Positions 1-45,793 of a stretch of DNA of 45,793 bases are shown piece by piece. Position numbers and translations under genes: made by a program. Source of the stretch: a bacterium. Lineage in GTDB: Bacteria > Chloroflexota > Dormibacteria > Aeolococcales > Aeolococcaceae. The first letter of the stretch is position 1. Every line of letters starts with the position of its first letter. The stretch lies in NCBI GenBank assembly GCA_021847925.1, contig JAJZNI010000069.1, positions 1 to 45,793 on the forward strand. Direction: 5' to 3'. The notes below the pieces were generated by a model. The model was not told the origin of the DNA and did not search any database. It saw only the letters and a program-made list of their open reading frames with translations.

Positions 1-66
1 GCACGCCGGCCCGCCTCATAACGCGACACCCCTGTGGACTGCGACACGAGGACTGGAGGGAGCCTT

Positions 67-1971
67 ATGTTCAATCGCATCACTCGCTTCTCGGCGCGAG
101 GGGCCCCTCCACGGGCGCCGGCGCCGCCCTCGAGCGTGGCGCCGCCTCCCGGCTCTCCCCCTCCCCTGACGGAGGAGGAGCTGTCGCACGCACCGGGACC
201 GGACCATCGACCCTGGCACCGGTCACGCCTGCCGAAGGTTCTGATCCTCGGGCTGGTCCTGATCTTCGGCGGCAGCTGGCTGGCCACCTGGATCCAGACC
301 GGAGCCGGCGCGGCGTCGGTCGACGAGGTGACCTACCTCGGGGCGGGAAATGGCCTCAACAACGCCTACATCTACATCCCGAACGGGGTGACGGCGAAGC
401 ACCCGGCGCCGGGCATCCTTGTCGTTCACGGCTGGAACAACAGCCTGGTCATGATGTCCAACACGGCACTGGAGCTCGCGCGTCGTGGCTATGTGGTCCT
501 CAACATCGACATGGAGGACCACGGCCTCTCCTCGACCGTCCCGGCTCCGGGGGACGGCGCCCTCGGAGCGCTCGACGGTCTCAGATACCTGACCAGCCTA
601 CAGATCGTTGAGAAGGGTCGGGTCGGGGCGGTCGCGATGTCGTTGGGCGGGCTCGAGATCGCCTCGGCGGTCGCGGCCGACCCCAAGGCTGTGACGTCGA
701 TGTACTTCATGGACACCGGCTGTTTCGCGGTGTGTGCCATGCACATCAATCAGGCGATGAGCGTCGGCACCGGTACGGAGTTCCAGACAATCGAGACCAA
801 CTTCGCACCGCAGCCCGGGGTCATCAACGGTGCGACGGTGAAGAATGCCCCGATCCTCGAGAAGTGGGCGGGAACGACCCAGCCGCTGGTCCCAGGGAAG
901 CTGTACGGGAGCATCAGCGCCGGTACCGCACGTCAGTTCTGGGAGCACTTCGGAGACCACCCATTCTCGACCGATGACCCGGAGACGATTGGTGACGTCA
1001 CGACGTGGTTCGGGGAGACACTCGGGACCCCGGTAAAGGCCTCCGGCCTCATCTTTCTGTGGAAGGACGTGGGCACGGGCCTCGCGGGGCTGGGCTTGGT
1101 CATCTTCCTCTTCGGCTTCGGCAGCTGGCTGCTTCAGCGCAGGACCTTCGCAGACCTCCACGAGACCACGCCCGAGTACCGGGGCAACCGTGGCCGGATG
1201 TGGTGGCTCTTCGCCCTGATCACGACCCTCGTGGGGCCCCTCCTGTACTTCTGGGCCACCAACACAGGGTTCACGGACAACTGGTTCGGCTGGCAGGAGG
1301 TATCCACTGCTTTCAGCTTCTGGCTGGGCATGGTCGCCCTGGTCACCGTCGCGATCCTGGTCGGCTGTTATTTCCTCTTCGGCCGCAGGTCGGGAATGAC
1401 GCTGGTCCATTATGGGATCAGTTGGAGTCGCGGGCTGGACTGGGGCCGGATTGCCAAGTCGGGGCTGTTCGCCTTGGTCGTCGGTGGAGGCGCATACCTC
1501 ATCCTCATCTTCGTGCACATGGCGATGCACGTCGACATGGGCGTCTGGGTGCTGCCGTACCAGACCACCACGCTCGGAAACTTCCCCTTCATGCTCGCCT
1601 ACTCGATTCCGATCGTCCTGTACTTCCTGGCCACATCGACGGTCCTCACCACGATTCGGGCGAGGAACGGCCAGGCGAGCCTGGCTCGCGAGATGGTGAC
1701 CAACATGGTCGTGTTGTCGGTGGGCTTGATCGGCATGCTGCTCATCTTCTACCTGCCCCTGGAGTTCTTCGGAGCCACACCCTCATCCAACGTGGGCTGG
1801 TTGATGATGGCCATCAACGGCCTCGGCCTGATTCCGCTGGTTCCCACCCTCGCGGGGCTGATGACGTACTACTTCCGCAAGACCGGGCACATCTATGTCG
1901 GGGCCTTCGTCTGCACCATCCTGGTGGTCACCTTCCTGGTCGGAGCGGAAACCACATTCGGGATCGGATAG
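67..1971 (+). CDS. alpha/beta hydrolase domain fused to a multi-pass membrane C-terminal region
   Basis: ATG at 67 preceded by GGAGGGAG; N-terminal Pro-rich segment and TM, hydrolase motifs (ILVVHGWNN, VGAVAMSLGG nucleophile elbow), then about 8 hydrophobic segments. Confidence 0.75.
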   Translation: MFNRITRFSARGAPPRAPAPPSSVAPPPGSPPPLTEEELSHAPGPDHRPWHRSRLPKVLILGLVLIFGGSWLATWIQTGAGAASVDEVTYLGAGNGLNNAYIYIPNGVTAKHPAPGILVVHGWNNSLVMMSNTALELARRGYVVLNIDMEDHGLSSTVPAPGDGALGALDGLRYLTSLQIVEKGRVGAVAMSLGGLEIASAVAADPKAVTSMYFMDTGCFAVCAMHINQAMSVGTGTEFQTIETNFAPQPGVINGATVKNAPILEKWAGTTQPLVPGKLYGSISAGTARQFWEHFGDHPFSTDDPETIGDVTTWFGETLGTPVKASGLIFLWKDVGTGLAGLGLVIFLFGFGSWLLQRRTFADLHETTPEYRGNRGRMWWLFALITTLVGPLLYFWATNTGFTDNWFGWQEVSTAFSFWLGMVALVTVAILVGCYFLFGRRSGMTLVHYGISWSRGLDWGRIAKSGLFALVVGGGAYLILIFVHMAMHVDMGVWVLPYQTTTLGNFPFMLAYSIPIVLYFLATSTVLTTIRARNGQASLAREMVTNMVVLSVGLIGMLLIFYLPLEFFGATPSSNVGWLMMAINGLGLIPLVPTLAGLMTYYFRKTGHIYVGAFVCTILVVTFLVGAETTFGIG

Positions 1972-2092
1972 ATTGATCGTTTCGCTCCGCCGCAGTGTGG
2001 CCTCCCGGTGGGATGCTGGAATCATGGATGCTGGTTTCTGGAGCACCACCTCGTCCCGGGGCGGACGACGGCGGCTTTTGGCCTGACCTTAC

Positions 2093-2126
2093 GGGTGGGC
2101 GCGACGCTCAGGCGCCGCGCCCACCC
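2093..2126 (+). promoter_or_regulatory. Perfect 11-bp inverted repeat (GGGTGGGCGCG / CGCGCCCACCC, 12-nt loop) upstream of glpK
   Basis: Read directly from sequence; ends 33 nt before the glpK ATG. Confidence 0.6.
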
Positions 2127-2159
2127 ACTCATCATGCCCGGAGTCGAGGAGCACGCGTC

Positions 2160-3683
2160 ATGGCTGAGGCTCGGTATGTCGGGGCGCTGGATCAGGGAAC
2201 CACCAGCACCCGCTTCTTGATCTTCGACCACGCCGGGACGGTGGTCGGCATGGCTCAGAGGGAGCACGAGCAGATCTACCCCAGGCCCGGCTGGGTCGAG
2301 CACGATCCCCAGGAGATCTGGGCCCGGTGCAAGCAGGTGATCGACGGCGCCTTGGACCAGGCGGGGCTCCAGCCCCCCGACCTCATCGCGGTCGGGGTCA
2401 CCACCCAGCGTGAGACCGCCGTTGTCTGGGACCGCAGAACCGGGCAGCCCGTGCACAACGCCATCGTCTGGCAGGACACGAGAACCGACCAGCTCTGCAG
2501 CGAGCTGGCGCGGGTTGGAGGTCAGGACCGCTTCCGGGCCAGGGTGGGGCTGCCCCTGGCCACCTATTTCTCGGGCCCCAAGATCTCCTGGCTCCTCGAG
2601 AACGTCTGTGGCCTGCGCGACCGCGCCGAGGCGGGGGAGCTAGCCTTCGGCACCATTGACAGCTGGTGCATCTGGAATCTCACCGGCGGGGTCCACGTCA
2701 CCGACGTGACCAACGCCAGCCGCACCATGCTGATGAACCTCAACAGCTTGGACTGGGACCCGGAGATCCTGGCCACCCTCGGCATCCCCCGGGCCATGCT
2801 CCCCGAGATCCGGTCCTCCTCGGAGATCTATGGCGTCTGCGGGGCTCCTCTGGCGGGTGTGCCGGTGGCCGGCGACCTGGGCGATCAGCAGGCGGCACTG
2901 TTCGGCCAGACGTGCTTCTCCGCCGGCGAGGCCAAGAACACTTATGGAACCGGCAACTTCATGCTGATCAACACCGGCACCGCGCCCGTACCCTCGGAAA
3001 GCGGCCTCCTGACCACCCTGGGCTACAAGATCGGCGCGCAGCCCGCCGTGTATTGTCTCGAAGGCTCGATCGCCATCACGGGGGCGCTGGTCCAGTGGCT
3101 GCGCGACAACCTGGGGATCATCAGCAGCTCGGCCGAGGTGGAGGGGCTCGCAGCGACGGTCGAGGACAACGGGGGCTGCTACTTCGTGCCCGCCTTCTCG
3201 GGGCTCTTCGCCCCCTACTGGAGGAGCGATGCGCGGGGGGTGATCGCCGGCCTCACCCGCTACGTGACCAAGGGCCATCTCGCCCGCGCCGTGCTGGAGG
3301 CCACCGCCTGGCAGACCCGCGAGGTCCTTGACGCCATGAGGGCCGACTCCGGGGTGGCCCTCTCGTCGCTGCGCGTGGACGGCGGGATGGTCTTCAACAA
3401 CCTGCTCATGCAGATGCAGGCCGACGTGCTCGGAATGCCGGTGATCCGTCCCAGGGTGGCGGAGACCACCGCGCTCGGCGCAGCCTATGCTGCGGGCCTG
3501 TCGACCAACTTCTGGACCGGCCTCGAGGAGCTGCGAGCCAACTGGCAGGTGGATCGGTGTTGGGAGCCAGCGGCGGACAGAGCGGATGTCGAGGCCGAAT
3601 TCAGGCTCTGGAAGAAGGCGGTCACCCGTACCTTCGACTGGGTGGATTGCCCCCCAGGGGGGCGGACCGGTCCCGATGCCTGA
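2160..3683 (+). CDS. glpK: Glycerol kinase
   Basis: [26 protein letters not shown]..., [29 protein letters not shown] kinase motifs. Confidence 0.95.
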
Positions 3684-5376
3684 TGCTCTCGACTGCGAGC
3701 TGCTGGTGATCGGGGGCGGGTCCACGGGAGCCGGGGTGGCCTGGGACGCCGCACTGCGCGGCCTCCAGGTCATCCTGGTCGACCGGAGCGACCTCGCCAC
3801 CGGGACCACCGGCCGCTTCCATGGGCTGCTCCACTCGGGAGCTCGCTACGTTGTCCGGGACCCGGCCGGAGCACGGGACTGCGCTCGGGAGAACGCTGTC
3901 CTCCGCCGCGTCGCCGCGCCGGCCCTCGAGGACACGGGCGGTCTCTTCGTCACGACCCCGCTCGACGACGTGGAGTACTCCAACCACTTCCTGGCGGCGT
4001 GTCCGGCGGCGGAGGTGCCTGTGGAGGAGATCCCGCCGGCTGAGGCGCTGCGCCGCGAGCCCCGGCTCAACCCCGCCATCCGCCGCGCCTTCAGCGTGCG
4101 TGACGCAAGCGTGGACAGCTGGAAGTTGGTCTGGGCCTGCGCCGGCGGGGCTCGCGAGCTGGGGGCCCGCATCCTCCCTTACCACCCCGTTCTCGCGCTG
4201 CTCCGGGACGGCAGCCGGGTGACCGGGGCTCGCCTGCGCGACCTGCGCGGGGACCGCGAGCTCGAGGTCCGCGCTGAGTGCGTGGTCAACGCCGGCGGGG
4301 CGTGGGGCGGACGCATCGCCGGTCTTGCCGGGTTGCACGTCGGCGTGCGCCCGGGCAAGGGGGTGATGGTGGCCGTAAACCACCGGCTCGCGGGCGCCGT
4401 GGTCAATCGCTGCCATCTCACGGGGGACGGCGATATCGTGGTGCCCAGCCACAGCGTCAGTATCATCGGCACGACGGACACCGCGGTGGAGGATCCCGAC
4501 GATGTGGAGCCCACCGCCGCCGAGGTCGCGGCCATGCTCGATGCGGGTGACGCCCTGCTCCCCGGCCTGAGCCGCGCTCGCGCGCTCCGGGTGTGGGGGG
4601 GGGCGCGCCCGCTCCTTCCCCGGGCGGAGGGCCCCGGGATCGACCATCGCGCCATCTCCCGCTCGCACAGCGTGATCCGGCACTCTCAGGTGGACGGCAT
4701 GGCGGGGCTCGTGACCATCGTCGGCGGCAAGCTCACCACCTTCCGGCTCATGGCCGAGGACACCGTGGATGCCGTCTGCCAGGAGCTGGGCACCGACCGC
4801 CGCTGCGCGACTGCCGAGACGCCCATTCCGGTAGACGGGCCGCATGGCCACCACCGGCTGTCCCACCGCGCAGAGGCGTTCGAGCACCGCCTGGAGCGGA
4901 GTGATGGGACTGATCCCCTGGTCTGCGAGTGCGAGATGGTGCCTCGCTCCGAGCTCCTGGCCGCCGCCCGGACACACCCGGGATCCGACCTCGACGACCT
5001 GCGCCGCCTCCTGCGGATCGGCATGGGCCCGTGCCAGGGCGGCTTCTGCACCTTCCGGACCGCGGCCATCCTGCATGAGGCCGGGCTGCTGGACGCCACC
5101 CGCGCCGTGTCCGTGCTGCTGAGCTTCGTCGAGGAGCGTTGGAAGGGGCAGCGCTCCGTGCTCTGGGGGCAGCAGCTGCGCCAGTCCCACCTCGACGAGT
5201 GGATCTTTCAAGGAAGCCTCGACCTCGAACATCTTCCGGAGACCTCCGCGCCCCAGTCGACCCGCGCTCAGGAACCGCTCCCTAACGGCCGAGATCCGCT
5301 GGGCCGACCGCTCGGGACGGCGACGGCGCAGGACGACCGGATCGCCAGTCCCCCAGGGCCGGAGCCGGAGCCGTGA
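3676..5376 (+). CDS. glpA: Glycerol-3-phosphate dehydrogenase, FAD subunit A (with BFD-like Cys cluster)
   Basis: [40 protein letters not shown]-terminal CECEMVPR...[10 protein letters not shown]. Confidence 0.9.
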
Positions 5377-6569
5377 AGGTGGATGCCCTGGTGATCGCGA
5401 CGGGGGAGGGGTCCCTGCCCCTCGCCACCGGGACGATCGACGTCCTCGGCTACTCGCCGGGCCTGGTCTCCAGCCCGTTCGAGGCGTTGCCCACGTTCCT
5501 TCATGCCAATCCCGAACATCCCTACCGGATCGCGGGCATCGACGGGGTGGAGCACGCTCTGGCCTGGCTGGCCGAAACGGCCGAATCCCTCGGATACCAG
5601 GGCGGCCTCGTCCGCAACCGGTGGGTCCCGACGGTGCTCGGCGGCCTCCGCCCCACATCGATGCTTCCCCGCAGCATGGTCTCCGCCGACCTCCATGCCA
5701 ACGCCCACGCCGAGATCGTCGTCGCCGGCATCCGCGGCTACCGTGACTTCCATCCCGCGCTGCTCGCCGCCAACCTCTCCCTGGCCACACCGCCATCGGG
5801 GGGCCGGACTATTCGCGCACGGGCCACCGAGGTCGAATGGCCGGGCAACTCTAGCGACCTGGTCCCCTTCCGGCTGGCACGGCGCCTCGAGGAGGCGGCG
5901 GTGCGGCGCGAGATCGCCAACCGCATCCGCCCCAGCTTGGGGGGGGCGACGGCGGTCGCGATGCCCGCCCTGCTCGGACGGGAGCGGTGGGACGAGGTCC
6001 ACCGCGATCTGGAGGGGCGCCTCGAGCGCGACGTCTTCGAGGTGCCCGGCCTGCCGCCGTCCCTGCCGGGGCTGCGCCTCTCAGACTGCCTTCGTCGGGC
6101 GCTTCGCCGTGCGGGGGGCCGTCTCCTTCTTGGGAGCAGCGCTGTGAGCGCCACCCGCGTCGACGGCGAGGTTCGTTCGGTGACTGTGACCCAGGCAGCG
6201 CGCCACACTGAGGTGAAGGCCGGCTTTGTCATCCTCGCCACTGGCGGGTTCGCCGCCGGCGGCATCGCGCGCGACCGGGATGGAACTCTGCGCGAGCCGT
6301 TGCTCGGTCTTCCGGTGCACGGTCCTCAGGTGGGCGCCGAACCGACTTCTCCGCGCTTCCTTGGCTCCCAGCCCCTGGACCGGGCGGGGGTCCGCACCGA
6401 TCCTACCGGCCGGCCTCTCGACACGGCCGGCGAACCCTGGGCCCGTAATCTGTACGCTGCGGGGGCCGTTCTCGCCGGCGCCGTGCCGTGGCGAGAGAAG
6501 TCGGGCGAGGGGGTGGCTCTCGCCACCGCGTGGGCGGTTACCGGCGCCATCCTAGGAGGGGCGCAGTGA
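5373..6569 (+). CDS. glpB: Anaerobic glycerol-3-phosphate dehydrogenase subunit B
   Basis: Position between glpA and glpC; flavoprotein-like VIATGEGSLPLATGTIDVLGY...; GTG start overlaps glpA stop. Confidence 0.85.
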   Translation: MKVDALVIATGEGSLPLATGTIDVLGYSPGLVSSPFEALPTFLHANPEHPYRIAGIDGVEHALAWLAETAESLGYQGGLVRNRWVPTVLGGLRPTSMLPRSMVSADLHANAHAEIVVAGIRGYRDFHPALLAANLSLATPPSGGRTIRARATEVEWPGNSSDLVPFRLARRLEEAAVRREIANRIRPSLGGATAVAMPALLGRERWDEVHRDLEGRLERDVFEVPGLPPSLPGLRLSDCLRRALRRAGGRLLLGSSAVSATRVDGEVRSVTVTQAARHTEVKAGFVILATGGFAAGGIARDRDGTLREPLLGLPVHGPQVGAEPTSPRFLGSQPLDRAGVRTDPTGRPLDTAGEPWARNLYAAGAVLAGAVPWREKSGEGVALATAWAVTGAILGGAQ

Positions 6570-7837
6570 GCGCACGGGTAGACCCGATGGGGTCGTCGGA
6601 CCACCTCGAGAGTGGGGCGGCGCTGGTGCGCAGTTCCCTCGACGCCTGCATAAAGTGCACCATCTGCGAGAGCGCCTGCCCCTTCGCGGTGGCCACTCCA
6701 CTCTTCCCGGGCCCCAAGACCGTGGGCCCGCAGGCGGAGCGCTTTCGCAGCGGACTCAGCTCCGCCGACTGGTCCGTCGACTACTGCTCGGGGTGCGGGA
6801 TCTGCAGCCGCGTCTGCCCCCAGGGGGTGCGCATCGCTGAGATCAACGCGCAGGCCCGCGCCCGGCTCAAGGAAAGGACCGGGATCCCGCTCCGTGACCA
6901 GCTGTTGGCGCGCCCCGACGTCATGGGGCGGCTGGGACAGCCGGTGGCGCCGCTCTTCAACCGGGCCGTCGAGACGCCGGCCGTGCGCACGATCATGGAG
7001 CGGACCCTGGGCATCCACAGGAGCGCTGCCATCCCTCGGGTGTCGCCGCGGACCTTCCAAAGTTGGTCCCGGCGGCACCCACCCGCGCCCGGTCCGGACC
7101 GTGTGGTCTACTTTCACGGCTGCAGCGTCAACCACTTCGAACCACGGTTGGGGCGCATGGTGGTCGCCGTCCTTGAGCATCAGGGTCTGCGTGTTGACGT
7201 GCCTGAGCAGGGGTGCTGCGGGCTCCCGCTGCAGTCCAACGGCAACTTCCCGGCTGCACGCCGCTACCTCACCCGTCTTGCGCACAGGCTGGCGGCGGCG
7301 GCGGACGTCTCCGTGATCGCCTCGTCCACCAGCTGCGGGCTGATGCTCAAGCGGGAGGGGCGCGAGATACTGGGTGTGGACGATCCGGCCCTGGCCGACG
7401 TCTCGCGGAGGACCTGGGACATCTTCGAGTTTCTCCGCGACCTGCACGAGAGGGGGTTGCTGCGCACCGATCTCCAGCCCGTCGATCTCTGCGTCGCCTA
7501 CCACGCGCCGTGCCAGCAGCAGAATCACCTGATGGGCAAGCCGGCGATCGACATCCTCTCGCTCGTCCCCGGACTGCGAATCATCGAGCTGGAGCGCGAC
7601 TGCTGCGGGGTGGCGGGAACCTATGGGCTGAAGCGGGAGAAGCACGATATCTCGATGAGCGTGGGCGAGGATCTCTTCCATGACATCCGGGGGCTCGAAC
7701 CCGACGCGGTGCTGTGCGACAGCGAGACCTGCCGCTGGCAGATCGCCAAAGCCACGGGGTACCCGGTCGTCCACCCCGTGGAGATCCTCCATCGCGCCTA
7801 TTCCGGCGGCGGACGTCCGCCGCGAGCGCGCGGCTGA
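6566..7837 (+). CDS. glpC: Anaerobic glycerol-3-phosphate dehydrogenase subunit C (Fe-S / CCG domains)
   Basis: CIKCTICESACPF, CSGCGICSRVCPQG, two CCG motifs; GTG start overlaps glpB TGA. Confidence 0.9.
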   Translation: MSARVDPMGSSDHLESGAALVRSSLDACIKCTICESACPFAVATPLFPGPKTVGPQAERFRSGLSSADWSVDYCSGCGICSRVCPQGVRIAEINAQARARLKERTGIPLRDQLLARPDVMGRLGQPVAPLFNRAVETPAVRTIMERTLGIHRSAAIPRVSPRTFQSWSRRHPPAPGPDRVVYFHGCSVNHFEPRLGRMVVAVLEHQGLRVDVPEQGCCGLPLQSNGNFPAARRYLTRLAHRLAAAADVSVIASSTSCGLMLKREGREILGVDDPALADVSRRTWDIFEFLRDLHERGLLRTDLQPVDLCVAYHAPCQQQNHLMGKPAIDILSLVPGLRIIELERDCCGVAGTYGLKREKHDISMSVGEDLFHDIRGLEPDAVLCDSETCRWQIAKATGYPVVHPVEILHRAYSGGGRPPRARG

Positions 7838-8151
7838 GGCGACCTCCACGCTACCGGCCCCTCCGGGGCCGTCAGGGCGGGTCGAGCACGATTCCGCGGG
7901 ACAGTGGCGGGGATCGGCGCCACGGTCAGTCGAAGCGGGTCAGGCATGGCCTCGCCGCGCCCTCGCCGCCTGATCACGGGCGGCCGAGGGGCCAACTCCG
8001 GGGGTCGGCCTCGGTGATGCTGCATTTGGCACCCACAGCTCGCCCGGCCCGACACCGGCCCGCCCAGCCGGGTTCCGCCGCGTGGATTGCTGCGTCCCCC
8101 TGTCAGCCGGTACATGCGGATGTCCCCGCGACAGGAGCTGCCCGCCCGCCC

Positions 8152-10602
8152 TCAGCCCAGGGCGACCTCCACGACCACGCGCGTGACACCCGGCCCGGGC
8201 AGCGGCACCACGTCGCCCTCCACAGCGCGGCCGTCCACGGTCAGCGCCACGCCGGCGCCGGGCCCTCGCCGCCGGACCCTGATCTCATACCAGGCTCCCC
8301 GGAAGCGCCGCCGCGCCGTGAAACCGTCCCAACTCCCCGGTATCGCGGGCGCCACCCGCAGCCCCTGGTGGGTGGGGCGGATGCCCAGGATCCACTGGGT
8401 GGCGGCGACGTAGGTCCAGGCGGCGGCGCCGGTGAGCCAGGCGTTGCGGGCCAGGCCGTGCTGCGGGTGCGCGGGCCCCAGGATGTTCTGGGAGTGCACG
8501 TAGGGCTCGGTCGCCGCCAGCTCCACGTCGGCGCGGGCCAGGGGGAGGAGCTGCCGGTAGGAGCGGTGGGCGCGGTCGCCCTCGCCCATCTGGGCGGCGG
8601 CGACGATGGACCAGGCTGCGGCATGGCAGAAGATGCCGCCGTTCTCCTTGGCCCCCGGGGGGTAGGTGGAGGTGCCGTTGACCCGGGGGTCGCCGCCGTC
8701 GTACGGGGGCCAGAGCAGGCTCAGCCCGTGGGCGCTGCCGAGGAGCTCGTCGGCCGCGTCCATCGCCCGGCGGGCGCGCTCGGGAGGCGCCACCTCGCCG
8801 ATCACCGACCAGCTCTGGGGGATGAGGTTGATCCGGTGGCGCTCCTCGGAGGCGACGCCGATGGGGCGTCCGGCGTCGTCGAAGGCGCGCGCGTACCACG
8901 CCCCGTCCCAGCCCGAGGCGTTGACCGCCCCGGCGATCTCGGCGTGGAGCGTGCGAAACCGCGCCTCGTCCTCGCCCCGGCCGAGATGCCCGGCGAGGTC
9001 GGCCAGGTCCAGCAGGGCGCGGCAGAGCTGCATCCCGCACCAGACGGACTCGGCCAGGCCCGAGCCGTGGTCCACGTTGAGGGTGTCGTCCCAGTCGGCG
9101 TAGCCGGGGCGGGGAAGCCCGTGCGGGCCGCGATGCGTGAGCGTGAAGTCGATCGCCGCCATCATGTGGCCCCAGACGGTGTCGTCGGGATCGCGGGCGG
9201 CGGCACCCGCCGCGTCCGGCGCCACCCCCCCGCCCGTCTGGTACGGCACCGAGCGGTGGAGGAGGTCGCCGTCCCCGGTCTCGCGGAGCAGCGCGCAGGT
9301 GGCGATGACGAGCCAGAGGTGGTCGTCGGCGAACCACGCCGGCCACTCGGGGTGCTCGGCGGCGATCCCCAGAGCGCCCTCCCCGGTGAGCGGGAAGAGC
9401 TGGTGCCAGGTGTGCCCGTCCGGGAACTGCAGCCCCCAGAGCTGGAGGAGGCGGTCCGCGCACCAGCCGGGGGCGGCGTGGGCCACCCCCAGGGTGTCCT
9501 GGGCGGAGTCCCGCGTGCCCAGCCCCCGCCCCAGGCCGGTCTCGTAGGCGGAGACGAAGCGCGACCAGTAGAGGGTGGTGCGGCACTGCACCTGGTTCCA
9601 GACATTGAGACTGGCATCCATCAGCGGGTCGGGGGTCGCGACGGTGAAGCTGCCGAGGAACTCGGACCAATCGGCGCGCAGCGCCTCGAACGCCGCCTCC
9701 ACGCGCGCGGGGTCGGACCAGCGATCGATGACGCCGGGGATCGCGTCGGGCGAGTCGGTGATCCCCAGCATGTAGACGATCTGCGCTCGCTCTCCCGGGG
9801 CGAGCTCGAGGTCGTGACAGAGCGAGCCGATCCCGTTGCCCCGGGGGGCGTCCGCGTTGCCCGGCTCGCCGCGGAGCACGGCCTCGGGGGCCTCGAGCGT
9901 CCCGCCGCGACCCGTGAAGAGCTCGCGATCGCAGTCGTGGCCGGCGCTGCGCCGGTCGGAGGCGAAGAGGGTCGTGGTGGGGCGGAAGCGGGTGGCGGCG
10001 CAGATGGCGTCCAGGTCGGGCCGGTACCGCGTGGCCAGGACCTGCGCGCTCCAGTCCAGGTTGTGCAGGTCGTTCATGGCATCGGGGAAGCTCAGCTCCG
10101 CGTAGCTGAAGGTGCGCAGGCGAAGCGGCCGCGGGGTGGTGTTGGTGAGGCGCAGCCGCCACAGCTCGATGGGACAGGGGTCGGCGCGCTGGCCCGGGGG
10201 CACGAAGTAGAGGGTCTCGGCGCGGACGCCGGAGCGCTCGGTGGTGATGCGGGTGTACCCGGCGCCGTGGCGGCACTCGTAGCGGTCCAGGGGGGCGCGC
10301 ACCGGCTGCCAGGTCGCTGCCCACGTCTCCCCCGTGTCCTGGAGGCGGAGGTACACGTAGCGGCCGGGCTGGTCGGCGGGGATGGCGTTGTACCGGTAGC
10401 GTGTGACCCGCCGGTTGCGCGGGTCGCGGTCGAAGGAGAAGCCGCCGCCGGTGTTGGAGACGATCCCCCCGTAGGCCCCCTCGCCGAGGTAGTTGATCCA
10501 CGGGGTCGGGGTGTCCGGGCGGGTGATGACGAACTCGCCGGTCTCCGCGTCGAGGTACCCGTAGGCGCTCTCCGCCAGCCGCGCTCCCACCTCGCACCGC
10601 AC
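8152..10602 (-). CDS. GH94 glycoside phosphorylase, cellobiose phosphorylase-like
   Basis: GYLDAETGEFVITRPDTPTPWINYLGE...; YADWDDTLN catalytic region; ~816 aa. Confidence 0.88.
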   Translation of the reverse strand: MRCEVGARLAESAYGYLDAETGEFVITRPDTPTPWINYLGEGAYGGIVSNTGGGFSFDRDPRNRRVTRYRYNAIPADQPGRYVYLRLQDTGETWAATWQPVRAPLDRYECRHGAGYTRITTERSGVRAETLYFVPPGQRADPCPIELWRLRLTNTTPRPLRLRTFSYAELSFPDAMNDLHNLDWSAQVLATRYRPDLDAICAATRFRPTTTLFASDRRSAGHDCDRELFTGRGGTLEAPEAVLRGEPGNADAPRGNGIGSLCHDLELAPGERAQIVYMLGITDSPDAIPGVIDRWSDPARVEAAFEALRADWSEFLGSFTVATPDPLMDASLNVWNQVQCRTTLYWSRFVSAYETGLGRGLGTRDSAQDTLGVAHAAPGWCADRLLQLWGLQFPDGHTWHQLFPLTGEGALGIAAEHPEWPAWFADDHLWLVIATCALLRETGDGDLLHRSVPYQTGGGVAPDAAGAAARDPDDTVWGHMMAAIDFTLTHRGPHGLPRPGYADWDDTLNVDHGSGLAESVWCGMQLCRALLDLADLAGHLGRGEDEARFRTLHAEIAGAVNASGWDGAWYARAFDDAGRPIGVASEERHRINLIPQSWSVIGEVAPPERARRAMDAADELLGSAHGLSLLWPPYDGGDPRVNGTSTYPPGAKENGGIFCHAAAWSIVAAAQMGEGDRAHRSYRQLLPLARADVELAATEPYVHSQNILGPAHPQHGLARNAWLTGAAAWTYVAATQWILGIRPTHQGLRVAPAIPGSWDGFTARRRFRGAWYEIRVRRRGPGAGVALTVDGRAVEGDVVPLPGPGVTRVVVEVALG

Positions 10603-10702
10603 CTCCTGGCCACCGGGACGGCGGCGACCTTAGCACGGCCCTCGCGGCCCCTGCGTCACAATCCCCGAGTTCGAGCGACCGCGACCAGGGAGGCATTCGC
10701 GC

Positions 10703-12130
10703 GTGCCAGGTGACCACACCCGCCGCTTTCCCGAGGGCTTCCTCTTCGGGACCAAGACCTCCGCCTACCAGATCGAGGGATCGGTGGACGCCGGGGGCCG
10801 GGGGGCCTCGATCTGGGACACCTTCAGCCACACGCCGGGCGCCACCCGCAACGGGGACACCGGGGACGTCGCCTCCGACCACTACCGGCGGCTCGAGGAG
10901 GACCTCGACCTGATCGCCGCCCTGGGGGCGCCCGCCTACTGCTTCTCCGTCGCCTGGCCGCGGGTGCAGCCGGACGGCGCAGGCGCGGTCAGCCAGCGCG
11001 GCCTGGACTTCTACCGCCGTCTCGTCGACGGTCTCCGCGAGCGCGGGGTCGCCCCGGTGGTCACGCTGTACCACTGGGACCTGCCGCAGCCACTCCAGGA
11101 CGCCGGGGGCTGGACCGCGCGGGACACCGCCGGGCGCTTCGCCGACTACGCGGCCGCGGTGGGCGCGGCGCTGGGCGACCGGGTGGGCCTGTGGGTCACC
11201 CACAACGAGCCCTGGTGCGCCTCCTGGGTGGGCCACGCCAAGGGGGAGCACGCGCCCGGGCTGCAGGACCTCGGCGCGGCGGCGGCCGCCACCCATCACC
11301 TGCTCCTCTCGCACGGGCTCGGGGTGCGCGCGCTGCGCGCCGCGGTCCCCGGGGCGCAGGTCGGCATCGGTCTCAACCTGCAGCCGATCCGGGCGGCCAG
11401 CGACCACGAGGAGGACCTGGCGGCCGCCTCCCGCGTCGACGGCAACCTCAACCGGCTCTTCCTCGACCCGGTGCTGCGCGGCGAGTACCCCGAGGACGTG
11501 CTGGCGCAGCACGCCGACGATCGCCCCGGCTTCGCCGTCGCCCGGGACGGTGACCTGGAAGTGATCTCCGAGCCGCTGGACTTCCTCGGCATCAACTACT
11601 ACGCGCCCAAGACCGTCTGCGCCCCCTCGCGGATGGACGCGGCCCGGTGCGCCGGCCTCTGGGTCCCGCGGAGCCCCGCCACGGACCCCCTGGGCGCCGC
11701 GCTGCGCGCCGTGGACGTCCACCGCCCCGGCGTCGAGCTCACACCCATGGGGTGGGAGGTGGAGCCGGCCGGTCTCACCGAGCTGCTCGTGCGCGTGCAC
11801 CGCGACTACGGCCCCCGCCCGCTCCACATCCTGGAGAACGGGCGGGCCGCGGACGACTACGTCGACCCGCGCGGCGAGGTCCACGACGCGGCGCGGATCG
11901 AGTACCTGCGCGGCCACCTCGGGGCCGTCCTCGACGCGATCGAGCGGGGCGTGGACGTCCGCGGCTACTTCGTCTGGAGCCTGCTCGACAACTTCGAGTG
12001 GGCGCACGGGTTCGGGATGCGCTTCGGCCTCACCTGGGTCGACTACCCGAGCGGCACCCGGGTCCCCAAGGCGAGCTTCGCCTGGTACCGGGACGTGGTC
12101 AGGGCGGGAGCGCTGCCCGGGCACGGGTAG
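10703..12130 (+). CDS. GH1 beta-glucosidase
   Basis: FPEGFLFGTKTSAYQIEG, TLYHWDLPQPLQDAGGW, THNEPW acid/base, ILENG nucleophile region. Confidence 0.92.
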   Translation: MPGDHTRRFPEGFLFGTKTSAYQIEGSVDAGGRGASIWDTFSHTPGATRNGDTGDVASDHYRRLEEDLDLIAALGAPAYCFSVAWPRVQPDGAGAVSQRGLDFYRRLVDGLRERGVAPVVTLYHWDLPQPLQDAGGWTARDTAGRFADYAAAVGAALGDRVGLWVTHNEPWCASWVGHAKGEHAPGLQDLGAAAAATHHLLLSHGLGVRALRAAVPGAQVGIGLNLQPIRAASDHEEDLAAASRVDGNLNRLFLDPVLRGEYPEDVLAQHADDRPGFAVARDGDLEVISEPLDFLGINYYAPKTVCAPSRMDAARCAGLWVPRSPATDPLGAALRAVDVHRPGVELTPMGWEVEPAGLTELLVRVHRDYGPRPLHILENGRAADDYVDPRGEVHDAARIEYLRGHLGAVLDAIERGVDVRGYFVWSLLDNFEWAHGFGMRFGLTWVDYPSGTRVPKASFAWYRDVVRAGALPGHG

Positions 12131-12137
12131 GGGCAGC

Positions 12138-13085
12138 ATGCCGAGCGCCGCCGTTCCCACCCTGATGGTGGTCAACCCCGCGAGCGGGGGCGGGCGGACC
12201 GCGCAGCGCTGGCCGGTGTTCGAGGCGGCGCTGCGGCAGGCGGGGGTACCCCTCACCGTCCACGTGACGGCGGGCCTCGGCGACGCCATCTCCGCCACCC
12301 GCGAGGCGATCGCCGTGGAGGGGATCAGCCGGGTGGTGGCGGTGGGTGGGGACGGCACCTTCAACGAGGTCGTGAACGGCTGCTTCGCGGCCATCGCCGG
12401 CCCGCCCGCCCCCCGTTGCACGGTGGGCCTGATCCCGAGCGGCACCGGGGTCGACTTCGCCCGCTCTCTCGGGCTGCCCCACGCCCCCGCCGCCGTCGCC
12501 GCCCTGCTGAGCTCCGGCGCCACCCGGGTCATCGACGCCGGCCGGGTCTCCCTGGCCGACGGCACCGTGCGGCACTTCGCCAACGAAGCGTCGTTCGGGA
12601 TCGGAGCCGCGGTGGTGGCGCGCGTGGAGCGCCGGCCGCGCCACGGGGAGTGGAGGGGCCGGATCGGCACCTTCCTGGTCGCGTCCCTCGGCGCCCTCCT
12701 GCACTACCGCAACCGGGAGATCGAGCTGGTCCTGGACGGGGAGATCATCCGCGAGCGCGCGCAGCAGGTGGTGGTCGCCAACGGCCGGTCCTACGGCGCC
12801 GGCATGCGGATCGCCCCCCACGCCCTCCCCGACGACGGCCGCTTCGACGTCGTGGTGGTGGGAGACCTCTCGATCGCGGCGTCGATCCGGGCCATCCCGC
12901 GCCTCTACCGCGGGACCCACGTCGGCCATCCGCTGGTGCGCCTGCTCCGCGCGCGGTTGGTGAGCGTGGTGCCCGCGGCGGGGGCGGAGCCGCTCCTGGT
13001 GGAGGCCGACGGGGAGCTGCTGGGGCGGGCCCCGGCGGAGATCACCCTGCTCCCGTCGGCCCTGCGCGTCGCCGCCCCCGGCTGA
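12138..13085 (+). CDS. Diacylglycerol kinase / YegS-like lipid kinase
   Basis: VVNPASGGGRT, VVAVGGDGTFNEVVNG, GLIPSGTGVDFARSLG. Confidence 0.9.
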   Translation: MPSAAVPTLMVVNPASGGGRTAQRWPVFEAALRQAGVPLTVHVTAGLGDAISATREAIAVEGISRVVAVGGDGTFNEVVNGCFAAIAGPPAPRCTVGLIPSGTGVDFARSLGLPHAPAAVAALLSSGATRVIDAGRVSLADGTVRHFANEASFGIGAAVVARVERRPRHGEWRGRIGTFLVASLGALLHYRNREIELVLDGEIIRERAQQVVVANGRSYGAGMRIAPHALPDDGRFDVVVVGDLSIAASIRAIPRLYRGTHVGHPLVRLLRARLVSVVPAAGAEPLLVEADGELLGRAPAEITLLPSALRVAAPG

Positions 13086-13112
13086 GCGGCGGGGCCGCCC
13101 CGCGGCGCCTGG

Positions 13113-13118
13113 TACACT
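13113..13118 (+). promoter_or_regulatory. Putative -10 element TACACT for rpsO
   Basis: TGGTACACT, extended-type; no clear -35. Confidence 0.45.
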
Positions 13119-13128
13119 GACGGGGACC

Positions 13129-13200
13129 GACGGAGGGCCCCCGGGGTGGCGACGCCGCCCCTGATCCCGCTCTCCGTCCGGCGCCTGGCCCACCCGGGCC
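13129..13200 (+). promoter_or_regulatory. Structured rpsO leader (candidate S15 autoregulatory RNA)
   Basis: GACGGAG(13129-13135)/CTCCGTC(13172-13178); GGGGTGGC(13143-13150)/GCCGCCCC(13154-13161) with a U.G wobble; GGCCC(13187-13191)/GGGCC(13196-13200). Confidence 0.45.
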
Positions 13201-13214
13201 CATGGAGACAGATC

Positions 13215-13481
13215 GTGCCCGACGTCCGAACCAAGACCGAGATCATCGCCGAGCACCGGCGCCACGAGACGGACACCGGCTCACCGGAGGTCCAGATCGC
13301 GGTCCTGAGCGACCGCATCGCCTCTCTCACCGAGCACCTGCGCGGCCACCCCAAGGACCACGCCAGCCGGCGCGGCCTGCTCAAGATGGTGGGACGGCGG
13401 CGCCACCTCCTCGACTATCTCTCCCGGACCGACGTGGAGCGCTACCGCTCCATCATCGCCCGGCTGGGCCTGCGGCGATAG
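13215..13481 (+). CDS. rpsO: 30S ribosomal protein S15
   Basis: [57 protein letters not shown] start, 88 aa. Confidence 0.97.
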
Positions 13482-13654
13482 TGTCGCCGCGAGCGCTCGT
13501 CCCCCTTCGCACGCGTGCGCCCCGGGAGCGGGCGCCCCTCAGGACCGCCGCTGCCCGGCAGAGGAGGATCCCCCCGCCCATCCAGTGAGCTGATCGCTCA
13601 TCCACATCCATCCACGGCCCAGCGCGGCCGGCGCACGCCGGTCGGTGAGACGCT

Positions 13655-13729
13655 GGGGTCTGGCCCCTGGCCCGCACGAGCGCGGCCCCCCCGAGCGGGC
13701 GCGCATCCCGGGACCGGCCGCCAGACCCC
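13655..13729 (+). promoter_or_regulatory. Large nested stem-loop in rpsO-pnp intergenic leader
   Basis: GGGGTCTGGC (13655-13664) and GCCAGACCCC (13720-13729), perfect 10-bp complement; GCGCG/CGCGC nested inside. Confidence 0.5.
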
Positions 13730-13784
13730 TCCGCCTCACCTCCGGACCCCGCCCCGCCGCGGGACGGCCACACCCGGAGAATCC

Positions 13785-15935
13785 ATGGCCAACCCCGAAC
13801 CCACGACCTTCACGACCGACCTCGCCGGGCAGACGCTCACCGTCGAGACCGGCCACATCGCCGAGCAGGCCAACGGCGCGCTGCTCATCCGCTGCCGCGA
13901 CACCGTGGTGCTGGTCACCGCGGTGGCGAGCCGGGCCCCGCGCGAGGGGATCGACTTCTTCCCGCTCACCTGCGACTACGAGGAGAAGCTGTACGCCGCC
14001 GGGCGCATCCCGGGCAGCTTCCCCCGCCGCGAGGGGCGTCCCACCGAGGCCGCGATCCTGGCCAGCCGGATGATCGACCGTCCCATGCGGCCGCTCTTCC
14101 CCAAGGACTTTCGCAACGACGTCCAGATCGTGGCGACGGTGCTCTCCGCCGACCAGGAGCAGGACCCCTCCACGCTCGCCGTCACCGGCGCCTCCCTGGC
14201 GCTCCAGATCAGCGACATCCCCCACGGCGGCCCCGTGGGCTGCGTGCGCGTGGCTCTCATCGACGGCCAGCTGATCCTCAACCCGACCCTTCCCCAGCTC
14301 TCGGACTCGGACCTGGACCTGGTGGTCGCCGGGACCGACGACGCCATAACCATGGTCGAGGCGGGGGCCCGGCAGGTCCCCGAGGAGACCATGCTCCAGG
14401 CGCTGCGCCTGGCCCATGAGGAGATCCGCCGCCTGGTCGCCTTCCAGCTCCACATCCGGCAGACGCTCGGCCCCAAGCCCACCATGGACTATCCGCGCTG
14501 GGCGGTGGCCCCCGAGATCGCGGCCGCGGTCCACGACCTGGTCGAGGGGCGCATCGCCGAGGCGGCGCGCAACGCCGACAAGCCCACCCGCGAGGCGCAG
14601 ATCGAGGCGCTCCGCGCCGACGTCGCCACCCAGCTCGCGGAGCGCTTCCCCTCGGGCCAGTCCGAGGTGAGCCGCGCGTTCGACTCCGAGCTCAAGAAGG
14701 CGGTGCGCCACGCCATCCTGCACGAGGGCGTGCGCCCCGACGGGCGCCGCGGTGACGAGATCCGGCCCATCTGGTGCCGGGTGGGGGTCCTTCCCCGGAC
14801 CCACGGCAGCGCCATCTTCACCCGCGGTCAGACCCAGGCGCTCTCCATCGTCACCCTGGGCTCGGGCCAGGACCAGCAGAAGCTGGACGGCCTGGGGCTC
14901 GAGGAGTTCAAGCGCTACATGCACCACTACAACTTCCCGCCCTTCTCGGTGGGCGAGGCGAGGCCGCTGCGCTCCCCGGGCCGCCGCGAGATCGGCCACG
15001 GGGCACTCGCCGAGCGCGCCGTCCACAACGTCATGCCCGACGAGGAGGCGTTCCCCTACGTGGTCCGCATCGTGACCGAGATCCTGAGCAGCAACGGCTC
15101 GACGTCGATGGCCTCGGTGTGCGGATCCACGCTCGCCCTGATGGACGCCGGAGTCCCCCTGCAGGCTCCGGTGGCCGGCATCGCCATGGGCCTGATCACC
15201 GATGACGACCCCGCCCACGCCGCCATCCTGAGCGACATCCAGGGGATGGAGGACGCGCTCGGGGACATGGACTTCAAGGTCGCCGGCACCGAGCGAGGCA
15301 TCACCGCTCTGCAGATGGACATCAAGATCCGCGGGCTGAGCTGGGACCTTCTGGAGCGCGCCCTCGCCCAGGCCCGCGGGGGCCGGCTTCACATCCTGGG
15401 CAAGATGGCCGAGGCGCTGCCGGCGCCGCGCGAGGAGATGAGCCGCTGGGCACCCCGCATCGAGACCGTCCAGATCAACCCCGACAAGATCCGCGACGTC
15501 ATCGGCCCCGGCGGCAAGACCATCCGCCGCATCGTCGAGGAGACCGGCGCGCAGATCGACATCGAGGACGACGGCCGGGTCTTCGTGGCGAGCCCCGACG
15601 CCGCCGCCCGCGACCAGGCGGTCGCGATGATCCGGGACCTCACCGACGAGATCGAGGTCGGCAAGATCTACAAGGGGCGGGTCACCCGGTTGATGGGCTT
15701 CGGCGCCTTCGTCGAGATCCTGCCCAAGAAGGAGGGCCTGGTCCGCATCGGTCACCTCGCCGAGCACCGGGTGGAGAAGGTCGAGGACGTCGTCGCGGTG
15801 GGCGACGAGATCATGGTCAAGGTGATCGAGGTCGATGATCGCGGCCGGGTGAACCTGTCCCGGCGGGACGCGATCCGCGACCTGAGCCGGAACCAGGCGG
15901 AGGCCGCCGGGGCCGGCAGCGCGAGCCCCGCGTGA
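13785..15935 (+). CDS. pnp: Polyribonucleotide nucleotidyltransferase (PNPase)
   Basis: RIPGSFPRREGRPTE, RPIWCRVGVLPRTHGSAIFTRGQTQ, KH (IGPGGKTIRRI) and S1 (GFGAFVEILP) domains; 716 aa. Confidence 0.97.
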   Translation: MANPEPTTFTTDLAGQTLTVETGHIAEQANGALLIRCRDTVVLVTAVASRAPREGIDFFPLTCDYEEKLYAAGRIPGSFPRREGRPTEAAILASRMIDRPMRPLFPKDFRNDVQIVATVLSADQEQDPSTLAVTGASLALQISDIPHGGPVGCVRVALIDGQLILNPTLPQLSDSDLDLVVAGTDDAITMVEAGARQVPEETMLQALRLAHEEIRRLVAFQLHIRQTLGPKPTMDYPRWAVAPEIAAAVHDLVEGRIAEAARNADKPTREAQIEALRADVATQLAERFPSGQSEVSRAFDSELKKAVRHAILHEGVRPDGRRGDEIRPIWCRVGVLPRTHGSAIFTRGQTQALSIVTLGSGQDQQKLDGLGLEEFKRYMHHYNFPPFSVGEARPLRSPGRREIGHGALAERAVHNVMPDEEAFPYVVRIVTEILSSNGSTSMASVCGSTLALMDAGVPLQAPVAGIAMGLITDDDPAHAAILSDIQGMEDALGDMDFKVAGTERGITALQMDIKIRGLSWDLLERALAQARGGRLHILGKMAEALPAPREEMSRWAPRIETVQINPDKIRDVIGPGGKTIRRIVEETGAQIDIEDDGRVFVASPDAAARDQAVAMIRDLTDEIEVGKIYKGRVTRLMGFGAFVEILPKKEGLVRIGHLAEHRVEKVEDVVAVGDEIMVKVIEVDDRGRVNLSRRDAIRDLSRNQAEAAGAGSASPA

Positions 15936-15951
15936 CCGGCCGACGGCGGAG

Positions 15952-16968
15952 ATGACCGCCGCCCCCGCCACCCCCACCGTCGCCGTCGTGGGCGCCACCG
16001 GCGCCGCCGGCAGCACGGTGCTGCGGGTGCTGGAGGACCGCGCCTTCCCCGTGCGCGAGCTGCGGCCGCTCGCATCCCCGCGCAGCGAGGGGACGCTGGT
16101 CCGGTTCCGGGGGGAGGGGCTGAGGGTGGCGGCCGTCGACGCGTCCCGTCTGGAGGGCTGCGACATCGTCTTCTTCGCGGCCGGAGGCGCAACCTCGCGG
16201 GAGCACGCGCCCGGGGTGGCGGCGGCGGGGGGAGTGGCGGTCGACAAGTCGAGCTTCTTCCGGATGGACCCGGCGGTGCCCCTGGTCGTGCCCGAGGTGA
16301 ACGGGGAGCGTGTGCGCCAGCACCACGGCATCGTCGCCAACCCCAACTGCGTGGCCACCCCGCTGTCGGTGGCGCTGGCGCCGCTCCACCGCGCCTTCGG
16401 GCTGCGCCGGGTCACCGTCGCCACCTATCAGGCGGCGAGCGGAGCCGGGCGGGCTCTCCAGGAGGAGCTGGCGGAGCAGACGCGCGACGACGCCGCCGGG
16501 CGGAAGCCGCGGCACGAGGTCTACCCGCACGTCCTCCACGGCAACGTGGTCCCCGGCGGCTGGACCATGCACGGCGACGACACCGAGGAGGAGGTCAAGG
16601 TCATCCAGGAGGTGCGCCGCATCCTCGACCTTCCCGGGCTGCCCGTGGGGGTGACCACCGTGCGCGTTCCCGTCGCCGTGGCGCACGCGCAGGCGGTGTG
16701 GGTCGAGCTGGAGACCGCCGCCGAGGCCGCGCAGGCGCGGCGCGTGCTGCAAGGCTCCCCCGGCGTGCGGTTGGTGGACGCCCCCGGCGCGCAGGCGTAC
16801 CCGACCCCGCGAGAGGTGGCCGGCTCCGACGAGGTGTGGGTGGGGCGGGTGCGGCGCGACCCCAGCCGGGAGAACGGGCTGGCCCTCTGGGTGGTGGCGG
16901 ACAACCTGCGCAAGGGGGCGGCGACCAACGCCGTCCAGGTGGCCGAGCTGGTGCTGGAGTACCGCTAG
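15952..16968 (+). CDS. asd: Aspartate-semialdehyde dehydrogenase
   Basis: VAVVGATGAAGSTVLRVLEDRAFP, NPNCVATPLSVALAPLH, ATYQAASGAG. Confidence 0.95.
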   Translation: MTAAPATPTVAVVGATGAAGSTVLRVLEDRAFPVRELRPLASPRSEGTLVRFRGEGLRVAAVDASRLEGCDIVFFAAGGATSREHAPGVAAAGGVAVDKSSFFRMDPAVPLVVPEVNGERVRQHHGIVANPNCVATPLSVALAPLHRAFGLRRVTVATYQAASGAGRALQEELAEQTRDDAAGRKPRHEVYPHVLHGNVVPGGWTMHGDDTEEEVKVIQEVRRILDLPGLPVGVTTVRVPVAVAHAQAVWVELETAAEAAQARRVLQGSPGVRLVDAPGAQAYPTPREVAGSDEVWVGRVRRDPSRENGLALWVVADNLRKGAATNAVQVAELVLEYR

Positions 16969-16970
16969 AC

Positions 16971-16997
16971 GCGGCGCCGGATGGGGAGGGGCGCCGC
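16971..16997. terminator. Terminator-like hairpin between convergent asd and DedA gene
   Basis: GCGGCGCC / GGCGCCGC perfect 8-bp inverted repeat, 11-nt loop, no U tract. Confidence 0.35.
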
Positions 16998-17029
16998 CGG
17001 AGGCCACCCGGGGACCCTCGTCATCGCAT

Positions 17030-17893
17030 TCAGTCGCCGACGGTCTGCCGCTGGTAGGTGACCCCGAAGACGGCCTCGCCCACGGTGCGTCCGGTGCTGC
17101 GGCGCGCGGTGGCCACGTAGACGGCGGCCGCGGCGAGGAGCACCACGGCGACGTCGAACCAGTCGTCGAACCCGAAGCTGACGAGGTACTGCGTGACGGC
17201 GTCGAGGCTCGCGATGACCGCCGCGACCATCCCGCCGTCGAGCAGCGCGGCACCGGCGACGGCACGGCGCCCGCAGCCGGGACCGGCAGCGGCGACGCCG
17301 CGCCGAGGCGGCGTCCACCGGAAGGCGGCGAATGCGGCGACCGCGACGGTGACCAGGAGCGCCGCCTGGAGGAGCAGGGTGTCGGCGTGCCGCAGGGGCC
17401 CCTGGAGCGCCGGGCCGAGGGAGAAGCCGAGCAGCGCAAGCACGGTCACCCAGACCGCCGCCGAGGGGACCATCCCGGTGAGAAAGGTCCGCCGCCGCAT
17501 CCCCATGGCCCCGGCGACGAGGTTGGTGTAGACGCGGGTGCCGGGAAGCACGCGGCCCACCAGGACGGCGCCCGCCCCGGCGCCCTGGAGTCTCCGGGTG
17601 AGCGCCTCCAGGCGGCGCTCGGCGCGCAGACGCCGCGCCAGCGCGCGCAGCCCCCGGGCCCCCGCCAGGCGTGCCCACGTGTAGCCGAGCAGCGCCCCGG
17701 CGATGTCGCTGAGCACCGCCGCGGGAAGGAAGAGGTAGCCTGCCGGCACGCCCGCCGCCACGATCGCACCCCCCACGACGAGGAGCAGGTCACCGGGGAG
17801 AAGCGGCAGGGGGACGCCGGTCTCCTCCACGAAGATGAGCCCGCAGATCACGAGCAGCGCCGCACCGCCATGGATGCTGGAGAGGACGCTCAT
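17030..17893 (-). CDS. DedA family (VTT domain) membrane protein
   Basis: FVEETGVPLPLLPGDLLLVVGG; GRVLPGTRVYTNLVAGAMGM; extra C-terminal TM segment. Confidence 0.87.
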   Translation of the reverse strand: MSVLSSIHGGAALLVICGLIFVEETGVPLPLLPGDLLLVVGGAIVAAGVPAGYLFLPAAVLSDIAGALLGYTWARLAGARGLRALARRLRAERRLEALTRRLQGAGAGAVLVGRVLPGTRVYTNLVAGAMGMRRRTFLTGMVPSAAVWVTVLALLGFSLGPALQGPLRHADTLLLQAALLVTVAVAAFAAFRWTPPRRGVAAAGPGCGRRAVAGAALLDGGMVAAVIASLDAVTQYLVSFGFDDWFDVAVVLLAAAAVYVATARRSTGRTVGEAVFGVTYQRQTVGD

Positions 17894-18254
17894 CCCCGAC
17901 GGTGGGGTTCCCCGGCCACTCAGAGGCCCCCGGTGACCGCGCCCAGCGCTCCCCCCCGGACGGACCCGAGCGCCCGGTTCGGGACCCGGAGACCGGCCCC
18001 GGTGCCCGACGCGCCCGGGGCGGCCCCGGCCAGGGCGACCGTCCCCCTGACCGCGGGGGCACCGGTGGCGTCGCGGGGCTGCGTGCGCAGCTCACGCAGC
18101 GCGCCGCCAGGGGGCGGCGATCCCGGCCGGTTCACGCCGCCCACTGTACGGCGATGTCGCTGACACCGGACTGACGGCGGAGCCCGGCCGCGCCCCGCGC
18201 CCGGCCACCCCGCCGCACGCGGGCGCCGCTCGGTCCCTCTAGAGTCCCAGCGGG

Positions 18255-19646
18255 ATGACCGGTCAGGCCACGGGGGCGCGCGCTGAGGTCGCGCGATCCG
18301 GAGGGGGCGGCAGCCCCCGGCCGGGGCGCGCCGTCCTGCCCGGCCGGCTGGCGGCCACGTCCGCATGCGCCGCCTTCATCCTGGTGAGCGCCGCGGCGGC
18401 GCTCCTCCTCGACACCAGCCGCTCCGACCTCGACACCTTCTTCTGGCCGTCCGCCGAGATCGCCGCCCACGGCCATCCCCTCCTCGTCTACTCGGTGCAC
18501 GAGGGGATCTACCCGGACGCCAACGGGCCCCTCTCCCTGGTCCCCCTCAGCCTCGTGGCGGCGGCCGCCAACGCTCTCGGGGTGGAGGGGACGATGCGCG
18601 TCCGCGACGCCCTCACCCAGGGGGTCTTCGCGGTCTTCGTCCTGCTCATGGCGCGCGAGGCGGTCCTGGCGGTGGAGGCGGGACGGGGGCGACCGGTGCG
18701 CCGCCTGCTCACCGGCGCCGCCCTTCTGGCGCTGCCGCCGCTCTGGGTGACCACCATCGGCTTCGGGCACGTGGAGGAGCCGCTGGAGCTGTGGCTGCTG
18801 CTCCTGGGCGTGCGCCTGCTCGGCCGCGGATCCACCGTGCGGGCGGGGATCTGCCTGGGACTCGCCCTGCTGAGCCGGAGCGTCGCGGCCATGGCGCTCC
18901 TCACCCTGCTCCTGGCCCTGGCGGCCGACCGCCGCTGGACGGCGGCGGCCGCCGTCGCCGCGGCCGCCGCGGTCACCGTGGCCAGCGGGCTGCTGCCCTT
19001 CTGGGTGGCCGACCGTCCCGGCCTGGTGCGCTCGCTGATCACCTTTCGGGGCGCCCTCCCCATCAGCGGGGGATCGCTCTGGTACGCGTTCCGGGGCGCG
19101 GCGTGGGCGGGGGTCGTCCGCGGCCAGGACACGTGGATCTTCACCGGCGCGGCCGTGGCCCTGGCCACCCTCGGGCTCGCGCTCGATCGGCGCCGGGCTC
19201 GACCACGCCCCATCGGCCCGCCCGCGATCCCCCGCGGGGAACGGCGCGGCATCGATCCTCCCGGCGTCTTCGGCCTGCTGGCGGTGACGGGCCTCTGCGT
19301 GCCGATGCTCGCCAAGACCACCTGGCCCTATTACCTGCTCGACCCCTGCGTCTTCGCCACCATCTGGTGGTTGGGCCGCCCCGCGCGGGTCTGGAGCTGG
19401 CGAGCCGGCCCGCCGCTCACGCTCGCGGTGGGCGGGGGAGTGCTCGGCGGCGTCGAGCAGAGCCTGCCGCTGGCCTCCGCCCCGACGGCCGCGGCGGGCG
19501 TGGCGGCATCGGCGGTGATGGCGCTCGCCGTCTGCGCCATCCTCCTTGATCGGGCCCGGCCGCAGCAGCCGCCGGCGGCGGGGGACGCGTGGGACGCGGG
19601 CGGGGGTCTCCGCGGGGGATGGAGGGCGACGAGGCGGAGCGCCTAG
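18255..19646 (+). CDS. Polytopic membrane protein, possible GT-C/GT87-like glycosyltransferase
   Basis: Multiple TM helices; DLDTFFWPSAEIAAHGHPLLVYSVHEGIYPDANGPLSLVPL loop. Confidence 0.55.
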   Translation: MTGQATGARAEVARSGGGGSPRPGRAVLPGRLAATSACAAFILVSAAAALLLDTSRSDLDTFFWPSAEIAAHGHPLLVYSVHEGIYPDANGPLSLVPLSLVAAAANALGVEGTMRVRDALTQGVFAVFVLLMAREAVLAVEAGRGRPVRRLLTGAALLALPPLWVTTIGFGHVEEPLELWLLLLGVRLLGRGSTVRAGICLGLALLSRSVAAMALLTLLLALAADRRWTAAAAVAAAAAVTVASGLLPFWVADRPGLVRSLITFRGALPISGGSLWYAFRGAAWAGVVRGQDTWIFTGAAVALATLGLALDRRRARPRPIGPPAIPRGERRGIDPPGVFGLLAVTGLCVPMLAKTTWPYYLLDPCVFATIWWLGRPARVWSWRAGPPLTLAVGGGVLGGVEQSLPLASAPTAAAGVAASAVMALAVCAILLDRARPQQPPAAGDAWDAGGGLRGGWRATRRSA

Positions 19647-19656
19647 ACTCGCGAGG

Positions 19657-20304
19657 ATGCTGAGCGGCGCCGAGGATGCCCTGTCGGTGGTCCACGCGCA
19701 CATCCTCGCCTGCACCGCCTGCGCCCTCCACCGCGGGCGCACCCAGGCGGTGCCCGGCACCGGCCCGGCCTCCGCCCGGATCATGGCTGTGGGTGAGGGG
19801 CCGGGCGAGACCGAGGACCGCCTCGGCCAGCCCTTCGTCGGTGCGGCGGGCAACGTCCTCACCCGCCTCCTGGGGTCGATCGGGCTGCGGCGCGAGGACA
19901 TCTACATCACCAACGTCGTGAAGTGCCGTCCCCCGGGAAATCGCGACCCCGAGCCCGCGGAGGTCGAGGCCTGCTCCCACTACCTCGACGCGCAGATCGA
20001 GATCATCCAGCCGGCGGTGATCCTGGTCCTGGGCCGTCATGCCCTCGCCCGCCTGCTCCCGGGGGCGGGAGGGATCAGCCAGATCCACGGGCGCCGCCTG
20101 GTGCGCGGGGATCGCCTCTTCGTGCCCCTCTACCACCCGGCCGCAGCCCTCTACAACGGCGGGCTGATGCGGACCCTCGAAGAGGACATGCTGCGGGTTC
20201 GCGGCTACCTGGACGAGGCCGACCGGGAGAGGGCGCTGCGCGCGGCCCCGACCGGCGCCGCGGAACCGTCCACGCCGGCGCATGACCAGCTGAGCCTCTT
20301 TTGA
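19657..20304 (+). CDS. Uracil-DNA glycosylase (type 4/5 Fe-S family)
   Basis: CTACALHRGRTQAVPGTGP, VGEGPGETEDRLGQPFVGAAGNVL, NVVKCRPPGNRDPEPAEVEAC. Confidence 0.92.
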   Translation: MLSGAEDALSVVHAHILACTACALHRGRTQAVPGTGPASARIMAVGEGPGETEDRLGQPFVGAAGNVLTRLLGSIGLRREDIYITNVVKCRPPGNRDPEPAEVEACSHYLDAQIEIIQPAVILVLGRHALARLLPGAGGISQIHGRRLVRGDRLFVPLYHPAAALYNGGLMRTLEEDMLRVRGYLDEADRERALRAAPTGAAEPSTPAHDQLSLF

Positions 20305-21965
20305 GCGGCTCGGGGGCCCCACTGCGTCTCCTCGCCCTCGGCGGGCTCGGGGAGATCGGTCGCAATCTGCTCACGCTCGAGCATGGCGACGACATCGTGG
20401 TGGTCGACTGCGGGCTGATGTTCCCGGAGGCGGAGATGCTGGGGGTCGACCTGGTCATCCCCGACGTCTCGTGGCTCGTGGAGCGCCGCGACCGGGTGCG
20501 GGGCATCGTGCTCACCCACGGGCACGAGGACCACATCGGCGCCCTGCCCTACGTGCTGCCCCGCCTCGACGTCCCCGTCTACGGCACCGACCTGGCCCTG
20601 GGCCTGCTCCGCAACAAGCTGCGCGAGCACCGGCTCCTGGACAGCACGACCCTCCGGCGCGTCCAGCCCGGCGACACCGTGGACCTCGGCAGCATCAGCG
20701 TGGAGTGGATCCACACCACCCATTCCGTCCCGGACGCCTGCGCCCTCGCGCTGCACACGCCGCTCGGAGTCGTGGTCCACAGCGGCGACTTCAAGGTGGA
20801 CCAGGCACCGGTGCACGGGGAGCCCCCGGACCTGGCGCGCCTGGCGCGGCTCGGCGACGAGGGCGTTCTCCTCCTGCTCTCGGACAGCACCAACGCGGAC
20901 GTCGAGGGGATGACCCCCAGCGAGAGCACGGTGGGCCCGGCGCTCCGCCGGCTCATCGACGGAGCGACGAGCCGGGTGCTGGTCGCGACCTTCGCCTCCA
21001 ACATCTCCCGGCTGCAGCAGGCGATCGCGGCCGCCGAGGACGCGGGCAGGCGATGCCTGGTGATCGGGCGCTCCATGGTCAACAACCTGAGGGTCGCCCA
21101 GGAGCTGGGCTTCCTCACCGTCGAGCCCGGGACCCTCGTGTCCCCACGGCAGGCGGAGCGGATCCCCGATCGCGAGCTGTGCATCCTCTGCACCGGGGCC
21201 CAGGGCGAGCCGCTCTCCGCGCTCACCCGCATCGCGAGCGCCGAGCACCCCCTGGTCCGGTTGCGGCCCGGCGACACCGTGGTGCTGAGCGCCAACCCCA
21301 TCCCCGGCAACGAGGAGGCGGTGCACCGCACCCTCAACAACCTCCACCGCCTCGGGGCGCGCGTCCACCGGGGCAGCGCTCAGGGCGTGCACACCTCGGG
21401 GCACGCCGGGCGCGAGGAGCTGCGACTGCTCCTGACGCTGTGCCGGCCCCGGCACTTCCTCCCCGTGCACGGGGAGTACCGGCACCTCGCCGCCCATCGC
21501 GAGCTCGCCGTCGCCACCGGGGTCGCCCCGGGGAGCGCCGTGGCCGTGGACAACGGCGCGGTCGTGGAGCTGGACGGGTCCGGGCTGCGGGCGACGGGGG
21601 AGAGGGTCGCGGCCGGCTACGTCTACGTGGACGGCGTCAGCCTGGAGCACGCCCAGGACATCGTCTTCCGCGACCGCCGCCAGCTCGCCGAGGATGGCCT
21701 GATCATCGTGCATGTCGTGGTGGAGCGCTCCACGGGAGCCCTCGTCGCCGGGCCGGAGCTGATCTGCCGCGGCCTCATCGCCGACAGCCGCACGGGCGCC
21801 CTCATCGACGAGGCCCAGGTGCGGGTTCACCAGACGCTCGCGCACCTGGCTCCCGACGCCGGCTGGGTGGCCTGGCAGGGCACGGTGCACGAGGTTCTCC
21901 GTCGCTTCCTCTACAAGCGGACCCGAAGGCGGCCACTGATCCTCCCGCTGGTCACCGAGGTCTGA
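20301..21965 (+). CDS. rnj: Ribonuclease J
   Basis: LGGLGEIGRNLLTLEHGDDIVVVDCG, LTHGHEDHIGALPY, HTSGHAGREEL, FLPVHGEYRHL; TTG start overlaps udg stop. Confidence 0.95.
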   Translation: MSGSGAPLRLLALGGLGEIGRNLLTLEHGDDIVVVDCGLMFPEAEMLGVDLVIPDVSWLVERRDRVRGIVLTHGHEDHIGALPYVLPRLDVPVYGTDLALGLLRNKLREHRLLDSTTLRRVQPGDTVDLGSISVEWIHTTHSVPDACALALHTPLGVVVHSGDFKVDQAPVHGEPPDLARLARLGDEGVLLLLSDSTNADVEGMTPSESTVGPALRRLIDGATSRVLVATFASNISRLQQAIAAAEDAGRRCLVIGRSMVNNLRVAQELGFLTVEPGTLVSPRQAERIPDRELCILCTGAQGEPLSALTRIASAEHPLVRLRPGDTVVLSANPIPGNEEAVHRTLNNLHRLGARVHRGSAQGVHTSGHAGREELRLLLTLCRPRHFLPVHGEYRHLAAHRELAVATGVAPGSAVAVDNGAVVELDGSGLRATGERVAAGYVYVDGVSLEHAQDIVFRDRRQLAEDGLIIVHVVVERSTGALVAGPELICRGLIADSRTGALIDEAQVRVHQTLAHLAPDAGWVAWQGTVHEVLRRFLYKRTRRRPLILPLVTEV

Positions 21966-21985
21966 ACGCCCCACCTCCGGGGACC

Positions 21986-22000
21986 GCGCGCCGGGCGCGC
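21986..22000. terminator. GC-rich hairpin between convergent genes (GCGCGCC-G-GGCGCGC)
   Basis: 15-nt palindrome between rnj stop and the minus-strand glycosyltransferase stop. Confidence 0.35.
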
Positions 22001-22003
22001 CGC

Positions 22004-24160
22004 TCAGCTCCCCGGGGAGCCGACCACCCTGTACAGCCTCCAGCCGAGGTCCGAGGATCCGAGGCTCGGATCGCTGAAATCGTGCACCAGGGTGGCGAAC
22101 CCGGCGCCGGTCGCGTAGAGGGACGGGTAGGCACGGTTCAGCGCGTCGGCGCTGCCCACCCCCCCCCGCCGGGGGACCAGCATGTAGCGCACACCCGCCG
22201 CCCGGGGGTCGGCCAGGTCGGACTCGAAGTCGTAGTCGGGGGTGATCACGAACTGGTGCGGGTTGTCGGAGTTGAGGACGATGGCGAAGCCGGCGTCGGC
22301 ATCGAGGAGGACGGAGCCCGCGGCCAGGTGCATGCGGTCCAGATAGCGGGCCACCGCCACCTCCTCGGTGATCCGGAAGGTCTCGGGAGCATGGGCGTAC
22401 AGGGGTCTGAGGTCGGCGGCCTCCTCGGGCGCGATGGAGGGGTTGGCCATGGCCAGGGCGCTGACCGGGAGCGCCGGCGCGAGGAGGACCAGCGCGGTGA
22501 GCGCCGCAGCGCCCGACTTCAGCGGCCCCACCCAGCACCGCCGGGGCCGGGCGGGGCCCGTCCCGCCGCCGTGGCCGCGCTCGGGGGCGGGATCGCTCCA
22601 CACGGCGCCGAGCAGGAGTCCCACCATCGGTACGAGCTCGATGAAGTAGCGGAACCAGGGCAGGATCATCCCGGTCACCCGGGTCAGGAACATGAACGCG
22701 AGCACGGAGCAGAACACCGAGGCGATCGCCGGTATCGCCGCGTCGCGACGGAGCACGCCCACGATGGCGGCGAGAACGAGGACCACGAGCCAGAGTGGCT
22801 CCATGTGCTCCATCTGGCCGAGGGCCTGGACCGCGCCGGTGAGGAGTGGCGGATGGGTCGCCTGCTCCATCGACACCTGGGAGCTGTTGCCGTACACCGA
22901 GCTGAACTGGGCGAAGGGGGCCCCGACCAGGATCCAGCTCGCGGCGGCCCACCCCGTGAAGACCAGGGCGAAGGGGCTCGCCACCGCGACGGCATCGGCG
23001 AGCGCGTTCCACGCCCGGCGCCGCCACGTCTCGCCACCGCGCCAGAGGGTGAGCCCGACGACGAAGAGGGTGACCCCCAGGGCCGCCGCGGCGGTCTCGT
23101 AGCGGGTCGTGTAGCCGATCGCGAGCCCCACGCCGGAGAGGACGAGCCACCTCAGCTCGCCCTCGCGCGCCCAGCGGGCCAGGTGGCGGGCGGTCATCAG
23201 CATGGCGAAGAGCAGGGAGGCCTCGCTCATGCCGTCCCATCCGTAGAACATCACCATGGGGTCGAGGGCGAACAGCAGCGTGATCAGCACCCGCGGCACG
23301 CGCCGCGTGCCGAGCTCGGCGAGCGCCCGGTTGAGCTGGTACGCGGCCCCGGCCATGAAGGCGGCCGATTGGATGTCTCCGGCGAAGCCGCGGGTGGCCA
23401 GCGCGGGCCACACGTCCTTGAACAGGAGCAGCGGGATCTGCACCAGGGACGGCAGGGGATTCCACACGAACCCGACCGCCGCGAGGTGGGGGTCCCGGCT
23501 GAAGAGGACGTAGTACGCGTTGGCCGTCCGGCTGATGCCGTCGCCGGCGAGCAGGCCCACCTTCAGCACCAGCCAGGCGGCGAGACCGAGGTAGAGCAGG
23601 AAGCTCAGGGTGAGAACCAGCCCGCCCTCGCCGGCGAGCCTCCGGAGCGGAAGGACGGTGGACCCCGACCCGCTCCAGGCGCGCCGTGACCCGACCACGC
23701 AGTTCCAGCCCGTGGCCGAGACCACGCCGGCGACGTTGGCGAGCAGGTAGGCGCCGTCGCCGGCCAGGGCCGTGATCGCCGTGAGGACGGACAGGGAGAT
23801 CGCCAGGCCGCCGAGGGCGACCCCGTTGTAGCGAACGGCTCGCCGCCACCGCGGCAGCGCGCGCGCGGCGTCCCGGAAGGTCCAGGCGTCGTTGAGGGCG
23901 AAGTTGCAGAGGATCGCGGCCTCCGTGGCCGCAGCAGCCGCGGGCAGCAGGGGAGCGTGCAGGAGCCCGTGGAGGACGAGGAGGAGGACGCTGTTGACCG
24001 CGAAGCCCGTCACACCCACCGCGGCGAAGCGGGGGATGCGGCGCACGTGCGGCGATCGCCCGGCCGCCTCCGCGGCCGGCGCACCGGCCGCGCCGCCGGG
24101 CTCGGGCGGGCGCTGTCCGAGCCGCGGGAGCCGCGCCGCGGCGCCCTGCCAGGACTGCAC
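22004..24160 (-). CDS. GtrA-like domain fused to GT-C (GT39/PMT-like) membrane glycosyltransferase
   Basis: N-term RFAAVGVTGFAVNSVLLLVLHGLL...CNFALNDAWTFRDA (GtrA-like); C-term many TM with YYVLFSRDPHLAAVGFVWNPLPSL, YTTRYET. Confidence 0.75.
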   Translation of the reverse strand: MQSWQGAAARLPRLGQRPPEPGGAAGAPAAEAAGRSPHVRRIPRFAAVGVTGFAVNSVLLLVLHGLLHAPLLPAAAAATEAAILCNFALNDAWTFRDAARALPRWRRAVRYNGVALGGLAISLSVLTAITALAGDGAYLLANVAGVVSATGWNCVVGSRRAWSGSGSTVLPLRRLAGEGGLVLTLSFLLYLGLAAWLVLKVGLLAGDGISRTANAYYVLFSRDPHLAAVGFVWNPLPSLVQIPLLLFKDVWPALATRGFAGDIQSAAFMAGAAYQLNRALAELGTRRVPRVLITLLFALDPMVMFYGWDGMSEASLLFAMLMTARHLARWAREGELRWLVLSGVGLAIGYTTRYETAAAALGVTLFVVGLTLWRGGETWRRRAWNALADAVAVASPFALVFTGWAAASWILVGAPFAQFSSVYGNSSQVSMEQATHPPLLTGAVQALGQMEHMEPLWLVVLVLAAIVGVLRRDAAIPAIASVFCSVLAFMFLTRVTGMILPWFRYFIELVPMVGLLLGAVWSDPAPERGHGGGTGPARPRRCWVGPLKSGAAALTALVLLAPALPVSALAMANPSIAPEEAADLRPLYAHAPETFRITEEVAVARYLDRMHLAAGSVLLDADAGFAIVLNSDNPHQFVITPDYDFESDLADPRAAGVRYMLVPRRGGVGSADALNRAYPSLYATGAGFATLVHDFSDPSLGSSDLGWRLYRVVGSPGS

Positions 24161-24161
24161 C

Positions 24162-25634
24162 TCAGCCCGCTCCCGCCAGGTGCTCGAGACCGTGCACGGT
24201 CTTCTCCCAGAACCAGGGGGAGATGGTCAGCTGGGCCACGGCGCGCACCGCCGCCACCGACATCCACACCCAGTAGGCGGGCCAGAGAAGGACGGCGCTG
24301 AGCAGCTCCGGATGGCCGCTGGACCTCACCGACACCGCGATCCGGTACAGGGCCAGGAAGTTGCCGAGGACGAGCGAGAGGACGGCCGGGTAGTAGAGCC
24401 AGGCGGGGTACAGCTCGCGCACGGCCGTCCCGCCCACGAGCCACACGGCGGTGAGGAGCCAGAACAGGGGGTTGAGGAGGGACAGCAGCGGGGTTCCCGC
24501 CACCACCGCGGCCAGGCCGGCCACGCCCCTGCCCCCCAGCTCTCGCCACACGCGCCGCGGCTCGCGCATGTGCACGAGCCAGGTCTGGATGTACCCCTTG
24601 TACCAGCGCGAGCGCTGCTTGACCCAGTTCACAGGGTCGCTGTTCGCCTCCTCCAGGGTGACCGAGCCGAGAACCTCCGTGCGGAAGCCCATGCGGTGCA
24701 GGCGGATGCCGAGGTCGGCGTCCTCGGTGACGTTGTGCGGGTCCCACCCCCCGATGCGCTCCAGCGCGTCCCGGCGCACGTGCATCGAGGTGCCGCCCAG
24801 CGGCAGAGGCGCTCCCAGCTCCGCCATGGCGGGCAGCGCCGTCGCAAACCAGGACGCGTACTCCGCGGCGAAGAGGCGCGTGAGCAGGTTCTGGTCCTGG
24901 TTGTGGTAGTAGAGCTGGGCCTGCAGGCATGCCACCGACTCGTCGGCGCGTGCCAGGGCGACCGCCGCGCGACGCAGCTGCAGCGGCTCCGGCATGTCCT
25001 CGGCGTCGTAGACGGTCACCAGCTCGCCGGCGGAGAGGGCCAGGCCGTAGTTCAGCGCCTTGGGCTTGGTCCGCGGCGAGGCGACCGGGACGCGCACGAT
25101 CTCCACCTCGGGCCCGGGCTGCGCCGCCAGCGCGGCCGCTATGGTCTCCGTGTCGTCCGCCTCCAGCAGGAGCTTCACCTCCAGGCGGTCGCGCGGGTAG
25201 TCCAGGGCGGCCACCGAGCGGAGCGTGCGGGCGATCACGGCGGCTTCGTGGTAGGCGGCGATCATCACCGTGTAGCGGGGCAGGTCACGATCCGCCACCG
25301 CGAACGCCTCCTCGTCGCCGACGCACAGCACGCGCGGGTTGCGCAGGGTCGCCCGAAGGAGCAGCGCGTTGTAGCCCATCACGAAGAGGTAGGCGGCCGT
25401 GAAGACCGCGATGAGGGCGATCGCCGTGCCCGCGGGCGCGACGGCGGCGCCCAGGGTGGCCAGCCCCACGAGACCCAGGAGAACGCGGCGCTGCCAGGCG
25501 ACCAGCACGGTGTGCGCCGACATCTCGGGATGGTCGCGGCGCAGCCCGCCCACGCTGCGGTTGAGCGGGGACGGCTCGATGGCCGCCAGCAGGCCGGACC
25601 CGGGGCCGCCCTGGGTGCGATGGAGGCGGATCAC
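24162..25634 (-). CDS. Membrane-bound family 2 glycosyltransferase (BcsA-like)
   Basis: YTVMIAAYHE, EADDTETI, VYDAEDMPEP, TEDADLGIRL, QRSRWYKG; GTG start overlaps exosortase TGA. Confidence 0.9.
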   Translation of the reverse strand: MIRLHRTQGGPGSGLLAAIEPSPLNRSVGGLRRDHPEMSAHTVLVAWQRRVLLGLVGLATLGAAVAPAGTAIALIAVFTAAYLFVMGYNALLLRATLRNPRVLCVGDEEAFAVADRDLPRYTVMIAAYHEAAVIARTLRSVAALDYPRDRLEVKLLLEADDTETIAAALAAQPGPEVEIVRVPVASPRTKPKALNYGLALSAGELVTVYDAEDMPEPLQLRRAAVALARADESVACLQAQLYYHNQDQNLLTRLFAAEYASWFATALPAMAELGAPLPLGGTSMHVRRDALERIGGWDPHNVTEDADLGIRLHRMGFRTEVLGSVTLEEANSDPVNWVKQRSRWYKGYIQTWLVHMREPRRVWRELGGRGVAGLAAVVAGTPLLSLLNPLFWLLTAVWLVGGTAVRELYPAWLYYPAVLSLVLGNFLALYRIAVSVRSSGHPELLSAVLLWPAYWVWMSVAAVRAVAQLTISPWFWEKTVHGLEHLAGAG

Positions 25635-27403
25635 GCCGCCGCCCGCGCCGCCGCGGCTCCCGTGCTGCTCACCACCTGCCGCGCGAAGGCGAGGAGCGAC
25701 CTCTCCGAGGACGTCGCGTGCGCGGCGGTGGTCTGCTGCAGGACGATGCGCTGGTAGGTGTGGCCGGAGGCGGTGGCCACGGGCCATTCCCAGTACACCG
25801 AGGTCCACCGGGCGCCGGAGGGCAGCGTGTAGACGACCTCGGTCGCGGTCAGCCCGCCTCCCAGGCTCACCGACGCCTGGCCGGCCTGCGTGTAGTCGTG
25901 AAAGTGGTAGCAGTCCTGGACGGTGTAGGTCCCCAGGCTGCCGAGGTGAGGGGTGGTCACCACGTCGAGGAACACCGGGGCACCGAGGGCGGCGTCGGCC
26001 GCGGCCCCGGCCCCGGCGCGCGGCGTGTAGACGTAGCGGACCCAGCTCGACCCGCTGCCGAAGTAGAGACGCCCCCACGCGTAGGTCGCGAACCTGCTCG
26101 CCGACCATCCGGGGACGGACGCCTGGGCAAGGGTGAGGGCCTCGACGCGGGGCGGCCCCAGCCCCTGCGCGAGCAGGGAGAAGCGGCTCATCTGCGTGTC
26201 CGACACCGCGATCACCGATCCGGCCGCGGCCAGGATCATCAGGGCCACGGCGGCGTGCGGCACCGGGGTCCGCCGCGCCGCCCCGGGCGCATCCGCCCGC
26301 CCGGGCGCGGGGGGCGCCGGGCGTCGCGGCCGCCCGGCGCCGGCGAAGCCCAGCCCGAAGCGCCGCATGAGGACCATCATCAGGGACACCCCGCAGGCGA
26401 AGAAGACAAGGCCCACGAAGGGGTGGAGGACGTTCAGCGCAAAACCCTCACCCCATCGCTGCGCACTCGCGAAGATGAGCAGGATGCGCACCACGTCGAG
26501 GCTCCAGATGAGCACCATGCCCAGGCCGAGCCACGCCGCCCTGAGCAGGCGCGGCCCCCTCACCAGCGCGACGGCGGCCGCTCCGACCAGGAGAAACCCG
26601 AGGACGCTGTTGACACCTCCGCACGCCGAGGCGACGCTCAGCACGAACCTCTGCCCGGCGTGGGTGACCTGGAAGAGGGAGCCGTCGCCGTAGCTCAGCG
26701 GGACCGCCAGGGGGACGGCGCGCAGCACGAGGTGGACCGCTCCCAGGGTGAGGTTGGTCACGGCATCCAGCCACCCGTTGAAGACGAGGGTGTACGGCGG
26801 GGGCCAGGCCAGCACCAGGAAGGCCACGGGGACGCGCAGCCTCCAGAGCATGCGCACGCCGAACGCGAGCGCGATGGCCCCGGCCACGAAGAGGGGCAGC
26901 GAGAGCAGGTCGATCCGCCAGAGCCAGAAGAACGTCGACATGGTCGCGGGGCCGACGACCACGACGGCCACCGCCGTCCCCACGAGCGGGAGGCCCACGA
27001 TGTAGTCGAGGTACCGATCGTGGATGTCGCGCTGCCGGTCGGGCATGTGCAGAAGCGCGGCGACGAGCAGCAGCGAGATCATCGGCACCAGGCCGAGATA
27101 GGCGAGCGGCGTCTGCGTGCCGATGCTCCGCAGCAGCGTGCCCAGCGAATACTGGTAGGCGACCACGACGAGGACGGCGACCAGCGTCGCCCGGAACAGG
27201 AGGGGCCGGCGGCGGCCACCCCCGACGCCACGGAGCAGCGCCCCCTCCACGCCCGCGACGCTCGCGCGGACCGGCCGGGCCGCGCTCCGCAGGACGCGGT
27301 CCGCAAGGCCCGTCGCCGGCCTCCCGGATCCATCCCCGACCGGGCCCGCGAGACCGGCGTCCCGCCGCAGCTGCGCCCAGAGGGGAGGGGAGGGCACCGC
27401 CAC
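25631..27403 (-). CDS. Exosortase/archaeosortase family protein with EpsI-like C-terminal domain
   Basis: Polytopic; putative catalytic residues Cys261 (SACGGVNSVLGF; codon 26621-26623), Arg306 (DVVRILLI; 26486-26488), His327 (NVLHPFVG; 26423-26425). Confidence 0.87.
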   Translation of the reverse strand: MAVPSPPLWAQLRRDAGLAGPVGDGSGRPATGLADRVLRSAARPVRASVAGVEGALLRGVGGGRRRPLLFRATLVAVLVVVAYQYSLGTLLRSIGTQTPLAYLGLVPMISLLLVAALLHMPDRQRDIHDRYLDYIVGLPLVGTAVAVVVVGPATMSTFFWLWRIDLLSLPLFVAGAIALAFGVRMLWRLRVPVAFLVLAWPPPYTLVFNGWLDAVTNLTLGAVHLVLRAVPLAVPLSYGDGSLFQVTHAGQRFVLSVASACGGVNSVLGFLLVGAAAVALVRGPRLLRAAWLGLGMVLIWSLDVVRILLIFASAQRWGEGFALNVLHPFVGLVFFACGVSLMMVLMRRFGLGFAGAGRPRRPAPPAPGRADAPGAARRTPVPHAAVALMILAAAGSVIAVSDTQMSRFSLLAQGLGPPRVEALTLAQASVPGWSASRFATYAWGRLYFGSGSSWVRYVYTPRAGAGAAADAALGAPVFLDVVTTPHLGSLGTYTVQDCYHFHDYTQAGQASVSLGGGLTATEVVYTLPSGARWTSVYWEWPVATASGHTYQRIVLQQTTAAHATSSERSLLAFARQVVSSTGAAAARAAA

Positions 27404-27406
27404 GTG

Positions 27407-27694
27407 TCAGCCCTTCTCCTCGGTGGGCCGGGCCGCCTCGGCCCGCCGCCGGCGCGAGCTCAGCGCGAAGGAGCCGCCGACGACCGCCACGCCGACGAGC
27501 GGCAGCCCGATGGCGAGCGGGGCCTCCGGGATCACGGCCGGGGGGTCGACCAGGGTCCGCGCGTGGTGAGGAGCCGGGTCGGGGCTGGTAGCCGACCCGG
27601 CCGCCGAGGACGTGCCGCACGCGGCGAGCGGCACGGCCGCGAGGACGACGAGGAGGGCTCGCTTGCTTCGCTCGTGTCGAGACATCTTCTCCAT
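27407..27694 (-). CDS. Small lipoprotein with PEP-CTERM-like C-terminal tail, candidate exosortase substrate
   Basis: MEKMSRHERSKRALLVVLAAVPLAAC...VIPEAPLAIGLPLVGVAVVGGSFALSSRRRR; stop lies 4 nt before the exosortase start. Confidence 0.75.
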   Translation of the reverse strand: MEKMSRHERSKRALLVVLAAVPLAACGTSSAAGSATSPDPAPHHARTLVDPPAVIPEAPLAIGLPLVGVAVVGGSFALSSRRRRAEAARPTEEKG

Positions 27695-27712
27695 CACCCC
27701 ATCTCTGGTGAT
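27693..27712 (-). promoter_or_regulatory. Hairpin overlapping start codon of the small CTERM-like gene
   Basis: ATCACC-N8-GGTGAT inverted repeat spanning most of the ATG 27694-27692 and all of an in-frame GTG just upstream. Confidence 0.35.
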
Positions 27713-27778
27713 CTCGCCACAACCCCCTCGGAGCCCCCAAGACCACCGAACTGTGACCGGACCATAGCACAAAGCGTC

Positions 27779-30250
27779 ATGCGCGTCATGAGGAGCATTC
27801 ACAGCGAAACGGTCGCCGTCGCGAGACGTGCGCGGTCGCGAACGGGCATTCGCAACCGCGTCCGGGCTGGTACGATCGCGGCGAGCGGCCGTGCCCGCCG
27901 CGGCTCCCGCCACGCCTCTGCAGAGATCACTCCCATCGCTCCCCGCACCCCGACCCGGTCTCGCTCGACGCCGGCCCGCGCCCCCTCGCGGCGCGGTCGC
28001 GGCCGCGGTGCCGCACGCAGAGCGGCGCCCTCCAGGGCCGGGCTCCTCAGCCCCGACCAGCGCCGCGAGCTGAGCGGGATAGCGCTCCTCGGGATCGGGA
28101 TCCTGCTGGCGGTGGTCCTCGCCCTCCCGGGGGGTGGCTCGATCGCGGGGCCGGTCCATACCGCGCTCCTCGGGTGGCTGGGCATCGGCGCCTGGCTGGT
28201 CGCCGCCGGCCTCCTGCTCACCGGCGCGCGCGTGCTCGGCCGGAGGGCCTGGACCGGCGGTGCCCGCGCGGCGGTCGGCAGCGTGCTCGTGGTCGTGGCC
28301 GTGCTCGGGCTCGCGGGGCTTCTGGTCCCCGGCAGCGCCGGCACGGTGGGAGACAGCCTCTCGACCGGCATCGCAGCCCGGCTCGGAGGCGCGGCGACCG
28401 CGGCCCTGATGCTGCTCCTGATCTGCGCCGGCCTCGTGGTGGCGGTGGAGCTTCGGCTGGCCACGGCGCTTGCGGCAGCGCGGGAATGGCTGGCCAACCG
28501 GCCCCAGCCCGACGCGGACGCCGCCGAGGCGGCACGGCGGGGGCGCCGCCTCGCCGGCTCCTCCGTGACCCTGACCGGGACCTCCACCCGCATTCCCCTT
28601 CCCGCACCGGTCGCCGAGCCCCCCCCCATGGGTCCGCTGCTGCTCCCGCCGCTCCCCGAGCCGGGAGCCGAGGTGGCGGAGGCCGAGCCCGCCCCGCCGC
28701 ACGCCGTTCCCGCGCCGTTCACCCGCGAGTTCGAGGGCAGCGTTGAGCCCCGGATCGTGGCCGGTCCCCCCCCAGCGGATGCACCCCCTGCATCCGTCAC
28801 TCGGGAGGAGGACCAGCAGGCGGCGTGGTCCCTCCCGGGCCCCGACCTCCTGGACACGGTGAGCGGCAAGCGGGAGCGCCTGGAGAAGGAGGTGCAGGCG
28901 ACCGCAACCCTGATCGAGAGCACCCTCGGCTCCTTCGCGATCCAGGCGCGCGTGATCGGAGCCAACAGCGGGCCGACCGTCACCCAGTACGAGCTGCAGC
29001 CGGCCCCCGGCGTCCCGGTGCGCAAGATCGTGGGAGCGCAGACGGACCTCTCGCTCGCGCTCGCCGCCCCCATCCGCATCCAGCCGTTCATCCCCGGCAA
29101 GTCGGCGGTCGGGATCGAGGTCCCCAACAAGGCGGCCCAGCTCGTGTCCCTCAAGGAGGTGGTCACCTCACCGGCCTTCACCGACACTCGCAAGCGGCTG
29201 CCCGTGGCACTCGGCGCCGACGTCTCCGGTCACCCGGTGATCGGGGATCTGTGCCGGATGCCCCACCTTCTCATCGCCGGCGCGACCGGGAGCGGCAAGT
29301 CGGTCTGCATCAACTCGGTCCTCGCCGGGCTCCTGCTCCGGGCCACCCCGGCACAGCTCAAGCTGATCCTCGTCGACCCCAAACGGGTCGAGCTGTCGAA
29401 CTTCGCCGACGTTCCCCACCTGCTGGTCCCGGTCGTGGTGGAGCCTGAGGCCGCGGTGGCCTCGCTGCGCTGGGCGGTCAAGGAGATGGAGGAGCGCTAC
29501 AAGCTCTTTGCGAGCCACGGCGCGCGCAACATCGCCGTCTTCAACGAGCGGGCCCCCGAGCTGGGCCTGCAGCCGCTTCCCTACGTCGTCATCGTCATCG
29601 ACGAGCTGGCCGACCTCATGATGGTGGCGGCGGGGGAGATCGAGGACCTGGTCTGCCGCGTCGCCCAGCTGGCCCGCGCCGTGGGGATCCACCTCATCGT
29701 GGCCACCCAGCGCCCCTCGGCCGACATCATCACCGGCCTCATCAAGGCCAACATCCCGAGCCGGGTGGCCTTCGCCGTCTCGAGCGGCGTGGACTCCCGC
29801 GTGATCATCGACGAGATGGGGGCGGAGAAGCTGCTCGGCCGCGGGGACATGCTGTACATGCCGATCGACGAGGGGAAGCCGCGCCGCCTCCAGGGCGCCT
29901 TCTGCTCGGACCGGGAGCTGGAGGCGCTCATCGACCACTGGAAGCAGCAGGGCAAGCCCGAGTACCAGGAGGAGGTCTTCCAGGTGGAGGCGACCGTCTC
30001 CTGGGCCAAGGAGGCCGGCAAGCGGGACCCGCTCTTCGCCAGGGCCGCCCACACCGTCGCCGCCGAGGGCCGCGCCGCCGCCTCGCTGCTCCAGCGCAAG
30101 CTGAACATCGGCTACACCCGCGCCGCCCGGCTCATCGACCAGCTCGCCGAGCAGCGGGTTGTCGGCCCCTACGAGGGGAGCAAGTCCCGCGAGGTGCTGA
30201 TGGACGTGATCCAGGTGGACGAGCTGCTCGCCGACCTGGGTGAGGAGTAG
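27779..30250 (+). CDS. ftsK: DNA translocase FtsK/SpoIIIE
   Basis: LLIAGATGSGKSVCINSVLAGLL, VDPKRVELSNFADVPHLL, VIDELADLMMVAAGEIEDLVCRVAQLARAVGIHLIVATQRPS, gamma domain; start uncertain. Confidence 0.95.
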   Translation: MRVMRSIHSETVAVARRARSRTGIRNRVRAGTIAASGRARRGSRHASAEITPIAPRTPTRSRSTPARAPSRRGRGRGAARRAAPSRAGLLSPDQRRELSGIALLGIGILLAVVLALPGGGSIAGPVHTALLGWLGIGAWLVAAGLLLTGARVLGRRAWTGGARAAVGSVLVVVAVLGLAGLLVPGSAGTVGDSLSTGIAARLGGAATAALMLLLICAGLVVAVELRLATALAAAREWLANRPQPDADAAEAARRGRRLAGSSVTLTGTSTRIPLPAPVAEPPPMGPLLLPPLPEPGAEVAEAEPAPPHAVPAPFTREFEGSVEPRIVAGPPPADAPPASVTREEDQQAAWSLPGPDLLDTVSGKRERLEKEVQATATLIESTLGSFAIQARVIGANSGPTVTQYELQPAPGVPVRKIVGAQTDLSLALAAPIRIQPFIPGKSAVGIEVPNKAAQLVSLKEVVTSPAFTDTRKRLPVALGADVSGHPVIGDLCRMPHLLIAGATGSGKSVCINSVLAGLLLRATPAQLKLILVDPKRVELSNFADVPHLLVPVVVEPEAAVASLRWAVKEMEERYKLFASHGARNIAVFNERAPELGLQPLPYVVIVIDELADLMMVAAGEIEDLVCRVAQLARAVGIHLIVATQRPSADIITGLIKANIPSRVAFAVSSGVDSRVIIDEMGAEKLLGRGDMLYMPIDEGKPRRLQGAFCSDRELEALIDHWKQQGKPEYQEEVFQVEATVSWAKEAGKRDPLFARAAHTVAAEGRAAASLLQRKLNIGYTRAARLIDQLAEQRVVGPYEGSKSREVLMDVIQVDELLADLGEE

Positions 30251-30308
30251 CGGAGACCGAGGGTGGGGCGGTGGCGCGGTCGCCGCCCCGGCTATCCTTG
30301 TGCGCGGC

Positions 30309-30800
30309 ATGGCCCAGGAGTACTCGTTCGACGTCGTCAGCGACTTCGACCATCAGGAGATGGTCAACGCGGTCGACCAGACCCGGCGCGAGATCCAGAC
30401 CCGCTACGACTTCAAGGGGGTGACCGCCGAGATCACCCTGGAGAAGGACCAGGTCCTCCTCCTCAGCGAGAGCGACATGCAGCTCACGGCGATCCTCGAC
30501 GTCCTTCAGAGCAAGGTGCACCGCCGCGGCATCGATCTCAAGGTGCTCGACCCGCAGAAGCGGGAGCCGGCGGCGAGGGGCAACGTCCGCCAGGTGGTGC
30601 GGCTGCGCCGGGGCATCTCCGAGGAGCTGGCGCGGACCCTCTCCAAGCGTATCCGGACCGACCACCCCCGGGTGCAGGCTCGCATCCAGGGAGACCAGCT
30701 CCGGGTCGCCTCCAAGGAGAAGGACGCCCTCCAGGCGGTGATCAGGATGCTGCGCGAGATGGACCTCGAGGTCCCCCTGCAGTTCACCAACTACCGCTAG
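30309..30800 (+). CDS. yajQ: YajQ family nucleotide-binding protein
   Basis: [34 protein letters not shown]; ends FTNYR. Confidence 0.95.
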
Positions 30801-30844
30801 GCTCGGGGGAGAGCCGCCCGCGAGATCCGGGAGCACCGCCGTCC

Positions 30845-31357
30845 ATGGACCGAGGGATGCCGACCGCGCCCCACCTTGCCCGGCGCTTCCCGGAGGCGGC
30901 GGAGCTGGGGGAGAGGCTGCGCGCCGCCGGTGCCACGGTGGCCGTGGCGGAGTCGTGCACCGGCGGGCTCCTGGGTGCCGCGATCACCTCCGTGCCCGGC
31001 TCCTCCCTCTACTTCCGCGGCGGCGTCATCGCCTACTCCGACGCGGTGAAGATCGCGCTCCTCGGCGTGGACGAGCGGCTCCTCACCGCGCACGGCGCGG
31101 TGAGCCGCGAGGTCGCGCGGGCGATGGCGGAGGGGGTGGCGAGGAGTCTCGGGACCGCGCTCGGGCTTGCCATCACCGGCGTCGCCGGCCCCGGAGCCGA
31201 GGGCACGCGCAAACCGGTCGGGCTGATCCACGTCGCCGCCTGGCGGCCGGAGCGGTCGGCCGATGTCGAGCTTCACGAGCACGGGGACCGGGAGCGCAAC
31301 CGCGCCGGGGCGGTGCGCGCGGCGCTCTCCCTGGGCAGCGCCATCCTCGACCCCTGA
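30845..31357 (+). CDS. pncC: CinA C-terminal-type nicotinamide-nucleotide amidohydrolase
   Basis: [58 protein letters not shown]. Confidence 0.93.
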
Positions 31358-31539
31358 GGCCGCACCGGCGCCCCGCCCCCGGGGCCGGCATCGCGCGCGG
31401 CGCCTCGCGCTCCAGCCCGACCGCGGACACGGCCGGGGCCCCCCCGGCGAGGGTCCCGCCCTTGCGCTTCCCGCGGCGAGGCGCTAGAGTGTGCCGGTCG
31501 CACATCCGTTCGCACCGGCCGCCTTCCAGGAGACTTGCC

Positions 31540-31568
31540 TTGACAAGCACACTCACGAGTGTTAGAGA
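31540..31568 (+). promoter_or_regulatory. recA promoter with operator-like palindrome in the spacer
   Basis: TTGACA (31540-31545), 17-nt spacer, TG-T-TAGAGA; palindrome ACACTC-AC-GAGTGT at 31549-31562. Confidence 0.6.
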
Positions 31569-31626
31569 TGCTCGTACAATGGAGCTCGCCGGGCGGCGAT
31601 CGGCCGCCACCAAGGAGGCGGAGGCG

Positions 31627-32673
31627 GTGACGACGGAACGCGAGAGGGCGCTCTCGGCGGCGCTCGGCCAGATCGAGCGCAGCCACGGCAAGGGCGCCAT
31701 CATGCGCCTCGGCGAGGTGCAGACCCAGGGGGTGGAGGTGATCCCGACGGGCGCGCTGACCCTGGACATCGCCCTCGGGGTCGGCGGAGTCCCCCGCGGC
31801 CGCATCGTCGAGGTCTACGGTCCCGAGAGCTCGGGCAAGACGACCCTCACCCTCCACGTCATCGCCGAGGCCCAGCGCCGCGGCGGGGTGGCGGCCTTCA
31901 TCGATGCCGAGCACGCCCTCGATCCGCAGTACGCGGCCCGGATCGGGGTGCGTATCGATGAGCTCCTGGTCTCCCAGCCCGACACGGGTGAGCAGGCCCT
32001 CGAGATCGTCGAGGTCCTGGTGCGCAGCGGCGCGATCGACGTCGTCGTCATCGACTCCGTGGCCGCCCTGGTCCCCAAGGCCGAGATCGACGGCGAGATG
32101 GGGGACAGCCACGTCGGCCTCCAGGCACGCCTCATGTCCCAGGCGATGCGCAAGCTCACGGCCGCCATCAGCCGGTCCAACACGTCCGTCATCTTCATCA
32201 ACCAGCTGCGCGAGAAGGTGGGCGTGATGTTCGGCAACCCCGAGGTCACGACCGGCGGCCGGGCTCTGAAGTTCTACGCCTCGGTGCGGATGGACATCCG
32301 CAAGATCGAGACGATCAAGCAGGGGCTGGACGCCGTCGGCAGCCGTGTCAAGGTCAAGGTGGTCAAGAACAAGGTTGCCCCGCCCTTCCGCAGCGCCGAG
32401 TTCGACATCCTCTACAACGAGGGCATCTCGTTCGCCGGCAGCGTCCTCGACATGGCCGTTGACGCCCGGATCGTCGAGAAGAGCGGGGCCTGGTTCTCCT
32501 ATGGGGACCTCCGGCTCGGGCAGGGCCGGGAGAACGTGCGCGACTTCCTCAAGCAGAATCCCGAGCTGCTCGAGGAGATCGCCGCAAGGATCCGCCAGCA
32601 GGTGCTGCCCAGCGCGACGCCCGGCTCCGCGGAGGAGACCGAGGAGGTCGCCGCGGCGGTTCCCGTGGGCTGA
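31627..32673 (+). CDS. recA: Recombinase A
   Basis: [60 protein letters not shown] start chosen for AAGGAGG at 31612-31618; 348 aa. Confidence 0.96.
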
Positions 32674-32693
32674 CACGCGGGACCCGGCATCCC

Positions 32694-33233
32694 GTGCCCC
32701 TGCAGAGGCGCTGGCGCGAGGGAGCGGCCGCTTCCACGACGCCGTCCGCCGATCCCGACGACACCGACGCAGCCGAGGCGGTGGCTCAGCGCGTTCTGGC
32801 GGCGAGCGAGAAGTCGTGCCGCGAGCTGAGGGAGCGCCTCCAGCAGCGCGGCTTCAGCGCCGCCACCGCCGCGGCCGCGGTGGACCGGCTTGCCGCCCGG
32901 GGCTGGGCGGACGATCTCCGGCTGGCCGAGATGCTGGTGCGCCGGGGGCTCGCCAGCGGCCACGGCCGCGTCCGCGTGATTGCCGAACTGCGGGCGCGGG
33001 GCGCCACCGACGCCGCCATCGCTCGGGCCATCGATCTCCTCGCCGGCCGGGAGATGGAGGCAGCGCGCACGGCCCTCCGCCGCCTTCGCCACGGGCAGGC
33101 TGCGAGCGCGGACGGCGAGGCGGCGAGGCGCCTGAGCGCGGCGCTTCAGCGCCGCGGTTTCGGACCGGCCGAGATCCGCGCGGCCCTGCGCGATCCGGGC
33201 GACGGAGCGACGCCCACCGCCACCCACCCCTGA
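32694..33233 (+). CDS. recX: Regulatory protein RecX
   Basis: Directly after recA; SCRELRERLQQRGFSAATAAAAVDRLAARGWADD... Confidence 0.88.
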   Translation: MPLQRRWREGAAASTTPSADPDDTDAAEAVAQRVLAASEKSCRELRERLQQRGFSAATAAAAVDRLAARGWADDLRLAEMLVRRGLASGHGRVRVIAELRARGATDAAIARAIDLLAGREMEAARTALRRLRHGQAASADGEAARRLSAALQRRGFGPAEIRAALRDPGDGATPTATHP

Positions 33234-33246
33234 CCGGTCGCCGCCC

Positions 33247-34617
33247 TCAGGACTCCGGCGTCCCCGGCAGGAGGCCCGTTCCGAACCTGGCCACCGGTCG
33301 CAGCATGAGGAAGGTCATCACCGCCAGCAGGGCGCCGAAGACGATGAGGCCGTCGAGGGAGGCCAGCGACACGGCGACGCCCCCGAGGAAGGCCCCCAAC
33401 GCACCGCCCGCCGCGAGCGTGGCCGTGTAGAAGGACATCAGGGCCGCGCGATCGGCCTGGTGGCTCTCCGAGCTGTTGGCCAGGTAGGCGACGGCCGCCG
33501 GCCCGAACCCCGCGAGCCACATCACCCCGATCGCGCTGATCGCCAGCATCACGGGGATCGCCGGCGCGGGCAGGTGGTTGGCGAGGAGGAGCGCGCCGGA
33601 GAACACCCACACCCCGGGGACCGCGCGGCGCATCTGCGTGACCGGGCCGAGGCGGGGGATCCAGGGTGTCCAGACGGCGATGCCGGCCACCAGGACCAGG
33701 ATGCCGCACACGAGGACGACGGCCACCAGCCCCGCCCCGAGGTGGCCGACCAGCGCCTGGCCGGGAACCGGCGCGTGCCGGTGGGAGATGAGCGAGGCGA
33801 CGTTGGATCCATAGGCGCCCAGGAGCCCGAAGGTTCCGACCCAGGCCGGGAGGAACGCGCGCATCGGTCCCGGCCCGGTGACCCACGCCACGAGCTCCGA
33901 GAGGCGGGTCACCCGAAGAGGGGTCTCCCGGGGCACGTAGCGCAGGCAGACCAGCCCCGCGAGCAGGTAGGCGCCCGCCAGGAGCCCGAAGCCGCCGCGC
34001 CCGAGGTGGCTGTAGGCGAGGGGACCGAGCGCGAAGCCACCGGCGTATCCAACCAGGGTGGACGCCTCGAAGGCCCCGCTCGCTCGCGCGCGAGCGCGGA
34101 CGCTTCGGGAGGTGGCGGCGGCGATCGCACCCAGGGCGGTGGGGACGAAGGCCGCCGCGGCGATCCCCTCGACGAGGCGAGCGGCGATGATCTGCCCCGG
34201 GACGACCGACAGGGCGACCAGGGTCACGGCGATGGCACCCACCAGGGGGCCGGCGACCAGGAAGAGCTTCCGTCCGACCCGGTCCGAGTACCGGGCGAGG
34301 ATCGGGGCCAGGACCATCTCGGAGATGGCTTCGGCCGCTCCCGTGGCCCCCACGATGTAGCCCTGGGGATGCCCGTGGGCGAGGTCGGTGACGTAGAGCT
34401 GGACACCCACGGTGGCCCCGGCCGCGCCGACCCGGACCAGCGCCGTCCCGGCGAGCAGCGCGGCCAGCGATCGCCACCGGATCTCCCGGCCACCGGGTGG
34501 GAGATCCGCGCCGCCGAGCGGCTCGGCTCCGACCGGCGCTTCGCTCCGGCCGGCAGCCGGGGCGGCGACGACACCCCCCGGGGCGGGGCGGCCGCGGGGT
34601 CCGTGGCTCAGGTGCAA
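33247..34617 (-). CDS. MFS transporter
   Basis: 12-TM-like, YSDRVGRKLFLVAGPL, RLVEGIAAAAFVPTALGAIA; TTG start at 34617 chosen for GGAG 6 nt upstream. Confidence 0.8.
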   Translation of the reverse strand: MHLSHGPRGRPAPGGVVAAPAAGRSEAPVGAEPLGGADLPPGGREIRWRSLAALLAGTALVRVGAAGATVGVQLYVTDLAHGHPQGYIVGATGAAEAISEMVLAPILARYSDRVGRKLFLVAGPLVGAIAVTLVALSVVPGQIIAARLVEGIAAAAFVPTALGAIAAATSRSVRARARASGAFEASTLVGYAGGFALGPLAYSHLGRGGFGLLAGAYLLAGLVCLRYVPRETPLRVTRLSELVAWVTGPGPMRAFLPAWVGTFGLLGAYGSNVASLISHRHAPVPGQALVGHLGAGLVAVVLVCGILVLVAGIAVWTPWIPRLGPVTQMRRAVPGVWVFSGALLLANHLPAPAIPVMLAISAIGVMWLAGFGPAAVAYLANSSESHQADRAALMSFYTATLAAGGALGAFLGGVAVSLASLDGLIVFGALLAVMTFLMLRPVARFGTGLLPGTPES

Positions 34618-34831
34618 GGTGATCTCCGTCCGCGCGCTGAGGCGGTCTGGCTGGCGCTCGCGGCGCCGGGCCGCCCGCGCACGGCCTCGGCCCCCGATTA
34701 TCGGGGACCGCCCCTTCCGGGGCCCGTCCGCGGGCCCCGGTGGGCGGCGCGGCCGGCGCGGGCCCGCAGCGAATACAATTGCCGTCGCATCCCCAGGGAC
34801 CGCCCGGCGCCGAGCCGGTTGGTCGTGGAGC

Positions 34832-36469
34832 ATGGACGGTTCCCGCACCGCCCGCGACCGCGTCCCCGGATGCCGCGACAGCCGAGGTGGTCCACCACCT
34901 CACCCCACCCCCCGACACCCGAGGACACCCCCCATCACCGACATCCTGGCCATCGTGGCCCTCGGACTGGGCGTGCTCATCGCCCTCGCCGGGGTTGCCT
35001 ACGCGTACCGTCTGCGCGAGCGCGCGGCAGCCACCCGCGCCGAGGAGGTCGAGCGCGCCCGCGAGGAGCGCAGCGCCGCCGAGCGCGAGCGGTCGTCCGC
35101 CCTCCTGGCCGCGCGTGAGGAGGCGCACCGTCTGCGCTCCGAGGCGGAGGCCGAGGTCCGCGAGCGCCGCGCCGAGGTGGCGCGCGTGGAGCAGCGCCTC
35201 GCTCAGCGGGAGGAGAGCCTTGAGCGCCGCAACCGGGAGGTGGAGCAGAGCGAGCAGCGCCTCAGCCGGCGAGAGGAGGAGCTGGAGCAGCGCCGCCAGG
35301 CGATCGAGACGGAGCGTGAGCAGGTCTCCCGCGAGCTCGAGAGGGTGTCGTCGATGACCCAGGAGGAGGCCCGCGCCGAGCTTCTCCGCGGGATCGAGAG
35401 CGAGCTCGACCACGAGGTGGCCGAGCGGATCCGCGCGGCGGAGCACAGGGTGCGCGAGGAGGCGGAGGAGCGCAGCCGCGAGATCCTGATCAGCACCATG
35501 CAGCGGCACGCCTCGGAGCAGACCGGGGAGGCGGCGGTGACGGTGATGCAGCTCCCGAACGACGACCTCAAGGGGCGGATCATCGGCCGCGAGGGAAGAA
35601 ACATCCGCGCGCTGGAGGCCGCCACCGGGATCGACGTGATCGTGGACGAGACCCCGGAGGCCGTGGTCCTCTCGGGTTTCGACCCGGTGCGCCGCGAGAT
35701 CGCGCGCCTCAGCCTGGAACGCCTCTTCGCCGACGGCCGCATCCACCCCGCCCGCATCGAGGAGGTCGTGGCCAAGAGCCGGGCGGAGCTCTCCGACCGG
35801 CTCAGGGAGGAGGGCGAGGCCGCCTGCCAGGAGCTCGGGATCACCGGTGTGCACCCCGAGCTCGTCAAGCTGCTGGGAACGCTGCGCTACCGGAGCTCCT
35901 ACGGAGCCAACGTTCTCGCCCACAGCAAGGACGTGGCGGCCATCGCCGGCATGATCGCGGCCGAGGTGGGCGGCGACGTCGAGCAGGCGCGCGAGGTCGG
36001 TCTTTTCCACGACATCGGCCTCGCCGTGGAGCAGCACGTCGAGGGCTCCCACGCCGTCATCGGCGGCGAGATCCTGGCCCGCCTCGGCCGTCCGCCGGCC
36101 GTGGTCCACGCCGTCCGGGCTCACCACTACGACGAGGAGCCGCGCAGCGTCACCGCCTTCGTCGTGATGGCGGCGGACGCCATCTGCGCGTCGCGGCGCG
36201 GTGCGCGGCGGGAGGCGCTGGCCGCCTCGATCAAGCGACTGGAGCGCCTGGAGCAGATCGCCAACGAGCTCCCGGGCGTCGAGCGCAGCTTCGCGATCCA
36301 GGCGGGCAAGGAGCTGCGGGTGATGGTGCGCCCCGACGAGGTGGACGACGACCGGGCGCAGATCATGGCCCGCGAGATCGCCAAGCGCCTCCATGCGGAG
36401 GGGAGCTACGCCGGCAGGGTCAAGGTGGTGGTGCTGCGCGAGACGCGGAGCGTCGAGTACGCCCGCTGA
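34832..36469 (+). CDS. rny: Ribonuclease Y
   Basis: N-terminal TM, coiled coil, KH (LKGRIIGREGRNIRALEAATGIDVIVDETPEAVVLSGFDPVRREIA), HD domain; start uncertain. Confidence 0.95.
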   Translation: MDGSRTARDRVPGCRDSRGGPPPHPTPRHPRTPPITDILAIVALGLGVLIALAGVAYAYRLRERAAATRAEEVERAREERSAAERERSSALLAAREEAHRLRSEAEAEVRERRAEVARVEQRLAQREESLERRNREVEQSEQRLSRREEELEQRRQAIETEREQVSRELERVSSMTQEEARAELLRGIESELDHEVAERIRAAEHRVREEAEERSREILISTMQRHASEQTGEAAVTVMQLPNDDLKGRIIGREGRNIRALEAATGIDVIVDETPEAVVLSGFDPVRREIARLSLERLFADGRIHPARIEEVVAKSRAELSDRLREEGEAACQELGITGVHPELVKLLGTLRYRSSYGANVLAHSKDVAAIAGMIAAEVGGDVEQAREVGLFHDIGLAVEQHVEGSHAVIGGEILARLGRPPAVVHAVRAHHYDEEPRSVTAFVVMAADAICASRRGARREALAASIKRLERLEQIANELPGVERSFAIQAGKELRVMVRPDEVDDDRAQIMAREIAKRLHAEGSYAGRVKVVVLRETRSVEYAR

Positions 36470-36703
36470 CCCCCGGGGCACGCGGTCCCCAGGGGCCGGC
36501 GGAGGCTCCGGCGAGCGGTGCGATCCGGCGGAGGACGGCCTGCGGCCCGCCGGCGCCGGTGAGGCCGGGTGGCGGCCCCGCGTAACGATCGGATCGCGAA
36601 TGCCGCGGCGGCCGGGGGGATCAGAGGAGAATCCCGGTTCGCAGCTATGCTTTCGTCGTCCCAGTCGACCCAGCCACCGTCCACACAGGTCAAGGCAGCG
36701 CTC

Positions 36704-36964
36704 GTGGAAATCCTCAAGGTCTCGGCAACCAGCAAACCGGTGTCGGTGGCAGGAGCCATCGCGGGAGTGATCCGCAGCCAGCAGCGGGTGGAGGTGCAGG
36801 CCATCGGTGCCGGCGCGATCAACCAGGCCATCAAGGCCATCGCCATCTCTCGGGGATACGTCGCCCCGGGAGGGATCGACCTGGTGTGCATCCCGTCCTT
36901 CATCGACATCTCCATCGACGGCGAGGAGCGGACGGGGATCCGGCTCCTGGTGGAGTCGCGGTAG
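36704..36964 (+). CDS. spoVS: Stage V sporulation protein S-like (SpoVS/Alba-like)
   Basis: VEILKVSATSKPVSVAGAIAGVIR...VEVQAIGAGAINQAIKAIAISRGYVAPGGIDLVCIPSF; 86 aa from GTG, alternative ATG at 36647. Confidence 0.92.
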   Translation: MEILKVSATSKPVSVAGAIAGVIRSQQRVEVQAIGAGAINQAIKAIAISRGYVAPGGIDLVCIPSFIDISIDGEERTGIRLLVESR

Positions 36965-37079
36965 CGCCACCGCCCCCCGGTCCCGGCGCCTCGAACCCGC
37001 CGGGAGGGCCCGTTCCCGCCGCCCCGGGGACGGACGATCGCGGGCGGAGGCGCCACCCGCTACGCTGTGCGCTGCTCCC

Positions 37080-38465
37080 ATGACCAGCCCGCTTCCCGTG
37101 CTCAGCCCCTCCGCGCGCGGCTTCCGCCCGCTTCCCCTGAGCCAGCGCTCGCCCGCGCGACGGCCGATCGTGCCCCTGCTCGGACGCCCCCCCCGAGCGC
37201 ATCTGTGGCACATCGGCTGCCAGATGAACGAGGCCGACCACGAGATGCTGGCGGAGCGCTTCGCGGAGATCGGCTTCGTCCCCGACGTCGCCCTCGACGA
37301 CGCCGACCTCGCGGTGCTCGTCACCTGCACGGTGCGTCAGAACGCCGAGCAGAAGGTCTATGGCAAGTTCCGTGAGCTGACCGAGTGGAAGCGGGCCCGG
37401 CCGGGAAGGGCCATCGCCATGACGGGCTGCATGGCGGTCGAGCACGGCAGCGCCCTCCTGCGGCGGCTCCCCGACCTCGACTACCTCTTCGACGTCCGCG
37501 ACAGCGACGGCTTCTTCGCGCGTCTGCAGGCGATCCATGCCGCCGACCTCGACGGGCCCGTCTCCATGCCCGCGTCCGACCGGCTTCTCGCCTACGTCTC
37601 GGTGATGGGCGGCTGCAACGAGATGTGCACCTACTGCATCGTTCCGTTTGTCCGCGGCCGCGAGGCCAGCCGGCCCGTCGCCGAGGTGGTGGAGGAGGTG
37701 CAGCGGCTGGTCGATCGGGGGGTGCGCGAGGTGACCCTGCTGGGCCAGAACGTCAACTCGTACCGCGACCCGCGCAGCGGAGCCGGGCTGCCGGAGCTGC
37801 TCGCCGCGGTGGACGGGGTCCCCGGCCTGTGGCGGCTGCGGTTCCTCACCTCGCACCCGCGCAACGCGGTGCCCGAGCTGTTCGCGGCGATGCGCGACCT
37901 CCCCACCGTCTGCGAGCAGCTGCACCTCCCGGTGCAGGCCGGGGACGACCGCCTGCTCCGCAGGATGCGCCGCCTCTACACGGTGGAGGAGTATCTGGAG
38001 AAGATCGCGGCCGCCCGGGCCACCGTCCCGGGGCTCGCCCTCACCACCGACATCATCGTCGGATTCTGCGCGGAGAGCGACGAGGAGTTCGGCGGGACGG
38101 TCCGTCTCCTGGAGAGTGTCCGCTTCGACACGGTCCACCTTCAGGCGTACTCCGTCCGCCCCGGCACCGCCGCCGCTCGGCGCCCGGACGACGTGCCGCT
38201 GGACGAGAAGAAGAGGCGGCTGAACCACCTCCTCGAGCTGCAGCGCCGCATCGCCCTGGAGCGCAACCGTGCCCTGATCGGCACCACCGTCCAGGTCCTG
38301 GTCGAGGGTCGGACCGAGGACGGCCGTCCCTACGGGCGGACCCGTCAGGGGAAGATCGCCCTGCTCGCTGCGCACAGCGCCGTCGCGGGCCAGCTCGTCA
38401 CAGCGAGGGTGGGAGGCGCCACCGCCTGGCAGCTCAGCCTCGAGGCGGAGGCTGCCGCGGCGTGA
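37080..38465 (+). CDS. miaB: tRNA-2-methylthio-N6-dimethylallyladenosine synthase
   Basis: GCQMNEADHEML, GGCNEMCTYCIVPFVRGREASRP, LTTDIIVGFCAES, TRAM domain. Confidence 0.96.
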   Translation: MTSPLPVLSPSARGFRPLPLSQRSPARRPIVPLLGRPPRAHLWHIGCQMNEADHEMLAERFAEIGFVPDVALDDADLAVLVTCTVRQNAEQKVYGKFRELTEWKRARPGRAIAMTGCMAVEHGSALLRRLPDLDYLFDVRDSDGFFARLQAIHAADLDGPVSMPASDRLLAYVSVMGGCNEMCTYCIVPFVRGREASRPVAEVVEEVQRLVDRGVREVTLLGQNVNSYRDPRSGAGLPELLAAVDGVPGLWRLRFLTSHPRNAVPELFAAMRDLPTVCEQLHLPVQAGDDRLLRRMRRLYTVEEYLEKIAAARATVPGLALTTDIIVGFCAESDEEFGGTVRLLESVRFDTVHLQAYSVRPGTAAARRPDDVPLDEKKRRLNHLLELQRRIALERNRALIGTTVQVLVEGRTEDGRPYGRTRQGKIALLAAHSAVAGQLVTARVGGATAWQLSLEAEAAAA

Positions 38466-41101
38466 CCCGGGGGGCGCGGCCGCCGCACCTGATCGGCGGC
38501 GCCGAGCAGGGCCGGGACGCCACCATCGACCTGGAGGCGGCCGGCGATACCCCGATCCTGCGCGAGTACCGCGCGGTCAAGGCGCAGCATCCCGACGCGC
38601 TGGTGCTCTGCCGCCTGGGTGACTTCTACGAGATGTTCGGCGAGGACGCCGAGCTGGCCGCCCCGCTCCTGGAGCTGACGCTCACCGGGAGGGGATTCGG
38701 GGGCGCGGGCCGCCTTCCCATGTGCGGGGTGCCGCACCACGCGGTGGCGGTTCACGTCCGCCGCCTCCTCGAGGCGGGTCACCGCGTGGTGGTGTGGGAC
38801 CAGGTGGGGGAGGTGGTGGTGGGCCGTCTGGTGCGCCGCGAGGTGACGCGCGTCCTCAGCCCGGGTACGGCGGTCGACGCCGACCTCCTCGAGCCCACCC
38901 GGATCGCGCGCCTCGCCGCCCTGCACCCGGGGACCGGACGGATCGGCATCGCCGCGCTCGACCTCGCCGGGGCCGAGCTCGTGCTCACCGAGGCGCCGGG
39001 GGAGGCGGACGGGGCGGCGCTCCGAGACGAGCTGGCGCGCCTCGACGTGGCGGAGCTGCTGCTGCCCGAGGGACTCACGGTCCCCGACGGCGTCGTCCCC
39101 GGGGCCGCCCGCACCCGCCTGCCCGCCGCCGGCTTCGACCTGGGGCGCGCGGTGGAACGGCTGTGCGAGGTGACCGGGATGGGGAGCCTGCGCGGGCTGG
39201 GGGCCGAGGAGATGGAGCCGGCTCTCCGTGCCGCCGGTGCGGTCCTCTCCTACTGCGAGCGGGCCCGCATCCGCCTCGACGCGGGTACCCTCCGCGTGCA
39301 GCCGCGGCGGAGCGGGGACGTGATGACCCTCGACCCGCCGACGCGGCGCAACCTGGAGCTGCTGCAGCCCCTGGGTGGCGGCGTCAGTCTGGCCCAGCTC
39401 CTCGACCGGACCGCGACCCCGATGGGTGCCCGGCTGCTGCGCCGCCGGCTCCAGGAGCCGCTCGTCGAGCCCGCGCCCATCACCTCGCGGCTCGACGCCG
39501 TGACCGCGCTGGTCGCCGACCGCTCCCGCCGCCACGAGATCCGCCACCTCCTGCCCGCCGTCCGCGACCTGGAGCGTCTCGTCGGCCGTGCGGCGCAGGC
39601 GCTCGCCACCCCCCGCGACCTCGCCGCGATCCGCGAGGCCTGCGCGGCGCTGCCCGGGCTCGGGGCCCTGCTGGAGGGACTTCCCGGAGAGCTCGCGGGC
39701 GTCGCCGGCGTGGTGACCCCGCCGCAGGAGGTGGGTGCGCACCTGGAGGCCCTGCTCGTCGACGATCCGCCCGCCCAGGCCCGCGACGGCGGCTGCGTGC
39801 GCCCGGGAGCCGATGCCGAGCTGGACGCGCTGCACGCCTCGGCAGGCGCGGCTCGCGACTTCATCGCGTCGCTGGAGAGCAGGGAGCGCGAGCGCACCGG
39901 CATCCGCTCGCTCAAGGTCGGCTACAACCGGGTCTTCGGCTATTACCTCGAGGTTCCTCACGCGCATCGCGACCTGGTGCCCGGCGACTACGTGCGCAAG
40001 CAGACCCTTGTCGGCGCCGAGCGCTACATCACCCCCGAGCTCAAGGACAGCGAGACCGTGGTGCTCAACGCCCGCGAGCGCGCCGTGGCGAGGGAGCTGG
40101 AGCTCCTGGGCCGGGCGGCCGCGCTGGTCGCCGCCCACGCCGCGCCCCTTCTCGCCGCAGCGTCCGCCATCGCCGTCGCGGACGTGGCGCAGGCTCTCGC
40201 CGAGGTCGCGGAGCGGGAGGGCTGGGTCCGGCCCGAGGTGGACCTCTCCACGGTCACCGACATCGAGGAGGGCCGCCATCCGCTGGTGGAGCGCAGCCTC
40301 GGACCGGGGCGGTTCGTCGCCAACGACACGAGCCTCGACGCCGCCCAGCGCATCGTGGTCCTGACCGGTCCCAACATGGCGGGGAAGTCCACCCACCTCC
40401 GCCAGGTCGCTCTCATCACCCTGCTCGCCCAGGTGGGCAGCTTCGTTCCCGCCCGGCGGGCGCGCATCGGCGTCTGCGACCGGATCTTCACCCGCGTCGG
40501 GGCCCACGACGACCTCGCCGGGGGCCTCTCCACCTTCATGGTCGAGATGGCGGAGACCGCGGCCATCCTCCGCCAGGCCACGGCGAGATCCCTGCTCATC
40601 CTCGACGAGATCGGCAGGGGCACCTCAACGTACGACGGCCTCTCCATCGCCCAGGCGCTCGTGGAGCACATCCACGAGCAGCCGGCGCTCAACTGCCGCA
40701 CCCTCTTCGCCACCCACTACCACGAGCTGACGGCGCTCGCGGACCGCCTTCCGCGGGTTGCCAACTACCGCGTCGAGGTGGTGGAGGAGGGGGAGAGCGT
40801 CACCTTCCTTCACCGCATCCGTCCCGGTGGAGCGGACCGCTCCTACGGGATCCAGGTCGCCCGCCTCGCCGGACTCCCGGCCAGCCTCCTCGCCCGAGCG
40901 CGCGAGATCCTCAGCGAGCTGGAGGAGCGGCGGCCTCTCGAGGCGGAGCGCCCGGCGCCGGCGCAGCTCGACCTGGGCCTCGCGGCGGTGCCCTTCGCCC
41001 ACCCGGTGCTCGACGCCCTGGCGGAGCTGGACCTCGACGGCCTCACCCCCCGCCAGGCGCTGACCACCCTCGCCGAGCTGCAGGAGCGCGCGGCGCGGTG
41101 A
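38462..41101 (+). CDS. mutS: DNA mismatch repair protein MutS
   Basis: CRLGDFYEMFGEDAEL, TGPNMAGKSTHLRQVALITLLAQVGSFVPA, DEIGRGTSTYDGLSIAQA; GTG overlaps miaB TGA. Confidence 0.97.
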   Translation: MTRGARPPHLIGGAEQGRDATIDLEAAGDTPILREYRAVKAQHPDALVLCRLGDFYEMFGEDAELAAPLLELTLTGRGFGGAGRLPMCGVPHHAVAVHVRRLLEAGHRVVVWDQVGEVVVGRLVRREVTRVLSPGTAVDADLLEPTRIARLAALHPGTGRIGIAALDLAGAELVLTEAPGEADGAALRDELARLDVAELLLPEGLTVPDGVVPGAARTRLPAAGFDLGRAVERLCEVTGMGSLRGLGAEEMEPALRAAGAVLSYCERARIRLDAGTLRVQPRRSGDVMTLDPPTRRNLELLQPLGGGVSLAQLLDRTATPMGARLLRRRLQEPLVEPAPITSRLDAVTALVADRSRRHEIRHLLPAVRDLERLVGRAAQALATPRDLAAIREACAALPGLGALLEGLPGELAGVAGVVTPPQEVGAHLEALLVDDPPAQARDGGCVRPGADAELDALHASAGAARDFIASLESRERERTGIRSLKVGYNRVFGYYLEVPHAHRDLVPGDYVRKQTLVGAERYITPELKDSETVVLNARERAVARELELLGRAAALVAAHAAPLLAAASAIAVADVAQALAEVAEREGWVRPEVDLSTVTDIEEGRHPLVERSLGPGRFVANDTSLDAAQRIVVLTGPNMAGKSTHLRQVALITLLAQVGSFVPARRARIGVCDRIFTRVGAHDDLAGGLSTFMVEMAETAAILRQATARSLLILDEIGRGTSTYDGLSIAQALVEHIHEQPALNCRTLFATHYHELTALADRLPRVANYRVEVVEEGESVTFLHRIRPGGADRSYGIQVARLAGLPASLLARAREILSELEERRPLEAERPAPAQLDLGLAAVPFAHPVLDALAELDLDGLTPRQALTTLAELQERAAR

Positions 41102-42984
41102 CGGCCGCCGGCGCCGCGATCCGCCTCCTCGCCCCGCAGGTGGCCGACGCCATCGCCGCGGGTGAGGTGGTGGAGCGCCCGGCGGCGGTGGTGAAGGAGC
41201 TGTGCGAGAACGCGCTCGACGCGGGCGCGACCCGCATCGACGTGGAGATGGAGGGGGGCGGCCTGGTCCGGATCGCGGTGAGCGACAACGGGGCGGGCAT
41301 CCCGGGCGACCAGCTTCCGCTGGCGGTCGCCCGCCACGCCACGTCGAAGGTGACCTCGATCGACGACCTCGCCGCGGTGCGCAGCCTCGGCTTCCGCGGC
41401 GAGGCCCTGGCGAGCATCGCGGCGGTGAGCGAGCTGGTGCTGACGAGCCGCGTGGCCGACGGGGACTCCGGCTGGGAGCTCGTCTGCCGGGGCGGCGACG
41501 TCGTCGCGCACCGCCCGCGCCCGCGGGCGCCCGGAACGACCGCCGAGGCCCGCGACCTCTTCCACAACACGCCCGCGCGGCTCGCCTTCCTGCGTGCGGA
41601 GCGGAGCGAGGCCGCGGCCTGCGTTCGCGCCGTCTCCGACCTCGCCCTGACCCATCCCGCGGTGGCGTTCGCCTGCCGGACCGGGCGGCGCCTCGCGCTG
41701 CGCACCCCGGGGGGCACCCTGCGCGACGCGGCCGCCGCCGTGTACGGCGCGGATGCCGGGGAGCTGCTCGAGGTCGCGGCGGTGGGCGACATCGCGGTCG
41801 CCGGGCTCATCTCGGAGCCACGGGCCCACCGCGGCACCCGCGCCGGGCTGGTGCTCGTGCTCAACGCCCGGCGCGTCCACAACCGCGCCCTGGTCGCGGC
41901 CGTGGAGCAGGCGTACGCGGGGCTCCTGCCCACGGGCCGCCATCCCTTCGGGGTGGTGGCCGTCGAGCTGGACCCGAGCCGGGTCGACGTCAACGTCCAC
42001 CCCACCAAGCGTGAGGTGCGGCTGCGCGACGAGGGCCGGGTGTTCCTGGCGGTGCAGAGAGCCTGCTGGTCGACGCTGCAGGACGCGCACCTGCGCGCCG
42101 CTCCGGCCCGCGCGGCGCTCGGGTCCCCCCCGGCGGGAGCCGCACAGGCGGCGGCCCTCGAGGTGCGCGACGGCTCCGGCGCGAGGCCCGCACCGGGGTG
42201 GGGACCACGCTCCACGGCACCTCCCGGGCACGGACCCGCGTGGCCCGCCGTCGCCGGCGGAGCGCCCGTCTGGCCCGTTCCCTGGGCCGGAGCGCCGGCG
42301 GTCCGGGAAGGGGGCGGTGACCTCGCCGGGGCGGACGGCCCGACCGGCTTCCCGGCGGCAGGTCCGGCTGACGGGGATCGCCGCCTGGCTGAGCTGGCTC
42401 CGCTGCTCCCCCTCACCCAGTCGGCGGACGGCTGGCTGGTCGCGGACTCGCCGCGCGGCCTGTGCCTCGTCGACCCACACGCCGCCCACGAGAGGGTCCT
42501 CTACGCGCTCCTCCTCGCGGCCGCCGAGGAGGCGGCCTCCCGGGCGAGCGCCGGCCCCAGCCAGCCGCTCCTCTTCGAGGCCACCGTGAGCGTCGAGCCC
42601 GCGGCGGCGGAGCGCGTGACCGGCAGCGCGGAGCTGCTCCGCGAGGTGGGATTCGACCTCGAGCCCTTCGGCCCCGGGCTGGTGCGCTGCCGCGCGGTGC
42701 CCGCCGCGGCCGGCCCTCGGGATCCTCAGAGACTGGTCCGCGAGCTCCTCGACGCCCTCGCCGAGCCCGAGGATGCCGCGGCTCGGCGGCACCGCCTGGC
42801 GGCGCTCACCGCCTGCCACGCGGCCGTCCGCCTCGGTGACCGTCTCGGGGTACGCGAGCAGGCCCGGCTCCTGGAGCGGCTGGTGGGCACGCCCGGCGGC
42901 CTCACCTGCCCACACGGGCGTCCCACCGTGCTGCTCCTCGACGACCGCTGGCTGCGCCGGGCCTTCGGCCGCCCGGCGGTGTAG
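41098..42984 (+). CDS. mutL: DNA mismatch repair protein MutL
   Basis: IAAGEVVERPAAVVKELCENALDAGA, GFRGEALASIAAV; C-term ACHAAVR, CPHGRPT; GTG overlaps mutS TGA. Confidence 0.96.
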   Translation: MTAAGAAIRLLAPQVADAIAAGEVVERPAAVVKELCENALDAGATRIDVEMEGGGLVRIAVSDNGAGIPGDQLPLAVARHATSKVTSIDDLAAVRSLGFRGEALASIAAVSELVLTSRVADGDSGWELVCRGGDVVAHRPRPRAPGTTAEARDLFHNTPARLAFLRAERSEAAACVRAVSDLALTHPAVAFACRTGRRLALRTPGGTLRDAAAAVYGADAGELLEVAAVGDIAVAGLISEPRAHRGTRAGLVLVLNARRVHNRALVAAVEQAYAGLLPTGRHPFGVVAVELDPSRVDVNVHPTKREVRLRDEGRVFLAVQRACWSTLQDAHLRAAPARAALGSPPAGAAQAAALEVRDGSGARPAPGWGPRSTAPPGHGPAWPAVAGGAPVWPVPWAGAPAVREGGGDLAGADGPTGFPAAGPADGDRRLAELAPLLPLTQSADGWLVADSPRGLCLVDPHAAHERVLYALLLAAAEEAASRASAGPSQPLLFEATVSVEPAAAERVTGSAELLREVGFDLEPFGPGLVRCRAVPAAAGPRDPQRLVRELLDALAEPEDAAARRHRLAALTACHAAVRLGDRLGVREQARLLERLVGTPGGLTCPHGRPTVLLLDDRWLRRAFGRPAV

Positions 42985-43093
42985 CCGGGATCTCCACCGG
43001 GCCACGGGCTCGGGGCGGACCCGGAGCGCGGCGGCGCCGCCCGGGAGCTGGGGAACCCGCGCGGCCGGCGGCAGTCGCGTGCCCGGGAGGCCG

Positions 43094-43131
43094 CATCCGT
43101 GCGCAGCGCGTGTGGTATGTGCACACGGATG
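43094..43131 (+). promoter_or_regulatory. Hairpin overlapping miaA start codon
   Basis: CATCCGTG (43094-43101) / CACGGATG (43124-43131) perfect 8-bp repeat; right arm contains ATG 43129. Confidence 0.4.
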
Positions 43132-44076
43132 AGCGCACCCCCTCCCGGGCTCATCGCCCTGATCGGCCCCACCGCCACGGGGAAGACCGCTCTGGCGGTG
43201 CGCCTCGCGCTGCGCCTCGGCGCCGCTGAGCTGGTCAACGCCGACTCCCGCCAGGTGCTGCGCGGCCTCCGGGTCGGCACCGGCGCGCCGGCGCCGGAGG
43301 AGCTGAGCGGCGTCGCCTGCCACCTCCTGGGCATCGTGGATCCGGGGGAGCCGTTCTCGGTGGCCGACTGGGCGGGCGCGGCGCGCGAGCGTCTGGCCGA
43401 GATGGGGGAGAGGGGGGTCCGGCCGATCCTGGTGGGGGGCACGGGCCTCTACGTGCGCGCCCTTCTCGACGGATTCGATCTGTCGGGTCCCGCCCCCGAC
43501 CCCTCGCGACGCCGTGCCCTCGCCACCGCGGCATCCACGCCGGAGGGCCTCGCGACGCTCGGCGAGGAGCTGCGGCGCCGCGACCCCGCCGGGGCGGAGC
43601 GCACCGACCTGCGCAACCCCCGCCGGGTCGTGCGAGCCCTGGAGACCATCGAGCGCCACGGCAGCCTGGCCGGCCGCCCCGCCCCGCTCCCATCCCTCCC
43701 GGCGCTCCGCATCGGTCTCGACGCCCCGCGCCCCCTCCACGACCGCTGGATCGCCGACCGCGCGCGCCTCATGCTGGAGGGGGGGCTGCTGGAGGAGACC
43801 CGGGCGGCGCTGGAGCGCGGCGTGGCGCGCGACGCCCTCGCCGCCGCGGGCATCGGCTATCGCGAGGCGCTCGCCGTCCTGGACGGGGCGCTGACCCCGG
43901 TCGAGGCGGCCGGCGAGATCGCCCGCCGCACCCGCCGTTACGCCAAGGCCCAGCGGACCTGGTTCCGCGCCGAGCCGGGGGTGGTCTGGCTTCGGCGCGA
44001 GGCCGACGGCGATCTCGACGCCATCGCCGCTCGCGTCCTCGAGGTGGCCGGCCGCACCGGCGCGCCGCCCCCGTGA
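43129..44076 (+). CDS. miaA: tRNA dimethylallyltransferase
   Basis: LIALIGPTATGKTALAVRLALRL, ELVNADSRQVLRGLRVGTGAP, ILVGGTGLYVRALLDG; alternative GTG start at 43099. Confidence 0.95.
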   Translation: MSAPPPGLIALIGPTATGKTALAVRLALRLGAAELVNADSRQVLRGLRVGTGAPAPEELSGVACHLLGIVDPGEPFSVADWAGAARERLAEMGERGVRPILVGGTGLYVRALLDGFDLSGPAPDPSRRRALATAASTPEGLATLGEELRRRDPAGAERTDLRNPRRVVRALETIERHGSLAGRPAPLPSLPALRIGLDAPRPLHDRWIADRARLMLEGGLLEETRAALERGVARDALAAAGIGYREALAVLDGALTPVEAAGEIARRTRRYAKAQRTWFRAEPGVVWLRREADGDLDAIAARVLEVAGRTGAPPP

Positions 44077-44110
44077 CGCCGGGGGCGGTCGCCCGACCCC
44101 GCCCTTCGCG

Positions 44111-44122
44111 GAACCTCCGTTC
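44111..44122 (+). promoter_or_regulatory. Candidate LexA box GAAC-CTCC-GTTC
   Basis: Matches GAACN4GTTC core of Bacillus/actinobacterial SOS boxes, upstream of lexA. Confidence 0.6.
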
Positions 44123-44133
44123 GGCACATCTGT

Positions 44134-44162
44134 TTGCAGAATCGTCGTCGCCGTGGTACAGT
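44134..44162 (+). promoter_or_regulatory. lexA promoter
   Basis: TTGCAG (44134-44139), 17-nt spacer, TACAGT (44157-44162). Confidence 0.6.
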
Positions 44163-44198
44163 CCCGGTGCTCCCCCAGCCTGAGAGGTGACAGACCCC

Positions 44199-44840
44199 AT
44201 GCCAGACGCCCTCAACCCGCGCCAGCGGCAGATCCTCGACTTCCTCCGTGAGCACGCACGCACGCACGCCTACCCGCCGACCGTCCGCGAGATCGGGCTG
44301 GCCGTGGGCCTGAGCTCCTCCTCGACGGTGCAGAACCACCTCAACTCCCTGGAGATGAAGGGCTACATCCACCGCGACCCGACGAAGTCGCGGACCGTCG
44401 AGGTCGTGGGTGCCGAGCCGGCCAGGGTGGTCCCGCTCCCGTCCCTCTCGCTGCCGGTGGTCGGCCGCGTCGCCGCCGGCACCCCCATCCTCGCCGAGGA
44501 GAACGTCGAGGATCACATCGTCGTGGGCTCGGAGCTCGCCGGCGGCGGCGACGCCTACGCCCTCACCGTCCATGGCAGCAGCATGGTCGGCGCCGGCATC
44601 CTCGACGGCGACATGGTCATCGTCACCCCCCGGCGCGATCCCCCGCCCAACGGGACCATCGTGGTGGCGCGCATCGAGAACCCGGTGACGGGCGAGGGCG
44701 AGGTCACCGTGAAGCGCTTCTTCCGGGAGCCGGGGCGTGTGCGTCTCCAACCGGAGAACCCCGACATGGACCCGCTCTACGTCTACGGTGACCTGACCCT
44801 TGAGGGAGTGGTGACCGCGGTGGTTCGCGTCCTCCGCTGA
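44199..44840 (+). CDS. lexA: LexA repressor
   Basis: LNPRQRQILDFLREHARTHAYPPTVREIGLAVGLSSSSTVQNHL; VAAG cleavage site; VHGSSMVGAGILDGDMV; catalytic-type VKRFF. Confidence 0.96.
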   Translation: MPDALNPRQRQILDFLREHARTHAYPPTVREIGLAVGLSSSSTVQNHLNSLEMKGYIHRDPTKSRTVEVVGAEPARVVPLPSLSLPVVGRVAAGTPILAEENVEDHIVVGSELAGGGDAYALTVHGSSMVGAGILDGDMVIVTPRRDPPPNGTIVVARIENPVTGEGEVTVKRFFREPGRVRLQPENPDMDPLYVYGDLTLEGVVTAVVRVLR

Positions 44841-44853
44841 TCAGCGCCGCCGC

Positions 44854-45372
44854 TCAGGCTCCGTCGATCCCCGGCGAGCTCGGGGGAGGCGGCGGGGAGG
44901 CCGCCGCTCCATCGCCGGAGGCATGGCTCCCGTTCACCGCCGACGGCAGCCCACCCAGGTAGCCGTCCAGGTACTCGGCCAGTTCCGCCGATGCCTGACC
45001 GTGGACGGTCACCCGGGTGCCCCCCTCGTCGTCGATCGCGCTGAGGGCCAGGTCGGGCCGATGGTCGAGCAGGAGAGGCACCGCGGGGAGCAGCGCCGCG
45101 GGCAGTCCCGCAAGGACCACGGGCGTGATCGCTGTGCAGATGAGGATGGCGAGCACGATGGCGATGCCCAGCGCCGCGGCCAGCTCCGCCCCATGGCGAA
45201 ACCGCCGCTCGGGCCGGAGGAGCAGGTAGTGGGGACCGCGCTCCGCGACCACGATGCCGGGCACGCGGTCGAGGTCCACCTGATCGAGCACCTCGGTGGC
45301 GGACCAGGTGGTGAGCAGCGCCATCTGGTACGCGGTGATGGAGGGCGCGCTTCCGGTGTCTTGTCGGTTCAC
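44854..45372 (-). CDS. Hypothetical membrane protein
   Basis: VNRQDTGSAPSITAYQMALL...; one long hydrophobic hairpin; Pro-rich C-terminus; start assumed. Confidence 0.5.
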   Translation of the reverse strand: MNRQDTGSAPSITAYQMALLTTWSATEVLDQVDLDRVPGIVVAERGPHYLLLRPERRFRHGAELAAALGIAIVLAILICTAITPVVLAGLPAALLPAVPLLLDHRPDLALSAIDDEGGTRVTVHGQASAELAEYLDGYLGGLPSAVNGSHASGDGAAASPPPPPSSPGIDGA

Positions 45373-45607
45373 CCCTGTCTCCGCCGGGAGGCCGCTCCGG
45401 CTCGCGTGCTGATCACAGAAGGCGGCCCCTATCCTGCCGCATCCGGGACGCGGATGGGGGGGAAGCGCCACACCGTGACGCGCACCGTTCCACATGATGA
45501 CGTCATGCGCAGGAGCGCGAACGGCCCTCCCGCCGCCGCTCGTTCCGATCATGGTGCCGGGCGGCGCTCGGCGGTCACCGCCGGCGGGCGCCGTCCACCC
45601 GCGGAGG

Positions 45608-45793
45608 TCAGCTCCGGGGCAGGACGAGGATCTCCCCGGGCTGGATCACCGCGGACCCGAGACCGTTGAGCGCCTCGATCTCGGCGATTCGGTGGTCCAC
45701 GTTGTCCCCGGGGAAGTGGCTCTCCGCGATCGCCCAGAGGGTCTGGCCGGGACGCACCACCGCCGTCCCGGCCCCCACGGGCCGCGTCGTCTC
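45608..45793 (-). CDS. LysM domain protein (partial, runs off window)
   Basis: ...GTAVVRPGQTLWAIAESHFPGDNVDHRIAEIEALNGLGSAVIQPGEILVLPRS*. Confidence 0.85.
   Translation of the reverse strand, partial: ETTRPVGAGTAVVRPGQTLWAIAESHFPGDNVDHRIAEIEALNGLGSAVIQPGEILVLPRS

Follow-up and report, generated by a model that had tools for sequence, protein, structure and literature searches.

The 45,793-nt stretch of DNA analyzed here (the window) belongs to the 2.44-Mb genome of an uncultured Ca. Dormibacterota bacterium and carries four minus-strand genes whose close packing was noted in a first-pass annotation; all four frames were found where that annotation placed them and with the spacing it gave: in the order of transcription, the first two are 3 nt apart, the second and third overlap by 4 nt, and the third and fourth are 1 nt apart. 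The genes and the element that precedes them are as follows.

27743..27769, minus strand: promoter-like element TGNTATNGTCNKGTNACANNNYGGTGG, ahead of the lipoprotein gene, from a genome-wide pattern count
27407..27694, minus strand: gene for a small tail-bearing lipoprotein, 95 aa; frame, lipobox, and tail read directly
25631..27403, minus strand: exosortase gene, 590 aa; PF09721, E = 1e-16, and TIGR04178 over its cut-off
24162..25634, minus strand: GT2 glycosyltransferase gene, 490 aa, GTG start; PF13641, E = 5.5e-34
22004..24160, minus strand: GtrA plus GT-C gene, 718 aa; PF04138, E = 6.7e-20, with PMT_2 below threshold

The cassette lies between rnj and ftsK, and neither an Rfam family nor a tRNA was detected in the window. 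The host genome holds a second cassette and also encodes a paralogue 58% identical to the window exosortase.

Predicted functions of the encoded proteins

As the first-pass annotation proposed, the 590-aa protein is, by its match to family models, a member of the exosortase/archaeosortase superfamily, scoring 61.5 bits against PF09721 (cut-off, 25.7) and 41.1 bits against TIGR04178 (cut-off, 23). It comprises an N-terminal transmembrane half, a catalytic half, and a C-terminal domain at approximately residues 380 to 590. The catalytic residues Cys261, Arg306, and His327 are all present, and the exosortase motif set C-x-G, N-x-x-R, and H-x-x-x-G, as defined in PMC1569441, is represented: the window protein reads C261GG, D-V-V-R306, and H327PFVG, with Asp in place of the Asn that occurs in most homologues. 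It passed the cut-off of none of the named subtypes (XrtA, D, G, V, W, X, and others), the best scores being 42.3 bits for XrtV (cut-off, 313) and 41.9 bits for XrtA (cut-off, 208).

The likeness of the C-terminal domain to EpsI, also proposed at first pass, proved to be more distant than a family match: no EpsI/DUF3485 model in Pfam or NCBIfam (PF11984, TIGR02914) matched any of 17 homologues at E<=1, nor was there a match anywhere in the host genome. Profile-profile comparison with real EpsI proteins gave a score of 31.9 (P = 0.0008), albeit with an hhalign probability of only 25%, and the alignment was centered on a CY motif and collinear along the domain. The EpsI label is therefore plausible but remote, since all 60 column-shuffled controls scored lower, with a maximum of 21.7. 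A sequence search of solved structures found no exosortase relative. AlphaFold models had a mean pLDDT of 69 for the whole exosortase and 78.6 for the C-terminal domain, and Foldseek searches of the PDB returned weak matches only (3lyd, E = 6e-4, TM score of 0.36 to 0.43, followed by LpqN, Apa, PsbP, and START-like folds), which were set aside and given no functional weight.

The GT2 protein is BcsA-like, as first described, and shows the four motifs (D, DxD, TED, and QxxRW) that mark processive, self-exporting synthases of the BcsA/HAS type. These motifs are conserved in 28 homologues, with a QxxHW variant in G059 as the sole deviation; we infer from this signature a capacity for polymerization and extrusion. 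The first-pass annotation had set the locus apart from exopolysaccharide (EPS) loci because no polymerase or export genes were visible, a distinction that falls away since a synthase with these motifs is not expected to need separate genes for either task. One clade of cassette GT2 proteins bears an N-terminal MshEN domain (PF05157, E = 1.2e-11; NF053729 over its cut-off) that the window GT2 lacks. In the 718-aa protein, the GtrA domain occupies residues 44 to 156. Assignment of the remainder to GT-C is an interpretation, because no Pfam GT-C family reached its cut-off, PMT_2 coming nearest at 24.9 bits (cut-off, 26.1; E = 2.6e-5). Of the fusion reported at first pass, the GtrA part stands for the window, but nearly all GT-C homologues align only from approximately residue 170; the fusion was seen in the window only and was dropped as a defining feature of the cassette. 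Genes for GH5 and GH113 hydrolases adjoin several cassettes.

The 95-aa lipoprotein is a predicted exosortase substrate: it combines a VPLAAC lipobox and a Ser/Thr/Pro-rich linker with the tail IPEAPLAIGLPLVGVAVVGGSFALSSRRRR, which comprises IPEAP, a hydrophobic segment, and RRRR and matches the tail profile at E = 8.9e-15. This tripartite arrangement of short motif, hydrophobic segment, and basic cluster co-occurs with the exosortase. P-E-x-P is invariant in the 16 seed tails, which also share an Arg cluster, and SE[AS]P variants occur in C120 and in Actinomycetota. Neither the window substrate nor any of eight further tailed proteins scored above the cut-off of a curated CTERM tail model, LPXTG_anchor, GVDTG_CTERM, and invert_tail appearing only below threshold. 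The host genome encodes three PExP-type tailed proteins, and relatives encode from 1 to 20 per genome, many of them large and one, in G053, a GH5 enzyme; these counts rule out the single dedicated small substrate of the first-pass annotation. The element TGNTATNGTCNKGTNACANNNYGGTGG, an extended -10 with a conserved downstream stretch and sigma-70-like in character, has exactly three matches in the host genome with up to three mismatches allowed, all perfect and one upstream of each tail gene; the reversed pattern has none. Because the pattern was written from these three sites and one site in G013, its presence at the three is not independent evidence, whereas its exclusivity to them is.

Co-occurrence and loss of the cassette genes

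An exosortase homologue was found in 19 of the 110 genomes of the class, and GT2 (E<=1e-60) was found in the same 19; GT-C (E<=1e-15) was present in 18 of these and in none outside. The three genes are adjacent in nearly all loci, and in most intact loci the gene immediately upstream of the exosortase encodes a tailed protein. This co-occurrence rules out a chance neighborhood, and the four-gene cassette is real and nonrandom. Of the earlier reading, the association of exosortase, CTERM-like substrate, and two glycosyltransferases is upheld; the single substrate and the contrast with EPS loci are not. Neither of the two outcomes that the first-pass annotation had named as refuting it, homologues seldom adjacent in related genomes or a lack of any exosortase family match, was observed. 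Tails were searched at E<=1e-4 only. Of the 12 genomes in which an intact catalytic core was visible, 11 had tails, as did 1 of the 91 lacking an exosortase; P values for such comparisons overstate independence, given that exosortase loci supplied the seeds of the tail profile and that the genomes are related to one another. The two exceptions, G020 (intact core, no tail detected) and G019 (tails, no exosortase detected), are incomplete metagenome-assembled genomes (MAGs).

In MAGs of Actinomycetota, the kit is reordered as GT-C, substrate, exosortase, and GT2, forming an operon with overlapping ends. Such translational overlap would suit a regulatory arrangement in which a tailed membrane protein holds the glycosyltransferase complex inactive or in place and its cleavage switches on or localizes polymer synthesis. 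The MshEN domain, being of the c-di-GMP type, indicates that synthesis is regulated in the clade that bears it, and likewise favors this explanation; however, as many as 20 diverse tailed proteins per genome, the GH5 enzyme of G053 among them, resemble cargo rather than regulators, and we regard regulation by cleavage as improbable. The Actinomycetota operon, the second host cassette, the shared promoter-like element, and the catalytically dead exosortases described below were absent from the first-pass annotation.

Cys, Arg, and His are kept in all 13 exosortase homologues that bear the catalytic core. The catalytic half is deleted in G060, G065, G092, and G093 and probably also in G059, and in G038 all three residues are replaced and the dead exosortase is fused to GT2. 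A naturally occurring core-deleted version belongs to Ca. Dormiibacter inghamiae (JAEKNQ010000040.1). No tails were detected in these six genomes at the threshold used, and all six retain GT2 and GT-C, with GT2 motifs intact except for the Arg-to-His change in G059; where the catalytic half has been lost, the EpsI-like domain is retained with the glycosyltransferases. On the GT2 tree, the losses require four changes, at least two of them forced by well-supported branches, and there are at least two, and probably three, independent lineages of core loss. Lineages of this kind, which have lost the catalytic half or residues and keep the EpsI-like domain, GT2, and GT-C with no detected tails, are newly found here. 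Dependence runs one way: no genome with an intact core lacks GT2, and six genomes have GT2 without an intact core. The independently inactivated exosortases thus reveal that the glycan part survives without sorting, whereas sorting was not seen without the glycan part.

These losses bear on two further explanations. The exosortase may simply be a protease that releases surface proteins, with the glycosyltransferases making an unrelated polysaccharide and the whole traveling as one block within a common surface or biofilm program; cassettes are indeed patchy among relatives and differ in genomic position, rnj and ftsK lie close together in relatives that lack the block, and a second exosortase in G021 has no adjoining glycosyltransferases. 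That the EpsI-like domain is fused to the exosortase and persists with the glycosyltransferases after loss of the catalytic half, together with the G038 fusion and the perfect class-level co-occurrence of exosortase and GT2, argues instead for a working link rather than mere neighborhood, and we consider simple processing unlikely. Alternatively, the glycosyltransferases could decorate the Ser/Thr-rich tailed proteins with sugar, the exosortase cutting the tail only for release or movement of the finished glycoprotein. PMT-type GT-C enzymes do glycosylate proteins, the linker of the window substrate offers a suitable composition, and substrate and glycosyltransferases are operon linked, but GT2 and GT-C persist in the six genomes without detected tails, GT2 is of the processive type, and the neighboring GH5 and GH113 hydrolases fit a free polymer better; protein glycosylation is accordingly an explanation that we doubt.

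A proposed glycan-coupled model and its relation to known systems

We suggest, with about an even chance of being right, that the cassette is a glycan-coupled exosortase module, in which the glycosyltransferases make a surface glycan and the exosortase cleaves tails and hands the proteins on to this glycan or to a lipid precursor of it. GT2, to judge from its catalytic motifs, would polymerize and extrude a polysaccharide, and GT-C, accompanied here by a flippase-like GtrA domain, would add sugars at the outer face of the membrane from a polyprenyl-phosphate sugar. The EpsI-like domain, given its observed retention with the two glycosyltransferases, may assist them in glycan assembly or hand-over. 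The catalytic half, the presence and absence of which parallel those of the tails, would recognize the PExP-transmembrane-Arg tail and cleave it through Cys261, and the putative ligation would place the cut protein on the glycan or its lipid-linked precursor. The two further tailed proteins of the host could be served by the window exosortase or by its paralogue. If processed, the 95-aa lipoprotein would have its N terminus in the membrane lipid and its C terminus on the glycan. More tentatively, the exosortase might be a protein-glycan ligase that draws its acceptor from its own operon and, with the help of the EpsI-like domain, links tailed proteins covalently to the synthase-made surface polysaccharide or its lipid-linked precursor, the lipoprotein then serving as a minimal two-ended tether, like Braun's lipoprotein, but in a host that probably lacks an outer membrane. 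An exosortase mutant has been reported to lose adhesion to its polysaccharide (PMC12188702). Archaeosortase A, likewise an intramembrane Cys protease whose targets are membrane-anchored C-terminal tails, works with PssA and PssD, the proposed suppliers of its lipid acceptor (PMC7157517), whereas the enzymes associated with the cassette are glycosyltransferases, from which we infer the acceptor.

Exosortases have been known beside polysaccharide genes since 2006, the acceptor of the cut protein and the role of EpsI being unsolved (PMC1569441). The cassette resembles the Gram-negative PEP-CTERM system of that study (exosortase A/EpsH-EpsI; TIGR03109, TIGR02602, TIGR02914) in its eight-transmembrane-segment exosortase with Cys, Arg, and His, a tail of P-E-P-like motif, hydrophobic segment, and Arg, nearby polysaccharide genes, and a DNA element shared upstream of substrate genes, and, remotely, in an EpsI-like region fused at the exosortase C terminus. 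It differs in that the exosortase falls far below the XrtA cut-off and EpsI is undetectable by Pfam, the upstream element is another, sigma-70-like one, catalytically dead versions are retained beside the glycosyltransferases in relatives, and a compact GT2/GT-C pair, in tight genomic linkage to the exosortase, replaces the large EPS locus. A four-gene system with natural active and dead versions makes this question of some 20 years' standing testable. Unlike classical PEP-CTERM bacteria, the host shows no sign of an outer membrane: Omp85 (PF01103) is absent from its genome and was found in 2 of the 110 class genomes, neither of which has a cassette. Cassette hosts thus probably lack an outer membrane, and PEP-CTERM-like sorting is extended to bacteria of this kind, whose genomes encode as many as 20 tailed proteins.

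A search of the open-access literature found neither an exosortase described in Dormibacterota nor a GT2/GT-C exosortase cassette. The clade with N-terminal MshEN recalls the NfrB/MshEN-GT2 exopolysaccharide synthases (PMC8669469), from which the window differs in its MshEN-free GT2 and in that no outer-membrane partner was seen. An exosortase family member is also paired with a GT2 in the XrtG (TIGR03111, with exosortase TIGR03110) and XrtP (NF053846) glycosyltransferase systems, compared here by NCBIfam model names. The window GT2 matches TIGR03111 and NF053846 weakly (24.0 and 35.2 bits, far below cut-offs of 364 and 520), and, in contrast to those systems as named, the cassette includes a GT-C partner and a clear substrate with a tail, and its exosortase bears an EpsI-like domain.

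Composition and linkage of the cassette

The first-pass annotation was correct in placing four minus-strand genes here, a lipoprotein (gene 1, 27407-27694), an exosortase (gene 2, 25631-27403), a GT2 (gene 3, 24162-25634) and a GtrA/GT-C protein (gene 4, 22004-24160), with, as it had read, 3 nt between genes 1 and 2, a 4-nt overlap of genes 2 and 3 and 1 nt between genes 3 and 4, on a single contig of a 2.44-Mb, 87%-complete MAG; named close relatives of the cassette come from Ca. Dormibacterota records. Gene 2 is identified as an exosortase by PF09721 and TIGR04178 and passes the cut-off of none of the exosortase subtype models searched; its Cys261, Arg306 and His327 recur in every one of the 13 homologues that retain a catalytic half. 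Its C-terminal domain was not detected as EpsI by Pfam or NCBIfam in any of 17 homologues; in a profile-profile comparison with EpsI proteins gathered from other Chloroflexota, the match (P = 0.012, then 0.0016, then 0.0008 as sequences were added stepwise) was collinear over the whole domain, with the CY motif at its centre, and it exceeded every one of 60 column-shuffled controls as well as the reversed control; the domain is best called EpsI-like rather than EpsI. Gene 1 encodes a lipoprotein of 95 aa that ends in a sorting-signal type of tail, gene 3 is a GT2 carrying the D, DxD, TED and QxxRW motifs, and gene 4 is a GtrA domain fused to a likely GT-C enzyme, the latter assigned by a sub-threshold Pfam match.

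An exosortase homologue of this type was found in 19 of the 110 genomes of the class, the start positions of several homologous frames being uncertain. At thresholds of our own choosing, the GT2 occurred (E<=1e-60) in exactly these 19 genomes and the GT-C (E<=1e-15) in 18 of them and in no others; the exception, G006, is 74% complete, and absence of a gene from an incomplete MAG may reflect missing sequence. Fisher's test, ignoring kinship, gave about 1e-21 (GT2) and about 1e-19 (GT-C), values that, like all P values here, are indicative only because the genomes are related. As the initial reading of a linked cassette implied, exosortase, GT2 and GT-C adjoin each other in the loci read, mostly in that order; in G002 the GT2/GT-C pair lies on the opposite strand a few kilobases off, and in Actinomycetota MAGs the GT-C gene comes first, then those for the tailed protein, the exosortase and the GT2, their ends overlapping. 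The window cassette is flanked by rnj and ftsK; in relatives about 0.06 to 2.3 kb separates these two genes and the cassette is missing, and it was therefore probably inserted. A second exosortase-GT2-GT-C cassette of the same genome (L029 2608-7423, on contig C65; exosortase 58% identical) adjoins genes for a GH5 enzyme and a DUF1349 repeat protein. At L038 (G021:C28, 8862-10781, minus strand), an intact exosortase without glycosyltransferase neighbours directly follows a small lipoprotein that has no PExP tail.

Tailed proteins and their upstream element

A profile of P-E-x-P, hydrophobic segment and Arg cluster, built from 16 tails of exosortase loci and applied at E<=1e-4, a threshold likewise of our choosing, identified three tailed proteins in the window's genome: the window's own, one on contig C51 and one on C120. 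Neither the window's tailed protein nor eight others reached the cut-off of an NCBIfam sorting-tail model. The sequence TGNTATNGTCNKGTNACANNNYGGTGG lies upstream of all three genes and at no other site in that genome, even allowing three mismatches, and a fourth perfect copy precedes a tailed gene in G013. This conserved extended -10-like element with its downstream stretch, shared by genes for tailed proteins, lies at:

Window 27743-27769, minus strand: conserved extended -10-like element and downstream stretch before tailed gene
L079 2845-2871, plus strand: same element before tailed gene
L080 831-857, minus strand: same element before tailed gene
L030 about 5105: same element before tailed gene

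The C120 gene, adjoined by a UDP-glucose dehydrogenase gene, runs off its contig end, as expected if it lay directly upstream of the second cassette, and perhaps encodes that cassette's putative substrate.

Sorting and its apparent dependence on the glycan side

Tails were present in 13 genomes of the class (1 to 20 per genome). Eleven of these are among the 12 whose exosortase core is visibly intact; the other two are G053, where a contig end interrupts the exosortase, and G019 (79% complete), in which no exosortase was detected. G060, G065, G092 and G093 have lost the catalytic half through an in-frame deletion, and what remains, the N-terminal transmembrane part and the EpsI-like domain, forms a single open frame; G059 apparently has the same deletion, readable up to the contig end. 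In G038 the length is kept, but none of Cys, Arg and His is retained, and a second GT2 precedes the frame as a fusion partner. All six retain GT2 and GT-C, and the tail profile detected no tails in any of them. The dead state requires four changes on the GT2 tree, and well-supported branches make at least two of them unavoidable. Counting the four clear deletions only, the comparison of core-intact and core-deleted genomes for tails gave P = 0.003. The most telling result is that the glycan side does not need sorting, whereas no sorting was found in its absence.

This one-way dependence, in which proteins need the glycan and the glycan does not need the proteins, fits a role of the glycan as acceptor. 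The exosortase would cleave the tail and transfer the protein to the glycan or its precursor, the cleavage, transfer, acceptor and sugar all being putative. Protein glycosylation, plain release of the proteins and regulation are rival readings; we favour cleavage and transfer because of the one-way dependence, the archaeosortase A precedent, in which partner enzymes are proposed to make the acceptor, there a lipid (PMC7157517), and the loss of adhesion to polysaccharide in exosortase mutants elsewhere (PMC12188702).

At L046 (G038:C229, 1-2280), on the minus strand, the catalytically dead half of the exosortase is fused in frame to a different GT2, and the locus carries on in another contig (L047) with the EpsI-like part, GT2 and GT-C. 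The exosortase-derived proteins without a catalytic half at L042 and L043 (= L059, L060; Ca. Dormiibacter inghamiae and Ca. D. spiritus) still share an operon with GT2 and GT-C.

Cellular and genomic setting

Omp85 is absent from the window's genome and present in only 2 of the 110 class genomes, and an outer membrane is therefore unlikely, in contrast to classical PEP-CTERM hosts and against the 2006 rule that such hosts have one (PMC1569441). Beside several cassettes lie genes for GH5 (L029, L030), GH113 (L030, L045, L080) and giant PQQ/DUF1349 secreted proteins (L031, L042, L079), and one tailed protein of G053 is itself a GH5 enzyme. One GT2 clade has an MshEN domain exceeding the c-di-GMP model cut-off; such domains are N-terminal in the GT2s of L034, L036, L040 and L047, and most tail-bearing genomes of this clade have many tails (up to 20). 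Elsewhere in the window, a GT87 family membrane glycosyltransferase (18255-19646) is encoded two genes away from the cassette and on the opposite strand, genes for a GH94 phosphorylase and a GH1 glucosidase lie back to back (8152-12130), pointing to beta-glucan or cellodextrin use, and a run of genes for an FGGY kinase, then two FAD-dependent oxidoreductases and a CCG/4Fe-4S protein (1995-7837), resembles glpK-glpABC for glycerol use.
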